From the NCBI RefSeq assembly GCF_008808095.1, contig NZ_CP023396.1, forward strand, positions 744,001 to 808,000: a stretch of DNA of 64,000 bases. The letters run 5' to 3'. This document shows, in pieces, positions 1-64,000 of this stretch. Position 1 is the first letter of the stretch; each line of letters starts with the position of its first letter. Under the pieces are notes generated by a model. It saw only the letters and a program-made list of their open reading frames with translations, was not told where the DNA came from and did no database searches. Source of the stretch: Pseudoalteromonas ruthenica (GTDB lineage Bacteria; Pseudomonadota; Gammaproteobacteria; Enterobacterales; Alteromonadaceae). A program made the translations under genes and the position numbers.

Positions 1-276
1 GGTTGTACCGTCGTTGCAGGCAGTACTAAAATTGGCCGTTATTGCCAAATTGGTGGCCTAAGCGCCATTACCGGTCATGTGGAAATTTGCGACAAAGTGG
101 TGCTAACCGGCATGAATATGGTTACCAGTGGCATTAATGAGCCTGGTATTTATTCATCTGGTGTTCCGCACAGCAAAAACAAAGAGTGGCGCCGCACCAT
201 CGCGCACTTACGAAATATTGGTGACATGCACAAGCGTATCAAGTCCATTGAAGCGCAGCTGAAGTCGCAAGAGTAA
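1..276 (+). CDS. lpxD: LpxD, UDP-3-O-acylglucosamine N-acyltransferase (C-terminal part)
   Basis: The reading frame is open from base 1 and ends at 276, so only about the last 91 residues are present. LpxD adds the second hydroxyacyl chain to UDP-3-O-acyl-glucosamine in lipid A synthesis. The visible part holds left-handed beta-helix hexapeptide repeats (VVAGSTKIG, YCQIGGLSAITGHVEI) and a C-terminal helical tail (HLRNIGDMHKRIKSIE) typical of LpxD. It is followed after 21 bases by fabZ and then lpxA, the usual lipid A operon order, which confirms the call. Confidence 0.93.
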   Translation, partial: GCTVVAGSTKIGRYCQIGGLSAITGHVEICDKVVLTGMNMVTSGINEPGIYSSGVPHSKNKEWRRTIAHLRNIGDMHKRIKSIEAQLKSQE

Positions 277-297
277 ATTAGTTTTAAGGAAAATAAG

Positions 298-750
298 TTG
301 GCTAATCAGTTAAATAGCTTTGATATTCAAGAAATATTAAGCCTGCTACCCCATCGTTACCCTATGCTGCTCGTTGATCGTGTTATTGATTACACGCCCG
401 GTGAGCGTTTGCATGCGATTAAGAATGTGACCGTGAATGAACCGATTTTTACCGGCCACTTTCCCGATCAGCCCATATTCCCCGGGGTGATGATTCTCGA
501 GGCCCTAGCCCAAGCAACTGGTTTACTCGGCTTTAAAACCACGGAAAATCGCGGTGACAATGAGCTATACTTGTTTGCAGCTATTGATAATGCACGCTTT
601 AAGCACCCAGTAGGGCCAGGTGATACCATGCATTTGCATGTTGAGTTTTTAAAAGAGCGTCGTAATTTATGGAAGTTTTATGGCGAAGCACGCGTCGACG
701 ATAAAGTCGTGTGCAGCGCCGAATTGATGTGTGCTAGAAGAGAGTTTTAA
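298..750 (+). CDS. fabZ: FabZ, 3-hydroxyacyl-ACP dehydratase
   Basis: 150-residue hot-dog-fold dehydratase of type II fatty acid synthesis, cytoplasmic. The signature [14 protein letters not shown] near residue 17 and the catalytic segment [17 protein letters not shown] near residue 53, with the active-site His and Glu, are present. The start is TTG at 298 with a good Shine-Dalgarno sequence (TAAGGA) upstream. No ATG fits, because an N-terminus before the conserved ILSLLPHR segment is needed. Length equals that of E. coli FabZ. It lies between lpxD and lpxA; the three share hydroxyacyl-ACP as substrate or product. Confidence 0.96.
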
Positions 751-752
751 TC

Positions 753-1523
753 GTGATTCATCCGACCGCAATTATCGAACCGGGCGCAAAGCTTGCCGAC
801 GATGTGCAAGTAGGTCCATACAGCTACATCGGCAATGATGTAGAAATCGGTGCAGGGACAATTATTGAGTCGCATGTGGTAGTTAAAGGGCCATCTACTT
901 TAGGTCAAAACAACCACATCTATCAATTCGCATCGGTTGGCGAGACCTGCCAAGATAAAAAGTACAAGGATGAACCAACGCAGCTGATTATTGGTGACAA
1001 CAATGTGATCCGCGAATGTGCCACTATCCACCGTGGTACCATTCAGGACCAGGGTATTACCAAAATTGGTAGCAACAACTTATTTATGGCTTATACCCAT
1101 GTTGCTCACGATGCCGTGATTGGTGATAACGTTATTTTTGCCAACAATGCCAGTGTGGCGGGGCATGTACACATCGGCAATTGGGTTATTTTGGCTGGCA
1201 ACTCGGGTGTACACCAGTTTTGTAAAGTAGGCGATCATGCCTTTATCGGTATGTACTCTGGGGTGAACCAAGATGTACCGCCGTATGTTACCACCATTGG
1301 CACGCCGGCACGCCCTGTGGCAATTAATACTGAAGGACTCAAGCGTCGTGGTTTTGAGTCTGATGAGATTATGGCCCTTCGCCGTGCGTACAAAACCTTG
1401 TTCCGTAAAGGTTTAAAAGCCGATGAAGCCGTGGCCCAATTAACTGAAGATGCGCAGCAATTTCCAGCCATTCAGCCAATGATTGACCTCGTTCAACAGT
1501 CTGAACGCGGTATCATTCGCTAG
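753..1523 (+). CDS. lpxA: LpxA, UDP-GlcNAc O-acyltransferase
   Basis: 256-residue acyltransferase that commits UDP-GlcNAc to lipid A. Hexapeptide repeats of the left-handed beta helix run through the first 180 residues. The THVAHD segment near residue 118 carries both histidines of the E. coli active site (His122 and His125). The C-terminal helical domain ends in RGIIR, as in E. coli RGLIR. The start is GTG at 753, two bases after the fabZ stop, implying translational coupling. The gene is followed by a strong terminator, so the lpx operon is cut here: lpxB lies 6.6 kb away beyond the cyd block. Confidence 0.96.
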   Translation: MIHPTAIIEPGAKLADDVQVGPYSYIGNDVEIGAGTIIESHVVVKGPSTLGQNNHIYQFASVGETCQDKKYKDEPTQLIIGDNNVIRECATIHRGTIQDQGITKIGSNNLFMAYTHVAHDAVIGDNVIFANNASVAGHVHIGNWVILAGNSGVHQFCKVGDHAFIGMYSGVNQDVPPYVTTIGTPARPVAINTEGLKRRGFESDEIMALRRAYKTLFRKGLKADEAVAQLTEDAQQFPAIQPMIDLVQQSERGIIR

Positions 1524-1546
1524 ACTCGATATTTTGAGTGAATAAT

Positions 1547-1573
1547 AAAAAGCGCCTTGAGGGCGCTTTTTTT
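1547..1573 (+). terminator. Rho-independent terminator after lpxA
   Basis: A nine-base stem (AAAAGCGCC paired with GGCGCTTTT) with a short loop, followed by a T run. Reversed, it also has T residues after the stem, so it can serve the convergent cydC transcript as well. Confidence 0.85.
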
Positions 1574-1578
1574 GTGGC

Positions 1579-3291
1579 TTAGTTAATCACACTGGTTAGG
1601 CGGACATAATCACGGTGCTTTTGCAGTTGCTGATGTGTGCCCGTGGCCCTAACACGGCCCTGCTCGAGCCAAACCACCTGGTCCATACGGTTTAACAGCG
1701 TGCTTTCATGGGTCACGGTGATCACGGTACGAGTGTTAAACAGTGCCATTAAGGCGTCAATAACCAGCTCTTGGTTGCGGTTATCCAGTCCGCGTGTGGG
1801 CTCGTCGAGTAACAGCACGCGTGGGTCGCGTAATAATTGCTGGGCAATGTGCAAACGTCGTGCTTCGCCTCCAGATAGAGTCCGCCCGCCAGTGCCCACA
1901 AGTGTATCGAGCTGATGCTCGGTTGTCGCGACAAAATCCTTCAGCTGCGCTTGAGCAAGCGCCTGCCAAAGTTGCTGCTCGTTGGCATCGTCTTTCGCCA
2001 ACAGCAAATTGTTCTTAATACTACTACTGAACACATGGCATTGTTGCGACAACATACCCAAGTGCTGGTAAAGCCAATGAGTGTTAAGACTCGAAAGCGG
2101 GCGAGAAAAACACTCTAGGCTGCCGGAGCTCGGCTGCAGCTGGGCACTGAGTAATGCCAGCAGGGTAGACTTGCCAGCACCGCTGGCACCAACAATAGCC
2201 ACTTTTTCGCCTTGCTTAATGGTGAAGCTGATATCCGTTATGCCGTTACTGCTATCGGGGTAGGTGTAATTCAGTGCGTCCAGGGAGTACACCTCTTGGC
2301 TAGTGAGCTCGCCTATTTCCTTAGCTTGACTGTGCTTGGGCTGCGCCACCAATTGGCGCAGGCGCTCGCTGCTTGCCAATGTCAGTTCGAGTTTAAGCAT
2401 AGCATCAGGGAGTGTTAGCACAATTTCAAATCCCCCGAGTACCAGTAACATCAACATCGCCAGATTGACGTTAACCATAGCGCCACTGGTGACCATGGGG
2501 ATCATGACGATAAGCACGAAAATAATGGTCAGTTGACTAACAAATAATGACAACCCCTGATGACGCGCATACCAATTTTGTGAGCGTTGTTGCTCGTTAG
2601 CTAAAGCGTGTTGGGCACGATCGATGTGCTCCCAGTAGCGCTCACAGGCGCCAGCCAGTTGTAGCTCTTTTAACCCCCGGGTCGCTTCCACCAAGCGCTC
2701 ATTAAGTTGTGTGTGAGCCGCTTGGGTGTGAGTGCCAATGCTCTTTAAGTTGCGGCTTAACCACCAGGGTAACAGTACGCCGCACAGCAGCAGTGCACTG
2801 ACGCTGACCACCATCAACATTATGCTATACAGGCTTAATACCCAAGCGAACAAAGGCAGCGCAACAAGGGCAAGTAAAATCGGTAAAAGCACACCAATGT
2901 AAAACTCATCAAGGCGCTCAACATCGTCTTGCAATTGCGATAGCTGTTGGCCAATACTGGTGAATTGTTGCAAGGGCACTTTGGTGAGTGCTGCAAACAC
3001 GCTCACTCGCAAGGTTTTGAGCACCAAAAACGTGGTGTTGTGATTGACCAAGCGTTGACCGTAACCACTGGCGGTGCGCACCACCGCCAAAAAACGAATA
3101 ATGCCCGCTGGGGTAAAATAGTTCATGGTGATCCCTTGCAGCCCGGCACTGGCCATGGCTGCAAGAAACCAACCGGAGATCGCCAGCAAAGTAACATTCG
3201 CTATTAAGGCGCACAGCGCCAGTGCCAAGCCAATGACTGCCCACTTTAGGTGGGGGCGTAATAACGATAACAAAAACTGCCAATTAGCCAT
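1579..3291 (-). CDS. cydC: CydC, heterodimeric ABC exporter subunit for cytochrome bd assembly
   Basis: 570-residue half-transporter fusing a six-helix membrane domain (residues 1-310) to an ATPase domain. Visible motifs are Walker A GASGAGKS near 366, signature LSGGEARR near 475 and Walker B VLLLDEPTRGLD near 494. With CydD it exports glutathione/cysteine or heme-related cargo to the periplasm and is needed for cytochrome bd maturation. The start codon overlaps the end of cydD by eight bases, so the two are translationally coupled. It is the last gene of the minus-strand cyd operon and converges on lpxA. Confidence 0.93.
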   Translation of the reverse strand: MANWQFLLSLLRPHLKWAVIGLALALCALIANVTLLAISGWFLAAMASAGLQGITMNYFTPAGIIRFLAVVRTASGYGQRLVNHNTTFLVLKTLRVSVFAALTKVPLQQFTSIGQQLSQLQDDVERLDEFYIGVLLPILLALVALPLFAWVLSLYSIMLMVVSVSALLLCGVLLPWWLSRNLKSIGTHTQAAHTQLNERLVEATRGLKELQLAGACERYWEHIDRAQHALANEQQRSQNWYARHQGLSLFVSQLTIIFVLIVMIPMVTSGAMVNVNLAMLMLLVLGGFEIVLTLPDAMLKLELTLASSERLRQLVAQPKHSQAKEIGELTSQEVYSLDALNYTYPDSSNGITDISFTIKQGEKVAIVGASGAGKSTLLALLSAQLQPSSGSLECFSRPLSSLNTHWLYQHLGMLSQQCHVFSSSIKNNLLLAKDDANEQQLWQALAQAQLKDFVATTEHQLDTLVGTGGRTLSGGEARRLHIAQQLLRDPRVLLLDEPTRGLDNRNQELVIDALMALFNTRTVITVTHESTLLNRMDQVVWLEQGRVRATGTHQQLQKHRDYVRLTSVIN

Positions 3292-5050
3292 GATCGACCG
3301 CCGCTCCTTGGAGTAAGTGGTTGAGTGCTGAGTGGGGTTGCTGTATCAACTGTGAGTAATTACCTTGCGCAGCGATACGGCCATGCTCCATGACCACCAC
3401 CTGTTGTGCATCGCTGATGGTATGCAAACGATGGGCAATAACGATAATTAAGCAGTGTTTGCTGAGCTGCTCTAAACACCGCTGCACATGCGCCTCACTG
3501 TGCTTATCAAGGGCCGCTGTGGGCTCATCTAAAAACAGCACTTCGGGTTTGCCTAACAGTGCACGGGCCAAAGCTAGGCGCTGTATTTGCCCTCCGGATA
3601 ACCCTTTACCGAGCTCGCCTATGGGCGTGTCGTAGCCTTGCGCGAGGGTCATAATGTAATCATCCAGGGCTACGTCTTTACAGACCGCGCGAATGGCACC
3701 CAGTGGTGCGTCTGGTTGCGCCAAGGCGACATTTTCGGCGATGCTGCCACTAAAGAGTGTCGGCGATTGGGCAACCCAAGCGATGCGCTGTTGATATTGC
3801 TGGATGTCTAAAGTGCTTAAGGCGTGGTCGTTTATTTTAATGGCTCCGGCGACACTGGGTTTTAGGCCCATCAAGCAATCCAGTAATGTGGACTTGCCGC
3901 TGCCGCTTGCGCCGACAATGGCATGCATGCCGGGGCCGCAGAACTTAAGCGATAGCTGTTGTAAGGTGTCGTGCTGGGCGTCGTCAAAGCGCCAGCACAG
4001 ATTCTCGGTGCTCACTGTATGAATAGGGGTATGGTTCGCTAATTGCTCACCTTTAATAGTGTCGGTGTCTGCTTTTTGTAGCAGCGACAGCATTGAGCTG
4101 GCACTGGCTAAGCCTTTGAGCTTGGCATGGTAGTGCTGACCTAACTGGCGCAGCGGCAGATAAAACTCCGGCGCCAACAACAGCACCACAAAACCCGTGG
4201 CAAAATCTAACGAGCCAAAGTAAAGGCGAAAGCCAATAATCACAGCTACTAAGGCGATACTGATGGTCGCCAAAAATTCCAGTGCTAAGGTGGATATAAA
4301 GGCAATACGCAGTACAGAGAGGGTGGTGATGCGAAATTTATCGGCCATCAGCGCGACATTTTCAATTTGCTGGCGCTCGTTATTGAATAGCTTCAGCTGC
4401 ACTAAGCCTTGTAGGCGGTCCATAAAATAATGACCAAGACGCTGGAGCTGCTGCCAGTTTTGCTCATTGAGCGCCTCGGCCTTATAACCGATTAAAATCA
4501 TGAAAAAAGGAATGAGTGGCGCCGTAACAAGAAAGATTAACCCAGATTGCCAGTCGATAGGAAAGACTACGGCGATAATAGCGAGAGGGATAAAGCCCGC
4601 GTAAGCGACAGCAGGAATGTATTTGGCGAAGTAATCGTGCAGTGATTCCACGCCTTGGTTAAGGATATTGACCAACTGCGCTGGGCTGTGTTCAAGCTGA
4701 CCTTGGCGCTGTTTTGCGACCATGGCTTGCCAAAGTGCATGGCGCATTTGCTGTTTTAGAGCAATGGCGCAGCGCTCACTGACATAGCGACTAACGCCAC
4801 TGCACAGCGCTCGCAGTACCACTATGCCAGCCAGTATGGCTAACTGGGTGTGCTGTTGCGCTAAGTGCTCATCTGCAAACATCACTGCATGGCAAATGTG
4901 TGCTAATAAATAACAGCTCACTATCATCAGTAAGGCATTGACGATACCTAAGGAAATGCTTATCAGCATCGCGCCATTTTGTGAACGTGAAAAGTTTTTT
5001 AAAAAAACGCGCAGCTGGTTTTGCTGCGCGCGGTTGGGGCGGGGGGTCAT
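3284..5050 (-). CDS. cydD: CydD, heterodimeric ABC exporter subunit for cytochrome bd assembly
   Basis: 588-residue partner of CydC with the same fold: membrane domain (about residues 30-320), then Walker A GASGSGKS, signature LSGGQIQRLALARAL and Walker B VLFLDEPTAALD. CydD precedes CydC as in E. coli, but here both sit directly behind the oxidase genes in one operon, whereas in E. coli they are unlinked to cydAB. CydD lies three bases downstream of the cydX stop. No truncation or missing ATPase motif is seen. Confidence 0.93.
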   Translation of the reverse strand: MTPRPNRAQQNQLRVFLKNFSRSQNGAMLISISLGIVNALLMIVSCYLLAHICHAVMFADEHLAQQHTQLAILAGIVVLRALCSGVSRYVSERCAIALKQQMRHALWQAMVAKQRQGQLEHSPAQLVNILNQGVESLHDYFAKYIPAVAYAGFIPLAIIAVVFPIDWQSGLIFLVTAPLIPFFMILIGYKAEALNEQNWQQLQRLGHYFMDRLQGLVQLKLFNNERQQIENVALMADKFRITTLSVLRIAFISTLALEFLATISIALVAVIIGFRLYFGSLDFATGFVVLLLAPEFYLPLRQLGQHYHAKLKGLASASSMLSLLQKADTDTIKGEQLANHTPIHTVSTENLCWRFDDAQHDTLQQLSLKFCGPGMHAIVGASGSGKSTLLDCLMGLKPSVAGAIKINDHALSTLDIQQYQQRIAWVAQSPTLFSGSIAENVALAQPDAPLGAIRAVCKDVALDDYIMTLAQGYDTPIGELGKGLSGGQIQRLALARALLGKPEVLFLDEPTAALDKHSEAHVQRCLEQLSKHCLIIVIAHRLHTISDAQQVVVMEHGRIAAQGNYSQLIQQPHSALNHLLQGAAVDHG

Positions 5051-5053
5051 GTA

Positions 5054-5179
5054 TTAATCATGCTCCTTGTGATCGTCGGCCACACAATCATTGTGCTGGC
5101 CCATTTCATACCACATGACGTTGATCACGCCGAAGGCAACAGCGAATAATACTCCTAAAATCCACGTAAAATACCACAT
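5054..5179 (-). CDS. cydX: CydX, small subunit of cytochrome bd oxidase
   Basis: A 41-residue ORF beginning MWYFTWILGVLF, nearly identical to the start of E. coli CydX (MWYFAWILGTLL). One transmembrane helix covers residues 3-24, followed by a polar tail rich in His and Asp. It has a strong ribosome site (AAGGAG, seven bases upstream) and sits nine bases after the cydB stop, the usual cydX position. CydX stabilises the CydAB heme centre. The gene is too short for most ORF callers. Confidence 0.92.
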   Translation of the reverse strand: MWYFTWILGVLFAVAFGVINVMWYEMGQHNDCVADDHKEHD

Positions 5180-5188
5180 AATGCCTCC

Positions 5189-6328
5189 TTAATAGCTGCC
5201 ATGGGTGTTGTTTTCAATCTCTTCACTGCTTACTCGGCGCCACATCTTCACATAACACCAAGTGGTGTAAGACAGTACTATGGGGAGCAGTATAGCGACC
5301 ACAATAAACATGATATTCAAAGTCATGTGGCTGGAAACGGCGTCCCAAATGGTTAAGCTCATATTGGCGTCATGGCTGGAAGGCATAATGAACGGGAACA
5401 GGGATGCGCCAAAGGTCATAATAATGCCTAACAACATGATGCTCGAACAGATGAAGCCAAAACCAGGTCTACTCTTAAGTGAGCACAACAAGGCCAACAG
5501 ACCTCCGGCAAACGCCAAGATTGGGAACGCCAAGGTCCAACTACGTTCGCTGTAATTGTTCAACCATAGACCGGTCGCAGTGGTCACTGTTTTTGCTAAT
5601 GGGTCGGCATGGGCATTGGTATCGGCCATAGTGACAATCTGCATGCCGTCGATTTGCGTCAGCCACGCCCCGGCCAAGGCAAAGCCAGCGAGGGCGACAA
5701 CCAGCGCGATGCGACCGAAACGGGCGCTACGTGAAGCGACGGGCTCAGCGGTGCGCATTTGTAACCATACGCCACCGTGGCCAACCAGCATGGCCACACT
5801 GATCACACCGCATAGCAGTGCAAAAGGATTCAACAGCCCAAAGAAGGAGCCGTGATAGCTCACCCGCATGAGATTATCGATATGAATAGGTACCCCTTGC
5901 AACAAGTTACCAAAGGCCACCCCGAAAATCAGTGCTGGAATGAAACTGCCGCAGAAAAGCGCCCAATCCCAGCGGTTACGCCATGTTGGGTTATCCAGTT
6001 TAGAGCGATAGTCAAAGGCCAAGGGGCGGAAAAACAGCGCAAACAACACCAGCATCATGGCAAAGTAGAAGCCTGAAAAGGCAGCGGCATACACCATTGG
6101 CCAAGCGGCAAAGAGTGCACCGCCTGCGGTAATAAGCCAGACTTGGTTACCGTCCCAGTGTGCACCTACGGTGTTGATCACTACTCGGCGCTCGACATCC
6201 TGTTTGGCAACGAAAGGTAACAAGGTAGCAGCGCCCATATCCATGCCGTCAGTAATGGCAAAGCCAATGAGCAATGCGCCAATAAGCACCCACCAGATAA
6301 GTTTTAGCGTTTCATAATCAAATATCAT
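5189..6328 (-). CDS. cydB: CydB, cytochrome bd ubiquinol oxidase subunit II
   Basis: 379-residue integral membrane protein, same length as E. coli CydB, beginning MIFDYETLKLIWWVLIGALLIGFAITDGMDMG; the FAITDGMD segment is a family hallmark. About nine hydrophobic helices are visible. It pairs with CydA to form the high-affinity quinol oxidase of the inner membrane. The start overlaps the cydA stop by four bases (coupled translation). cydX follows immediately. Confidence 0.95.
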   Translation of the reverse strand: MIFDYETLKLIWWVLIGALLIGFAITDGMDMGAATLLPFVAKQDVERRVVINTVGAHWDGNQVWLITAGGALFAAWPMVYAAAFSGFYFAMMLVLFALFFRPLAFDYRSKLDNPTWRNRWDWALFCGSFIPALIFGVAFGNLLQGVPIHIDNLMRVSYHGSFFGLLNPFALLCGVISVAMLVGHGGVWLQMRTAEPVASRSARFGRIALVVALAGFALAGAWLTQIDGMQIVTMADTNAHADPLAKTVTTATGLWLNNYSERSWTLAFPILAFAGGLLALLCSLKSRPGFGFICSSIMLLGIIMTFGASLFPFIMPSSHDANMSLTIWDAVSSHMTLNIMFIVVAILLPIVLSYTTWCYVKMWRRVSSEEIENNTHGSY

Positions 6329-7899
6329 GATTTGCTCTCCTGTAGTTGCTGTTGACGCTCGAAGTAATACTTACCTGTATGCAGTGAGCTTGGCCCCTGC
6401 TTAATAAAGTGCAACATTAACCAGATTTCGATAATGGCCAATATGGTGTAAAAGGTAATAAAGCCAATTAAGGAGATAAGCACATCATTAAAGGTCAGAC
6501 TCGAGGTGGCCATAAAGGTCGGTAATACCTCGGAAATAGCCCAAGGCTGGCGGCCATACTCAGCCACAAACCACCCTGTTTCAATGGCAATCCAGGGCAG
6601 TGGTATCGCAAATAACGCCGCTTTGAGTAGCCAACGTTTTTGCTCGATTTGACGTTTAGCATTGTAATAAAACGCGGCGGCAAAGATCAGCAGCATCACC
6701 ATGCCACAGGCAACCATAATACGAAATGCCCAAAACAGTGGCCCAACTTGTGGGATAGAGTCTTGCACCGCTTTTTGGATTTGCGCTTCATCGGCGTTAT
6801 ACACGTCATCCAAATAACGCTTTAATAGTAAGCCGTAGCCTAAATCGTCTTTGTACTGATTGAATTGACGAATATTTTCTGGTGTTTCCTCGCCATTACG
6901 CAGCTTTTCCAAGTAGCGATAAGCCACCATACCACTGCGGATACGTTGTTCATGGTTTTGTTGCAACTCTTTAATGCCGGTGACTTCCTCATCCAGCGAG
7001 CGGGTAGCAATAATGCCCATAACATAGGGGATTTTCACCGCCGCATGGGTTTGTTGTGTTTCAGAGTCTGGAAAACCAAATAACGTGAAAGCGGCTGGGG
7101 CAGGCTCAGTTTCCCACTCCGCTTCAATCGCCGCGAGTTTCACTTTTTGCACCTCGCCGACCTCGTAGCCGGACTCATCACCGAGCAGAATCACGCACAA
7201 TACCGAGGCTAAGCCAAAACTACAGGCAACCGAAAACGAGCGTTTAGCAAAAGCAACATCACGGCCGCGAAGAATATAAAAGGCACTGATCCCAAGCACA
7301 AACATAGAGGCGGCAACATAGCCGGCAGAGACGGTATGAATAAACTTAACCTGTGCCACCGGGTTAAACACCAATTCGGCAAAGCTTTGCATTTCCATAC
7401 GCATGGTCAGGTAGTTAAACTCTGAACCCACAGGGTTTTGCATCCAGCCATTGGCGACTAGAATCCACAGCGCGGAGAGGTTGGTGCCCACCGCCATAAA
7501 GAAGGTCACCCCCAAGTGCTGCACTTTACTGAGCCGATCCCAGCCTAGAAAGAACATGCCGACCAAGGTGGACTCTAAGAAAAATGCCATTAGCCCTTCA
7601 ATGGCAAGGGGCGCACCGAAGATATCACCAACGTAATGAGAATAATAAGACCAGTTGGTACCAAACTCGAACTCCATAGTCAGTCCGGTGGCCACCCCTA
7701 AGGCGAAGTTAATACCAAATAACTTCCCCCAGAATTTCGTCATATCACGGTAAATTTCGCGCCCTGTCATTACATAGACAGACTCCATTATCACCAAAAT
7801 CCATGTCATCCCTAACGTGAGCGGCACGAACAAAAAGTGATAGAAGGCAGTGATTGCAAATTGTAGACGGGAGATGTCTACAAAGGATTCATCTATCAT
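6325..7899 (-). CDS. cydA: CydA, cytochrome bd ubiquinol oxidase subunit I
   Basis: 524-residue subunit that oxidises ubiquinol and holds the b558, b595 and d hemes. The N-terminal helix SRLQFAITAFYHFLFVPLTLG carries the conserved distal heme His, FIHTVSAGYV carries the second heme His near residue 187, and the Met ligand lies in RIMVACGMVMLL near 395. The long Q loop between helices 6 and 7 is present, so this is the long-loop (E. coli-type) form. Start ATG follows AAGGGG. It is the first gene of cydA-cydB-cydX-cydD-cydC and lies under a palindrome-controlled promoter. Confidence 0.95.
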   Translation of the reverse strand: MIDESFVDISRLQFAITAFYHFLFVPLTLGMTWILVIMESVYVMTGREIYRDMTKFWGKLFGINFALGVATGLTMEFEFGTNWSYYSHYVGDIFGAPLAIEGLMAFFLESTLVGMFFLGWDRLSKVQHLGVTFFMAVGTNLSALWILVANGWMQNPVGSEFNYLTMRMEMQSFAELVFNPVAQVKFIHTVSAGYVAASMFVLGISAFYILRGRDVAFAKRSFSVACSFGLASVLCVILLGDESGYEVGEVQKVKLAAIEAEWETEPAPAAFTLFGFPDSETQQTHAAVKIPYVMGIIATRSLDEEVTGIKELQQNHEQRIRSGMVAYRYLEKLRNGEETPENIRQFNQYKDDLGYGLLLKRYLDDVYNADEAQIQKAVQDSIPQVGPLFWAFRIMVACGMVMLLIFAAAFYYNAKRQIEQKRWLLKAALFAIPLPWIAIETGWFVAEYGRQPWAISEVLPTFMATSSLTFNDVLISLIGFITFYTILAIIEIWLMLHFIKQGPSSLHTGKYYFERQQQLQESKS

Positions 7900-7926
7900 G
7901 GAACACCCCTTAATGTAAGCTTGTTT

Positions 7927-7985
7927 AAAGTTTCAGTAATTACTGAAACTTTCGTTAGTATCCAGACTACTGCTTACGAAGTCAA
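7927..7985 (-). promoter_or_regulatory. cydA promoter with 26-bp perfect palindromic operator
   Basis: Reading the minus strand, TTGACT (7980-7985), a 17-base spacer and GATACT (7957-7962) form a good sigma-70 promoter with a start expected near 7950. A perfect 26-bp palindrome (7927-7952; half-site AAAGTTTCAGTAA) begins exactly at that start point, the classic place for a repressor operator. It matches neither the FNR (TTGAT-N4-ATCAA) nor the NsrR pattern I know, so the regulator is unidentified. An ArcA- or oxygen-linked role is only inference from the gene it controls. Confidence 0.75.
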
Positions 7986-8162
7986 CACAATATTAGCAAC
8001 ATCTAATTTAAAAGAAAGGCACACTGGAAAAATATCAACCAGCTCATCAAGCTAGGCCGTAGAAGGATTGTGCATTTAATAGCAACGAGGTTTTAAGCGC
8101 ATCGCAAACAGGGTAGACTAGGCGGTTAATAACAACAGCCCAAAGTGGAACCTGTCCCCAAT

Positions 8163-9317
8163 ATGAGCGCCACTCAACCTCTTCGCATCGGCATCGTTGC
8201 CGGTGAAATGTCCGGTGACATTCTTGGTGAAGGCCTAATAAAAGCCATTAAACAACGCCACCCTGATGCCCAGTTCGTCGGTATTGGCGGTCCCCGCATG
8301 AATGCCCTCGGGTGTGAAAGCTTGTTTGATATGGAAGAGCTCTCGGTAATGGGACTCGTTGAGGTGCTCTCGCGCTTGCCTAGGCTGTTAAATATTCGCA
8401 AAGGATTGGTGCAGCACTTTATCGACAATCCCCCTGATGTATTTATTGGTATTGATGCGCCCGATTTTAATTTGCGCGTTGAGCTGCCGTTGAAGCAAGC
8501 GGGGATCACCACTGTGCATTATGTCAGTCCTTCGGTGTGGGCGTGGCGACAAAAGCGTATTCATAACATCGCCAAAGCCACCAATTTAGTACTGTCGCTG
8601 TTGCCTTTTGAGAAGGCCTTTTATGACAAGCACCAAGTGCCATGCACCTTTGTCGGCCATACCTTGGCCGATGATATCGCTGTAGAGCAAAGCAACCAGC
8701 ATGCGCGGGCGCAACTAGGGCTCAGTAGCGACGATAAAGTGCTGGCGCTGTTACCGGGTAGTCGTGGCTCGGAAGTGGGGCTACTGACACCCACCTATGC
8801 GCAAACGGCCGAGCGTCTGCAGCAAGCCAATCCAGACTTAAAAGTTGTGGTGCCTTTGGTGAACGAAGCGCGCAAAGCGCAGTTCTTAGCATTGCAACAA
8901 CAACATGCACCAAAGTTAAACGCGCTATTACTTGATGGTCAATCGAGCTTAGCGATGCAAGCCAGTGACGCTATTCTACTGGCGTCGGGAACCGCCTCAC
9001 TAGAGGGAATGTTATATAAAAAGCCTATGGTGGTGGGTTACAAGCTCAAAGCCATGACCTATTGGATGGTGCAGCATGTGTTTACTTTCACCATCAAATA
9101 CTTCTCGTTGCCTAATTTATTGGCTGACGAGGAGCTGGTCCCTGAGTTTTTACAGCACCAGTGCAATGTTGATAACTTATGCGCCGCGCTTGAGCCAAAG
9201 TTATACGGGGATAATCAAGCCTTGATTGCGCGTTTTACGCAAATCCATAAAGACATTCGCTGCGATGCCAGTGCTCAAGCAGCCAAAGCCGTATTGGAGC
9301 TTATTGATGCAAATTAA
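8163..9317 (+). CDS. lpxB: LpxB, lipid A disaccharide synthase
   Basis: 384-residue GT19 glycosyltransferase joining UDP-diacylglucosamine and lipid X. Signatures are [13 protein letters not shown] near residue 15, [26 protein letters not shown] and [10 protein letters not shown]. An in-frame GTG at 8145 would add six residues, but ATG at 8163 matches the usual N-terminus; neither has a convincing ribosome site. The gene is separated from lpxA by the cyd operon yet is followed by rnhB and dnaE in the normal order. The stretch 7986-8162 must now supply its promoter. Confidence 0.94.
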
Positions 9318-9903
9318 TCGTCCCGATGTTCAGTATATTGCCGGTGTAGATGAAGTGGGGCGTGGCCCGCTGGTGGGGGATGTGGTGACCGCAGCGGTGA
9401 TCCTTGACCCCAATAAACCGATAGCCGGACTGAGTGATTCAAAAAAGCTGAGTGATAAAAAGCGCACCGCCTTAAGTGCTGAGATAAAAGAAAAGGCATT
9501 GAGTTACTGTATCGCCCGTGCCAGTGTCAGCGAGATAGATGAGCTCAATATCTTGCACGCCACTATGCTGGCCATGTCGCGAGCTGTGGCGGGGCTTGAT
9601 ATTACTCCTGACTTTGTCTTTGTTGATGGTAATCGCCTACCGCAACTCGATGTGGCTGCACAAGCCGTGGTCAAAGGCGACGCGCTGGTGGCTGAAATCA
9701 GCGCCGCTTCGATTTTAGCTAAGGTGGCGCGGGATGAGGAAATGATAGCCTTGGATGCGCAATTCCCCGAATATGGCTTTGCGGGCCATAAAGGCTACCC
9801 AACTAAAGCTCATTTTGCAGCATTGGCCGAACATGGAGCCACCGAGTTTCACCGCAAGAGCTTTAAACCGGTGCAGCGCGTACTCGCCGAGCGGGGGCAA
9901 TAA
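9307..9903 (+). CDS. rnhB: RNase HII
   Basis: 198-residue ribonuclease that removes RNA from RNA-DNA hybrids and single embedded ribonucleotides. The catalytic motif [15 protein letters not shown] is near residue 14, with further acidic residues in FVDGNRLP and DEEMI. The chosen ATG at 9307 overlaps the lpxB stop by 11 bases and has GGAG seven bases upstream. A longer frame opening at 9226 would add residues absent from the family. The stop shares a base with the dnaE start. Confidence 0.94.
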
Positions 9904-12900
9904 TGGCCGCACCTGAATTTGTCCATCTGCGCGTTCACAGCGACTTTTCCATGGTTGATGGCTTGGCTAAAACCAAGCCTATTGTCAGTGCGGCGCAAGC
10001 ACAGCAGCTCAGCGCCTTAGCTATTACCGACCAAATGAACCTGTGTGGTCTGGTGCGTTTTTATGGTGCCGCCCATGGCGCTGGGATAAAACCCATTGTC
10101 GGCGCCGATATTTGGCTCAATAGCCCGGAGTTTCCCGATGAGCCTTGTCGTTTGGTGGTATTGGCTAAGAATAACGAAGGCTATAACAACCTCACCTTAC
10201 TGATTTCTAAAGCCTATTTGCGTGGTCATGTGATGCACCGCGCTATGGTTGACCGTCAGTGGTTGGCGGAGCACAGTGAGGGGCTAATTTTACTCAGTGG
10301 CGGCAAAGACGGTGACTTGGGCAAGGCACTGCTTAAGGGCAATGCTGGAGTGATTGAAGAGATCAGCCAGTTCTACCGCCAACATTTTGCCGGCAATTTC
10401 TACCTTGAATTAATGCGCACCGGGCGTGCTGATGAAGAAAGCTACTTACATTTGGCCGTTGAGCACGCGACAGCGCATCAACTGCCTGTGGTGGCAACCA
10501 ATGAAGTGGTGTTTCTTGAGCAGCAAGATTTCGAGCCCCATGAAATTCGTGTCGCCATCCACGACGGCTACACCTTAGAGGATAAGCGCCGACCGAAGCG
10601 CTTCTCCAGCGAACAGTATTTAAAAACCCCAGCGCAAATGGCCGAGCTATTCAGTGATATCCCTGAGGCGCTCGCCAATACCGTTGAAATCGCCAAGCGC
10701 TGTAACGTGACCGTTCAGCTAGGCACTTACTTTTTGCCAGATTATCCCACCGGTTCGCTGAAAATAGACGACTTCTTGGTTAAAGTCTCTCGTGAAGGTC
10801 TAGAAGAGCGGTTGCAATTCCTGTTTCCCGATGAGCAGGTACGCGCTGAGCGTCGTGGCGAATATGACGAGCGCCTGCAAATCGAGCTCGATGTTATTAA
10901 CCAGATGGGCTTCCCCGGTTACTTCTTAATCGTTATGGAATTCATCCAATGGTCCAAGGATAACAATATCCCAGTGGGCCCAGGACGTGGTTCCGGTGCC
11001 GGTTCACTGGTGGCGTATGCCCTGAAAATTACCGACTTAGACCCACTGCAATTCGATTTGCTATTCGAGCGCTTTTTGAACCCCGAGCGGGTCTCAATGC
11101 CGGATTTCGATGTCGACTTTTGTATGGACCGACGGGATGAGGTGATTGATCACGTTTCCAAATTATATGGTCGTGATGCAGTATCACAGATCATTACCTT
11201 TGGTACTATGGCCGCAAAGGCGGTGATCCGCGATGTAGGGCGGGTATTGGGCCATCCCTACGGGTTTGTTGACCGTATTTCCAAGTTGGTGCCTGGCGAC
11301 CCGGGTATGACCTTGGAAAAAGCCTTTGAGGTTGAGCCGCGACTGCCAGAGGCCTACGACGGCGATGAGGAAGTGCGCGATCTCATTGATATGTGCCGTA
11401 TTCTTGAAGGCTGTACGCGAAACGCCGGTAAGCACGCCGGCGGCGTGGTGATATCGCCGACTACCATCACTGATTTTGCGGCGCTGTATTGTGATGAAGA
11501 AGGCAAGTTCCCGGTCACGCAATTCGATAAAAATGACGTGGAAACCGCCGGCTTAGTGAAGTTTGACTTCCTCGGTCTGCGTACCTTGACCATCTTGCAA
11601 TGGGCACTGGATATGACCAACGAGCGCCTAGCCCGTGAAGGCAAGGAGCCGGTGGACATCAATGCCATTCCCCTTAACGACCGCGCCAGTATCGACCTGC
11701 TGTTACGGGCCGAAACCACAGCGGTCTTCCAGCTCGAATCGCGCGGGATGAAGGACCTTATCCGCCGCCTGAAACCGGACTGCTTTGAGGATATGATAGC
11801 CCTAGTGGCCTTATTCCGACCCGGTCCATTGCAATCGGGCATGGTTGATAACTTTATCGACCGTAAGCACGGACGTGAAGAAATCTCCTACCCAGATTCG
11901 CAGTATCAGCATGACAGCTTGAAACCGATTTTGGAGCCCACTTACGGGGTTATCCTTTATCAAGAGCAGGTCATGCAGATTGCTCAGGTACTCGCCGGTT
12001 ACTCACTCGGTGGCGCAGATTTGCTACGTCGAGCCATGGGTAAGAAAAAGCCAGAAGAGATGGCAAAGCAGCGTTCAACCTTTGCTGAAGGGGCGCAAAG
12101 TCAGGGAATTGACAGCGAATTGGCGATGAAAATCTTTGACTTGGTGGAAAAATTCGCTGGGTACGGATTTAACAAATCGCACTCTGCGGCCTACGCCTTG
12201 GTGTCTTACCAAACACTGTGGATGAAAACTCATTACCCTGCCGAATTTATGGCGGCGGTAATGTCGGCGGATATGGATAACACCGATAAAATCGTGACCT
12301 TGGTTGATGAGTGCGAGAATATGAAGCTCGCCTTGTTGCCACCGGATGTTAATGCCGGTCTCTACAAGTTTACGGTGAATCGCCAAGGTGAGATTGTGTA
12401 CGGCATCGGCGCCATCAAAGGCGTGGGTGAAGGACCGGTTGAAGCCATTCTCAGTGCTCGCGAGCAGGATGGTCCGTTTAAAGATCTCTTTGATTTTTGT
12501 GCACGGGTGGATTTAAAACGCCTAAATAAACGGGTGATTGAAAAGCTCATTATGTCGGGGGCCATGGATAAGCTTGGCCCAGACCAAGTACAAGGTGGAC
12601 GTGCTATTTTAATGGCCTCCCTGCCTGAAGCGATTAAATCAGCCGAGCAGCACAACAAGGCCGAGCAATTAGGCCAAGGCGATATGTTTGGGCTCTTGGC
12701 TACCGAACCCGAGGAAGTCAAACAAGCCTTTAAGCGAGTGCCTTATTTTACCGATAACCAATGGTTGGATGGCGAGCGCGAAACGCTCGGGCTGTTTTTA
12801 ACTGGCCATCCCATTAACCAATATCGCAGTGAGCTTAAACATTACACCAGCGGCAAGTTGGTGGATTTAGTGCCCACAGAGCGTGATGTGCAAACCACAG

Positions 12901-13394
12901 CGGCCGGGCTGGTGATAAATGCACGTACCTTGGTTAATAAAAAGAATAAACGTTGGGGATTGCTGACCTTAGATGACAAGAGTGCGCGAATTGATGTACG
13001 CTTATTCCCAGAACAGTTCGAAACTTTCCAAGAATTGCTACAAATCAACAATATCTTGGTTATAACCGGACAGGTCAGCTTTGATAACTTCTCTGGCGGC
13101 ATTACAATGACCGCCAGAGACGTCTGTACACTCGCTGAGGCCCGTGAAAAGCGCATTAAAGCGATGAAAATGACGGTAGATATGGCGCAAATTGATGCTA
13201 ACTTCTTCGAAAAGTTAGAGAAAGTGCTGGAACCATATAAGTTCGGTACGTGTCCGATAAAAGTCGTTTATCGCCGGCCGGACGCCTTAGCCGAGCTAGA
13301 ACTAGGAACACAATGGTGTGTGACGCCAGCGGATGATTTGATTCATAAGTTATCCTTACTGACGGCGCAAGATATCGAATTAGAATTTAATTAA
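9903..13394 (+). CDS. dnaE: DNA polymerase III alpha subunit
   Basis: 1163 residues, close to E. coli DnaE (1160). The PHP domain starts [18 protein letters not shown]. The polymerase centre includes [16 protein letters not shown] near residue 360 and the catalytic acidic motif PDFDVDF near 400. Helix-hairpin-helix, OB fold ([18 protein letters not shown]) and a C-terminal tau-binding region follow. It is the replicative polymerase catalytic subunit. The ATG overlaps the rnhB stop by one base (TAATG), so expression is coupled to the lpxB-rnhB unit. Confidence 0.97.
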
Positions 13395-13410
13395 GTGGGT
13401 TAATTAGAGC

Positions 13411-14367
13411 ATGAGTCTCAATTATTTGGATTTCGAACTGCCAATTGCCGAATTGGAAGCGAAGATTGAAGAGTTACGCACAGTGAGTCGTGCTGGCGAA
13501 CTAGATTTAGGGCTGGAAGAAGAAGTCAGCCGTTTAAAAGAGAAAAATGTCGAACTAACTGAAAAGATTTTCTCTGAGTTAGGCGCATGGCAAGTTTCGC
13601 AGTTAGCGCGTCACCCTTTGCGTCCTTATACGCGCGACTACATTGAACGTATTTTTACCGAATTTGATGAACTAGCGGGCGATCGTGCCTTCGCTAACGA
13701 TCCTGCTATTCTCGGTGGTGTAGCCCGTTTAGACGGCGAACCAGTGATGGTGATCGGTCAGCAGAAGGGCCGTGATACGGCAGAGAAGATCAAACGCAAT
13801 TTTGGTATGCCTAAACCGGAAGGGTATCGCAAAGCGCTGCGCCTAATGGAAATGGCCGAACGTTTCAAAATGCCTATATTCACCTTTATCGACACCCCTG
13901 GAGCCTATCCTGGTGTGGGTGCCGAGGAGCGCGGCCAAAGTGAAGCAATTGCTCGTAATTTGAAGGTCATGGCGGCATTGAAAGTGCCAACGGTATGCAC
14001 CGTGATAGGTGAAGGTGGCTCGGGTGGTGCATTAGCCATTGGTGTTGGCGACCGAGTGAACATGTTGCAATACAGCACCTACTCAGTGATCTCCCCTGAA
14101 GGCTGTGCATCGATTCTATGGAAAAGTGCAGAAAAAGCGCCCTTGGCAGCCGAGGCGATGGGTGTGACCGCGCAGCGAGTGAAAGAGCTTGATCTCATCA
14201 ATACCGTAATTGAAGAGCCTTTAGGCGGCGCTCATCGTAACTACGATGCCATGGCGAAAAGCCTTAAAGCACAGCTTAAGCGCGATTTAGCCGAGCTGCG
14301 TGAACATAGCGTTGACGAGATGCTTGATGCTCGCTATCAGCGCTTAATGAGCTTTGGTTACTGTTAA
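13411..14367 (+). CDS. accA: AccA, acetyl-CoA carboxylase carboxyltransferase alpha subunit
   Basis: 318 residues, same length as in E. coli. It begins [23 protein letters not shown] and holds the carboxyltransferase crotonase-fold segments [19 protein letters not shown] and [15 protein letters not shown]. With AccD it transfers carboxyl from biotin to acetyl-CoA, the first step of fatty acid synthesis. It follows dnaE by 16 bases, as in other gammaproteobacteria, and ends at a terminator. Confidence 0.97.
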
Positions 14368-14379
14368 GCCATCGCTAGT

Positions 14380-14405
14380 AAGGCCGATATTTGTCGGCCT
14401 TTTTA
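14380..14405 (+). terminator. Rho-independent terminator after accA
   Basis: Stem AAGGCCGA / TCGGCCTT with a six-base loop, followed by a T run. It closes the lpxB-rnhB-dnaE-accA unit. The tilS start lies only 11 bases further on, so tilS must depend on read-through or on its own promoter inside this region. Confidence 0.85.
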
Positions 14406-14415
14406 TTGCCTACCT

Positions 14416-15735
14416 ATGCAAGATACCTTTTCCTCAGAGCTTGATGCTTTACTAAAATGTGCGCCAGACACAAAAGGGTTGGCGGTGGCCTTAAGCGGTG
14501 GCCTCGATTCTATGGTGCTTTTAGAGTTGGCTTGGCGCTATGCTCAGCGTGAAAACCTAGCGCTGTGTGCTATTCACGTTCATCATAACTTGAGCGCTGA
14601 TGCCGATCAGTGGTTAGACTTCTGTGCACAGCAGTGTGAGCAGCGTGAGATAGCGTTTTTCAGCGAGCGTGTCCGCATTGGCACACAAACACGTCGTGGT
14701 ATTGAAGATAAAGCTCGGCAAGAGCGATATCAAGCACTTGATAGCTGTGCGCCAGCGGGTTATGTGTTGCTACTTGGTCAACACCGCGACGACCAAGTGG
14801 AAACCTTCTTTTTACGCCTTAAACGTGGTGCTGGGTTGAAAGGGCTTGGTGGCATGCAGGCGTTGAGCTATTGGCATCAACGGCCGCTACTACGGCCCCT
14901 GCTTGGTTTTTCTCGCGCCGAGCTTAACGAGTATGCAGAGCGTCAGGGCCTGCTTCATATTCATGATGAATCAAACGATGATAACGGCTTTGATCGTAAT
15001 TTCTTACGCAATCAAGCATTACCGCTACTCAGTGCGCGTTTTAACGGTTTTTATAAAAAAGTCGCGCAGAGTATGGCAATCATACAACGCCAGCAGCGTT
15101 TGTTGGATGAAATTGCGCACGATGATATTGCCAACGCCCACGGCCAGAGCTCACTTAATCTAACATCACTACGTAAGCTCAGCGGCGCACGCTACCACAA
15201 TGCGTTACGTTATTGGCTACACAGCCATGATGTGGTGATGCCCAGTGAAAAGCAACTACAGGACTTAGCTCAGCAGTTATCTTGCGCTCGCGCTGACAGC
15301 CAGATGCAAGTGGTATTGAAGCGTTTGCACGGCTCGCCAAGTGTATTACGCCGGTATCAAGACCATGCTTATTTGTGCACGGAGCAACCGAGCTTGGAAG
15401 CGCTGCGTTTAAGCACTGATTGTACGAGTGTGAAGTTGATTGATGGCACCGTACTGAGCGCTCAAGCAGGCGAAGGAGTGCGCCCTCTAGAGGGAGCAGA
15501 GCAATTGAGTGTGCGCTTTGGGCAGCTAAGTAGCGTGATTCGTCCTCATAATAAAGCGCACTCTAAGAAGTTGTCACAGTGGTTCAAAGCCCTGCAAGTG
15601 CCTCCGTGGCAGCGTCAACGCGTGCCGCTTATTTACTACGATGATGTCTTGGTGGCCGTGGTCGGCTATTTCTATAATTATGATTATTTCAGCAAAAACG
15701 GAGTGCAATGGCAGTGCAGCGAACGCCCCAAGTAG
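14416..15735 (+). CDS. tilS: TilS, tRNA(Ile)-lysidine synthase
   Basis: 439-residue PP-loop ATPase that converts C34 of the CAU-anticodon tRNA(Ile) to lysidine. The PP-loop SGGLDSMVLLEL starts near residue 28, followed by the HHNLSADADQWLDFC segment, the QHRDDQVETFFLRLKRGAG motif and the C-terminal TilS domain. It lies just behind the accA terminator. No ribosome site is visible before the ATG (bases TTGCCTACCT), which is unusual. The 3' end overlaps the next small gene by 28 bases. Confidence 0.92.
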   Translation: MQDTFSSELDALLKCAPDTKGLAVALSGGLDSMVLLELAWRYAQRENLALCAIHVHHNLSADADQWLDFCAQQCEQREIAFFSERVRIGTQTRRGIEDKARQERYQALDSCAPAGYVLLLGQHRDDQVETFFLRLKRGAGLKGLGGMQALSYWHQRPLLRPLLGFSRAELNEYAERQGLLHIHDESNDDNGFDRNFLRNQALPLLSARFNGFYKKVAQSMAIIQRQQRLLDEIAHDDIANAHGQSSLNLTSLRKLSGARYHNALRYWLHSHDVVMPSEKQLQDLAQQLSCARADSQMQVVLKRLHGSPSVLRRYQDHAYLCTEQPSLEALRLSTDCTSVKLIDGTVLSAQAGEGVRPLEGAEQLSVRFGQLSSVIRPHNKAHSKKLSQWFKALQVPPWQRQRVPLIYYDDVLVAVVGYFYNYDYFSKNGVQWQCSERPK

Positions 15736-16055
15736 GTTTATCTTTAGTCAACAAAGCCCCTGCGGCACTAGCCGTTACCTTCACGTTATTAGTGATGGCA
15801 CTGCTGCTGAGCACATTACATGTCAATGTATTGGCATATGCAGGGTTCAGTGGCGTTTTATGCGGTGCTTTGTTACTCGCTTACTGGCTAGGCAAGGGCG
15901 GTATGTTTTTCGTGCTCGGGATACTGGCACCGCTGGTGAGTGTTATTGCCATTGATATACCCAGCTTTACATCCTTGTTTCAGCTGATTTTGGCATTCTT
16001 CTCTGGGTTTTGGCTGCTATTGTGTGTGTTTAAGTTAGTGCGCTCTAAAGTGTGA
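15708..16055 (+). CDS. Small membrane protein of unknown function
   Basis: 115 residues with four hydrophobic segments (about 19-39, 42-62, 66-84 and 89-108) and a short basic C-terminus. I do not recognise the family. The frame overlaps the end of tilS by 28 bases and has a weak ribosome site (CGGAGTG) just upstream, so it may be co-translated with tilS. Its end overlaps the tail of the convergent GGDEF pseudogene by 76 bases. It could be a coincidental frame, but the hydrophobic pattern is regular. Confidence 0.6.
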   Translation: MAVQRTPQVGLSLVNKAPAALAVTFTLLVMALLLSTLHVNVLAYAGFSGVLCGALLLAYWLGKGGMFFVLGILAPLVSVIAIDIPSFTSLFQLILAFFSGFWLLLCVFKLVRSKV

Positions 16056-16957
16056 CTGTTAGCCTCACCATAATGGGTATCGCGGCCTAAGTTCTTCGCT
16101 TGATATAAGGCTTTGTCGGCGCGGGCAAATAAACTCATACTAGAGTCTTTGGCCTCAGCCAAGGCATAACCAATACTGCTTGTCACACCATGACGAGACA
16201 TCAACGCATTGGCATGCACCGCCTTTTGCACTCGCTCGGCGACAACTTGGTTGGTATCAAAATCGTCGTCGTCAATCAGCACTGCGAACTCATCGCCGCC
16301 AAAACGAAAGACCGAGTCGGTACCACGTACTGAACTTTTTAGGATCATGGCAAACTCTTGTAGAGTTTCATCGCCTACTTGGTGGCCCTATTGGTCGTTA
16401 ACCTGCTTAAAGTTATCTAAATCCAATAACATCAAGCTGAAAGGACGGTTCTGACGGCGGCAAACCTCGAGCTTCTTTTCCATGCCAATATTGAAGTCGC
16501 TGCGATTATTCAGCCCCGTTAATGGGTCGCGCGTGGCTAGGCGTAACACCCGATTGTAGGTGAGGGCGTTGCGCAGTGGATAGCTGAGTATTTGGTGCCA
16601 TTGTTTAAGCTGCGTACAAAGCTGATCGCTAAACGGGCTGTGGCTGTAGTACACCAGTTGCCCGAGATGCTCTTGTTCAACGTCAATATCGAAGCGATTG
16701 GCGACACTGGTGTTGCGGCTGTTGCTCATTTCACTGACGCCCAAACTACTGTGTAATTGCAGGCCATCAAAACTGGCATAAGGCGCCACAAATTGCGCGA
16801 ACGTATCAAGCAACACCACCACCTCCAGACTACGCTGAAGTTGCTGGGTTAACGCCACGACATTGACCGCAGATTGCGGGCGGCAAAACGATGCCGCTTG
16901 CTGCTGATCATGGCTTGATTGTGTATTGGCATAAGTCAAAATGTGGACATTATCCAT
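15980..16957 (-). pseudogene. GGDEF-domain diguanylate cyclase interrupted by one amber codon
   Basis: Read continuously on the minus strand this is a 325-residue protein: an N-terminal sensor-like region (about 1-145), then a GGDEF domain with DPLTGLNNRSDF, LLDLDNFKQVND, RFGGDEFAVL and ADKALYQAK. A single in-frame TAG (16388-16390) replaces the residue before Gly-His in the ND-x-Y-GH motif, where Tyr is usual, so TAT or TAC to TAG is the likely change. The downstream part is in the same frame and otherwise intact. The truncated product lacks the GGDEF loop, so it should be inactive unless the stop is suppressed or is a sequencing error. Confidence 0.85.
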
Positions 16958-17099
16958 CTATTGCACTCCCAGACTAAATTCGTAGTGTTTATAAGCGAAA
17001 AACATGCCAAATTTTTAAACTGGATATAAAACAAGCCCTTGCTATAGTTAATGGTAAAGTATTAGCCCAGAGTCAGGTCTTTGACGCCAAAGGAGTGCC

Positions 17100-19067
17100 A
17101 TGCAACAGCTGTTTATTGAATTGATGGGTCTATTACTCAGTGCGGTGATCTTAGTGTGGATGTTTAAACGCCTTGGATTGCCGCCCATCTTAGCGTACTT
17201 AGCCACAGGATTGTTGGCCGGACCGCATGGATTTGCCTGGCTTGCCAATGGCCATGAAATGCATGGTATCGCTGAGCTTGGCATTGTCTTTTTACTATTC
17301 AGTTTGGGCCTCGAATTCTCCCTGCCACGCTTGATTGCCATGCGTAATATCGTGTTTGGTGTTGGCTTACTGCAAGTGGTGCTCACTTCTGCGGTGTTTT
17401 TCTTGTTGTTGTGGGGTTTTGCGTTTGACGCGTTGAGCGCGTTTGCCATCGCAACGCTAATGGCGCTGTCCTCTACGGCGGTAGTGGTTAAATGCTTGAA
17501 GGACACCGGGCAGCTGCAGAAACGGCGCGGTCAACTCGCTGTTGGGGTGTTGCTGTTCCAAGATTTAGCCGTGGTACCGCTGCTTATTACCATCCCGTTA
17601 CTGGCCAGTGATACTGAGCAATCATTAACCTATAGTTTGGCAATGGCTTTGGCTAAAGGGGCCGTTGTGTGCACCTTGCTGTGGGCCATCGGTAAATGGT
17701 GTTTGCCACGGATCTTCAATGAAGTGGCGCGAATGCGTAATGAAGAGCTGTTTGTATTGACCACTTTATTGGTGACGTTATTTGCCGGTGGGCTAACTTA
17801 CTGGTTCGGGTTATCCATGGCTTTAGGGGCTTTTTTAGCGGGAATGATGTTGGGTGAAAGCCAGTATCGGCACCAACTTGAAAGTGATATTCGGCCGTTC
17901 CGGGACATCCTTATGGGGCTCTTTTTTGTCACCGTGGGGATGCAGTTAGACCTGGCCTATGTATTAACGCATGCCCATATTATTTTTGCCGCGTTAGCGG
18001 TCTTGATGCTCAGTAAACTGGTGTTACTGGCTGGTATTGCGCAACTGATGGGAGAGCGCAAAAGCGATGCTTTAAGTGCAGGCTTGATGCTCTGTCAAAT
18101 GGGGGAGTTTGGCTTTGTATTGGTGGCTTTAGCTGGGAACCAGGGAATTTTTGCCGGTGAGTTGGCGTCGTTTCTCATCGCCTTAGGGGTGTTTTCCATG
18201 GCCATTACTCCGTATTTAATAGAGCACTCGCCTAAGTGGGTACATCATCTTTTTCGCGCCAGTACAGAAGCCCCCGAACGCATTGAGTGTGTTGATGAAA
18301 GCCTCAGTGAGCATGTGATAATTTGTGGCTACGGGCGAGTTGGACAAAATATTGGGCGCTTTCTTTCCAGTGAGGCGTTGCCTTTTGTTGCCATTGAACT
18401 GGACCCTTACCTCGTGCAACAAGGAAGAAACTCCGGTTACCATGCCATGTTTGGCGATGTCACGCAAAAAAGCATTCTTGAGCGCGCAGGAACAGCACAG
18501 GCGCGTTTGGTGGTGATTACCTTCACTGATCTTAGCAAGGTACAAATGGTCGCCGAGGTAGTGAAACAAGTCGCGCCGCAGGTGAATATCCTCGCGCGCA
18601 TGCCCGATGATGCCCATCTTGATGAGTTAAAAGAAAGTGGCGTGTCAGAGGTCGTGCCTGAGTCGTTAGAAGCGAGCCTGATGTTGTCGTCTCATGTACT
18701 ATTTATGAGCGGGGTGCCGATGAAACGCATTATTCGCCGGGTTAGCCAAGAGCGAGAAAACCGTTACTCCTTATTGCACAGTTATTATATTAGTGATGAG
18801 GCGCCACATCGCGATGAAAACACCGAGCGTTTAGAGTACTTGCATGTGTTTGCTTTGGCAGATAACGCCTATGCCGTGGGTAAAACCATCGCCGAGCTCA
18901 ACTTGCAAGCGCGGCGTGTAAGTATTGCCGCGTTGCGCCGTCAAGGACGTGAGATAGAAGCGCCCAGTATTGAAACCAGTCTACAGGGGCATGACGTGCT
19001 GGTATTAAAGGGTAAACCACGGCGAGTAGAGCGTTGCGAGCGCTTTTTACTCAATGGCGGCAGTTAA
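17100..19067 (+). CDS. CPA2 family K+/H+ antiporter (KefB/KefC-like) with TrkA domains
   Basis: 655-residue membrane transporter. Residues 1-385 form the Na+/H+ exchanger fold with about 12 helices, including GLPPILAYLATGLLAGPHG and the conserved VLLFQDLAVVPLL. A TrkA-N Rossmann domain follows (HVIICGYGRVGQNIGRFL near 402), then a TrkA-C domain to the end. Such proteins gate K+ efflux in response to nucleotides or glutathione adducts. A ribosome site (AAGGAG) precedes the ATG. Kef-like activity is known for the family, but glutathione gating cannot be assigned from sequence. Confidence 0.9.
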   Translation: MQQLFIELMGLLLSAVILVWMFKRLGLPPILAYLATGLLAGPHGFAWLANGHEMHGIAELGIVFLLFSLGLEFSLPRLIAMRNIVFGVGLLQVVLTSAVFFLLLWGFAFDALSAFAIATLMALSSTAVVVKCLKDTGQLQKRRGQLAVGVLLFQDLAVVPLLITIPLLASDTEQSLTYSLAMALAKGAVVCTLLWAIGKWCLPRIFNEVARMRNEELFVLTTLLVTLFAGGLTYWFGLSMALGAFLAGMMLGESQYRHQLESDIRPFRDILMGLFFVTVGMQLDLAYVLTHAHIIFAALAVLMLSKLVLLAGIAQLMGERKSDALSAGLMLCQMGEFGFVLVALAGNQGIFAGELASFLIALGVFSMAITPYLIEHSPKWVHHLFRASTEAPERIECVDESLSEHVIICGYGRVGQNIGRFLSSEALPFVAIELDPYLVQQGRNSGYHAMFGDVTQKSILERAGTAQARLVVITFTDLSKVQMVAEVVKQVAPQVNILARMPDDAHLDELKESGVSEVVPESLEASLMLSSHVLFMSGVPMKRIIRRVSQERENRYSLLHSYYISDEAPHRDENTERLEYLHVFALADNAYAVGKTIAELNLQARRVSIAALRRQGREIEAPSIETSLQGHDVLVLKGKPRRVERCERFLLNGGS

Positions 19068-20203
19068 TCGAGACACAAAAACGCGCGTAGTTGCCCCAAT
19101 TGCGCCAGCCCGTCCTGATAACCTAGCTCCATCAAGTGTTGGGTATAACGGCGTTCAAACAACAAGTAGCTCGGTAAGCTCGACTCACTGTAGCGTTTTA
19201 CGCCGATACCACGTAGTAGGGTGCGAATGGCCAGCGGCATATCATCGTAATACTCGCTACTAATGGCATTAAAGTTATGTGATGGGTTGATCACCATCGT
19301 ATCGATATGCTTGAGCTCACGATGTTTATCTTTCGCGCTCAACAACCCCACCGTACGGTTAATGCGCTCAAGACGCTCTAAATCACCATGCAGTGTGTCA
19401 GCAAACACACTGTCCAACAGATGCCCCGCGATATGCGAAATGCCCGGGTAGTGCGGCGCATATTTACGATGTTCCTCTTTGGGCTGTTCAACACCGATAA
19501 CAAAGATACGCTCGGCACCAAGGTGAATGGCGCTGGACAGGGGAGACATCTGGTGAATGGAACCATCACCATAGTATTGGTGTCGAATCTTTACGCTGGG
19601 AAAGACCACGGGAATAGCACTGGAGGCCATCAGGTGTTCTAAATGGATGCGAGCTTTGACACCCTGACGTTTGGCCCGCCGCCAGGGTTTGGCCTCATTG
19701 CTTTGGTAGAAAGTAACGGAGTCACCGGTACTGTAGTTAGACGCAGTGACTGCTAACGCATCGAGCACACCACGGTGAATGTTACGGTCGATACGCTCCA
19801 TAGGCAGCACTTCGGCTAATAACTGCCGCAGAGGGGCATTGTTGAATAAGCTCGCTGGGGCATGGTTGGCGTGCCCAGAGCGAAAGCTCGATAAAATATT
19901 TTTTATAAGGTGGCCGAATACATGCGCAAAATCACTGCGATAAACATCGCTGGTGTGAAACTGTCCCCAGACTTGCTCAAGCTTGCGGCTCGCCAAATGA
20001 GCACACGAAGCCCAACATCCAAGCGCCACAGAGTTAATTGCTCCGGCAGAGGTGCCTGTGATCACTTTAAATGGCAGTGGCGCCGTTCTTGGAAGGCTTT
20101 GTGTTAGCGCTTTGAGGACACCTACTTGATAAGCGGCCCGCGCGCCGCCGCCGCTCAGTAGCAACGCTGTTCCAGCGCGACCGCAATTAGTTTGCTTTCG
20201 CAT
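19064..20203 (-). CDS. Patatin-like phospholipase
   Basis: 379 residues. The oxyanion motif GGGARAAYQVGVL near residue 18 and the nucleophile elbow GTSAGAINS near 49 identify the patatin fold. The Asp of the Ser-Asp dyad is in YGDGSIHQ near 211, in the family's DG(G/S) position. It is probably a cytoplasmic or membrane-associated lipid acyl hydrolase; no signal peptide is visible. Its last bases overlap the antiporter stop on the opposite strand. The substrate is unknown. Confidence 0.88.
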   Translation of the reverse strand: MRKQTNCGRAGTALLLSGGGARAAYQVGVLKALTQSLPRTAPLPFKVITGTSAGAINSVALGCWASCAHLASRKLEQVWGQFHTSDVYRSDFAHVFGHLIKNILSSFRSGHANHAPASLFNNAPLRQLLAEVLPMERIDRNIHRGVLDALAVTASNYSTGDSVTFYQSNEAKPWRRAKRQGVKARIHLEHLMASSAIPVVFPSVKIRHQYYGDGSIHQMSPLSSAIHLGAERIFVIGVEQPKEEHRKYAPHYPGISHIAGHLLDSVFADTLHGDLERLERINRTVGLLSAKDKHRELKHIDTMVINPSHNFNAISSEYYDDMPLAIRTLLRGIGVKRYSESSLPSYLLFERRYTQHLMELGYQDGLAQLGQLRAFLCLD

Positions 20204-20349
20204 TGTATTTGCACTTAAATGGACACATAGTGTTAATGTAAAAGATTCTAAAATAAAAAGATATGCTCAACGGCGAGTATACTCGCAGCAATTAGGGCAG
20301 ATTACTTTTTGAAGATTGGCGATTTTGACTTTTTCATAACGGAGCCTTT

Positions 20350-21241
20350 ATGAGTGAACAACCTACCGAACATGAGAGTAAACGCGGACCCAGCCGTAAC
20401 AACATCATCCTAGCATTGGTGGTATTAGTGGTGTTGGCTGTGGTGGTAATTTTTATCGTCAGCAAACAATCTCAACAGCCTTTGCCACTTGAGGCCCCCC
20501 CCTGAGCCTGCGCAGTTGCCAGTGGAAGATAAACCTCAGCCTGTTGCAGAGCCCGAACCTGAAAATAAACCCCAAGCCGCGCCGACAACCACAGACGTGA
20601 GCAACCCCGATGAGCAGCAACAGCGTCCACAGTCTCGTGAAGACGAACAGCCCGAGCCGCAACCCGAGTTGCCGGCCTTGGACGATAGCGATGAGATGGT
20701 CAGCGCCAGCTTGCAACAATCACTGGCTCAATCCAGCGCTAATTTGCTGGTCAATGATGACTTGATCCGCCGCACTGTGGTGTTTGTCGTTAATCTCGCC
20801 GAGGGGCGTGTGGCCACAAACCACTCACCAGTGGAAAAACTCGAGCAGCCTTTCACCGTGGAAGAGGGCGATGTGCTGACGATGGATCCGCAGAGCTTTG
20901 AGCGCTATGACCCGTATGTTGGTATTTTGACCTCAATGAATACCGATCAGTTGGTGGCACTGTATGAACAATATGAACCGCTGATTGAACAGGCTTATGG
21001 TGAAGTTGGCGATCCTAACAGTAGTTTTGAGGCGCGCTTAAAGCAGTCGATTGACTTGCTTTTAGAGACACCCGAAATGACTACTCAGGTCCCCTTATTA
21101 CGGGATTCAGTCACCTACAAGTATGCTTATTCCGAATGGGAGAATTTACCACCCGCTCAGAAGCAGCTATTACGCATGGGGCCAGAGAATGTAGAGAAGG
21201 TAAAAGCGGTGTTGAAGAAACTGCGCACAGAATTGGATTAA
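20350..21241 (+). pseudogene. DUF3014-type single-helix envelope protein, frameshifted in a C8 run
   Basis: An ATG at 20350 with GGAG upstream opens a frame with one transmembrane helix (about residues 19-38) and a linker, ending at TGA right after eight consecutive C (20495-20502). The other frame continues from the same point through a Pro/Glu-rich linker into a 200-residue domain that I assign to the DUF3014 family. Reading seven C instead of eight joins the halves (EAPPEPAQLP). The gene is therefore broken, slippage-variable, or carries a sequencing error. A terminator follows. Function of the family is unknown. Confidence 0.78.
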
Positions 21242-21254
21242 TTCAACGTTCGTG

Positions 21255-21280
21255 AAAAAAGGGGCCAACGGGCCCCTTTG
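21255..21280 (+). terminator. Bidirectional terminator between DUF3014 and M28 peptidase genes
   Basis: Stem AAAGGGGCC / GGCCCCTTT with a four-base loop, flanked by A on the left and T on the right, so it can end both convergent transcripts. Confidence 0.85.
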
Positions 21281-21286
21281 TTATTA

Positions 21287-23131
21287 CTAATTGGCGGTGA
21301 TCGATAAATTTACACCCGTGGCGCTATTATAGCCGTACAAATCAATGTACCAAGTTCCACTTTGCGGGTTGCTAATGGTACAGGTTTCATTGTTACCATT
21401 TTTGTATGGACGGCATTGCCATTGCGACTGACTCGACGGTGAGCCAAGGTTTAAATACAGATCGGCATCGCCGCTACCGCCGGATATACTCACCTGTAAT
21501 TGTGAATAGCCGCTAGTAAGAGGCTGCTCAAAGCGTTGCCATTGAGAAGACGCGACAGAAATAGGCCCTTCGCTACGATTAATGGGAGTTGGACCGGTTG
21601 AATCTGTTTGATACTCACCGACCAGATTGACACCGGAAATGGCATTCCAGGCCTCAACCATCACGTAGTAAGTCCCTGTTTGTGGCGCGCTAAAGCTACA
21701 GCTTTCGGTGCTTGATGCCGTGGTGCTTTTGCAATCATAGCTATTGAGTGTCGGTGGCGTGCCAAATTGCACGTATAAATCAGCATCACCGCTGCCGCCA
21801 TAGGTATTAAAGTTAAGATCAGTGGCATCGCTGGGTACATCCATGGTGTAAAGTAGCTGTTCCTTAGCGCCAGCGCTAAGGCCAGACTCAACCACACTGT
21901 TAGTGAGCTCGTTATCACTCGGTGGTGGCGGCGCAGAGCCAGCACTTTTCGCAAGCTCAGCGAGATAAACACTGGCCAAGCGTGCAAAATTGATGGCATG
22001 ACTGGCATCAAACAGGTCATCACCACTGGTGTGAATTCGGTAGTTGATATCACTCATTTTTGATTCAAACGGCATTGAGGCGGCAAAGCCTTGGTTATGC
22101 CAAGAGGCATGATCCGAGCATCCGTAACCACATTGATCATAGCCAATAACCAGGTCACTAAGATAAGTGCTGGCAAGGTTTGCCATAAATTGATTCTGGC
22201 CGCTATTGGTATAGTCGGTCATCAATACAATATCTTCAGCTGAGCCGTTATTACCGGTCATATCAAACTGCGCCATGCCCACCACATTGATGCCTTGGCT
22301 TTTGTAATCGCTAGCTATAGCGCCGGAGCCTCTGAGTCCCACTTCTTCAGCCGCAAAGCCCATAATTTTGATGGTGCGTTTAGGCTTAAAGTCACTGTCG
22401 ACGACTGCTCGCAGCGTTTCGGTTAATACTGCAATGCCGCTGGCATTATCATCAGCTCCTGGTGCACGACCTTGGCTGGGTGATGATTGGTTAATCGAGT
22501 CTAAGTGACCACCAATGATCACCACTTCATCACTTAACTCTTGTCCGGCGATTGTCACCACCACCGAATCTTGAGCCCAACTATGGTTGTAACTTTGCAC
22601 GGTGATGTCACTGCGACTACTGGCGATTTGTTGCCAGTGGGTGCGTAACCAATCTGCTGCATCAACACCGCTTTGTTGTGAATAATAACGGTTATGAAAT
22701 GCTGCTAGGGTACTTACGGTGTTATCTAGACGAGTGGTGCTCAGCTCAGCCAGCAGCGCCTGGGCTGCAGCGGGGTTATCGATGCTGTAATTAACAGTGG
22801 TAACTGTTTGCGTGTTATTGACTTGAGCCTGTTGCAAGTAGGCTTTCGCCGCTTGCTCAGATTCATGATAAATAAAGCCGCCACAGCGTTTGTATTCATG
22901 GTGCATAAAATCGCTTAGCCGATGTATATGCTTAGGATCTATAGCGATAACATCAACTGCTGTGCCAGCGATTGATTGCGTTGCAGCGCTTTGCCACTGT
23001 GTTTTTTGCTGTTTTTGATAGTGCGCCATGGCATGGGCCTCGACCGTGATCCATGCCTTTTCCGGTGCCGCTAAGGCGCTGTTCGTAGCGCAAGTAAGCG
23101 CCGCACCGATGGCGAGGTAAGAATATTTCAT
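21287..23131 (-). CDS. Secreted M28 zinc aminopeptidase with two PPC domains
   Basis: 614 residues with a signal peptide ending near ANSALAA (about residue 22). After a propeptide-like region, the M28 core holds the zinc ligands in GGHLDSI, GADDNASGIA, EEVGLRGSG, DMTG and GCSDHASW, which fits Vibrio/Aeromonas leucyl aminopeptidase-like enzymes. Two C-terminal PPC domains follow (each with a GGSGDADLY motif), normally removed during maturation. The neighbouring M4 protease has a closely similar pair of PPC domains, and the two genes run the same way, so they look like a secreted proteolysis pair. Confidence 0.92.
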   Translation of the reverse strand: MKYSYLAIGAALTCATNSALAAPEKAWITVEAHAMAHYQKQQKTQWQSAATQSIAGTAVDVIAIDPKHIHRLSDFMHHEYKRCGGFIYHESEQAAKAYLQQAQVNNTQTVTTVNYSIDNPAAAQALLAELSTTRLDNTVSTLAAFHNRYYSQQSGVDAADWLRTHWQQIASSRSDITVQSYNHSWAQDSVVVTIAGQELSDEVVIIGGHLDSINQSSPSQGRAPGADDNASGIAVLTETLRAVVDSDFKPKRTIKIMGFAAEEVGLRGSGAIASDYKSQGINVVGMAQFDMTGNNGSAEDIVLMTDYTNSGQNQFMANLASTYLSDLVIGYDQCGYGCSDHASWHNQGFAASMPFESKMSDINYRIHTSGDDLFDASHAINFARLASVYLAELAKSAGSAPPPPSDNELTNSVVESGLSAGAKEQLLYTMDVPSDATDLNFNTYGGSGDADLYVQFGTPPTLNSYDCKSTTASSTESCSFSAPQTGTYYVMVEAWNAISGVNLVGEYQTDSTGPTPINRSEGPISVASSQWQRFEQPLTSGYSQLQVSISGGSGDADLYLNLGSPSSQSQWQCRPYKNGNNETCTISNPQSGTWYIDLYGYNSATGVNLSITAN

Positions 23132-23149
23132 AAGCTGGGTCCTTAAATG

Positions 23150-23174
23150 AAAAAGGGGCCAGTAGCTGGCCCCT
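23150..23174 (-). terminator. Terminator after the M4 protease gene
   Basis: On the minus strand, GGGGCCAG / CTGGCCCC with a three-base loop is followed by five T. It separates the M4 gene from the downstream M28 gene, so the latter needs read-through or its own promoter in a 59-base gap. Confidence 0.85.
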
Positions 23175-23190
23175 ACTCAGGGAGAATGAT

Positions 23191-25773
<2,583 letters not shown>

Positions 25774-25802
25774 TTGAATCCCAGTAGTAAAGTCGCGATA
25801 AT
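25774..25802 (+). promoter_or_regulatory. ffs promoter
   Basis: TTGAAT (25774-25779), 17-base spacer, GATAAT (25797-25802), followed by a C-rich discriminator (CCCTCCTGCGCCC). The predicted start near 25809 gives a leader of about 23 bases before the mature RNA, similar to the processed leader of E. coli 4.5S RNA. A GC-rich discriminator is typical of stringently controlled stable-RNA promoters. Confidence 0.75.
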
Positions 25803-25831
25803 CCCTCCTGCGCCCAACGAAGGCCCTCGAT

Positions 25832-25941
25832 GGTAGCCTTATTGGTCCTCTCGCAACACTAGCAGGTGAATCTGGTCAGGCCCGGAAGGGAGCAGCCACA
25901 GCGTGTGACGTGTGTGCCGAGATGTGGCTGGTAAGGCTGCC
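25832..25941 (+). ncRNA. ffs: 4.5S signal recognition particle RNA
   Basis: The core GGTCAGGCCCGGAAGGGAGC and the partner strand CAGC...GTGTGTGCCGAGATG reproduce the Ffh-binding asymmetric and symmetric loops of bacterial SRP RNA. The ends GGTAGCCTTA and TAAGGCTGCC pair over ten positions, fixing the gene at about 110 nt. It binds Ffh and targets membrane proteins co-translationally. No terminator follows within the 16 bases before the mobile element. A hairpin at 35351-35390, on the far side of the element, may be its original terminator. Confidence 0.96.
25878..25910 (+). other. Protospacer-like target in ffs matched by the nearby CRISPR spacer
   Basis: This part of ffs matches the spacer at 26247-26279 without gaps at 21 of 33 positions (about 8 expected by chance). 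Every one of the 12 differences is A or T in the spacer against G or C in ffs. Taking a 32-nt spacer, the bases just 5' of the match read CA, which fits the relaxed CN-type PAM of I-F3 CASTs. The distal end lies 47 bp before the mobile element begins. Confidence 0.8.
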
Positions 25942-25957
25942 ACCCAAATTTCCCCCT

Positions 25958-26006
25958 TGTTGTTTGAAGTTAAAGTTGACATAAATTTGAACAATAAGTT
26001 GTCATA
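25958..26006 (+). repeat. ffs-proximal transposon end with two TnsB-like sites
   Basis: The end starts TGTTGTTTG, with the TGT terminus usual for Tn7-like elements. Site A is 25967-25983 (AAGTTAAAGTTGACATA) and site B is 25990-26006 (AACAATAAGTTGTCATA), exactly 23 bp apart. The shared core is AAGTTG-CATA. The same 23-bp spacing recurs between two sites of the far end. Confidence 0.8.
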
Positions 26007-26218
26007 GCCAAATTTTAGTCAGTGCGCTAGAAAGCAGCTATTATCGACGCAAAACCAAGTACTCTAGAGTTAAAACCCTTTTTAAATTCGCCAGTCAAAA
26101 GATCAAGGCGACCTGTCTCTTAGAGTCGGCATTAGAGTTCGGTGCTTGTTTCCACTTCGAATATTCCCCAGCGATTGTCGCATTCGAGGCTTAGCCTCTA
26201 GGCTTTAAATAAGACTAT

Positions 26219-26307
26219 GTGAACTGCCGCGTAGGCAGCTGAAATTAGGCTAGGAAGTAATCAATCACAACATGTTATTTTTAACTGCTGAAAAGGCAGG
26301 GCTAGAC
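26219..26307 (+). CRISPR. Single-spacer type I-F3-like mini-array with ffs-matching guide
   Basis: Repeat 1 (26219-26246) begins GTGAACTGCCGCGTAGGCAG and matches my recollection of the Tn6677 CAST repeat at about 23 of 28 positions. It folds as CTGCC-GCGTA-GGCAG. Repeat 2 (26280-26307) is divergent but keeps AACTGC and AGGCAG and a five-pair hairpin (CTGCT-GAAAA-GGCAG), like the atypical repeats that flank homing spacers in I-F3 arrays. The repeat period is 61, leaving a 32-33 nt spacer. A terminator follows at once. The region 26020-26218 has no gene and would be the leader; it contains a 13-bp dyad GAGGCTTAGCCTC (26186-26198). Confidence 0.82.
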
Positions 26308-26314
26308 ATCTTAC

Positions 26315-26340
26315 ACCCCAGCAAATACTGGGGTCTTTTC
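26315..26340 (+). terminator. Terminator just after the mini-array
   Basis: Stem ACCCCAG / CTGGGGT with loop CAAATA followed by CTTTTC. It begins eight bases after repeat 2 and points the same way as the array, so the guide RNA appears to be its own short transcription unit. It is also correctly placed to insulate the array from the convergent integrase gene. The bases 26341-26471 hold no other gene that I can see. Confidence 0.8.
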
Positions 26341-26471
26341 TGTTATTCAAAACGGTAATCTGAGGTATATCTAACCGTATTGAGTTAGGTTAGGAGCTTT
26401 CCTATAAATAGTGTTCGAATATTTAGATTGGCAATGTTATCACTAACAGCCGTTACCTGCCCCAAAACAAG

Positions 26472-27443
26472 CTAGAAAATTTTGCTCAAAGGACTAACAA
26501 CACCGTTTGCGCCTTGCTGTAAAACATGCGTATATATTTGCGTTGTCTTCACATCGGAATGACCCAGTTGAGCTTGCACGGTTCTAATATCTGCACCACT
26601 TTGTAGTAAATGAGTAGCAAATGAATGTCTAAAAGTGTGAGGCGTTATAGGTTTTATTATTTGTGCTTTTTCGGCGGCCTCTTTAACCGCTTTACGTACA
26701 CCTGTTTGATGAAAATGATGTCGGCGAATCTCGCCAGTTTCAGGATCAGCATTTAACTTATATGAGGGAAATAGATACTGCCAAGCAATTGACTTATTGG
26801 CGCTAGGATATTTTCTTGCTAGTGCCTTTAGCATCCATACACCAGCATATTGTTCATTCTGGGAATCTAATTTTAAGTATTCATCAGCCTGAGCTATTTG
26901 ATTTCTTAGCAAAGGTATAAGTTCTGTGGCGAGTGTAACCACCCGATGTTTATTCCCTTTACCATTCCAGATCCGAATGCACTTGTAGTCAAAGTCAATA
27001 TCCTGAACTCGTAGTTGAACAGCTTCCATTACACGTAAGCCGCTACCATACATTAAACCTGAAATTAAATAATATCGTTTACTTAAAAACGACATGAGGA
27101 GTTTAACCTCCTCGGGGGTCATAACAATTGGTAACTTAGATTGGCGCTTGCTTCTAACAAACGTTAGATTCGGACACAATTCCTGTTTAATTATTTGCTT
27201 ATACAAAAAAGATAACGCATTTAACGCTGTCGCTTGTGTTTTAGATGACACATTCCGTTTAAGTACAAGGTAGTCGAGATATTCGACAACCTCGTTATTG
27301 CCCATTGAAGCTGGGTGACGTTTATCATGATAATGAATATAGGAAGAAATCAACTTAAGATATGTATCAACGGTTCTGAGTGAATATTGCTTAGTCAACA
27401 TTAACTCGGCGATGTGATTTAAAAATGGTGAACTAGTTCTCAT
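26472..27443 (-). CDS. intI: Integron integrase IntI
   Basis: 323-residue tyrosine recombinase. It begins MRTSSPFLNHIAELM, then SLRTVDTYLKLISSYIHYH typical of IntI. Catalytic residues are visible in GSGLRVMEAVQLR (Arg), TPHTFRHSFATHLLQSGADIRT (His-x-x-Arg) and LGHSDVKTTQIYTHV (His and nucleophile Tyr). The integron-specific insert around ALARKYPSANKSIAWQYLFPS is present. A longer frame from 27506 would translate the LexA box and promoter; ATG at 27443 has TTGGAGC upstream and is preferred. It faces away from the cassettes with attI between, the standard integron layout. The gene looks intact. Confidence 0.93.
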   Translation of the reverse strand: MRTSSPFLNHIAELMLTKQYSLRTVDTYLKLISSYIHYHDKRHPASMGNNEVVEYLDYLVLKRNVSSKTQATALNALSFLYKQIIKQELCPNLTFVRSKRQSKLPIVMTPEEVKLLMSFLSKRYYLISGLMYGSGLRVMEAVQLRVQDIDFDYKCIRIWNGKGNKHRVVTLATELIPLLRNQIAQADEYLKLDSQNEQYAGVWMLKALARKYPSANKSIAWQYLFPSYKLNADPETGEIRRHHFHQTGVRKAVKEAAEKAQIIKPITPHTFRHSFATHLLQSGADIRTVQAQLGHSDVKTTQIYTHVLQQGANGVVSPLSKIF

Positions 27444-27464
27444 TGAGCTAGCTCCAATAAGTAC

Positions 27465-27506
27465 TTGTATATATGTACAGTATTGTTGTGTTTCTCCTAT
27501 AGTCAA
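27465..27506 (-). promoter_or_regulatory. intI promoter overlapped by a LexA box
   Basis: Minus strand: TTGACT (27501-27506), 18-base spacer, TACTGT (27477-27482). The LexA-type site CTGTACATATATACAA (27465-27480), which differs from CTGT-N8-ACAG at one base, overlaps the -10 element. This is the arrangement seen in SOS-controlled integron integrases, so cassette shuffling is likely induced by DNA damage. Confidence 0.85.
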
Positions 27507-27507
27507 G

Positions 27508-27533
27508 AAAACGACCCATTGGGTCGTTTTTTT
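27508..27533 (+). terminator. Hairpin terminator between intI promoter and attI
   Basis: AAAACGACCCA pairs perfectly with TGGGTCGTTTT and is followed by a T run on the plus strand. It would block transcription entering the cassettes from the integrase side. The same 11 bases AAAACGACCCA recur at 27628-27638 within the attI region. Confidence 0.75.
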
Positions 27534-27599
27534 CTTATAGCAATGTAACGTAACTTCAATGCTGGCAAGTACTTCCTAAATTTGCTATCAATGGTCTAA

Positions 27600-27663
27600 G
27601 GACTAAAACGAGACAGGTTGCGGCAGAAAAACGACCCAATCGCTCGATATTAAATTGTTAGAT
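27600..27663 (+). other. Probable attI recombination site
   Basis: The first cassette junction is GTTAGAT (27657-27663), a match to the GTTRRRY core. The 5' limit of attI is a guess. Position between intI and the first cassette gene is as expected. I could not fix a Pc promoter here; several weak hexamer pairs exist and none is convincing. Confidence 0.65.
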
Positions 27664-27681
27664 TCCCTATAGAGATCTCAT

Positions 27682-29958
27682 ATGGAACCAAAAGATTTAC
27701 ACGGATTTGCTTCTGATAGGCCGATCACAAAAGTAGAAGAGGACCTGTTGGGACGGTCAGGCTTTTCCACGGACTTGGCTAATGCAATGGCAAGTTGGCA
27801 TGGAAATGATAGCTTAGTAGTAGCTCTGCATGGTGACTGGGGATCAGGGAAGTCTTCTATTAAAAACATGGCCCTATCTCGACTAGCGGAAATAACAGAG
27901 AAAAAACCTGATGTAATTGAATTTTCCCCATGGGAATGGGCAGCTCAAGAAAAAATAACGGCCTCCTTTTTTCAAGAAGTATCAAAGTCAATAGGTCACA
28001 CAGATAAAAGCAAGTCTGGGAAAAAGTTAGCGGCAACTCTTAAAAAATATGGTCGGTATCTTAATACGGGTGAAACAGTAGTATCAGGTTTTTCAGCGGC
28101 TCTCCCTACACTGTTTGTATTCGCAACCCTTATAGGGGTTGGCGGTAATTTTTCAAACGAGGCTTGGGTAAGCAACGTTAGCACTACTATTCTACTGGTT
28201 TTGGGTGGATGGGCTGCAATATTAAAGTGGGGCAAAGGCTTCCTTGACAATTTGAGTGGAAATGTTGAGGCGACTGCCAAGGAAAAAGAGCAGAGTTTGA
28301 GTGATATAAGACAGGAATTGACAGGATTATTACTCGAAAGGAAATCTCCATTGATCGTTGTAATGGATGATTTGGATAGGCTGACATCATCCCAATTAAG
28401 GATGGTTTTTCAGCTTATAAAAGCAAACTTGGAATTTCCGAATGTGGTCTTCCTTCTTCTATTTCAGCGGGATCTGGTAGAAGATAAAATGAATGACGGG
28501 GCGCAACAGGGTCGAGACTATTTAGAAAAAATAATTCAGGTGCCTTTTGACATACCTCAAATAGAAACTACACGACTGCATAACTTATTGTTCAATCAGT
28601 TAGATAAAATTATCGAGCAAGACAAATCAGCTGCAAATATGTTTGATTCGGGACGGTGGGGGAACCTATTTCACGGGGCTCTAAGCGCATATTTTGACAA
28701 TCTGCGAAGCGTTTATAGATACACCTCCACTCTATCATTCCATTTTACACTACTTAAAGGCAAAAGTGCTTTTGAGGTCAACCCAGTGGATTTAATGGCA
28801 ATTGAGTGCCTAAGAGTTTTTGAACCTGATGTTTACAAGGAAATCGCACGCGCGAAAGAGATATTCACTAAAAATGGTTCCGATAGATATGGAAGAAGCC
28901 AGGAATCTGCTGCTGCCCTAATTAATAGCATATTGGATAAGGCTTCTGAGAATAAGCGAGATGCTGTAAAGGAAATGGTAGAGCAACTATTTCCAACAAT
29001 AGAATGGGCTTTGGGAGGCTCACACTATTCTGGAGATTATTCTAGTACATGGTTAAGAGAGATGCGTGTTTGTCACCCCTCTAACTTTGATAAATACTTT
29101 CAATTTTCAATTCCAAGTGGGGAACTCTCAAACTCAGACCTGCAGGAAATGCTTAGTCTAACTGCTGATTCTGACAGGCTTTCTTCATTTATCTTGTCCC
29201 TCAAAGAACGTGGCATTCTAAAAAATGCTCTTTCACAGTTTGAATCATTCACAGATGAAGTGCCTCTTGAAAATGGCAGTGCGTATATTAAGGGAGTTTT
29301 AGATATTGGTGACCAAATTGATCATGAATCAATTGGGTTTACGATGTTTAGCTCGAATACACATGCTGTAAGGCTTGTTGTTTGGTTTCTACGGCGCATT
29401 GACGATCTGGAGGAGCGAGGCAAGCTGCTTTTAGAATGCTTCAAAGCGTCAAAAGGTCTCTCTATTGTCGAACACATATTACAAGGCGATGAAAATCGCA
29501 GAGAGAAAGCTGATGCTGACCAGATACTACGAGATGAGGAGTTTGAGCTGCTTAAAGCCGAGTTTGTAAAAAAGCTGGATGAAATGTCTGAAAATGCGCC
29601 TAGCGAACTACTTTCTAATGAACACTTGGTTTCTTTTTTGTATAGATGGAAGCGCTGGGGAGATGAGAATAAAGTTATAAACTGGTTAAAGTTGCAGACT
29701 CAGACTGCCGAAGGGTGTTTGACCTTGTTAAAAAGGTTTGCAAGTAAATCTTCATCTCAGGCAATGGGAGATTACTTAGTTAAAATTACTACGTACATAA
29801 AGCTTGAGAGCATTGAAAACTTTCTAGAGATAGCACGAATTCAAGAAAAAGTAAGGGATATTGATGAAGACAAGGTCGATTCCCAAGCGAAAGTAGCATT
29901 GAAGGCTTTTCATGATGCACTTGAAAAGAGAGAAAAAGGAATCGAAGACGATTGGTAA
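27682..29958 (+). CDS. KAP-family P-loop NTPase (first integron cassette)
   Basis: 758 residues. Walker A GDWGSGKSSIKN is near residue 51 and Walker B PLIVVMDDLDRL near 227. Between them two hydrophobic helices (about 133-152 and 163-180) interrupt the P-loop domain, the hallmark of KAP NTPases, which are membrane-linked. The C-terminal 450 residues are mostly helical with no domain I recognise. Known members include phage-exclusion protein PifA of F plasmid, so an anti-phage role is plausible but is inference. At 2.3 kb it is far larger than a usual cassette gene (0.3-1 kb). Low GC compared with the core genes suggests transfer. It is followed within 10 bases by attC1. Confidence 0.85.
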   Translation: MEPKDLHGFASDRPITKVEEDLLGRSGFSTDLANAMASWHGNDSLVVALHGDWGSGKSSIKNMALSRLAEITEKKPDVIEFSPWEWAAQEKITASFFQEVSKSIGHTDKSKSGKKLAATLKKYGRYLNTGETVVSGFSAALPTLFVFATLIGVGGNFSNEAWVSNVSTTILLVLGGWAAILKWGKGFLDNLSGNVEATAKEKEQSLSDIRQELTGLLLERKSPLIVVMDDLDRLTSSQLRMVFQLIKANLEFPNVVFLLLFQRDLVEDKMNDGAQQGRDYLEKIIQVPFDIPQIETTRLHNLLFNQLDKIIEQDKSAANMFDSGRWGNLFHGALSAYFDNLRSVYRYTSTLSFHFTLLKGKSAFEVNPVDLMAIECLRVFEPDVYKEIARAKEIFTKNGSDRYGRSQESAAALINSILDKASENKRDAVKEMVEQLFPTIEWALGGSHYSGDYSSTWLREMRVCHPSNFDKYFQFSIPSGELSNSDLQEMLSLTADSDRLSSFILSLKERGILKNALSQFESFTDEVPLENGSAYIKGVLDIGDQIDHESIGFTMFSSNTHAVRLVVWFLRRIDDLEERGKLLLECFKASKGLSIVEHILQGDENRREKADADQILRDEEFELLKAEFVKKLDEMSENAPSELLSNEHLVSFLYRWKRWGDENKVINWLKLQTQTAEGCLTLLKRFASKSSSQAMGDYLVKITTYIKLESIENFLEIARIQEKVRDIDEDKVDSQAKVALKAFHDALEKREKGIEDDW

Positions 29959-29961
29959 TGA

Positions 29962-30033
29962 ATCTAACAAAGCGCTGCTGTCGGACAACTTTTCCGCTGC
30001 GCTCCAAAGTTGCCGCAGAGCTCGGCGTTAGTT
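29962..30033 (+). repeat. attC site 1 (after KAP cassette)
   Basis: R'' ATCTAAC and terminal GCGTTAG bracket an imperfect palindrome (GCTGCTGTCGGACAACTTTT ... AAAGTTGCCGCAGAG). It is nearly the same sequence as attC6 at 35025-35096, about 70 bp. Confidence 0.9.
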
Positions 30034-30088
30034 GCAGGACTTACCCAAAAAAAGTAGACACCTTCTATAGTTAGAAAAGAGGTGTCTC

Positions 30089-30400
30089 ATGACTAGAAAG
30101 AAAAGAACCCTGGCCTATACCGAAGATTTTCGTCGCGAAGCGGTTCGAAGGGCGGAGCAACCCGGAAATACCAACAAATCCGTCGCCGAAGAGCTGGGGA
30201 TCAGCGCCCAGCAAATTTATAACTGGCGTAGGCAATTCAACCGTCTTTCCGACAAGCAATTTAATACCGTTCAAGGCGTTGATTACTCGAAACATGAAAG
30301 TGAGGAACTGCGCCGCCTCAAGCGCGAGCTACACGACCTGAAAGAGGAAAATGAATTCTTAAAAAAGGCAGCCGCGTACTTTGCGAAAAGCCAGGAGTAA
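30089..30400 (+). CDS. IS element A OrfA (IS3-type helix-turn-helix protein)
   Basis: 103 residues with an HTH (NKSVAEELGISAQQIYNWRRQF) and a C-terminal leucine-zipper-like coiled coil (EELRRLKRELHDLKEENEFLKKAAAYF). A run AAAAAAG at 30361-30367 is the probable programmed -1 frameshift site that fuses OrfA to OrfB into the active transposase. Confidence 0.92.
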   Translation: MTRKKRTLAYTEDFRREAVRRAEQPGNTNKSVAEELGISAQQIYNWRRQFNRLSDKQFNTVQGVDYSKHESEELRRLKRELHDLKEENEFLKKAAAYFAKSQE

Positions 30401-30568
30401 AGTACGCGCTGATTGCGCAGTATGTAGGCCAGTTCCGGATCACCTTGATGTGCAGAGCATTGAAAGTCTCACGCTCGGGTTTTTATCGTTACCTGAGCCT
30501 GTCCACTTCCCATAAACTGAGACAGACATAATTAGAGTTTTCTGTAATGATTAATGCAGGAGACGACT

Positions 30569-30838
30569 ATGAAAAAATCACGCTATACAGAATCTCAGAT
30601 CATCGCAGTATTAAAAGAAGTCGATGCGGGTAGGAAGGTTGAGGAAGTGTGCCGTCAGCACGGTATCAGTAGTGCAACCTATTACAACTGGAAGTCCAAA
30701 TACGGTGGGATGGAAGCCTCTGACGTCAAACGGTTGAAGGAGCTTGAAGAGGAAAATGCCAAGCTTAAAAAGATGTTTGCAGATGTTAGTTTGGAAAATC
30801 ATGCGATTAAGGAGCTTTTCGCAAAAAAGGGTTGGTGA
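30569..30838 (+). CDS. IS element B OrfA
   Basis: 89 residues beginning MKKSRYTESQIIAVLKEVDAG, with HTH (VEEVCRQHGISSATYYNWKSKY) and a coiled coil. Start ATG at 30569 has AGGAG six bases upstream; an earlier ATG at 30554 lies within the leader. It overlaps OrfB, and GCAAAAAAGG near the end is a -1 frameshift site. Confidence 0.93.
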   Translation: MKKSRYTESQIIAVLKEVDAGRKVEEVCRQHGISSATYYNWKSKYGGMEASDVKRLKELEEENAKLKKMFADVSLENHAIKELFAKKGW

Positions 30839-31677
30839 CAGCGGATAAACGAGAATGCGTCAGCGTAATGGTTGGTGCGGGGCTAAGTATCGTAAGGGCT
30901 TGTCTGTTTGTTGGCATTGGCCGTTCGACCTTTTATCGCCCTGAACGAGACTGGCGTAAAGCAGATGCTGCTGTCATTGATGCTATCAATGCCGAGCTTG
31001 AGAAGTCGCCACGAGCAGGCTTCTGGAAGTGTTTTGGCCGAATGCGCTTCAAAGGCTTTCCCTTCAACCATAAGCGCGTTTATCGCGTGTATTGCCAGAT
31101 GGGGCTGAACCTAAAACGAAGAACGAAACGTGTGCTACCCAAGCGAATTGTTCAGCCCTTAGAAGTGCAGGAGCAAGCCAATCACCAATGGGCGCTCGAT
31201 TTTATGCATGACACATTGTATTGCGGTAAACGATTCAGAACGTTAAATGTGGTGGACGAAGGAACGCGAGAGTGCCTTGCAATTGAAGTGGATACCTCGT
31301 TGCCCGCTAGCCGTGTCGTACGCGTGTTAGAGCAGCTTAAGGCTGAGCGCGGATTACCGAATCAGCTGCGCGTAGATAATGGCCCAGAGTTAATATCGGC
31401 CACCCTGACTGATTGGTGCGAGGCCAATCACATTGAGCTGATGTATATCCAGCCTGGCAAGCCGCAGCAAAATGGCTTTGTTGAACGCTTTAACGGTTCA
31501 TTCCGCAGAGAGTTTCTTGATGCCTACTTGTTTGAGAATCTCAGCCAAGTGCGAGATATGGCTTGGTTCTGGCGATTGGATTATAACGAAGAAAGAACCC
31601 ATGAAAGTCTCGGAAACCTGCCACCGGCTGCTTACCGAGCAAAACTGGAAGATTCTAATTTAGAACTGTGTCATTAA
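30832..31677 (+). CDS. IS element B OrfB, DDE transposase
   Basis: 281 residues. DDE residues lie in HQWALDFMHDTL, LRVDNGPELIS and QNGFVERFNGSFRREF. Translated as an OrfAB fusion by frameshifting; the listed start is the frame's first possible codon and not necessarily used alone. Full length for the group, no internal stop. Confidence 0.93.
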   Translation: MVTADKRECVSVMVGAGLSIVRACLFVGIGRSTFYRPERDWRKADAAVIDAINAELEKSPRAGFWKCFGRMRFKGFPFNHKRVYRVYCQMGLNLKRRTKRVLPKRIVQPLEVQEQANHQWALDFMHDTLYCGKRFRTLNVVDEGTRECLAIEVDTSLPASRVVRVLEQLKAERGLPNQLRVDNGPELISATLTDWCEANHIELMYIQPGKPQQNGFVERFNGSFRREFLDAYLFENLSQVRDMAWFWRLDYNEERTHESLGNLPPAAYRAKLEDSNLELCH

Positions 31678-32498
31678 CGGGGAAGTGGACAAGCCGAAAG
31701 CCGAGCGATAAAGCACAGAAACATGCTGAGTTGGCCCATCATGTGAAAGAGGCTTATGAGGTCTTTAAGGCACGCTACGGCGCGCCCAGACTCACCTATG
31801 AACTCAATGCCAGCGGTGTTCGATGTAGCCTCAATACGGTCGCTAAAATTATGCAAGAGCTGGCTCTCAAGGCAAGAAATGGCAAGGCGTTTCGTTACAG
31901 TCGCAGCTGCTATTCAAACTCGAATGTAGAAGGGAATGTGCTTGCCCAGCAGTTCATCACAGAGCGTGCCAACAGGAAATGGGTATCAGATATCACTTAT
32001 ATCCGTGTTCGCGGCCAGTGGCTTTACCTGGCCGCTGTGATGGACCTGTTCTCAAGGGCGATTGTCGGTTGGGCATTAGACACGTCGATGACGGTCAAGC
32101 TGATTTCAGATGCTTTCAACATGGCACTGGCCCGCAGGGAGGTTAAACCAGGTTTGATGCTTCACTCAGATAGAGGCGTGCAGTACCGCGCGGTGGCCTA
32201 TCAGGATTTAGTGCGTTCATCAGGTGCGATAATCAGCATGAGCCGAAAGAGCAATTGCTGGGATAATGCGGTGATGGAATCCTTCTTCAGTCGTCTCAAA
32301 GTTGAGCTGATTTATGCCGAGATATTCCACTCGATACAACATGTTAAATCCTGTATGTTTGAATACATTGAAATATTTTATAACCGCAAACGACGTCACT
32401 CAGCGTTAGGCTATCTCAGCCCGCTGGAGTATGAACAACGGTTTGCGTAATAACCTGTCTACTTTTGATGGGGAAGACCATTGCCTCAAGGATGGTTC

Positions 32499-32828
32499 AT
32501 GTTTCAAACTCTGGTTATTTGCCTCTTTATTTTGTCTATCTTGGCATTCATAAAAAGTGTAAGTGTTTTCGTAGAAACATGGAAAGCTGAAGCACCAATG
32601 CATTGGCGAGAGTGGAACGAGCCAGAATTCATAGATCTTTACAGACAAATGTTCACATATCTGTGGCCTGTAATTTTCGGTAAAGCGTGTGAAGATGCAA
32701 ATTCCGACTTACTTGTTAAAAAGCGAAATGATATTAGGTTCACTTTAATTCTCGTTGTTTTATTGTTTATCGCTGGTACTGCTTTTAATGGTTTTTCCTT
32801 TGAAGTGTCACCTCGTTGGGTAAACTAA
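32499..32828 (+). CDS. Cassette 2 gene: small two-helix membrane protein
   Basis: 109 residues, unrecognised. Hydrophobic helices at about 3-25 and 83-100 flank a polar region (WKAEAPMHWREWNEPEFIDLYRQ). Start ATG at 32499 has AAGGA seven bases upstream; the frame also allows TTG at 32481. The cassette's original 5' junction is now separated from attC1 by IS element A, so any cassette promoter from the left is interrupted. Followed by attC2 six bases after its stop. Confidence 0.75.
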   Translation: MFQTLVICLFILSILAFIKSVSVFVETWKAEAPMHWREWNEPEFIDLYRQMFTYLWPVIFGKACEDANSDLLVKKRNDIRFTLILVVLLFIAGTAFNGFSFEVSPRWVN

Positions 32829-32833
32829 ACGGC

Positions 32834-32933
32834 AACTAACAAGTTACTCAAAAGGACGCAAAACGCTTGGCTTGCGCTCCTTCGTCGCTAATTTTAGCCA
32901 AGCATTAATGCGCCCATTAGTAAGGCGTTATGC
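32834..32933 (+). repeat. attC site 2
   Basis: About 100 bp ending GGCGTTATGC. The inner stem CGCTTGGCTTGCGC ... TTTTAGCCAAGC is shared almost exactly with attC5, forming one attC family. Confidence 0.88.
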
Positions 32934-32951
32934 GGTGTCAGAGTATTGCAC

Positions 32952-33389
32952 ATGGATTATGTGAATTATCATTTTGAAGAAACGTTGAAGCTTTTGGTGA
33001 TTCTGTCATTACCTGCAGAAAAGCAGATTGAAGCTTTTGGCTTTGGTAATACAGAAGAAGAAATTGCTATAGATTATGAGCAGCATTATAAAGAAAATGA
33101 GCTTAAATTTATTGAGCATGGCCTCATAACAAATGAGCAGGCGTCACTTCTAAGTAAGATTGATTCATTCTTTGAGGTCAGGAGTAACACAGATAATGAC
33201 GCGTTTTGGAGTGGTATTGAAAATCACTCGGACTGGGAAATTCTTCGAACAATGGCGTCTAATTCTTTGGGTGCTCTTGGCAAAAGTAATCTAGGTGTTT
33301 CAGTTAAAATCACCAATGAATACAGTAAAATTACAGGCGGTTTGGTAATTCAAAAAATAGTGGTTGATCTGGTTGAAAACAGCGCATAA
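32952..33389 (+). CDS. Cassette 3 gene: hypothetical protein
   Basis: 145 residues, acidic, predicted soluble, beginning MDYVNYHFEETLKLLVILSL. I do not recognise it; residues 70-130 read like a small helical protein, and size and placement resemble many orphan cassette products. TTG at 32946 is an alternative start. The stop overlaps the R'' box of attC3, as is common in cassettes. Confidence 0.75.
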   Translation: MDYVNYHFEETLKLLVILSLPAEKQIEAFGFGNTEEEIAIDYEQHYKENELKFIEHGLITNEQASLLSKIDSFFEVRSNTDNDAFWSGIENHSDWEILRTMASNSLGALGKSNLGVSVKITNEYSKITGGLVIQKIVVDLVENSA

Positions 33390-33492
33390 CAAACGGCTGC
33401 ATTTGACCGTCAACATTCCGTTAGTTTTTTATTGACGCTACGCTAACAAAAAACCAACTCCATATTTCCGGCAAATGAGCCGGGCGTTAGGT
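33384..33492 (+). repeat. attC site 3
   Basis: Begins GCATAACAAACGG and ends GGGCGTTAGGT, a perfect GTTRRRY core. The inner stem is TTAGTTTTTTATTGACG with TAACAAAAAACCAAC. About 109 bp. Confidence 0.88.
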
Positions 33493-33505
33493 AAAAGAGG
33501 TTTAA

Positions 33506-33847
33506 ATGGAATTAAGTTTTCAAACAGAATCCGTGGCTTTATTTTTTTTAGTACTTTTCTTATTAACGGTTTTGCCGGTAAAAATAGGTGCTACACTCTT
33601 TGGTGCTGAAAATAATGAATTTAAATATTGCGCTATTTCGGTGTTTATAGGCACTCTACTAGCTGTTGTTTGTTCAAAGTTAATTGGTGGGCTATCAGGT
33701 TTGCTTGCAAGCTACATAGCCGTTTCTTTTGTTTATTCAAGAGTTCTCGGCTTATCTTTATTGTGGTCTTTTCTTTTTACTTTCGGTGTTTTCCTTATTC
33801 AAGTAGCTATAGCCCAAGCCCTTACAAGGTTTGGTATTTTTACCTAA
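33506..33847 (+). CDS. Cassette 4 gene: small integral membrane protein
   Basis: 113 residues with three or four hydrophobic helices (about 8-30, 42-63, 66-82 and 85-108) and no recognised motif. ATG follows AGAGG by five bases. Such membrane proteins are frequent among sedentary integron cassettes. Stop overlaps attC4. Confidence 0.75.
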   Translation: MELSFQTESVALFFLVLFLLTVLPVKIGATLFGAENNEFKYCAISVFIGTLLAVVCSKLIGGLSGLLASYIAVSFVYSRVLGLSLLWSFLFTFGVFLIQVAIAQALTRFGIFT

Positions 33848-33943
33848 CAATGTTGTAAACGCGGACAAATAACAGTTGGCTTTGTTCGTGCGTCACAAAT
33901 TTTAGCCAACTATTATCAGCCGGTTACAACGGCGTTGTTATAC
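33842..33943 (+). repeat. attC site 4
   Basis: Starts ACCTAAC (perfect RYYYAAC) and ends CGTTGTTATAC. Outer arms AACAATGTTGTAAACG / GGTTACAACGGCGTTGTT pair imperfectly; inner stem AGTTGGCT / AGCCAACT is perfect. Confidence 0.86.
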
Positions 33944-33976
33944 GTTTCTCAAAATTGGTACCGAGGAAGTTAAAAT

Positions 33977-34201
33977 ATGAATTTGAAGCAATTTTTAGCT
34001 CTACCAGAAGAGCACTTTATAGATGCTGAGTCTGCAACTAAGTTAAATTTAGATCTATCAACTAAAACTATAGGCGATATTCCAACTGAAAAACGCGCAT
34101 TAGTTAGCGAATATCTCTTAAATGCTCTAAATATGAATTCTGTTGAAAGCAATATAAAACCAGCTCTTGATAATCTGTTAACTGAGTTACAAAATGTATA
34201 A
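33977..34201 (+). CDS. Cassette 5 gene: 74-residue hypothetical protein
   Basis: Small acidic protein beginning MNLKQFLALPEEHFIDAESATKL, probably helical, with no signal peptide or membrane segment. GAGGAAG lies about eight bases before the ATG. I do not recognise a family; no adjacent partner suggests a toxin-antitoxin pair. The stop is inside attC5. Confidence 0.72.
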   Translation: MNLKQFLALPEEHFIDAESATKLNLDLSTKTIGDIPTEKRALVSEYLLNALNMNSVESNIKPALDNLLTELQNV

Positions 34202-34296
34202 CAAAGCCATTATGGCAGGGACGCAAAACGCTTGGCTTGCGCTCATTCTTCGCTAATTTTAGCCAAGCATTTTTGCTCCCAATAGCGGCGTTATGT
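34196..34296 (+). repeat. attC site 5
   Basis: Starts GTATAAC and ends GCGGCGTTATGT. Shares the CGCAAAACGCTTGGCTTGCG core with attC2, though the cassettes they end are unrelated. Confidence 0.88.
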
Positions 34297-34310
34297 TTAA
34301 AGAGGCATGG

Positions 34311-35024
34311 ATGAGAATACTGTTGATAATTTTGACTATGTTCTACACATGTTTGAGCTGGTCTCAGAATCTCCCAGAGAATGCATCAAAAAATCCATTT
34401 GGAGGCGGTTGGAAGTGTGATCGGGGGTATTACAAATCTGGGCAGAAATGCTTGAAGGTTCAAGTCCCTGAAAATGCGAGTATTGATGTATATGGCAGTG
34501 GCTGGAAGTGCAATAGAGGCTTCAAAAGAGCGGGTAGCTCATGCAAGGCCATGACTGAGCAAGAATTCCAGAGACAAATGGAGCTTGAAAAAGCGGCTAT
34601 TGCCGAAATGCAACGCCGAAGAGCCCAAGGGGTGAGCGGTGATGACTGCGATACAGAGTACAAAACAAACGCTGAAGTTTGTGTTGAAATTACTGGGGGC
34701 GATATAGATTGTAACGAAAGCTATTCTGGTAATTATTATAATGATTGTGACGTTTCGCTTAACTATGAAGTAAGCACCGATTACAGCGGCGGTGCATATC
34801 TGGACGTTGAAGTCGAATGCACGGTTGAGATTGAATATAAGGGCAGAAACACTTATTCAACTCAATCAGACTCAAGTTATGAAGATGAGTCTCATGATTT
34901 ATATGCTCACGATAGTGGTAGGGAAACTCTTACTTTCAACTTCTCATTTGGGTCTTATCAAGAGATCACGAGCGCAAAAATAAGTAGTGCGGTGTGTGAA
35001 ATTGATAGCGTGGATATGTACTAA
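34311..35024 (+). CDS. Cassette 6 gene: secreted protein with paired Cys-rich repeats
   Basis: 237 residues. Signal peptide MRILLIILTMFYTCLSWSQ. Two tandem repeats follow, PENAS-x5-GGGWKCDRGYYKSGQKC and PENAS-x5-GSGWKCNRGFKRAGSSC, each with paired cysteines. A charged helix (about 85-108) and a Cys-containing C-terminal domain rich in Tyr, Ser and acidic residues come next. ATG at 34311 has AGAGG upstream; an in-frame ATG at 34293 lies in the attC5 core. The GW-C-GY-C repeat occurs in other bacterial secreted proteins of unknown role. It is the last cassette. Confidence 0.8.
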   Translation: MRILLIILTMFYTCLSWSQNLPENASKNPFGGGWKCDRGYYKSGQKCLKVQVPENASIDVYGSGWKCNRGFKRAGSSCKAMTEQEFQRQMELEKAAIAEMQRRRAQGVSGDDCDTEYKTNAEVCVEITGGDIDCNESYSGNYYNDCDVSLNYEVSTDYSGGAYLDVEVECTVEIEYKGRNTYSTQSDSSYEDESHDLYAHDSGRETLTFNFSFGSYQEITSAKISSAVCEIDSVDMY

Positions 35025-35096
35025 ACATAACAAGGCGCTGCTGTCGGAAAAATTTTTCGCTGCGCTCCAAATTTGCCGCAGAGCGCAGCGTTACCG
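35025..35096 (+). repeat. attC site 6 (last)
   Basis: Starts ACATAAC and ends GCAGCGTTACC. Nearly the same as attC1. No cassette gene follows; 35097-35240 has no ORF, only a G8 run near 35131. Confidence 0.88.
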
Positions 35097-35240
35097 AATA
35101 AATACTCTAACGTGTTTCTGTCCAAAAATGGGGGGGGTTGAAAGTCAGATTATTTAATTGGTTGTATGATGCACTAGCCGAACGACTGAAAATGCACAAA
35201 AGGGGCACGCGAGGGTCAATATCTGGAAAATAAGGAACTT

Positions 35241-35345
35241 TTTGTCAGCTTTTACTTCAAACTTATGTCAACTTATAATTCCATAAAATCCAGATACAGC
35301 CCGGAACAAGGGCTCGTACTATGTCAACTTATACTTCAAACAAGC
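35241..35345 (-). repeat. Distal transposon end with three TnsB-like sites
   Basis: Sites in inverted orientation: 35241-35257 (TTTGTCAGCTTTTACTT), 35264-35280 (TATGTCAACTTATAATT) and outermost 35320-35336 (TATGTCAACTTATACTT), the last followed by CAAACAAGC. The first two are 23 bp apart, the spacing of the ffs-proximal end; the third is 56 bp further out. Dense sites at one end and dispersed sites at the other is the Tn7 pattern. Confidence 0.8.
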
Positions 35346-35350
35346 TCACT

Positions 35351-35390
35351 GAAAAAGCACAGCTGGCTCTGTCTTCTAGCCAGCTGTTTC
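35351..35390 (-). terminator. Terminator after hmp, probably also the ancestral ffs terminator
   Basis: Perfect ten-base stem ACAGCTGGCT / AGCCAGCTGT. On the minus strand it is followed by GCTTTTTC and ends the NO-detoxification operon. On the plus strand it is followed by TTTCAATTTC. It begins six bases beyond the mobile element. Before insertion it would have stood a few bases after ffs. Confidence 0.8.
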
Positions 35391-35422
35391 AATTTCAATA
35401 GCCCATCATGTAACCAAATCAG

Positions 35423-36604
35423 TTAAAGCTCAGCGTGTGGGCCAAACACTTCGTAGTGTATACGATGATCACTCACCCCCAGGGCGATTAAGTGGGTTTT
35501 TACAAACTTCATAAAGGCCAGCGGTCCACATACGTAAAAATCACCATCGTCGATGGACAGAGTGATAGCTGAGAAGTTCATGAAGCCGTTAAATGTATTT
35601 ACCATGTCGCCTGACTCGTGGTTATACCAGGTCGCATGTTGCCAGTGGTGGTGCGCGCATAGCTTTTCAGTGTGCTGAGCGAACGAGTGTTGAGCACGGG
35701 TTTCGCAAGCATGGAGATAGGTCACTGGGAAGGGGTAATTACGCTCGGCAAGGGTTTCTAACATGGCTTGCATGGGCGTTACGCCTACGCCTGCAGAAAT
35801 TAATACCACAGGGGCTTGTCGGTCTTGCCAGAAAAAATCTCCCGTTGGTGCATGTAAGTCAACGATGTCGCCAAGTTTAAGATGATCATGTAGGAAGTTC
35901 GACATGACTCCTGTATGTTCCCCCACCTCACGCTTGACCGAAATGCGGTAACTTTTGCCGTTTGCTGTGCTCGATAGCGAGTATTGGCGGATTTCGGTGT
36001 GAGCCGAAGTAGAGGGCTTAAGCTCGATAGCAATGTATTGCCCGGGTTTGAAGTCCATAACTGCTTGCTGATCAACGGGCTCGAACGTAAAGCTGGTGAC
36101 CAGCTGTGATTCCTTTACCTTGTGAGTCAAGCTAAAGGCGCGCTTGCCGCGCCAGCCACCGCTTGCTTGCTCGCGAGCTGTATACAGTGCCTGCTCACGC
36201 TGAGTAAACAGTTGTGCCAACACCGCATAGGCAGCGCGCCAAGCCTGCTCAACCTCACAACTAAAGCGGTCACCTAGCAGCTCGCGCATGGTTTCAATTA
36301 AGTGATGGCCAACGATGTGGTAATCATCAGGCTGTATGTTAAAGCTCACATGCTTGTTAGCAATACGCTCCACGGCGTGCTTGAGTACAGCGACATTATC
36401 AAGGTTGTTAGCATAGGCCATTATAGCTTCAAATAGTGCCACTTTCTGGCGCCCTGAATGTTGATTACTTAAGTTAAATACGTCTTTTAATTCAGGGTTA
36501 TGGGTAAACATCCGTTGATAAAAATGATCGGTCACTGTCGGCCCTGCTGCACTTATTAAGGGCAGCGTTGATTTAACTGTATTGATGTGGTGTGAAGATA
36601 ACAT
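35423..36604 (-). CDS. hmp: Hmp, flavohemoglobin nitric oxide dioxygenase
   Basis: 393 residues, E. coli-like length. Globin domain (1-138) with proximal His in VERIANKHVSFNI; FAD-binding domain with RQYSLSS near 205; NAD-binding domain with VVLISAGVGVTPMQAML near 270 and the C-terminal VCGPLAFM. It turns NO into nitrate with O2 and NADH in the cytosol. Last gene of the operon 38089-35423 behind nnrS, and divergent from norR, so it belongs to a NorR-controlled NO response. Confidence 0.95.
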   Translation of the reverse strand: MLSSHHINTVKSTLPLISAAGPTVTDHFYQRMFTHNPELKDVFNLSNQHSGRQKVALFEAIMAYANNLDNVAVLKHAVERIANKHVSFNIQPDDYHIVGHHLIETMRELLGDRFSCEVEQAWRAAYAVLAQLFTQREQALYTAREQASGGWRGKRAFSLTHKVKESQLVTSFTFEPVDQQAVMDFKPGQYIAIELKPSTSAHTEIRQYSLSSTANGKSYRISVKREVGEHTGVMSNFLHDHLKLGDIVDLHAPTGDFFWQDRQAPVVLISAGVGVTPMQAMLETLAERNYPFPVTYLHACETRAQHSFAQHTEKLCAHHHWQHATWYNHESGDMVNTFNGFMNFSAITLSIDDGDFYVCGPLAFMKFVKTHLIALGVSDHRIHYEVFGPHAEL

Positions 36605-36619
36605 GCATACTCCGCAAGG

Positions 36620-37816
36620 TTATTGGCGCGGTGCACTGAGCACCGGCCAGTAGATGAAAAAGAAAATCGTGAATGAAGCAACCCAAAGCGCCGCGCTCAA
36701 GGCCCAGCCTACAAATGCATGGCCAGTCAACGTCAGAGTAAAGCGCAGCAATGTAGCCCCAACCAAGCATATAAAAGCGGCTGTGATCTGGGGTTTAACG
36801 TTGAGTTTGCGCCCTGTGTGCCCTAACGAGACGCGACTTATCATCGCGAGAATCATCAAACCAATGGCGCCGAGGGTGATTAGGTGCAGGGCGTTGCTAA
36901 AGAGTAATGTGTCGATGTAGTAACTCAGACCCAGCGCAATAAGCCCGAGCCCCATAAAGGCGTATGCGCTATGCAGCGACCACAGCAAAGGAATGGTGAA
37001 GGTACTTAAGCTAGACCACGGTTTCATACGAATAAGGTGCACGCATCCTGTGCCTATCAACAATATGGCTGGAGAAAAGGGCAATAATTCGAAGTGACTG
37101 GTGATAAACACAACCAGGCAAGTGACCGTGAGTGGCAGCTGTATTTTCTCTGCCCATATCATCGGTGTTTGGGCATCAATATTTGCACCGCGAGCCGTAA
37201 AAAATGGGATCACCCGGCCGCCAACGACCCCAATGAGAAGCGTAAACAGCAATACAGCTGAGCGGATAAGGTGCAACGCGATTAAATGCTCACCCATGAG
37301 CGCGAGCACCAAGGTGGCTGCGTTTAGTGTCGCCAGTGCCAAGAGCATGGGCACGAAAAGGTAGTTGCGTACATTGCGCGCGCTGAAAACGAGACGCGTA
37401 AAGGTGAACACTATGGCGGCCCACCATAAAAGCGACATAATTAACGCGGCGATAATAGTGGTGTGCGTGTTAGTAAATACCAGTATACGAATACACACCC
37501 AAAGTAACAGTAAAGCTGCCACGGGGAGGCCCGTTATACTGGGCAACCCTGTCCATGTTTGCACCGCCGTCATTATAAAACCAACGGCGATGAGCGCTGC
37601 AAAACCAAAGATCATTTCATGACTGTGCCACAGCACGGCTGGCAATATTGGTTGCGGTAAAGTGATGAACCCGGCCAGCATCGCTGCCCATAAGGCAATG
37701 GCTGTCGCCGCAAATAGCGCGCCAGTTAAGAAAAATGAGCGAAACGCTAATTGCCAAAACGGATGGTGAAAGCCAATTTGTTTATTGTCGGGTGTGTTGG
37801 GTTCTTGTATTTGCAT
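36620..37816 (-). CDS. nnrS: NnrS family membrane protein
   Basis: 398 residues with about 12 transmembrane helices. Family segments LWHSHEMIFGFAALIAVGFIMTAVQTWTG and GGRVIPFFTARGAN are clear. NnrS proteins are heme- and copper-containing and protect against NO-driven iron stress. The gene lies 15 bases upstream of hmp and abuts the small gene at 37817-38089 with no gap. Confidence 0.93.
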   Translation of the reverse strand: MQIQEPNTPDNKQIGFHHPFWQLAFRSFFLTGALFAATAIALWAAMLAGFITLPQPILPAVLWHSHEMIFGFAALIAVGFIMTAVQTWTGLPSITGLPVAALLLLWVCIRILVFTNTHTTIIAALIMSLLWWAAIVFTFTRLVFSARNVRNYLFVPMLLALATLNAATLVLALMGEHLIALHLIRSAVLLFTLLIGVVGGRVIPFFTARGANIDAQTPMIWAEKIQLPLTVTCLVVFITSHFELLPFSPAILLIGTGCVHLIRMKPWSSLSTFTIPLLWSLHSAYAFMGLGLIALGLSYYIDTLLFSNALHLITLGAIGLMILAMISRVSLGHTGRKLNVKPQITAAFICLVGATLLRFTLTLTGHAFVGWALSAALWVASFTIFFFIYWPVLSAPRQ

Positions 37817-38089
37817 TTAAAACACCCTGTAGCCCAAGCCATAAACGCCGACACAACGCACCACATACGCCAACTTAAAGATTGCCGCGAACACTATGGT
37901 GCCGATATGGGCAGTTATCTGCATGGAGATGGGTAAATATGAGTCGAAATAAAAGCTCATTAATAGGCTGCAAATAACGAGGCCAAGTGACAACACCATG
38001 CTCCAGTTAGCAGCAATAATGCATTTTTGAAAGCTTAACTGTGCCCCCTCAAGTGCATGATTAGTGGGAAGAACAAACTGCGAGTACAT
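37817..38089 (-). CDS. Small membrane protein of the NO-response operon
   Basis: 90 residues with two hydrophobic helices (about 27-47 and 54-75), starting MYSQFVLPTNHALEGAQLSFQKC. First gene of the operon with nnrS and hmp, directly behind the sigma-54-like promoter. Its stop is contiguous with the nnrS start, so it is co-translated. I do not know a function; a role in NO response is inferred from position. Confidence 0.82.
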   Translation of the reverse strand: MYSQFVLPTNHALEGAQLSFQKCIIAANWSMVLSLGLVICSLLMSFYFDSYLPISMQITAHIGTIVFAAIFKLAYVVRCVGVYGLGYRVF

Positions 38090-38122
38090 AGGCGCTCCTA
38101 CAAATGAATCTATTGGAGCTAT

Positions 38123-38229
38123 ATCAAAACTAGTGCCATCTTTTTAAGTTGTTGATAAATATAAGGTATCTAATGAATCAGATTGTTTTTGTGTCATTAA
38201 GACATACTTGTTATGCGTGTCTTAATGAC
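38123..38229 (-). promoter_or_regulatory. NorR sites and sigma-54-like promoter for the NO operon
   Basis: Minus strand TGGCACTAGTTTTGAT (38123-38138) resembles the -24/-12 consensus, with GA where GC is usual. Upstream, GTCATTAAGAC (38193-38203) and GTCTTAATGAC (38219-38229) both fit the NorR pattern GT-N7-AC and form a 12-bp inverted repeat with a 13-base spacer. E. coli has three such sites; I could not find a third. Confidence 0.8.
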
Positions 38230-38263
38230 TACAATAAAGTTAAAATGATTTCGGGCCACGTAT

Positions 38264-39886
38264 ATGAACCGCCTTACCGACAACCAACTTTTGGAATTAT
38301 CCATCACCCTCGCGCAGAGCGTCGCCAGTCAACAGCGCTTTGATGAATTGCTCAGTGCCATTCGTAAAGTGATCACCTGCGATGCCATCATGTTACTGGC
38401 TCACAAAGGCGACTATTTACAGCCTTTGGCTCATCAAGGGCTGAGCCATGAAATACTTGGGCGTCGCTTTGTTATTGCTGAGCACCCTCGGTTTGTTGCG
38501 ATTTGTCAGTCATTAACAGCCACGCGTTTCCCCGCAGAGTGTGAACTGGCTGACCCATATGATGGCTTACTCACGGCTATGGAGGGCGACTTACCTGTGC
38601 ATGCGTGTATGGGGATCCCGCTGTATTTCCAAAATCAGCTACTTGGTGTATTAACCTTGGATAGTCTATCTCCTGGGGTGTTTGATTCACTTTCAGAACG
38701 CTCATTGGCGCTAATTGCATCCATGGCTTCGGTGAGCTTACATACGGCACTGACTGTTGATTTGTTAGAGGCCAATGTCAGCCATTCACAAGAAGTATTG
38801 CGCGCTCTGAGCGAACCCAGTGCCTCAGGCTGTCCGGCGGAAATCATTGGTCAAAGTCCCTGTATTGATAAACTTAAAAATGAAATTTCCTTGGTGGCCC
38901 CATCCAATTACTCGGTACTTATTGAAGGCGAAAGCGGCACAGGTAAGGAGCTGGTGGCGCACAGAGTGCATCAGCAATCAAGTCGTGGTGATCAAGCGCT
39001 TATTTATGTCAATTGCGCGGCGCTGCCAGAGAACTTGGTAGAGAGCGAATTATTTGGTCATGTTAAAGGTGCGTTTACCGGGGCTGAGCGCAAGCGAGCG
39101 GGTAAGTTTGTCATTGCCAGCGGTGGCACCTTGTTTTTAGATGAGGTGGGGGAGTTACCCTTAGCTGCGCAAAGTAAGCTTTTACGGGCGTTACAAAGTA
39201 ATGAGATTCAACCTGTTGGCCAAGATGAAGTGATAAAGGTGGATGTGCGTGTTATTGCCGCCACCAATCGTGATTTAAAAGCTGAGGTGGAAAGCGGGCG
39301 CTTTCGCAGCGACTTGTATCACCGTCTCAACGTATACCCATTAAAAGTGCCGCCTTTACGTGAGCGTATGGCAGACATCCCACTATTGGCTGGTTTCTTT
39401 ATCGAGCGTGCAAGGCGAAAACTCGGTGTAAACCAGCTGAAAATTTCCCCAGCGCTTTTAGACAGACTCGCCCAGTATACTTGGCCGGGCAATGTTCGCG
39501 AGTTTGAGCACTTATTGAATCGCGCAGCATTAAAGGCCTGTGCCAAAGTACCAATACACAGCCGCCATGATAGCCTGGTGACTGTGACGCTCGGCGACTG
39601 CGATGAACTGCATAAGACAACGCAAAGAAAGTCAGACCCGCTAAACACCGAGGAGAACACGCAAACGCCACTTCTATCAGATATAACACCTAACTCCATG
39701 GCGACAGAGGAACCGATTAATTTGCGCCAGGCTGTGGATGATTACCAACGCCAGATAGTCAAACGTGCCTTACAGGCTCATCAAGGCAACTGGAGCCGAA
39801 CAGCCAAGCATTTAGGTGTTGATCGCGCTAACTTAATTCGTCTGGCTAAGCGTTTGCAAATACACGTTGAGAAAGTCGTGTTTTGA
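38264..39886 (+). CDS. norR: NorR, NO-sensing sigma-54-dependent activator
   Basis: 540 residues: N-terminal GAF domain (about 1-170) that senses NO through iron, AAA+ domain with Walker A GESGTGKE near 224 and the sigma-54 loop GAFTGA near 268, and a Fis-type HTH at the C-terminus ([24 protein letters not shown]). The longer linker between AAA+ and HTH domains is rich in Thr and Glu. It is divergent from the operon it should activate, with binding sites between. Confidence 0.93.
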
Positions 39887-40105
39887 AAAAGGCGATGATT
39901 GACTTCGGGGTTCCCAGCTAAAGGTCGGTCACCACTTAAATGCTCATTAAAGAAAACGCTGTTTCGAAGAGGTTTGCTTAGTGTGACAGTATAGTTAAGC
40001 AATAAAGTAGACGTTGCGCCCATGACTAAACTCGTTTTGTGGTGTCGCTTTTCAAAATGTTTAACGCTATCTTTATTGAGCGTCTTGTTTGTTGTGAGAG
40101 TGTAA

Positions 40106-42217
40106 ATGACCGAACTAAGTAAAGTTCTCGTGATTGATGATGAGCCCATTAATACCCTTCAGCTGGAACATGCGTTGGCGGGGATAGGTGAGGTTCAATC
40201 ATGTAATGAGAGCAGCGAAGCGATGGCGCTTATTGCCGATTTTAAGCCAGATATTTTGTTGCTTGATTTAGAAATGCCTACCATCAGCGGTTTTGACTTA
40301 CTGGCTCAAATTCAATGCCAGCCCTCACTTAGTGCGCTGCGCATTATTGTTATCACTGCACACAACGACCCGGAAATCGAAGAGCGCGCACTCGCGCTGG
40401 GTGCCATCGACTTTATCTCCAAGCCTTTGAATCTTACGTTGTGCCGTATGCGAGTAGAGAACCATGCCAAAGTGCGTGCACAAGAGCGAGCATTGGAAAA
40501 GACACAAAGGCTACTGGCGGCAGAAAAAGAGCATCTGCGCATTACCCTAGACTCTATCGCGGATGGCGTAATTTCGACCGATGAGCATGCCTGTATCACC
40601 TACCTGAACCCGGTCGCACAACGTTTGACTGGTTGGTCGCAAACCGCTGCTAAGGGACGACATATTGAAGAGGTGATGAAGCTAAGGGATGCCTCAACGA
40701 AAGAAGCGTATATTAATCCTTTGACCGTGGCATTAAAAGAAAACAGGCCTGTGGCCATGGCAATAAATACTCAACTGGTCAGTAAACAAGGGCTGGAGTA
40801 CCGCGTGGAGGACAGTGCTGCGCCAATCCTTGACGAGCAACGCCAACAGCGTGGTGCCGTGATGGTGTTTCAGGACGTGAGTGAAACCCTCGCTATGTCA
40901 GTGCAAATGACCTACCTCGCTCATCATGATCAGCTCACCGCACTGCCTAATCGAGTACTGTTGCATGACCGGCTTACACAAGGCATTGCCAGAGCTTCAG
41001 CTGGCAACCGTAAAGTAAGTTTAATGCTGCTAGATTTAGATAACTTTAAGTATATAAACGACGCCATGGGCCATCACATTGGCGATGAAATTATCGCGCA
41101 TGTTGGCCACAGCCTTGACCGCTTTGCCTGTAGTGATATTACTGTTGCCCGTGTCGGCGGCGATGAGTTTGCATTGGTAGTGCCGCAAGAGCAAAACTCG
41201 TTCGGGTTGGAGGCGTTAATTAGCCAGTTGCTAGATGTCATCGCTAAGCCTTTTCGGCTGGGGGGCGAGCAACACAACTTGAGTGCCAGTGTGGGTATCA
41301 GCGTCTATCCAGACGATGCTTCCAGTGTTGAAGAAATGCTTCGTCATGCCGACTCAGCTATGTATAAGGCGAAACAAGCAGGGGCGAATAGTTATTGTTA
41401 TTTCAGCGATGATTTACAACACGAAATGAATCAACGTTTAGCTGTCGGCTATACGCTTCGCGAAGCACTGGAGCAAAACGCGTTAGAAGTTCACTATCAG
41501 CCTAAATTTGACCTAAATACCAATGACATTATTGGAGCAGAGGGGTTAGTGCGATTAAGAGGCGCAGATGGCAAGTTAATATCACCAGCTCAGTTTATTG
41601 AATATGCTGAAGATTCAGGCTTGATTTATCGTCTTGGTGAACAGGTTCTAGAGCAATGCTGCCGTGACGCCAAAGCATGGCTCGATGCTGGGCATGCACA
41701 GAAGGTAGCGGTTAATATATCGGCAAAGCAGTTTTCTGACTCTGCGCTGGTCGATACCGTTGCCGCTATACTTGAGAAAACTCAGCTGCCGAGTCGATAT
41801 TTAGAGCTCGAGGTTACTGAATCTGCCCTTATAGACAGTTACGAGCAAACGGTCACTCAACTACAATCTATTGCCGATATGGGCGTAAGCATTGCTCTTG
41901 ATGACTTTGGTACCGGCTACTCAAGCCTTTCTTATCTCAGGCTTTTCCCCCTGAATGTATTGAAAATAGACCAATCTTTTGTACGAGATATGCTGGCAGA
42001 GCCCCAAGCGTTAGATATTGTGACGGCTATCATAGACCTAGCAAATTCGCTAGGCTTGGAAATTGTCGCAGAGGGCATTGAAACCGAACCGCAAGCCAAA
42101 AAGTTACGTTCTTTGGGGTGCGGCATTGGCCAAGGGTATTTACTGGCTAAACCCATGGTATCTGTGTCATTGTCACAGTTATTAGAGCAACAAGCAGCAG
42201 GAACGCTATGCACCTAG
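40106..42217 (+). CDS. Response regulator with PAS, GGDEF and EAL domains
   Basis: 703 residues. Receiver (1-122) with DD pair in VIDDEP and phospho-acceptor in LLLDLEMP; PAS (about 148-262, ISTDEHACITYLNPVAQRLTGW); GGDEF (275-435) with intact VGGDEFALV; EAL (455-690) with the first motif reading EGLVRL in place of EALVR and intact DDFGTGYSSLSYL. Both c-di-GMP synthesis and breakdown are possible. Its stop overlaps the next gene by ten bases. It opens a cluster with two hybrid kinases. Confidence 0.92.
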   Translation: MTELSKVLVIDDEPINTLQLEHALAGIGEVQSCNESSEAMALIADFKPDILLLDLEMPTISGFDLLAQIQCQPSLSALRIIVITAHNDPEIEERALALGAIDFISKPLNLTLCRMRVENHAKVRAQERALEKTQRLLAAEKEHLRITLDSIADGVISTDEHACITYLNPVAQRLTGWSQTAAKGRHIEEVMKLRDASTKEAYINPLTVALKENRPVAMAINTQLVSKQGLEYRVEDSAAPILDEQRQQRGAVMVFQDVSETLAMSVQMTYLAHHDQLTALPNRVLLHDRLTQGIARASAGNRKVSLMLLDLDNFKYINDAMGHHIGDEIIAHVGHSLDRFACSDITVARVGGDEFALVVPQEQNSFGLEALISQLLDVIAKPFRLGGEQHNLSASVGISVYPDDASSVEEMLRHADSAMYKAKQAGANSYCYFSDDLQHEMNQRLAVGYTLREALEQNALEVHYQPKFDLNTNDIIGAEGLVRLRGADGKLISPAQFIEYAEDSGLIYRLGEQVLEQCCRDAKAWLDAGHAQKVAVNISAKQFSDSALVDTVAAILEKTQLPSRYLELEVTESALIDSYEQTVTQLQSIADMGVSIALDDFGTGYSSLSYLRLFPLNVLKIDQSFVRDMLAEPQALDIVTAIIDLANSLGLEIVAEGIETEPQAKKLRSLGCGIGQGYLLAKPMVSVSLSQLLEQQAAGTLCT

Positions 42218-43125
42218 ATATAAAACCGCTTTCCCAGTGTAAAGTACTGGTGGTCGACGATGATGATATTGCACGGCTAACCTTAGAGGCAATGTTAGAA
42301 GAGTACTTTGATGTCACCACATTGAGTGATAGCTCCCAAGTTTTAGCGTACTGCGCTGCTGAGGTACCCGATTTAATTCTACTCGACGTCAATATGCCCC
42401 ATATTAGTGGCTTAGAGGTCTGCAAAGAACTAAAACAAAGCGCTTTGCTTGAACAAGTGCCCGTGGTCTTTGTGACTGGCACCTATGACACCCAATCGCA
42501 AAATGCATGCTGGGAGGCGGGAGCCAGTGATTTTATCGGAAAACCCGTTGCGGCCTCAACGCTAATTCACCGAACGCAAAATCACCTTGAAAATAAACTG
42601 AGACTGGAAGCTCTCATTAAGCTCACTTATAAAGACTCTTTGACAGGACTTTACAATCGCCACTACTTAGATGAGGAAGTCGTGAACTCATTGCGTCAAT
42701 CTATACGTGAGTGTAAACCTTTTAGTGTACTGATGGTCGATATTGACCACTTTAAGCAATACAACGACCACTATGGTCACCCTCAAGGCGATGAATGCCT
42801 TAAGCAAGTTGCGCAGGTGTTGCAACAGAGCTTGCGTAGACCCCATGATGTGGCGGTACGCTTTGGCGGTGAGGAGTTCCTAGTGATCATGCCCTATACG
42901 GATGCAAGTGGTTGCGAATTTATTTGCAAGCAAATAATGAATAATTTAAGCGCAGCTAATCTTAAACATGACTATTCGCCGTTTGCGCAGGTGACCGTTA
43001 GTATTGGTGCTACAACCAGTAATCAGAGCGCTGAAGTAGCCCTTGAAACACTGATAGCAGATGCAGATCAAGCCCTTTACGAGGCTAAACGAGCGGGTCG
43101 AAATCGGTATCAGTGTCTCGATTAA
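42208..43125 (+). CDS. Response regulator diguanylate cyclase (REC-GGDEF)
   Basis: 305 residues. Receiver with VVDDDDIARL and acceptor Asp in LILLDVNMP; GGDEF domain with DSLTGLYNRHYLDEEV and active GGEEF loop (RFGGEEFLVIMP). WspR-like two-domain layout, c-di-GMP producer. ATG overlaps the preceding GGDEF-EAL gene, so the two are made together, an enzyme pair under probable common phosphorelay control. Confidence 0.93.
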   Translation: MHLDIKPLSQCKVLVVDDDDIARLTLEAMLEEYFDVTTLSDSSQVLAYCAAEVPDLILLDVNMPHISGLEVCKELKQSALLEQVPVVFVTGTYDTQSQNACWEAGASDFIGKPVAASTLIHRTQNHLENKLRLEALIKLTYKDSLTGLYNRHYLDEEVVNSLRQSIRECKPFSVLMVDIDHFKQYNDHYGHPQGDECLKQVAQVLQQSLRRPHDVAVRFGGEEFLVIMPYTDASGCEFICKQIMNNLSAANLKHDYSPFAQVTVSIGATTSNQSAEVALETLIADADQALYEAKRAGRNRYQCLD

Positions 43126-43210
43126 TTACTGCTAAGCAAGAAGAAAATTTTTTCTAATTTAAGGGCTTAGTCTACACTTTGTAGCAAACTTAACGACAGG
43201 AGTCTGGTTA

Positions 43211-44479
43211 ATGAGCTACTCTCCCACACGTCGGCGATTTTTACGTACCCTAGGTCAGGGAGCAGCGGTATCAACGCTTGCTCTCAAAGCGCCCTATGTC
43301 TTCGCAAAGAAAAAAGTCACCCTCAGGGTCATGGGCACACATGTGACCTTACAAGAAGAGCTACGCCAACGGGCGATGCGCGAGTTGGGTATTCACTTAA
43401 TGTTTGCCCCTATGGGCAGTGCGGCACTGTTACAAAAAGCAGCGGCAGACCCAAGCTCGTTTGATGTATACGAGCAATGGTCAGACTCTATTAATATTTT
43501 ATGGCAAGCAGGCGCGATACAACCCATTGACGTTGATAGGTTAACTTACTGGGATGAAATTAATAACCTAACAAAAACGGGGCAACTGACTAAAAACGCG
43601 CGAGTGGGGGCGGGGGATGCGCCCAATAAAATCTTGTATGTGCAGGATGATGGCAAGTTAGGGCCGCAGGCCACAGACAAAGTTAGCTTTATGCCTTACG
43701 TGCACAATGTTGACTCCTTTGGCTATAACACTCAGCACATTGCTAAAGGCCGGGCTTATGAAACTGAGTCTTGGTCATGGCTTTTGGATGAGCAAAACAA
43801 AGGTAAAGTGGCGCTTGTGAATGCACCAACCATCGGTATTTTCGATGCTGCTTTGGCAGTACAGGGTCAGGGGCTCATGACATTTAAAGACATGGGTAAT
43901 ATGTCCATTGCTGAAATTGATAAGCTTTTCAGTATTTTGCTTGCTAAAAAGCGCCAAGGTCATTTCTCTGGCTTCTGGACCTCTGTACCCCAGTCGGTCG
44001 ATTTTATGAAAACGAATCGAGTGCACATACAAAGCATGTTTTCACCGGGGGTGAGCGCCTGCCGAGGGCAAGGAATCCCTGTGGTCTATGCAGCGCCTAA
44101 GGAAGGCTACCGGGCCTGGCATGGGGTCATGTGTTTATCAGCACACACCACTGGAGCTGTCAAAGACGCAGCGTATGAGTATATGAATTGGTGGTTATCA
44201 GGTTACCCAGGGGCCTTTATTGCACGCCAAGGCTACTATATTTCTAACCCCCAACGTAGCCAGCCATTGATGTCTAAAGCAGAGTGGCAATATTGGTATG
44301 AGGGGAATGAAGCCAGTATGGATTTGCGTGGCACTGATGGCAAGGTATCGGTCCAGGCTGGGCAAATACGTAACGGTGGCAGTTACACAAAACGTTTTTC
44401 TAATGTTGCGGTGTGGAACACGGTGATGCCTAATTACGACTATAGCCTTGATAAATGGTATGAATTACTGAATGCGTAA
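43211..44479 (+). CDS. Tat-exported extracellular solute-binding protein
   Basis: 422 residues. Twin-arginine signal TRRRFLRTLGQGAAVSTLAL at the N-terminus, then a type 2 periplasmic binding fold like the spermidine/putrescine (PotD/PotF) group. No permease or ATPase genes are adjacent. It lies between a c-di-GMP enzyme and two hybrid kinases, six bases before the first kinase, so I infer a sensory co-receptor rather than a transport role. The ligand is unknown. Confidence 0.85.
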   Translation: MSYSPTRRRFLRTLGQGAAVSTLALKAPYVFAKKKVTLRVMGTHVTLQEELRQRAMRELGIHLMFAPMGSAALLQKAAADPSSFDVYEQWSDSINILWQAGAIQPIDVDRLTYWDEINNLTKTGQLTKNARVGAGDAPNKILYVQDDGKLGPQATDKVSFMPYVHNVDSFGYNTQHIAKGRAYETESWSWLLDEQNKGKVALVNAPTIGIFDAALAVQGQGLMTFKDMGNMSIAEIDKLFSILLAKKRQGHFSGFWTSVPQSVDFMKTNRVHIQSMFSPGVSACRGQGIPVVYAAPKEGYRAWHGVMCLSAHTTGAVKDAAYEYMNWWLSGYPGAFIARQGYYISNPQRSQPLMSKAEWQYWYEGNEASMDLRGTDGKVSVQAGQIRNGGSYTKRFSNVAVWNTVMPNYDYSLDKWYELLNA

Positions 44480-44485
44480 GGATAG

Positions 44486-46780
44486 GTGGTGATTGAATTC
44501 ATATCTCGCTCCGTTGCCGCGAAAATGACACTGGCACTGGCCCTAGTAGTTGCTACGCTCGTTGCCAGTTACTTTGTAATGGACCGCAGGCTACAGAGTA
44601 TAGAGCGCTCTGTTGATGATATTACCGACATCAGCAATCATGCCATCGGTATTTTGCGAATTAACAAAGACATCGTTGAAATGCAACGTGATATTTCGGT
44701 ATATGGGGCCTCGGGGAGTATTGCCGTATTTGAAAAAATAGAGCAAAACTACCGCAGTATTCGGCAGCGCCTTGATACACTCAACGACGTCAGTGTAGCG
44801 CCTAGCGAGCAAACCTATATTGATGCAATGAACGATTTGGTTGAACGCTATGGTAACAACCTCAAGGTGTTGACTAAACGCTATACCATCCGCAGTTCAC
44901 TGATTGATGACGATTTACCAAGAATTTATCAAGGTGCCATTGACCGTCTAGAAGGTCTCAAAAAATTATCCACAAATACCGACGAGCGTTTACGCATCAC
45001 GGAAACGATTAATTCATGGCACCGCTTGCACTATAACGCTCGACTGTTTTTAATAAAAAAGGACTATGCTAAGCGTCAAGAGGTCAGACAAATTATTACC
45101 TCCCTTTTAGTGTTCGAGCGCAATCTCAGTGCACCCTTAGTGAACAAGTATCCTGAATTGGTAGGGTCAGTTGTGCCGTTGGTAAAAGAGTACCAGAGCG
45201 TATTTAATAAAAGCGTGCAGGCCAACCGCAACTACTTTACTTTAGTTAATGTAGTGATGGCAGGGGATGCCATTGAATTTAGCGCCCTAGCAGATACGTT
45301 AAGAGAGCAATCACTAGAAAGGTTGCAGCAAATCAAGCATACGGCAGAGTCCATTGTTTCGAATACGACTCATATTCTTAACTTTTTAGGGGGAGCGGCA
45401 GCACTCTATGTCGTCGTTCTAGCGCTGTTTTTCCACTTTCATATTGCCAAAGCCGTACGCCGACTGACCAATAGCTTTCGTTGCTTTTTACAAGGAGATT
45501 TATCTGCACCGATTACTGACACTGAACGCAAGGATGAAATTGGCGTGTTGGCTGGCGCTGCCAACCGTTTTCGCGAACTCAGCAAGGAGTTTATTGTTGC
45601 TAAGCAGGCAGCCGAGCGCACGAGCAAGGTGAAATCAGAGTTTTTAGCCAATATGAGCCATGAAATTCGCACGCCTATGAATGGTATTCTCGGTATGGCA
45701 AGGCAGCTTACTAACACGGCATTAAGCCCAGAACAAAAACGTATGCTGGGTATGATTCGCTCTTCTGGCACTAGTTTGCTGGTGATCATTAACGACATCC
45801 TCGACTTGAGCAAAATTGAGGCCGGAAAAATTGAACTCGATTGCCAACCTGTCGCACTTACCTCCCTTCTTGAGGAGCTTCGCCATCTTTTTACTGAACA
45901 AACTGAGGCCAAAGGTGTTCAGTTATTTATTAGCGCAACACAGAGCGACAATGATCTTATTTTTGACGCAGATGAGACCCGCTTAAAGCAAGTACTCATG
46001 AATTTGTTGGGCAATGCCGTGAAATTCACCGAAAAAGGCAGTGTGGCTTTGAACGTGACCATGAGCCAGCAAAAAGGCGATGAGCTAACATTGCTGTTTA
46101 GTATCTCAGATACAGGGATTGGCATAGCACCAGAGCATATCTCCTCGCTTTTTGAAGCTTTTTCTCAAGCTGATACATCCATTACTCGGCGCTTTGGCGG
46201 CACGGGCTTGGGGCTGACTATTACCAGCAAACTATTGGCACTAATGGGAAGCGCTTTAAAGGTAGAAAGTGAGCTTGGTCAAGGGTCCCATTTTTACTTC
46301 GAGCTCAGCACTCAAGTGAGTGCGTACAAGCAACAGACCGACGTAAGCTTGCAAGAACAGAATACCCACACGCAAGACTTCTCAACACTGAGCGTGCTGG
46401 TTGTCGAGGATAATGAAGTTAATCAAGTGGTGGCAGAGGCGCTACTTAATGAATTCGGGATATCGGCTATTAGTATAGCAAGCGACGGGGAGCAAGCGAT
46501 TGCCATGTGTGAGACTGGAGCCTATGACATTATCTTTATGGATATGCAAATGCCCGTGCTTGATGGCCCGCAGGCGACGCGAGTGATTAAATCGCTGCCC
46601 AATTACGGTTCGGTCCCCGTGATTGCGCTAACGGCCAATGTGCTATCGGCAGACCGACAACGCTGCTTTGATGCAGGGATGGATGCCTTTCTTACTAAAC
46701 CTATTGAGTATGAACAATTGGCTGCGGTCTTGCGCAAGTGGTGCACTGACAGTGAACCGCTCTGTGGTATAAAAAATTAG
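44486..46780 (+). CDS. Hybrid sensor histidine kinase (HAMP-HisKA-HATPase-REC)
   Basis: 764 residues starting at GTG behind AAGGA. Transmembrane helices at about 12-30 and 292-315 enclose a helical periplasmic domain. HAMP follows, then HisKA with NMSHEIRTPMNGILGM (His near 392), HATPase with NLLGNAVKFTEKG and GGTGLGLTI, and a receiver with VVEDNEVNQ and MDMQMPVLDG. Directly downstream of the binding-protein gene, which may present ligand to it. GTG at 44489 is an equal alternative start. Confidence 0.92.
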   Translation: MVIEFISRSVAAKMTLALALVVATLVASYFVMDRRLQSIERSVDDITDISNHAIGILRINKDIVEMQRDISVYGASGSIAVFEKIEQNYRSIRQRLDTLNDVSVAPSEQTYIDAMNDLVERYGNNLKVLTKRYTIRSSLIDDDLPRIYQGAIDRLEGLKKLSTNTDERLRITETINSWHRLHYNARLFLIKKDYAKRQEVRQIITSLLVFERNLSAPLVNKYPELVGSVVPLVKEYQSVFNKSVQANRNYFTLVNVVMAGDAIEFSALADTLREQSLERLQQIKHTAESIVSNTTHILNFLGGAAALYVVVLALFFHFHIAKAVRRLTNSFRCFLQGDLSAPITDTERKDEIGVLAGAANRFRELSKEFIVAKQAAERTSKVKSEFLANMSHEIRTPMNGILGMARQLTNTALSPEQKRMLGMIRSSGTSLLVIINDILDLSKIEAGKIELDCQPVALTSLLEELRHLFTEQTEAKGVQLFISATQSDNDLIFDADETRLKQVLMNLLGNAVKFTEKGSVALNVTMSQQKGDELTLLFSISDTGIGIAPEHISSLFEAFSQADTSITRRFGGTGLGLTITSKLLALMGSALKVESELGQGSHFYFELSTQVSAYKQQTDVSLQEQNTHTQDFSTLSVLVVEDNEVNQVVAEALLNEFGISAISIASDGEQAIAMCETGAYDIIFMDMQMPVLDGPQATRVIKSLPNYGSVPVIALTANVLSADRQRCFDAGMDAFLTKPIEYEQLAAVLRKWCTDSEPLCGIKN

Positions 46781-46793
46781 CAGGGAAGTAAAC

Positions 46794-49700
46794 ATGAGCA
46801 AAGCAAAGCACAGCAGTTCAAGAAAACTAAAATCCAGTGCCTTTATATGGGCAGCGACCTTATTATTTGTACTTATTACCACTGCTACAGTGTTCATATT
46901 TGAAGGGAATGTAAAACAAAATACATTAAAGCAGATACGTGTAGACCTGAAGGAAACAGCGGAGCGACTCAAAGAAGTGGTGACTAAATCCGTTGCTAAC
47001 TATAAGGCCGACCTGCGTTTTCTACATTCTACGCCGCCAATCTCTGGGCTGCCCCGAGCACATTTTAATAACGGCATCGATGCTTATGATGGCACCACGT
47101 ACACACAATGGAAAGAACGGCTCGAAACCATTTTTATCGGTTTTATGGAGAACAACCTTGCTGTAGAGCAACTGCGGATCATCGCCATAAATGCCGAAGG
47201 CAATGAATTGGTGCGTGTGCAGCGTCGTGGCGCTGCAGTGGAAGCCGTGCCGGATTATTCCTTACAGAATAAAGCGGGTGAAGGATATTTTTTACCCAGC
47301 TCACAGCTGGGGTTAAACCAAATTTACATGTCGCCGTTATCGTTAAATCGTGAATTTGGTGATATATCCTTCCCTTATAAACCTATGTTGCGTTTTGCAA
47401 TACCTATTTACAGTGAGCAAGGCAAGCGGTTCGCATTTTTGATTATGAATGTCAATGCCAACCAGCTTATCTCACAACTAGTAGACACCACATTTGATTA
47501 TTCACATTTAGTGATCACCAGCTCTGAGGGGGATGTTATTTACCACCCCATCGAGCAGTATCAATTCACTCGTGACTTAGCCCCAGATATAACTTGGTCG
47601 TCGCTTTATAGCAGGCCTATCGAGTATGAAAATACTTACTTTGCAGAGCAGCGCTTTTCAGAGCAACAGGGCGTGTATATCTATTCTGAAAAAGTACAAA
47701 CTCGGCCCAACAATAAGTATGGGTTTGTTAACTTTAATGTACTCACTCCTGAAACCTACATTAATGGGATTATAAATGAGAAGCGGCTTTTAACTTATTC
47801 ATTTTTAACTGTGGTTGTGCTGCTCTCTTCAGTTTTAATTGTTACTTTTCATCGCAGTGCCATTCGCAGTCAACTGCTTGCGGACGCGCGTCGTGAGTCC
47901 TCAGCGATTGTGGAGGGCTCGATTGATGCCATAGTCGGTATTGATTTAAAGGGGCAAATAACGAGTATAAATCATGCTGCTGAGCAGTTGTTGGTTGTCA
48001 CTAGCCAAGCTGGAATTGGTAAATATTACGAGCAACTATCGCTGTTACAAAAACTACCGGTGGAAAAGTACATTACTGATTTGCAAACATCGGAAACACA
48101 GATAAAAGATCAGTGTGAAGTGGCTATTGACGAGCGTGCTTTATATTTGGCCGTTTCTGTTAGCCCCGTCGTATCTGAATCTCAAGATTTAATAGGTATT
48201 GCGCTCATTATTCGCGATATCAGTAAAGAAAAAGCGGCAGAGCTGAAAGTTAAACGCCTAAATTCTGAATTAGAGGCTAAGGTTCGACAGCGTACCCAAG
48301 CTCTCGCGCAAGCTAAAGATGAAGCCCTAAAGAATAGTGATATCAAAAGCGCATTTGTTTCTAATATCAGTCACGAACTACGTACCCCTCTTAACGGTGT
48401 GATTGGCACGCTCAATATTTTAAAGCGCGAGCCATTATCTGAAAAAGCACGGCAACTTACCGATATGATGGAGCTAAGTGCGTCTAACTTAAGGCTGCTA
48501 ATAAACGATATTTTAGATTTATCAAAAATAGAAGCAGGTAAACTTGATTTAAATGCCAAACCTTTTAACCCCGCTTCGTTACTGGAAAGCTTAGTCGGGT
48601 CTTGTGCCGTTCGCGCTTATGATAAAGGGCTGGAAGTGTTTATTGATACCCAGCAGCTTTGCTGCACGCAGGTAGCGGCTGATCCTCTTCGCTTTACGCA
48701 AATAGTGAATAACCTTATCAGTAACGCCATTAAATTCACGGAACAAGGGTATATTCGTATCATTGCTTCGGGTGATGTTGTCGATGGCCAATCATATCGC
48801 TTACAGGTAAGTGTGGAAGACAGTGGTATGGGTATTAATGAGCAGGCGCAACTACGGTTATTCAAGGCATTCAGCCAAGCCGATGGCAACATTGCCGCGC
48901 ACTACGGGGGAACCGGCCTCGGATTATCTATTTGTAAGCAGTTATGCCAATTAATGGCCGGAGATATTAGTGTAAGCAGCCAAGAAGGTGAAGGCAGCAC
49001 GTTTAGCTTTTATATCTCCATGCCCTTAGAAAGTGTCGCGATAGCGCAAAAAACAGCCTATTTCGCTGACAAATTCTGTGCGGTGATCTGTACCTATGAG
49101 TATGCACGCGCCCATGTACAACGCTTGATTGAAGGCGAAGGAGGGCGTGTTCACACTGATATAGAACAGGTATCCAATGGATCACTAGGGTGCGACTTTA
49201 TCTTTATCGATGGTGTTTCTTACAGTGTAGAAGAGCTAAGTAAGCTGGTCACCAAGTGGCAGCAAGACTGCCCACAAGCCCAACTTGTATTGCTACAGCA
49301 ACCGGGTACGGGAGCGCCAAAAAGCCTCAGTGTTGATGTTGTTACAATTAGTAAGCCATTGACTCACAGCGACTTGTTAAGGCTCATAGGCGCAAAAGAG
49401 GTCGTACCGTTAATATCGGGGCACAATGACGCTAATGAGCGCGCTGATGATATCTCTGAGGAGTTAATCCAGCGCATTAGTGGTTGTCGAGTGTTGATAG
49501 TTGATGATAATGAAATTAATGTTGAAGTGGCGTGTGGCGTATTAAATACTTTGCCAGTAGAGCTTGAAAAAGCGTATAACGGCAAACAAGCCATTGATAT
49601 GTTGCAAAACAGTGCGCGCGAGGGCAAAGCCATTAACTGTGTGTTGATGGATTGTCAGATGCCTGTTCTCGACGGTTACCAAACTAGCGAGCAAATTCGT

Positions 49701-50273
49701 GCGGGTGTCGCCGGTTCTGAGTTTACCGATATTCCCATCATTGCGATGACGGCAAATGCCATGATGGGTGAGCGAGAGAAGTGCTTAACAGCGGGCATGA
49801 GCGATTATATTAGTAAGCCTATCAACCCTGATGAGGCACTGGAAAAAGTCCTGCACTGGGGGTTATCAAATTATGACAATCATTCTCAGCCCCAGGCAGG
49901 TGAGCAACTTAGTCATACGCAAGACTCTGAACAGCCTCTCTGGGATAGAAACGCGGCGCTCTCTCGGCTATTAAATAAAGAGGTGTTGCTAAATAAAATA
50001 TGCCGACTGTTTATCAAAACCGCACCACAAAAACTGGCTCAACTGCACCAAAGCCTTAACGATGAAAATCATGAACAGGTGCGTCAAGTGGCGCATTCTC
50101 TAAAAGGCTTATGTGGCGAAATTAGTGCAACAAGATTACATCAACTACTTGCTGAGGTGGAGCACTTGGCTGGCAGTGGAACCTTAGAGGTGCAGGTCGA
50201 ATTGCAAGAAATCGACACTAGCCTGCCTGAGCTTATTGCAGATATTGAGCATTATTTAGAAGGGTCTGACTAG
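46794..50273 (+). CDS. Hybrid sensor histidine kinase with periplasmic sensor, PAS, REC and Hpt
   Basis: 1159 residues. Helices near 14-34 and 338-360 bound a long Cache-like periplasmic sensor. PAS-like domain (about 367-480), coiled coil, HisKA with NISHELRTPLNGVIG (His near 527), HATPase with NLISNAIKFTEQG and GGTGLGLSI, a degenerate receiver-like stretch (about 760-870), a full receiver (IVDDNEIN, MDCQMPVLDG) and a C-terminal Hpt with VAHSLKGLCGEI (His near 1102). A complete phosphorelay in one chain. Fourteen bases behind the previous kinase. It probably feeds the GGDEF regulators upstream. Confidence 0.92.
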   Translation: MSKAKHSSSRKLKSSAFIWAATLLFVLITTATVFIFEGNVKQNTLKQIRVDLKETAERLKEVVTKSVANYKADLRFLHSTPPISGLPRAHFNNGIDAYDGTTYTQWKERLETIFIGFMENNLAVEQLRIIAINAEGNELVRVQRRGAAVEAVPDYSLQNKAGEGYFLPSSQLGLNQIYMSPLSLNREFGDISFPYKPMLRFAIPIYSEQGKRFAFLIMNVNANQLISQLVDTTFDYSHLVITSSEGDVIYHPIEQYQFTRDLAPDITWSSLYSRPIEYENTYFAEQRFSEQQGVYIYSEKVQTRPNNKYGFVNFNVLTPETYINGIINEKRLLTYSFLTVVVLLSSVLIVTFHRSAIRSQLLADARRESSAIVEGSIDAIVGIDLKGQITSINHAAEQLLVVTSQAGIGKYYEQLSLLQKLPVEKYITDLQTSETQIKDQCEVAIDERALYLAVSVSPVVSESQDLIGIALIIRDISKEKAAELKVKRLNSELEAKVRQRTQALAQAKDEALKNSDIKSAFVSNISHELRTPLNGVIGTLNILKREPLSEKARQLTDMMELSASNLRLLINDILDLSKIEAGKLDLNAKPFNPASLLESLVGSCAVRAYDKGLEVFIDTQQLCCTQVAADPLRFTQIVNNLISNAIKFTEQGYIRIIASGDVVDGQSYRLQVSVEDSGMGINEQAQLRLFKAFSQADGNIAAHYGGTGLGLSICKQLCQLMAGDISVSSQEGEGSTFSFYISMPLESVAIAQKTAYFADKFCAVICTYEYARAHVQRLIEGEGGRVHTDIEQVSNGSLGCDFIFIDGVSYSVEELSKLVTKWQQDCPQAQLVLLQQPGTGAPKSLSVDVVTISKPLTHSDLLRLIGAKEVVPLISGHNDANERADDISEELIQRISGCRVLIVDDNEINVEVACGVLNTLPVELEKAYNGKQAIDMLQNSAREGKAINCVLMDCQMPVLDGYQTSEQIRAGVAGSEFTDIPIIAMTANAMMGEREKCLTAGMSDYISKPINPDEALEKVLHWGLSNYDNHSQPQAGEQLSHTQDSEQPLWDRNAALSRLLNKEVLLNKICRLFIKTAPQKLAQLHQSLNDENHEQVRQVAHSLKGLCGEISATRLHQLLAEVEHLAGSGTLEVQVELQEIDTSLPELIADIEHYLEGSD

Positions 50274-50395
50274 ATATTGCTGTGAAGGGCGCAAGCCCAT
50301 GCATCGGCAAATGCACCTGCTATAAATAGAAGGCCGCAATGGCCTGCATATAGTTCGGTGTTAGTATCTCTTTTTTAGGTGTTTTGCGCTGTTTC

Positions 50396-50663
50396 TAGGG
50401 TCTGTTGACCTTTCAAGTTCGTTTTTGCAGCAGTTTGATTGGGTTTTATACAAGGCAGAGGCTGCGTGGCATAGTTATTCTATGTGAGCCAGCCGTTAAC
50501 ACAGTAGAAAAGCCAATCAAGCGCTGCCGAACGGTTCTTTTGAGCGCACTTTTCTCATTGTTGCTCGATATTCGCTTAGATTACTAGGCCACACATCGAG
50601 CGCCGCGATAAAAGCACGCTCAAACAGAACAAAAATAGAACAGCAAAGATCAACAGACCCTAG
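50396..50663. mobile_element. MITE-like element inserted in a DUF6435 gene
   Basis: Ends AGGGTCTGTTGACCTTT (50397-50413) and its inverted near-copy (50645-50661, one mismatch) continue as an imperfect inverted repeat of about 45 bp. The target CTAG is present at both edges. The 0.26-kb interior has no transposase. Removing it rejoins the adjacent gene in frame, which is strong evidence that it is an insertion. Confidence 0.82.
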
Positions 50664-50819
50664 CTCTTTAATCTTTTTATAGATTTCATCGGCCTCGTAG
50701 GTTAGTTGTGAATAACCGCGAATGTTGCCGTTGCGCTGGGCATGCATAGCTTGTTCGAGTTTCTGCGCGTGTTGGCGTTCAAGTTTTTTGGTGGGATTCG
50801 ATTTAAACCATGAGAACAT
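50517..50819 (-). CDS. DUF6435-like small protein with MITE-derived C-terminus
   Basis: The first 50 or so residues (MFSWFKSNPTKKLERQHAQKLEQA, then MHAQRNGNIRGYSQLTYEADEIYKKIKEL) match a small gammaproteobacterial family I recall as DUF6435. ATG at 50819 has AAGGAG upstream. After KEL the frame enters the MITE and adds about 46 foreign residues. Without the insertion the gene would read KELETAQNT and stop at 50375-50377, giving 59 residues, normal for the family. Whether the extended protein is stable is unknown. Confidence 0.75.
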   Translation of the reverse strand: MFSWFKSNPTKKLERQHAQKLEQAMHAQRNGNIRGYSQLTYEADEIYKKIKELGSVDLCCSIFVLFERAFIAALDVWPSNLSEYRATMRKVRSKEPFGSA

Positions 50820-50932
50820 CGGCTCACTCCTTTTTATTGTCCACACTTTTACGAGGTCTAAACCCAAAGAGTTTAAAAATCATCTATATTTTTCATCAGA
50901 GGCAATATTTTTCACACCATTAAGGAGAACGG

Positions 50933-51253
50933 ATGCCCGGAAGTTATCCAGATAAAATACGTGAACTGGCGCTCTATGATGGCCGTTTTGATGCCTATCA
51001 ATTAAAAGCGCAGGGCTGCGACGTGTTATTTGCTTCATACCCCGCAGGTACCAGCATTGCAGCGCACACCCACGATACAGACAACCATGGGGTGATCATA
51101 AAAGGAGAATTAATACTGACGATGAATGGTAAAACGCAGCGCGTTGGTGCAGGGCAGTGGTATTGCGTACCGGCTCATGTTGAGCATGAGGCGCACTTCG
51201 AAGTGCAGACCGATGAGATTGAGTTTTGGTTTAACGCAGAAAAAGAAAAATAA
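50933..51253 (+). CDS. Cupin-domain protein
   Basis: 106 residues; a single cupin barrel with metal-ligand-like residues in AHTHDTDNHGVIIKGELIL and a second motif VGAGQWYCVPAHVEHEA. AAGGAG precedes the ATG. Stands alone between the MITE and the tonB-like gene. The substrate is not evident. Confidence 0.85.
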   Translation: MPGSYPDKIRELALYDGRFDAYQLKAQGCDVLFASYPAGTSIAAHTHDTDNHGVIIKGELILTMNGKTQRVGAGQWYCVPAHVEHEAHFEVQTDEIEFWFNAEKEK

Positions 51254-51330
51254 ATTCACCCCTTTTTGTTTCCCCCGGCGTTTTGTTGCTAAGCCCGTTT
51301 AAATGGGTGTGTTTTCAAAAGGGGATTACT

Positions 51331-51966
51331 ATGCAACAAACGCAAACTTTTCATAATCAGCTCTTCGCTCCCAGCGCAAAAATATTGGCGTGTGTATTTC
51401 TTGGTAGCGCGGTGACCTTCGCTATTTTCTTATTTATGGTGTCTTTACTCGATGGCCCTGCCAGGGTGCCTGATGCACCGAAGGAGTATCCCATCGTCGA
51501 GATCCTCCAGCCCAAAGAGCCAACCAAGGTCATTGAGAAAGCGAAACCGGTGCCGCCCAAAGTACCACCGCGACCGAAGCAGCGTCCACAAGTAGCGGCT
51601 GAGCCTGCCTTTGAGGGTCCGGGGACAATAGCGGTTACCCCTGATGTACCCGCACCTTCGACTCAACTTGATGCTTTTCCAAGTGCGGCACAAGGCGCGG
51701 CAAGACCTTTGGTAAGAGTACCACCTCAATATCCACCGCAGGCGGCGCGCGAGGGTATCGAAGGGTTTGTGGTATTAAGATATGATATCTCCGCAACGGG
51801 GGCGGTAATGAACGCCGAGGTTATAGACAGCGAACCCAAACGTATTTTCGACCGTTATGCCTTAAAAGCACTGCGCAAGTGGAAGTTTAACCCCATGCTT
51901 GATAACGGTGGTGCGCAAGTACAGCGCAATCAACAAGTAAGGTTAGACTTTAATTTGCAGCAATAA
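51331..51966 (+). CDS. TonB-like energy transducer
   Basis: 211 residues. N-terminal helix (about 15-38), Pro/Lys-rich spacer (EPTKVIEKAKPVPPKVPPRPKQ) and a C-terminal TonB domain (VRVPPQYPPQAAREGIEGFVVLRYDIS). ATG at 51331 is chosen for its AAGGGG site; the frame opens earlier at 51283. No exbB or exbD is adjacent. It is 41 bases upstream of an ECF sigma gene, so they may share a transcript. Confidence 0.88.
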   Translation: MQQTQTFHNQLFAPSAKILACVFLGSAVTFAIFLFMVSLLDGPARVPDAPKEYPIVEILQPKEPTKVIEKAKPVPPKVPPRPKQRPQVAAEPAFEGPGTIAVTPDVPAPSTQLDAFPSAAQGAARPLVRVPPQYPPQAAREGIEGFVVLRYDISATGAVMNAEVIDSEPKRIFDRYALKALRKWKFNPMLDNGGAQVQRNQQVRLDFNLQQ

Positions 51967-51973
51967 AGGGAGA

Positions 51974-51993
51974 GCGGCAACTGCGGTTGCCGC
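51974..51993 (+). other. Stem-loop between tonB-like and sigma genes
   Basis: GCGGCAAC-TGCG-GTTGCCGC, a perfect eight-base stem without a T run. It may attenuate read-through or affect RNA stability; it is not a standard terminator. Confidence 0.55.
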
Positions 51994-52007
51994 ACCAAGG
52001 AGTCGTT

Positions 52008-52646
52008 ATGATAAAAGCCGCAGCGGCTTGGCTTTTAAAGCCAAAGTTACAACAAAATGAGCCGTTGAGCGATGAGCAGTTAGTGCACCAAGCACTCAAG
52101 GGGGATGCTCAGAGTAAAGCGGCGAAGCACGCGTTAATATCGCGCTTGAGCGACGATTTACTTTACTTTGTGCAAGCGCAACTAGGCAGTGTGATTGACG
52201 ATACGCACACCCGTCGGCAACTGGCATTAGATATGCTGCAGGAAATATGGTTAATGTGGCTCTCGCATCCGCAGCGTTATCAAGACCAAGGTCACGGCAG
52301 TTTTAAAGCGTGGTTGTTTCGTGTTGCTCGAAATCGCGTAATTGATTATGCCCGGCGGGTCAAAGTGACGTTAGATATCGATACTGATGAAATAGCTATC
52401 ACCTTGAATATAGATCATCAGCAGGTTGATAGACTTATTGCTGATGCCGAACTAGCCCAGTTATCAGCGGCCATGCAGCAGCTGCCCTTTGGTCAAAAAG
52501 AGGCGCTGATGCTCCAACTCGAGGGATTCAGCTTGGGTGAGATCGCGACCATTACTCACACCGCCAAAGAGAGTGTCAAAACCCGTTTACGCTATGCCAG
52601 AGACAAGTTGGCGATAGTACTGCAAGCAGGAGCAAAGAATGACTAA
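52008..52646 (+). CDS. ECF-type RNA polymerase sigma factor
   Basis: 212 residues with sigma region 2 (LDMLQEIWLMWLSHPQRYQ, AWLFRVARNRVIDYARR) and region 4 (LPFGQKEALMLQLEGFSLGEIATITHTAKESVKTRLRYARDKL). ATG at 52008 has AAGGAG seven bases upstream. Overlaps the next gene by eight bases, the typical sigma/anti-sigma arrangement. Regulon unknown. Confidence 0.9.
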   Translation: MIKAAAAWLLKPKLQQNEPLSDEQLVHQALKGDAQSKAAKHALISRLSDDLLYFVQAQLGSVIDDTHTRRQLALDMLQEIWLMWLSHPQRYQDQGHGSFKAWLFRVARNRVIDYARRVKVTLDIDTDEIAITLNIDHQQVDRLIADAELAQLSAAMQQLPFGQKEALMLQLEGFSLGEIATITHTAKESVKTRLRYARDKLAIVLQAGAKND

Positions 52647-53253
52647 GTTAAGTGACGAGCGTTTACACCAAGCGCATCAGCGGCAAAAGCGAGAGCTGCG
52701 ATTAACTGATACTGAAAAGAAGCAGTTGCACCACACCTTGTTTAAATCAAGGCACATCAAGCAAGCATGGTGGATGCGAACACAGTGGCTCATGGCTTGT
52801 GCCGCTGTGTTTGTGCTCGGCGCGATAAGTTGGCAGCAGTATCATGGGCCGGCACCGAGTACTTACACCTTGGCGTCTTATCAGCGTATTGAAATCTATG
52901 ACTTGCAAGGCAGTGAGCAGCGCGTGCGTGTGAGTGCGGTGGTGCCCAGAAAAATTCGCAACATTGAAGATGCTGAGCGTCAATTAAGCGCGCAGTTACA
53001 GCGCCAACAACTTGCTTATGGTGCGGCAATTGAGGGTGAGTACCAGCGTATAGCGCGTGTTGTGCACCTTGATGATGATTGGCTACTTGCTGATTGCCAA
53101 GAGCAAGTACTGCTTGCGTTGAGTGCCCCATTATTGGCGCGTTTAAAAACGCCGGCGAGGATGCCTGAAAAGGATATGCTTATGCAGTTAGAGTTTAATA
53201 CTCAAGGCCAACTCGTTGCCGTGCGTGGCGCACCGAGTCAATCATGTGGGTAG
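52639..53253 (+). CDS. Probable anti-sigma factor, one-helix membrane protein
   Basis: 204 residues: an N-terminal cytoplasmic segment rich in basic and Gln residues, one transmembrane helix (about 47-65) and a periplasmic domain. No zinc HxxxCxxC motif. The role is inferred from its overlap with the ECF sigma gene and its topology; sequence alone does not prove it. Confidence 0.68.
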   Translation: MTKLSDERLHQAHQRQKRELRLTDTEKKQLHHTLFKSRHIKQAWWMRTQWLMACAAVFVLGAISWQQYHGPAPSTYTLASYQRIEIYDLQGSEQRVRVSAVVPRKIRNIEDAERQLSAQLQRQQLAYGAAIEGEYQRIARVVHLDDDWLLADCQEQVLLALSAPLLARLKTPARMPEKDMLMQLEFNTQGQLVAVRGAPSQSCG

Positions 53254-53290
53254 AGAGCGAGGCAAGCAGCGATGCTACTTGCCGACATTT

Positions 53291-54088
53291 TTATAGTGGG
53301 GTGTAGGGAACATATTTGGCCAGTTCAACCTGGAATTGTTCGACACCATCTTTGCCTTTGTACATACGCACCATCATGTAATTCATTTTTGGTGCAAACC
53401 AAGCGATTGCTTGGCGCTTATCGTTATCGTAAAGGCGCTTTACCTTAACTGTTTCTACATTGCCAATAGGCAAGGTGATGGTTTCAGTGCCGACAACCTC
53501 AAAAGCATATTCGCGACTATTACCTTTTTTATCCACTATGGGGTAGGCAAATCGCTCTTGTCCTTCGGCTAATGCTTTGCGCAGGGCTATTTGGTAAGAC
53601 AGTACATCTTGATAATCTGCTTTCCAAGGGCAATCGAGCGCGTATTTAGACTCGTTACTGAATACTTGTTGATTGCTGTGATCGAAACTGATCTTGTACT
53701 CTTTATCAGGGCCCGTACCGGTGCGCTCCATGGTGTAGTAAATAGGCGTTACTTCGCCATCGGTAAACTGAAAGCGATTGGTTTCTTCACGTTCGTCGGA
53801 AAAAATCATCCACTCTATATCGCTGCGGTAACTCAGTTGGTAGTGGCTATCGTCAATACGCGTGAGGGCGCGCCTGGCTTTACCGTGGCGTTCACCTTGG
53901 CGAGTGACATGGTACTCCGCGCTGTATTCAGTAAGGGCAGAGGTTGCGTCGCTGGCTTGAGATTGCGGCTGTGCATCAGCGGCGAAAGAGCCGCAGCTTA
54001 ACGCTGCGACCAATAAAATATTAGCTGTCCAAGTACGCGTTAAGGTCGGCACCTTGGCTAGGAAGGGTGTTGTTATCGAGCACTGCAT
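53291..54088 (-). CDS. DUF3108 domain periplasmic protein
   Basis: 265 residues with an N-terminal signal peptide (TANILLVAALSCGSFAADA) and a beta-rich domain (YSAEYHVTRQGERHGKARRALTRI) of the DUF3108 type. The listed ATG overlaps the end of purN by 68 bases; an in-frame GTG at 54052 would give a more usual signal peptide length. It follows purN in the same direction. Role unknown. Confidence 0.85.
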   Translation of the reverse strand: MQCSITTPFLAKVPTLTRTWTANILLVAALSCGSFAADAQPQSQASDATSALTEYSAEYHVTRQGERHGKARRALTRIDDSHYQLSYRSDIEWMIFSDEREETNRFQFTDGEVTPIYYTMERTGTGPDKEYKISFDHSNQQVFSNESKYALDCPWKADYQDVLSYQIALRKALAEGQERFAYPIVDKKGNSREYAFEVVGTETITLPIGNVETVKVKRLYDNDKRQAIAWFAPKMNYMMVRMYKGKDGVEQFQVELAKYVPYTPL

Positions 54089-54680
54089 AGTTATCTTCCA
54101 TCGTCAGTCGTTGTTCGCTGAACCACTTTACTACCAACGGATAGATTATATGTTCTTGTGCATGGACTTTTTGTGCCAGCGTTTGTGCTGTGTCACCATT
54201 TTCAATGGGCACTTGGGCTTGGACAATCACAGGTCCGCCATCGAGCTCCTCGGTAACAAAGTGAACGCTAACGCCATGCACTTTATCGTTTGCATCTAGT
54301 GCGCGCTGGTGGGTGTTCAGCCCTTGATACTTAGGCAACAATGAAGGATGAATGTTCAACATTTTTCCTTTAAATTTTTGCACTAAGCTAGGGGTTAGAA
54401 TACGCATAAATCCAGCTAATACAACACAGTCTGGTGAAAAACTATCAATAAGCTCACCTAGAGCCACATCGTATTCATCGCGAGAGGCAAAAGCTTTATG
54501 GTCTAGTACTTCAGCGCGGATCCCGCTATTGCGAGCGCGCTCTAGGCCATAGGCGTCGGCTTTGTTGCTGATCACCGCGCATACTTCAGCGGGAACATTT
54601 CCCGCTGCACAGGCGTCAATAATCGCTTGCAAGTTTGAGCCGCTGCCCGAAATCAATACTACGAGTCGGGCATGGGCCAT
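54021..54680 (-). CDS. purN: PurN, phosphoribosylglycinamide formyltransferase
   Basis: 219 residues. N-terminal VVLISGSGSNLQAIIDA, folate-site segment MLNIHPSLLPKYQGLNTHQRAL and catalytic Asp region HFVTEELDGGPVIVQA are all present. Uses 10-formyl-THF in the third step of purine synthesis. Start overlaps the purM stop by one base. Confidence 0.95.
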   Translation of the reverse strand: MAHARLVVLISGSGSNLQAIIDACAAGNVPAEVCAVISNKADAYGLERARNSGIRAEVLDHKAFASRDEYDVALGELIDSFSPDCVVLAGFMRILTPSLVQKFKGKMLNIHPSLLPKYQGLNTHQRALDANDKVHGVSVHFVTEELDGGPVIVQAQVPIENGDTAQTLAQKVHAQEHIIYPLVVKWFSEQRLTMEDNYAVLDNNTLPSQGADLNAYLDS

Positions 54681-55732
54681 TACTTACTTCCACCTAGAAT
54701 TTCTACTTGCTCTTCATCGGCGCCGGCATCTTGAATTTCACCGATGTGCCATGCGTCTTCACCTGCGTCTTTCAGGATGCTTAAGCTTTGCTCTAATTTA
54801 TCGGCTGGCACGGCAATAACCATACCGACACCACAGTTAAAGGTGCGGTACATTTCGTGTGTTTCGATATTGCCGTTTTCTTGTAGCCAGTTAAATACCG
54901 CAGGCCACTGCCAGCTATCGCCTTTAATCACGGCTTTAGCTGATTGTGGTAATACACGTGGGATATTTTCCCAGAAGCCGCCACCTGTGATGTGTGAAAG
55001 CGCATGCACATCAACTTGTTTAAGTAGCTCCAGTACCGGCTTAACATAGATGCGGGTAGGTTCCAGTAGATGCTCGGCAAGAGGTTTGCCCGCAAATTCG
55101 CTGCTGGTATCTGCGCCCGACACTTCAAGTACCTTGCGGATCAGTGAATAGCCATTGGAATGAGGACCACTTGAGGCTAACGCAATGAGTTGATCGCCAG
55201 CTGCGACTTTGGTGCCATCGATAATGCCTTGTTTTTCCACCACACCAACGCAAAAGCCAGCCATGTCGTAGTCATCACCTTCGTACATCCCTGGCATTTC
55301 TGCAGTTTCACCACCTATAAGGGCACAACCTGAAAGCTCACAGCCTGCGCCAATACCGGTGACCACATCGGCGGCGGTATCAACATCTAACTTTCCAGTG
55401 GCGTAGTAATCTAGGAAAAATAATGGCTCCGCACCTTGGACAATCAAGTCGTTGACACACATTGCAACAAGGTCAATCCCTACCGTATCGTGCTTCTTTA
55501 GGTCGATAGCGAGGCGTAGCTTAGTGCCAACGCCATCAGTACCAGCAACAAGAACAGGCTCTTTGTAGCCAGTGGGAAGCTGGCAGAGCGCGCCAAAGCC
55601 ACCAATTCCGCCCATCACTTCAGGGCGTTTGGTCTTTTTAACAACGCCTTTAATGCGCTCAACGAGGGCGTTACCAGCATCAATATCGACGCCAGCGTCT
55701 TTGTAGCTAAGAGACTGTTTTTGTTCGCTCAC
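54680..55732 (-). CDS. purM: PurM, phosphoribosylaminoimidazole synthetase
   Basis: 350 residues beginning [28 protein letters not shown], with the ATP-dependent AIR synthetase motifs [26 protein letters not shown] and [11 protein letters not shown]. Converts FGAM to AIR. Operon purM-purN as in E. coli. The region before it (55733-55830) has no clear PurR site that I could recognise. Confidence 0.96.
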
Positions 55733-55830
55733 AGGTTTTCCTCAAATAAATTTAGGGGTTGCTTAGAAACGCCGGGCATTTTACAGCAAATGCCCCTTGG
55801 AGGCTAGAAAAAGGAGGACGAATGTCCTTG

Positions 55831-56799
55831 TTAGGCTGTGGCAACCAGCACGGCGCGAAGTGGCGCTGGATACCCTTCGATGGTTTTGTTTACATCATTC
55901 GGGTCAAGGAAGTCGGCCAGCGACTCATTTTCCATCCACGACGTGCGCCGTTGCTCTGCCAATGACGTCTGATCGGTGTCAACAACGCGGATATCTTTAA
56001 AGCCGACGCGTCGCAACCACAGCTGCAATGCGTCGGTGCTTGGGATGTACCACACGTTGCGCATCTTTGCGTAGCGATCTTCCGGCATCAGTACCGTGTG
56101 AATATCGCCTTCGACGACCAAGGTCTCTAACACCAGTTCACCTCCCGGGCGCAATTGCGCTCGTAGCTGTGCTAAGAAATCGATAGGGGAGCGCCGATGA
56201 TAAAGCACCCCCATGGAAAATACCGTATCGAAGGCTTTTAAGGCTGGCAGTTGTTCAACGCCCAAAGGCAGCAAATGCACAGCAGGATCTGGGTGATACT
56301 GTTTAATGGCTTGGAATTGGCACAAAAACAAGTCACTGGGGTCGATGCCCACCACCAGTTCGGCGCCTTCACCACGCATACGCCACAGGTGGTAGCCTGA
56401 ACCGCAGCCAATATCTAGGACCTTACGATGTGATAAATCGCTGATATGGGGTAACACGCGCTCCCATTTCCAGTCGCTGCGCCATTCGGTGTCAATGTCG
56501 ATACCAAACAGTGAAAACGGGCCTTTACGCCACGGCATAAAGCGCTTTAGTAGATGCGTTAACTGTTTGCGCTCGCCGTCACTAATGTCTTCGGCTTGGC
56601 CTATTGCGACCTGAGTACGAACATCAATGTTTGATGGCGTTAACTCAGGCAGGTTGTTCAGCACTTTTTGCCATTTTGGCATATCACCATGGCGAGCTTG
56701 GTCCTGCCAGTGTTGCAACTGCCCAGGTAAGGTATTTAGCCAGTGGCTCAAATCGGTGCAGGCAATGTGTTGATAAAACTGATTAAACCATTGATTCAT
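55831..56799 (-). CDS. cmoB: CmoB, tRNA U34 carboxymethyltransferase
   Basis: 322 residues. SAM-fold motif [15 protein letters not shown] near 125 and the family segment [17 protein letters not shown]. Transfers carboxymethyl from carboxy-SAM to 5-hydroxyuridine-34 of tRNA. Eleven bases downstream of cmoA. Confidence 0.95.
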
Positions 56800-56810
56800 A
56801 ACTGTTCCGT

Positions 56811-57536
56811 TTATTTAATTGCGACCATAGAGCAAAAGTTAAAGCACTGATACCACACTTGGGTTTGGCTAAAGCCGACGTCTTGCAAGCGTTCAATATG
56901 GGTGCTCAAGGTGTCGGTGCGCATGACATTTTCAATGGCGGTGCGCTTTTGGCTTATCTCTAACTCTGAGTAGCCATTGGCGCGCTTGAAATCATGATGG
57001 AGGTCAACCAATAACTCGTCGACATCGGCATTTTCGCCCTTGAGTTTTTCACTTAGCAGCAATACACCTCCGTGCTTTAGGGCGTTAAAAATGCGCGTTA
57101 GCAGGGCATGGCGTTGCTCAGGTGGAATAAATTGCATGGTGAAGTTCATCGCCACGACAGAGGCGTTTTCAAGTTTAGCGTCAAGAATGTCACCAAGCTG
57201 CACGTCAACGGGCACAGCAGAGCGAAAGCCTTGTAAATGCATGCGACAACGTTCAACCATGGCTTGAGAATTATCAATGGCGACTATTTCACAGCCACTT
57301 TGGGTGAGGTTACGGCGCATACTAAGGGTTACGGCGCCTAGCGAGCAGCCTAAATCATACAGCCGCGTATGTGGCTGTGCGTATTTGCCGGCCAATTTAC
57401 CAAGGGTGCTAACGATGGTGGCATACCCTGGTACCGAGCGTTCAATCATATCTGGGAACACCTCGACGACGTTGGCATCGAAGGTGAAATCTTTTACTTG
57501 CTGTTCAGCAGCATAAATACTGTCTTTCACTGACAC
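56811..57536 (-). CDS. cmoA: CmoA, carboxy-SAM synthase
   Basis: About 241 residues from a GTG at 57536; an ATG at 57611 would add 25 residues with no counterpart in E. coli CmoA. Motifs: [39 protein letters not shown] and [19 protein letters not shown]. Makes carboxy-S-adenosylmethionine for CmoB from SAM and prephenate. Confidence 0.93.
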
Positions 57537-57759
57537 TTTGCTAAGCTCTAGATAGAAACAATGACAATATTTTATCAAATTTGTTGGCGCTGTGGTGAGC
57601 TTTAGCAGCACAAATCGGCCGCATTAGGCTGCATTCGCTTTCGCTGGGTCACAAAAGGTGCCAAAAAATGTAAACAGTACTGGCTAGTTTTTCGGTTATT
57701 CAGTAAGTTAACCGCTGTAGTATGGTTTTATGCCAGTAAATAAAGATGTGAGACAGTGC

Positions 57760-58449
57760 ATGAAAAAAAGCAAAGTAATTAGTACCGAGGATATTCTTTC
57801 CACGTTATGTCATTCGGTGACCGAGGTGTTGTCTTCTGCCAGCGGCAATAATATTAGCTATTCGGCCATGGTGCAAAAAATAACCCGCACCTGTATGCGC
57901 CCAGATATTGGCTGCTTCGTGTTATTCGATGGTGGCTTTACAGGGTTGGTGGTGACGAATTTTACCGCGCAAGCGGCGATGGAAGTCTATTCGGACTACT
58001 TGCGTAACATGGGCATGCCCGAGGAAGAGTTAGCGAAGAGCCACCTTTCTGATGATGTTTCCAATGTGCTAGGGGAGCTCATGAACCAAATCGTCGGTGA
58101 CTTTACTAATAAAGTCAGGGAGCAACTGCACACGTCGATCACCCAAAATCAGCCGAAAATGATGGCCATCAACAAGCAAGTGCAAATCTCTGTGGATACC
58201 ACTATGGACAGGCCTCAGGCGCGCCGTGTGACGTTTACCACACAGAACCAAAATATTTTTTACCTTGAATTGGCGATGGATAAAACGGAGTTTATCAAGC
58301 TCCATGATTTTGACATCACCGATGCGGTAGACCCTGATGACATCATTGAGAGTGCCCATGCCGATAAGCAACAAGCTGAAGAAAAAGCAAAAAAGCAGCA
58401 GGCTGAGCAGGATATCGATGACGATTTTATGGAAAACCTAGGTCTTTAA
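57760..58449 (+). CDS. DUF3334-type, CheX-like protein
   Basis: 229 residues from ATG at 57760 (an in-frame ATG at 57730 lacks a ribosome site). The central part resembles CheX/CheC-like domains (SNVLGELMNQIVGDFTNKVR), followed by a Lys/Gln/Glu-rich coil and acidic tail. I recall the family as DUF3334. A chemotaxis phosphatase role is conjecture. Confidence 0.75.
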   Translation: MKKSKVISTEDILSTLCHSVTEVLSSASGNNISYSAMVQKITRTCMRPDIGCFVLFDGGFTGLVVTNFTAQAAMEVYSDYLRNMGMPEEELAKSHLSDDVSNVLGELMNQIVGDFTNKVREQLHTSITQNQPKMMAINKQVQISVDTTMDRPQARRVTFTTQNQNIFYLELAMDKTEFIKLHDFDITDAVDPDDIIESAHADKQQAEEKAKKQQAEQDIDDDFMENLGL

Positions 58450-58534
58450 TAGCCCCATACACGGCGTGAGGCTAACAATATTTGCGACCCTCTGTGACTG
58501 GTGTGATGCCAGTACATAGGGCAGCGCAGCTGTG

Positions 58535-59410
58535 CTAAAAGAGCTGTTCCTGTTGGTGCTTTTCACCCGGGAATGGCTCAACGGCACGGTGATAATAGCC
58601 ACAAAAGCGCTGCAAATCCTGCGCAAACTGGCGTGCCAGTAAAGGCGCTCCGTCGTTATCAGCGGTGTGTAAAAACACATAAGGTGACTTGCCTTCATCT
58701 AACCACTGTTTAATCTTTGCCAACCAAGGCTGGTAATAGTGCTGATACTCATCACTTAGCGCAGCAATCACAAAACGCACCACTGGGCGCTCGCCCAAGG
58801 CCACCGCATGCACTGGTAAATGAGGTTTCTTCTGCTGTGCGTCAATAATGGCGTCACTATAGGGAGAGACGGCAAACAGCGCCCGGGTGTCCATACAAAC
58901 ACGATCAATATTATGTTGATGTAAAAATCGGTTCAGTGCGCGCTCGCTGTCACCTTTGGTAAAAAAATCGCGGTGGCGCACTTCCACGCTGTAGTGCAAG
59001 TCTTTGGGTAGTTGGGCAATAAAGTGTTGCAGTCGGGGTAGGTGCGTTGGTGTAAAGCTTGCTGGCAATTGCAACATCAAGCTGCCTACTTTGCTGAATA
59101 AGGGCGCCATTAGTTTAAGCCAGTGCGTGAGTTCTTGCTTTGGAGCTTGCAAGGCACTGTCGTGGCTAAAACGCTTAGGAAATTTAAAGGTAAAGCGGAA
59201 GTGCTCATCACTGCTGTGCAGCCAGCGCTTTACCACATCGGGGCTGGGGTCGGCATAGAAAGTGGTATTTCCCTCCACAGCATTGAATACTTCGCTGTAA
59301 CGGGCGAGCATCTGTGATTGTTGGCAGTGTTGGGCAAATAATTGTCCTTTCCACGCGGTATTAGACCACTGTGGACAACCTAGATAAAGCATGGTTAGGG
59401 CACGGTTCAT
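58535..59410 (-). CDS. YecE-type DUF72 protein
   Basis: 291 residues with TIM-barrel DUF72 features: LYLGCPQWSNTAWKGQLF at the start, FRFTFKFPKRFSHD, YSVEVRHRDFF and a C-terminal YVFLHTADNDGAPLLARQFAQDL. The homologous yecE also lies between aspS and cmoA in E. coli. Function unknown. Confidence 0.9.
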   Translation of the reverse strand: MNRALTMLYLGCPQWSNTAWKGQLFAQHCQQSQMLARYSEVFNAVEGNTTFYADPSPDVVKRWLHSSDEHFRFTFKFPKRFSHDSALQAPKQELTHWLKLMAPLFSKVGSLMLQLPASFTPTHLPRLQHFIAQLPKDLHYSVEVRHRDFFTKGDSERALNRFLHQHNIDRVCMDTRALFAVSPYSDAIIDAQQKKPHLPVHAVALGERPVVRFVIAALSDEYQHYYQPWLAKIKQWLDEGKSPYVFLHTADNDGAPLLARQFAQDLQRFCGYYHRAVEPFPGEKHQQEQLF

Positions 59411-59578
59411 AGTGATTGGCAGCTATGCTAGCACAGCTTTATGGCTTTGGATGTTCAATAAGTGTGCAACTCGGAGTTTGCTTCGTGACATTGACTGCCG
59501 TTTTTATATAATTGACGCAATTAATTTGGCCACTGCGTGCTTAAACCAATGCGCGCTTACAATTAAAACAGGAATATT

Positions 59579-61357
59579 ATGCGCTCTATATATTGCGGAC
59601 ACTTAAATAAAAGTCATGTCGACCAAGAAGTTACTCTGTGTGGGTGGATCAACAAACGCCGCGATTTAGGTGGCTTGATCTTCGTCGATGTGCGTGACCG
59701 CGAAGGTTTGGTGCAGGTGGTGTTCGACCCGGAAGTCGAAGGGCTTATGGATGTGGCGAATAAACTTCGTCAAGAATTCTGTGTACAAGTCAAAGGGGTA
59801 GTCCGCGCTCGCCCTGACAGCCAAGTCAACAAAGACATGAGCACAGGTGAAGTGGAAATTCTAGGTACTGGCCTTGAGATCATTAACCGCAGCGACGCTC
59901 TACCACTGGATTTTAACCAGCAAAACTCCGAAGAGCGCCGTCTAAAATACCGTTATTTGGATCTTCGCCGCTTAGAGATGAGCGACCGTATTAAGTTGCG
60001 TGCCAAAGCCACAAGTTTTGTTCGCCGCTTCCTTGATAGCAATGACTTCCTCGATATTGAAACGCCGGTACTGACGAAAGCGACCCCTGAAGGAGCACGT
60101 GACTACCTTGTGCCAAGCCGTGTGCATCATGGCAGCTTCTATGCATTGCCGCAGTCGCCACAGTTGTTTAAACAATTGTTGATGATGTCTGGCTTTGACC
60201 GTTACTACCAAATCGTTAAATGTTTCCGTGATGAAGATTTACGTGCCGACCGCCAGCCAGAGTTCACGCAAATCGATATCGAAACCTCATTTATGAGTTC
60301 AGACCAAGTTCGCGGTGTCACTGAAAAACTGATCCGTGATATGTGGCAAGAGTTGCTGAATGTTGATTTGGGCGAGTTCCCGGTGATGGCCTACAGCGAA
60401 GCCATGCGCCGCTTTGGCTCTGACAAGCCTGACCTACGTAACCCGATGGAGCTTATTGACGTTGCTGATTTGGTTAAAGACGTTGAGTTCAAAGTGTTCT
60501 CTGGCCCTGCCAATGATGAGAAAGGCCGCGTAGCTGTGCTTAGCGTGCCAGGCGGAGCGTCGTTGTCACGCAAGCAAATTGACGAGTACACCAAGTTTAT
60601 CGGCATCTATGGCGCTAAAGGTTTAGCCTGGATGAAGGTCAATGACCGCGACGCAGGTGTGGAAGGCGTGCAATCACCGATTGCTAAATTCTTGAACGAA
60701 GAGGTGATCACCGCCTTACTTGAACGCACCAATGCGCAAACTGGCGATATCATTTTATTCGGTGCCGACTCACGCAATGTGGTCAATGAAGCCATGGGTG
60801 CGCTGCGCTTGAAGATTGGTTTAGACCTTGAGCTAACTGATTTAACCAAATGGGCACCATTGTGGGTCGTAGACTTCCCGATGTTTGAAGAAGACGATGA
60901 AGGTAATCTACACGCGGTTCACCACCCATTTACTGCGCCAAAAGATGTCAGCCCAGAGGAGCTGGAAGCCAACCCTGCCGGCACGCTTTCTGATGCCTAC
61001 GACATGGTTCTTAATGGTTACGAAGTGGGTGGTGGTTCGGTGCGTATCCACAACAATGCGATGCAACAAGCGGCGTTCCGAGTATTGGGGATCAATGAGC
61101 AAGAGCAACAAGATAAGTTCGGTTTCCTACTCGATGCGTTGAAGTATGGTACACCGCCGCACGCTGGCTTGGCGTTCGGCCTTGACCGTCTAGTGATGTT
61201 GCTTTGTGGTACAGACAATATTCGTGATGTCATTGCCTTCCCGAAAACGACGCAAGCATCTTGTTTGATGACCGATGCTCCGAGTGTGGCAAATCCCGAC
61301 GCTCTGCAAGAGCTGGGTATCGGAGTGACTGCCTCTGAGAGTGAACAAAGCGAATAA
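59579..61357 (+). CDS. aspS: Aspartyl-tRNA synthetase
   Basis: 592 residues. N-terminal OB anticodon-binding domain ([26 protein letters not shown]), class II motif 2 ([20 protein letters not shown]) and motif 3 ([13 protein letters not shown]), with the bacterial GAD insertion between. Followed by a terminator, then ruvCAB. Confidence 0.97.
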
Positions 61358-61373
61358 GCGATAGCGATAAAAG

Positions 61374-61397
61374 AAGCGGCTCAGGCCGCTTTTTTTA
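61374..61397 (+). terminator. Terminator after aspS
   Basis: Stem AAGCGGC / GCCGCTT with loop TCAG and a seven-T run. Confidence 0.88.
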
Positions 61398-61406
61398 TGC
61401 TTCAGC

Positions 61407-61435
61407 TTTACACTGGTCATACATACAGTTACCAT
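61407..61435 (+). promoter_or_regulatory. ruvCAB promoter with SOS box
   Basis: TTTACA (61407-61412), 17-base spacer, TACCAT (61430-61435). The spacer contains CTGGTCATACATACAG (61413-61428), one base from the LexA consensus CTGT-N8-ACAG. E. coli ruvAB is LexA-controlled; here the box would also bring ruvC under SOS. Confidence 0.75.
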
Positions 61436-61468
61436 TTCCATAAGCGAGAATAATAATAAGGTCAGTGG

Positions 61469-61990
61469 GTGAGTATAATTTTGGGAATTGACCCCGGCTC
61501 GCGCTTTACCGGCTATGGTGTCGTGCAGCAGCAAGGGCATAAGTTCCATTACTTGGGCAGTGGCTGTATTAAGTTAGGTGATAACGCCTTCCCGTTGCGT
61601 TTAAAAATGATTTTCCAAGGCGTCAGCCAACTCATTGAGCAATTTAATCCTACCGCGTTTGCCATAGAACAAGTGTTTATGGCCCACAATCCTGATTCGG
61701 CATTAAAGCTAGGGCAAGCCCGGGGCGCAGCCATTGTCGCCGCCACCTTGGCCGATATTGACGTGTCAGAATACTCCGCGCGGCAAGTGAAACAAGCTGT
61801 GGTTGGGCGGGGCTCTGCGGAAAAGGCACAGGTACAACACATGGTGAAGCATATCTTGAAGCTGCCAGCGACGCCGCAAGCAGATGCCGCCGACGCCTTG
61901 GCTATTGCCATGTGCCATGGTCACTCACAACAAAACTTAATAAAACTGTCCGGTCAAGCACGTAAAACCGTGCGCGGACGCTTGAGGTAA
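61469..61990 (+). CDS. ruvC: RuvC, Holliday junction resolvase
   Basis: 173 residues from GTG. First catalytic Asp in [14 protein letters not shown], Glu in AIEQVF and the two Asp in [12 protein letters not shown]. Cleaves Holliday junctions as a dimer with RuvAB. Directly joined to ruvA, unlike E. coli where ruvC is transcribed apart from ruvAB. Confidence 0.96.
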
Positions 61991-61992
61991 CA

Positions 61993-62613
61993 ATGATAGG
62001 ACGAATTAGAGGATTGTTGGTTGAGAAGCAGCCCCCTGAAGTGTTAGTGGAAGCAGCAGGCATTGGCTATGAAATCAACCTCCCCATGAGTTGCTTTTAT
62101 GCACTTCCCGAGTGTGGTGAACAGGTCACCTTGTATACCCACTTTGTGGTGCGAGAGGATGCGCAGCTGTTATTTGGGTTTAACACCAAAAACGAACGTG
62201 CCCTGTTTCGTGAATTATTAAAAGCCAATGGGGTAGGGCCTAAACTAGGCCTAGGTATTTTATCGGGAATGTCGGCAGAGCAATTTATCCATTGCGTTCA
62301 TCATGGCGATGCAAGCACCTTAGTAAAGCTTCCTGGCGTTGGCAAAAAAACCGCAGAGCGGTTAGTGTTAGAAATGAAAGACAGGCTTAAAGATTGGGGT
62401 CCTGACTTATTTACCCCTCACACTGACGCGGCACCAATAGATGCGCCCAATGGCGATACTTTGGTCGCGAGTCATGCCCAAGACGATGCGGTGGCCGCAC
62501 TTGAAGCTCTGGGCTATAAAAATGCTCAGGCAGTGAAGTCGGTAAAAGCAGTCGCGAAGCCAGGCATGGCCTCCGAAGAAATGATTAAGCAAGCGCTCAA
62601 AGCGATGCTATAA
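61993..62613 (+). CDS. ruvA: RuvA, Holliday junction DNA helicase subunit
   Basis: 206 residues: [14 protein letters not shown] fold, HhH motifs ([37 protein letters not shown]) and C-terminal domain III that binds RuvB. Starts two bases after ruvC. Confidence 0.97.
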
Positions 62614-62626
62614 CAGAGATACCATC

Positions 62627-63634
62627 ATGATAGAAGCGGATCGGCTGATTGAGCCAGAGGTACAGGGTAATGAGGATGTGGTCGATAGAGCCATTCGGCC
62701 TAAGTTATTGGCCGACTATCACGGCCAACCTCATGTTAAACAGCAGATGGATATTTTTATCGAGGCCGCACGCTCACGTAGCGAGGCCTTAGATCATCTC
62801 CTTATATTTGGTCCCCCTGGGTTAGGTAAAACCACGTTAGCCAATATTGTTGCTAATGAACTCGATGTGAGTATTAAAACGACTTCCGGTCCAGTGTTGG
62901 AGAAAGCCGGCGATCTCGCCGCCTTACTGACTAATTTAGAAGCTCATGATGTGCTGTTTATCGACGAAATTCATCGCATGAGTCCGCATGTTGAGGAAAT
63001 ACTCTATCCAGCCATGGAAGACTATCAACTCGATATCATGATTGGTGAAGGCCCCGCAGCGCGCTCGATTAAACTTGATTTACCGCCATTTACTTTAATT
63101 GGTGCAACGACCCGTGCAGGTTCATTGACCTCTCCACTGCGCGATCGTTTCGGTATTGTGCAACGTTTGGAGTTTTATTCCGTTGCCGACCTTGCCGCCA
63201 TTGTCAAACGCTCCGCCGATCATTTAGGTTTAGCAGTTGACGAGCAGGGCGCTTTAGAAGTCGCCAAGCGCTCGCGAGGGACTCCCCGCATAGCTAATCG
63301 ACTACTGCGTAGAGTGCGAGATTTTGCTGAAGTTAAAGGTGATGGTCGTGTATGCATTGATATTGCCGCACAAGCGCTCGATATGGTCGATGTAGACAAA
63401 AGCGGTTTTGATTATATGGACCGTAAATACTTGTTAGCGATTATAGAAAAGTTTATGGGCGGGCCGGTGGGGCTGGATAATCTCGCAGCAGCCATCGGCG
63501 AGGAAAAAGAAACCATAGAAGATGTGATTGAACCCTATCTAATACAGCAAGGCTTTATCCAGCGTACGCCGCGAGGACGGATTGTATCAGATCATGCCTA
63601 TGCGCATTTTGGTCTCAGTAAAACAACAGACTAA
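62627..63634 (+). CDS. ruvB: RuvB, Holliday junction branch-migration ATPase
   Basis: 335 residues. Walker [15 protein letters not shown], Walker [10 protein letters not shown], sensor 1 GATTRAG, arginine finger LRDRFGI and the winged-helix end ([12 protein letters not shown]). Drives branch migration with RuvA. Last gene of the operon. Confidence 0.97.
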
Positions 63635-64000
63635 CCCTGGCACACCATGCCGAGCGTTTTGGCTCGGCCCAACCTGCCTCATTCTCTTCCCAATACACCC
63701 AAGTCTAGGTCGACGCTATCAAGCTGCTCGCCTCATAAAGCTTATTAAAAGCAGAGTAATTCACAACAGATTAAGCTGTGCTTGGTATCTTATTGCAGGC
63801 AAAAAAAAGCCCGCTAACAAAGCGGGCAAAACAACAAGTTGAAGGAAGTAAATCCAAATAAGCCAAGTGAATGAGCAACGCTAAAGTTAATCAATCAATG
63901 GCCGAGGTGGGGAATCAGAAACCACCTCTTGAACTGTGCATAAGAGCTCAATTGGTTGCGCTAGCTCAGTACAGGGTGAATATTACGGACTAAATGGGCC
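63635..64000. other. Region after ruvB with a minus-strand terminator
   Basis: No gene that I can support. GCCCGCT / AGCGGGC (63809-63827) is followed by T8 on the minus strand, so it ends a transcript coming from the right. A second hairpin GAGGTGG / CCACCTC (63904-63928) lies upstream of it on that strand. A minus-strand frame from 63999 closes at 63961 (ending HPVLS) and could be the tail of a gene beyond the window. Confidence 0.5.

Follow-up and report, generated by a model that had tools for sequence, protein, structure and literature searches.

Within a 64,000-nucleotide stretch of the genome of Pseudoalteromonas ruthenica (4.12 Mb in 2 contigs), here called the window, two CRISPR-type repeats enclose a single spacer downstream of ffs, with no cas genes nearby. 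The locus raises the question of what a lone guide array does at such a place. The answer that we favour, with a probability of roughly 0.86, is that it belongs to an ffs-homing type I-F3b CRISPR-associated Tn7-like transposon (CAST) which has suffered an internal deletion and of which the guide, the ends and an integron cargo are left. A sequence-only reading had already taken the array for an I-F3 homing guide, and this is supported here; the bounds of the element, the deletion, the damaged far tip and the integron cargo lay beyond it. The attachment site and the array comprise the following features.

25840-25936, forward strand: attachment-site gene ffs, encoding the 4.5S RNA of the signal recognition particle (Rfam RF00169, 71.2 bits)
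25876-25877, forward strand: PAM, 5'-TC-3' (sequence; TC in 14 of 14 genomes compared)
25878-25910, forward strand: protospacer in ffs (identical to the guide at 21 of 33 positions)
26219-26246, forward strand: R1, the first (typical) I-F3 repeat, GTGAACTGCCGCGTAGGCAGCTGAAATT (sequence, relatives' arrays)
26247-26279, forward strand: homing guide against ffs, 33 nt (match to ffs, shuffles, relatives' guides)
26280-26307, forward strand: R2, the second (atypical) repeat, TTTAACTGCTGAAAAGGCAGGGCTAGAC (sequence, relatives' arrays)
26315-26334, forward strand: terminator-like stem, then a T-rich tail (3' of the array; 1 found against a mean of 0.5 in shuffles)

The two repeats around a 33-nt spacer can be read in the sequence as first described. 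R1 starts after a gap of 282 bp from ffs, and a genome-wide pattern search that allowed 3 mismatches gave no second copy of it. The gapless match to ffs was recomputed with the same count of 21 of 33. Its mismatches lie at positions 5, 6, 12, 13, 15, 18, 19, 24, 26, 30, 32 and 33; all 12 set A or T in the guide against G or C in ffs, and three of them (5, 19, 32) are U-G wobbles, as had been stated, and a terminator-like stem lies 3' of the array, where a terminator had been claimed. How far the match exceeds chance was answered in two ways: 1 of 20,000 shuffled spacers reached 21 against either strand of ffs, and 49 of the 63,806 33-mers of the window reached at least 21, 6 of them overlapping the spacer and 43 lying elsewhere. 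Taken alone, the ffs match is good, not overwhelming; the guides of the relatives settle it. Folding speaks against a neat RNA structure at 26219-26307: the 89-nt array as a whole does not outdo shuffled sequence (z -0.53; a fold of equal or lower energy in 53 of 200 shuffles), and R1 pairs with R2 in the lowest-energy fold. A promoter scan gave one weak match, at chance level.

Matches to the ffs-side end and the array were detected in 32 of 108 genus genomes (29 of 99 in an earlier run), and a scan of genome contigs with the guide pattern returned 20 stretches, 8 of them from Pseudoalteromonas. Of the matches that come with Cas7, the best eight share 78-89% identity with guide, repeats and terminator over 88-123 bp, R2 and terminator are 92% identical to G011, and by eye a stretch resembling the terminator follows most relatives' arrays. 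Among the 22 array loci examined the guide was cut out by pattern in 21 (G046 left out); the 14 genomes with their own ffs sequence were used for the guide-ffs comparison and the other 7 guides were excluded. The comparison of guides with ffs turned out in favour of the sequence-only reading: all 14 guides match the ffs of their own genome, at 21-26 of 33 positions and with a TC PAM each, the window count being the lowest. A TC PAM is given for 96.6% of ffs-homing I-F3 CASTs (PMC12774636, excerpt).

In guide pairing every sixth nucleotide is described as flipped out (PMC12774636, excerpt). For the 14 guides, which share descent so that the counts are not independent, mismatches were found at 61 of 70 flipped-out positions (6, 12, 18, 24 and 30) versus 69 of 392 positions elsewhere. 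Judged by these sequences, it is normal for guides of the ffs-homing I-F3 family to mismatch their target at each sixth position, and the clustering of the mismatches could serve as a simple sequence-only signature for orphan homing guides. Setting aside the flipped positions and the U-G wobbles leaves the window guide with 4 mismatches (13, 15, 26, 33), inside the range of 3-6 in the 14 genomes; by this measure its pairing is neither lost nor decayed. Changes of whole segments are reported as severe at 25-29 or 7-11 and mild at 13-17 and 19-23, and the last two positions matter (PMC12774636, excerpt). Segment 25-29 has one mismatch in the window guide and at least one in each of the other 13, and a mismatch at position 32 occurs only in the window, where it is a wobble, in G003 and in G017. 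Guide decay, suspected from C-to-T changes at 5, 19 and 32, was rejected, as the same bases recur in relatives: by eye, a second guide remnant of G011 (locus L022, upstream of 8959; one base shorter) shows T at 5, 19 and 30 and A at 26, while G045 and G054 share the T at 5 and G059 that at 19. On this comparison the changes at 5, 19, 26 and 30 look ancestral, not recent.

The array lies inside an element whose ends and remaining transposition gene were assigned as follows, with L024, the locus of genome G020, as reference.

25958-26006, forward strand: ffs-side (right) end, tip TGTTGTTTGAAG at 25958, TnsB-type sites 25961-25983 and 25984-26006 (inverted repeats I1-I3; with 3 mismatches allowed, chance predicts 0)
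26033-26218, forward strand: tnsA remnant of ~60 codons (residues 6 to ~67, L024 TnsA numbering), fused to R1 (tblastn to L024 TnsA, 64.7%, E 1e-22; translation)
35241-35342, reverse strand: far (left) end, TnsB-type sites 35241-35263, 35264-35286 and 35320-35342 (inverted repeats, motif search)
35343-35345, no strand: AGC in place of the far tip's terminal ACA, with no target-site duplication next to it (comparison with 8 elements)

A repeat search of the window delivered inverted-repeat arms at 25960-26004 and 35236-35343. With 3 mismatches allowed, the motif TGTTTGAAGTATAAGTTGACATA has 2 inverted sites in the window, where 100 shuffles gave none, and no further site in the genome at this threshold; at up to 6 mismatches there are 2 sites in the ffs-side end, 3 in the far end and none elsewhere in the window, where 0.1 were expected. 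In number of 23-bp units, the ffs-side end has one fewer than the homologous end in G011. Full elements of relatives carry the tip TGTTGTTTGAAG and a duplication of 5 bp, and from these the span of the window element was set to 25958-35345 (9,388 bp). In 29 relatives' loci examined (87 relatives with a match), no ffs beside an hmp-like gene was detected, so the insertion bounds are taken from the ends alone, no empty site of a close relative having been found. The spacing from protospacer to tip is 47 bp in the window and G011 and 50-51 bp in the seven others measured. Perfect 5-bp duplications flank 7 of 8 comparison elements, namely all four full ones (G020, G056, G015, G022) and three of four truncated ones (G008, G010, G011). 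The same seven have tips ending in ACA, which neither the first copy of G005 nor the window has. The flanks of the window element, CCCCT versus TCACT, agree at 3 of 5 positions; neither a perfect duplication nor an ACA far tip was found there.

The full plan of L024 runs from the end through tnsA, tnsB, tnsC, cargo, xre, tniQ, cas8/5, cas7, cas6, the array and further cargo to the far end. Its Pfam scores are 41 bits for the TnsA-like N-terminus, 35 for the Mu-transposase C-terminus, 96 for TniB (AAA), 59 for TniQ, 44 for Csy2 (in cas8/5), 223 for Csy3 and 84 for Csy4. The window element has retained only the tnsA fragment of this machinery; tnsB, tnsC, tniQ, cas8/5, cas7 and cas6 are absent from it. 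The fragment adjoins the ffs-side end in the same place as the start of tnsA in L024, has lost its start codon and contains two in-frame stops, and its tblastn alignment reaches 26230, a few bases inside R1. By eye, the stretch in front of R1 is a similar AT-rich leader in all 12 relatives printed (ten with cas genes, G045 and G081) and tnsA sequence in the window. The absence of cas genes nearby, already noted from the sequence, is confirmed for the element and would be accounted for by an internal deletion. The I-F3 homing-guide layout read from the array is now joined by both transposon ends, the 47-bp spacing, the TC PAM, the tnsA remnant and homologous guides beside full gene sets.

A hidden second I-F3 gene set was looked for in the whole genome by way of TniQ, Cas7, TnsB and Cas6, and was not found. 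No TniQ was found by a profile search whose model scores L024 TniQ at 58.7 bits, above its cut-off; no Csy3/Cas7 at E 1e-10; no TnsB, for which the same search has a match in 57 of 108 genus genomes; and no Csy4/Cas6. The negatives for TniQ, TnsB and Cas7 carry weight because the model and queries detect L024 TniQ and TnsB and Cas7 of many sister genomes. Across the 108 genus genomes, Cas7 reaches at least 53% in 19, the best match is 44-46% in 4 and 28-32% in 12, and TnsB reaches at least 53% over at least 450 residues in 22. Cas7 is absent at E 1e-10 from the window genome, G005, G006, G008, G010, G011, G045 and G081; among these eight, only G005 (24%) and G081 (30%) show a TnsB match. In G028, G050, G076 and G098, TnsB of 61-96% identity occurs with no Cas7 at E 1e-10, where partly deleted CASTs or assembly gaps are possible. 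An element of the same sublineage with machinery was detected neither in the 108 genus genomes (32 with a match) nor in 395 family genomes (11 with a match; 2 candidates scored per genome); a plasmid search gave no match, nor did viral contigs searched with one exact 19-mer. The closest element, in G011 (86%), is itself without machinery.

From the comparison with full elements, the following history can be proposed. An I-F3b CAST would have landed 47 bp beyond the protospacer in ffs, directed by the crRNA of the window array; in the manner described for the family (PMC11406308, excerpt), this crRNA would have been bound by Cascade and TniQ and have led the element to its site. Later, a single internal deletion would have placed the start of R1 right behind about residue 67 of tnsA, numbered as in L024, taking the rest of tnsA, tnsB, tnsC, tniQ, cas8/5, cas7, cas6 and the leader. 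What would remain is the present 9.4-kb element with both ends, the guide array and terminator, and the integron cargo. Since the genome searches gave no Cas6 or Cascade and the array has no leader, the guide is most likely silent, or at least useless, in the cell. The loss of the far tip's terminal ACA means that the element can most likely not be mobilised in trans, and with the target-site duplication also missing, the copy looks immobile even when helped.

Between the array and the far end the element carries an integron.

26472-27506, reverse strand: IntI, the integrase of the integron, an open frame of 344 aa (446 bits to NCBIfam TIGR02249, whose cut-off is 265; Pfam PF00589 145 bits)
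27682-29958, forward strand: first cassette gene, a KAP-family P-loop ATPase, PifA-like (Pfam PF07693 134 bits; best PADLOC match PifA, 285 bits, E 3e-85)
29950-30030, forward strand: attC-like site, core AAC...GTT (repeat family D1)
30037-32479, no strand: IS3-family insertions breaking the cassette array, orfs 30089-32450 (profile matches; inverted repeats I4, I5)
32854-32920, forward strand: attC-like site (repeat family D2)
33886-33930, forward strand: attC-like site, bounds approximate (repeat family D3)
34219-34285, forward strand: attC-like site (repeat family D2)
35013-35093, forward strand: attC-like site, the last before the far end (repeat family D1)

The TIGR02249 match identifies the integron integrase, and an attI site would be expected between 27507 and 27681. 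The putative cassette array consists of small open frames between the five attC-like repeats with AAC...GTT cores, as judged from the repeat families and by reading, and PifA, which the product of the first cassette resembles, acts in phage exclusion. The stretch 30037-32479 holds two IS3-family elements, one apparently nested inside the other. By eye, 26345-26464 is alike in G011, where it holds a small open frame, and is broken in the window where the integron starts. Usefulness of the cargo to the host may explain why the element has persisted. Machinery-less loci can hold defence-like cargo, here the PifA-like ATPase in the integron, and searches for cas and tns genes would miss them.

Other readings have to be weighed against that of a single deleted CAST. 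Chance hairpins with a chance ffs match would agree with the 43 window 33-mers that equal the match away from the spacer; this candidate was ruled out, and is next to negligible, given homologous repeats and guides beside cas genes in relatives, with all 14 compared matching ffs, and inverted ends that no shuffle reproduced. It is also very improbable that the host has domesticated the array as a guide or small RNA acting on ffs. The length of the guide is intact, and of the 22 genomes whose array loci were examined, three lack a Cas7 match (the window genome G000, G045 and G081). Yet the guide has the same sense as the 4.5S RNA, which rules out annealing between the two, the genome yielded no Csy4-type processing enzyme, the leader is gone and the array folds no better than shuffles.

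Two further readings concern movement and origin of the element itself. It might be a live non-autonomous CAST, a satellite that supplies its own homing guide and relies on an autonomous I-F3b CAST entering the cell to move it in trans. Its guide pairs with ffs as well as the guides of full elements, the machinery-less elements of G008, G010 and G011 have intact or near-intact tips with perfect duplications, and full CASTs are common in the genus, as seen from the 19 of 108 genomes with Cas7 of at least 53%. We nevertheless regard this as quite unlikely for the window copy, whose far tip reads AGC instead of ACA with no duplication, whose ffs-side end is one TnsB-type unit short of that in G011 and whose leader is lost; moreover, the tnsA breakpoints differ in G008, G010 and G011, so that no common junction shows movement after the deletion. 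As a less probable alternative, a larger deletion may have fused two ends from different tandem ffs insertions, which would make the 9.4-kb stretch a chimera. The missing target-site duplication fits with this, and tandem ffs insertions are known in the genus: G011 has two successive far ends (8829 and 10381 in L022) and G005 two tnsA remnants. However, the stretch after the array up to about 26464 is alike by eye in G011, and there a perfect duplication flanks the first element, so that at least the array and the ffs-side end belong together, and a residual duplication of 3 in 5 bases is compatible with decay. We keep to one deleted ffs-homing CAST; under either decay or two insertions, the window copy is unlikely to move now.

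Loci comparable to the window occur in several sister genomes. The machinery-less elements of G008 (L114), G010 (L115), G011 (L022) and G005 (L112) likewise combine an ffs-side end, a 5' tnsA fragment, cargo and a far end; together with the window genome, their tnsA fragments end at residues 43 to 110 of L024 TnsA. These four genomes have no Cas7 match and no TnsB of at least 53%, and in their examined loci no full guide array was found. Unlike the window, G008, G010 and G011 have kept duplications and tips. G011 also differs in having an R1/R2 hybrid repeat only, plus the second, shortened guide remnant. The hybrid is a single repeat at the expected array site (L022, 2209-2236), with the front half of R1 and the back half of R2, and the guide was probably lost there by recombination between the two repeats. 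The cargo of G011 resembles an efflux pump operon by eye. In G005, two tandem machinery-less ffs elements lie at 8580-13400 of L112; their tnsA fragments stop at residue 43 in one and 87 in the other, and the first element is followed by an integron integrase-like fragment of 36% identity.

The orphan-array loci of G045 (L042/L028) and G081 (L043/L026) resemble the window in a guide array beside ffs, in the lack of a genomic Cas7 match and in a locus that lacks tns and cas genes, except for a cas6 tail in G045; in contrast to the window, they have kept the leader, and the ffs-side end was not found. About 245 bp beside ffs in G081 (L043, ~18300-18760 and 10700-11410) are repeated at 96% just after a far end of the element, which looks as though part of an empty-site allele had taken the place of the machinery and the ffs-side end. 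An 87-aa gene stands next to the G045 array (L042, 18276-18539), with relatives beside the arrays of G081, G056, G015 and G026 (81-89%). Beside ffs in G006 (L113) and G088 (L117), decayed ffs-side ends are, by eye, followed by apparently the same gene, and what would be their duplications looks displaced by a single base. Fragments of TniQ, Xre and TnsC are present in L113 as well. A shared junction with different duplications, as possibly in L113 and L117, would show movement after the deletion.

At this point a broader conjecture may be mentioned, although we hold it to be improbable: the internally deleted ffs elements of Pseudoalteromonas could form a class of CAST satellites, which shed their machinery by deletions from the first half of tnsA and persist beside ffs, while autonomous I-F3b CASTs move copies with good tips, such as G008, G010 and G011, in trans. 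The satellite would then have its own address label in an orphan guide such as that of the window. In the literature searched, which may leave the subject to Petassi 2020 and Park 2023 as papers outside that search, no description of natural machinery-less CASTs was found. The same search, with the main CAST papers outside its scope, held neither a homing guide left in a machinery-less integron-bearing element nor a case of ffs elements without machinery recurring within a single genus, as they do here (G000, G005, G008, G010, G011; orphan arrays in G045 and G081). The window locus is a fossil with an intact-looking guide, informative rather than a new system. It shows the death or taming of a CAST, in which cargo, ends and address label remain at the attachment site and the machinery is deleted.

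Integrons as cargo are familiar from Tn7-like transposons, 10% of which carry an intact or partial one (PMC8649781, excerpt). The window shares this likeness and differs in that its host element is of the I-F3 type and has lost its transposition genes. Homing of I-F3b CASTs to ffs via atypical guides is already known (PMC11406308, excerpt). Unlike these CASTs, the window has a truncated tnsA, with tnsBC, tniQ, all cas genes and the leader deleted, a damaged far tip and no target-site duplication. What it shares with them is the ffs site, the TC PAM and insertion about 50 bp downstream, a mismatched guide set between a typical and an atypical repeat, Tn7-like ends, and tnsA beside the ffs-side end (PMC11406308, PMC12774636, excerpts).
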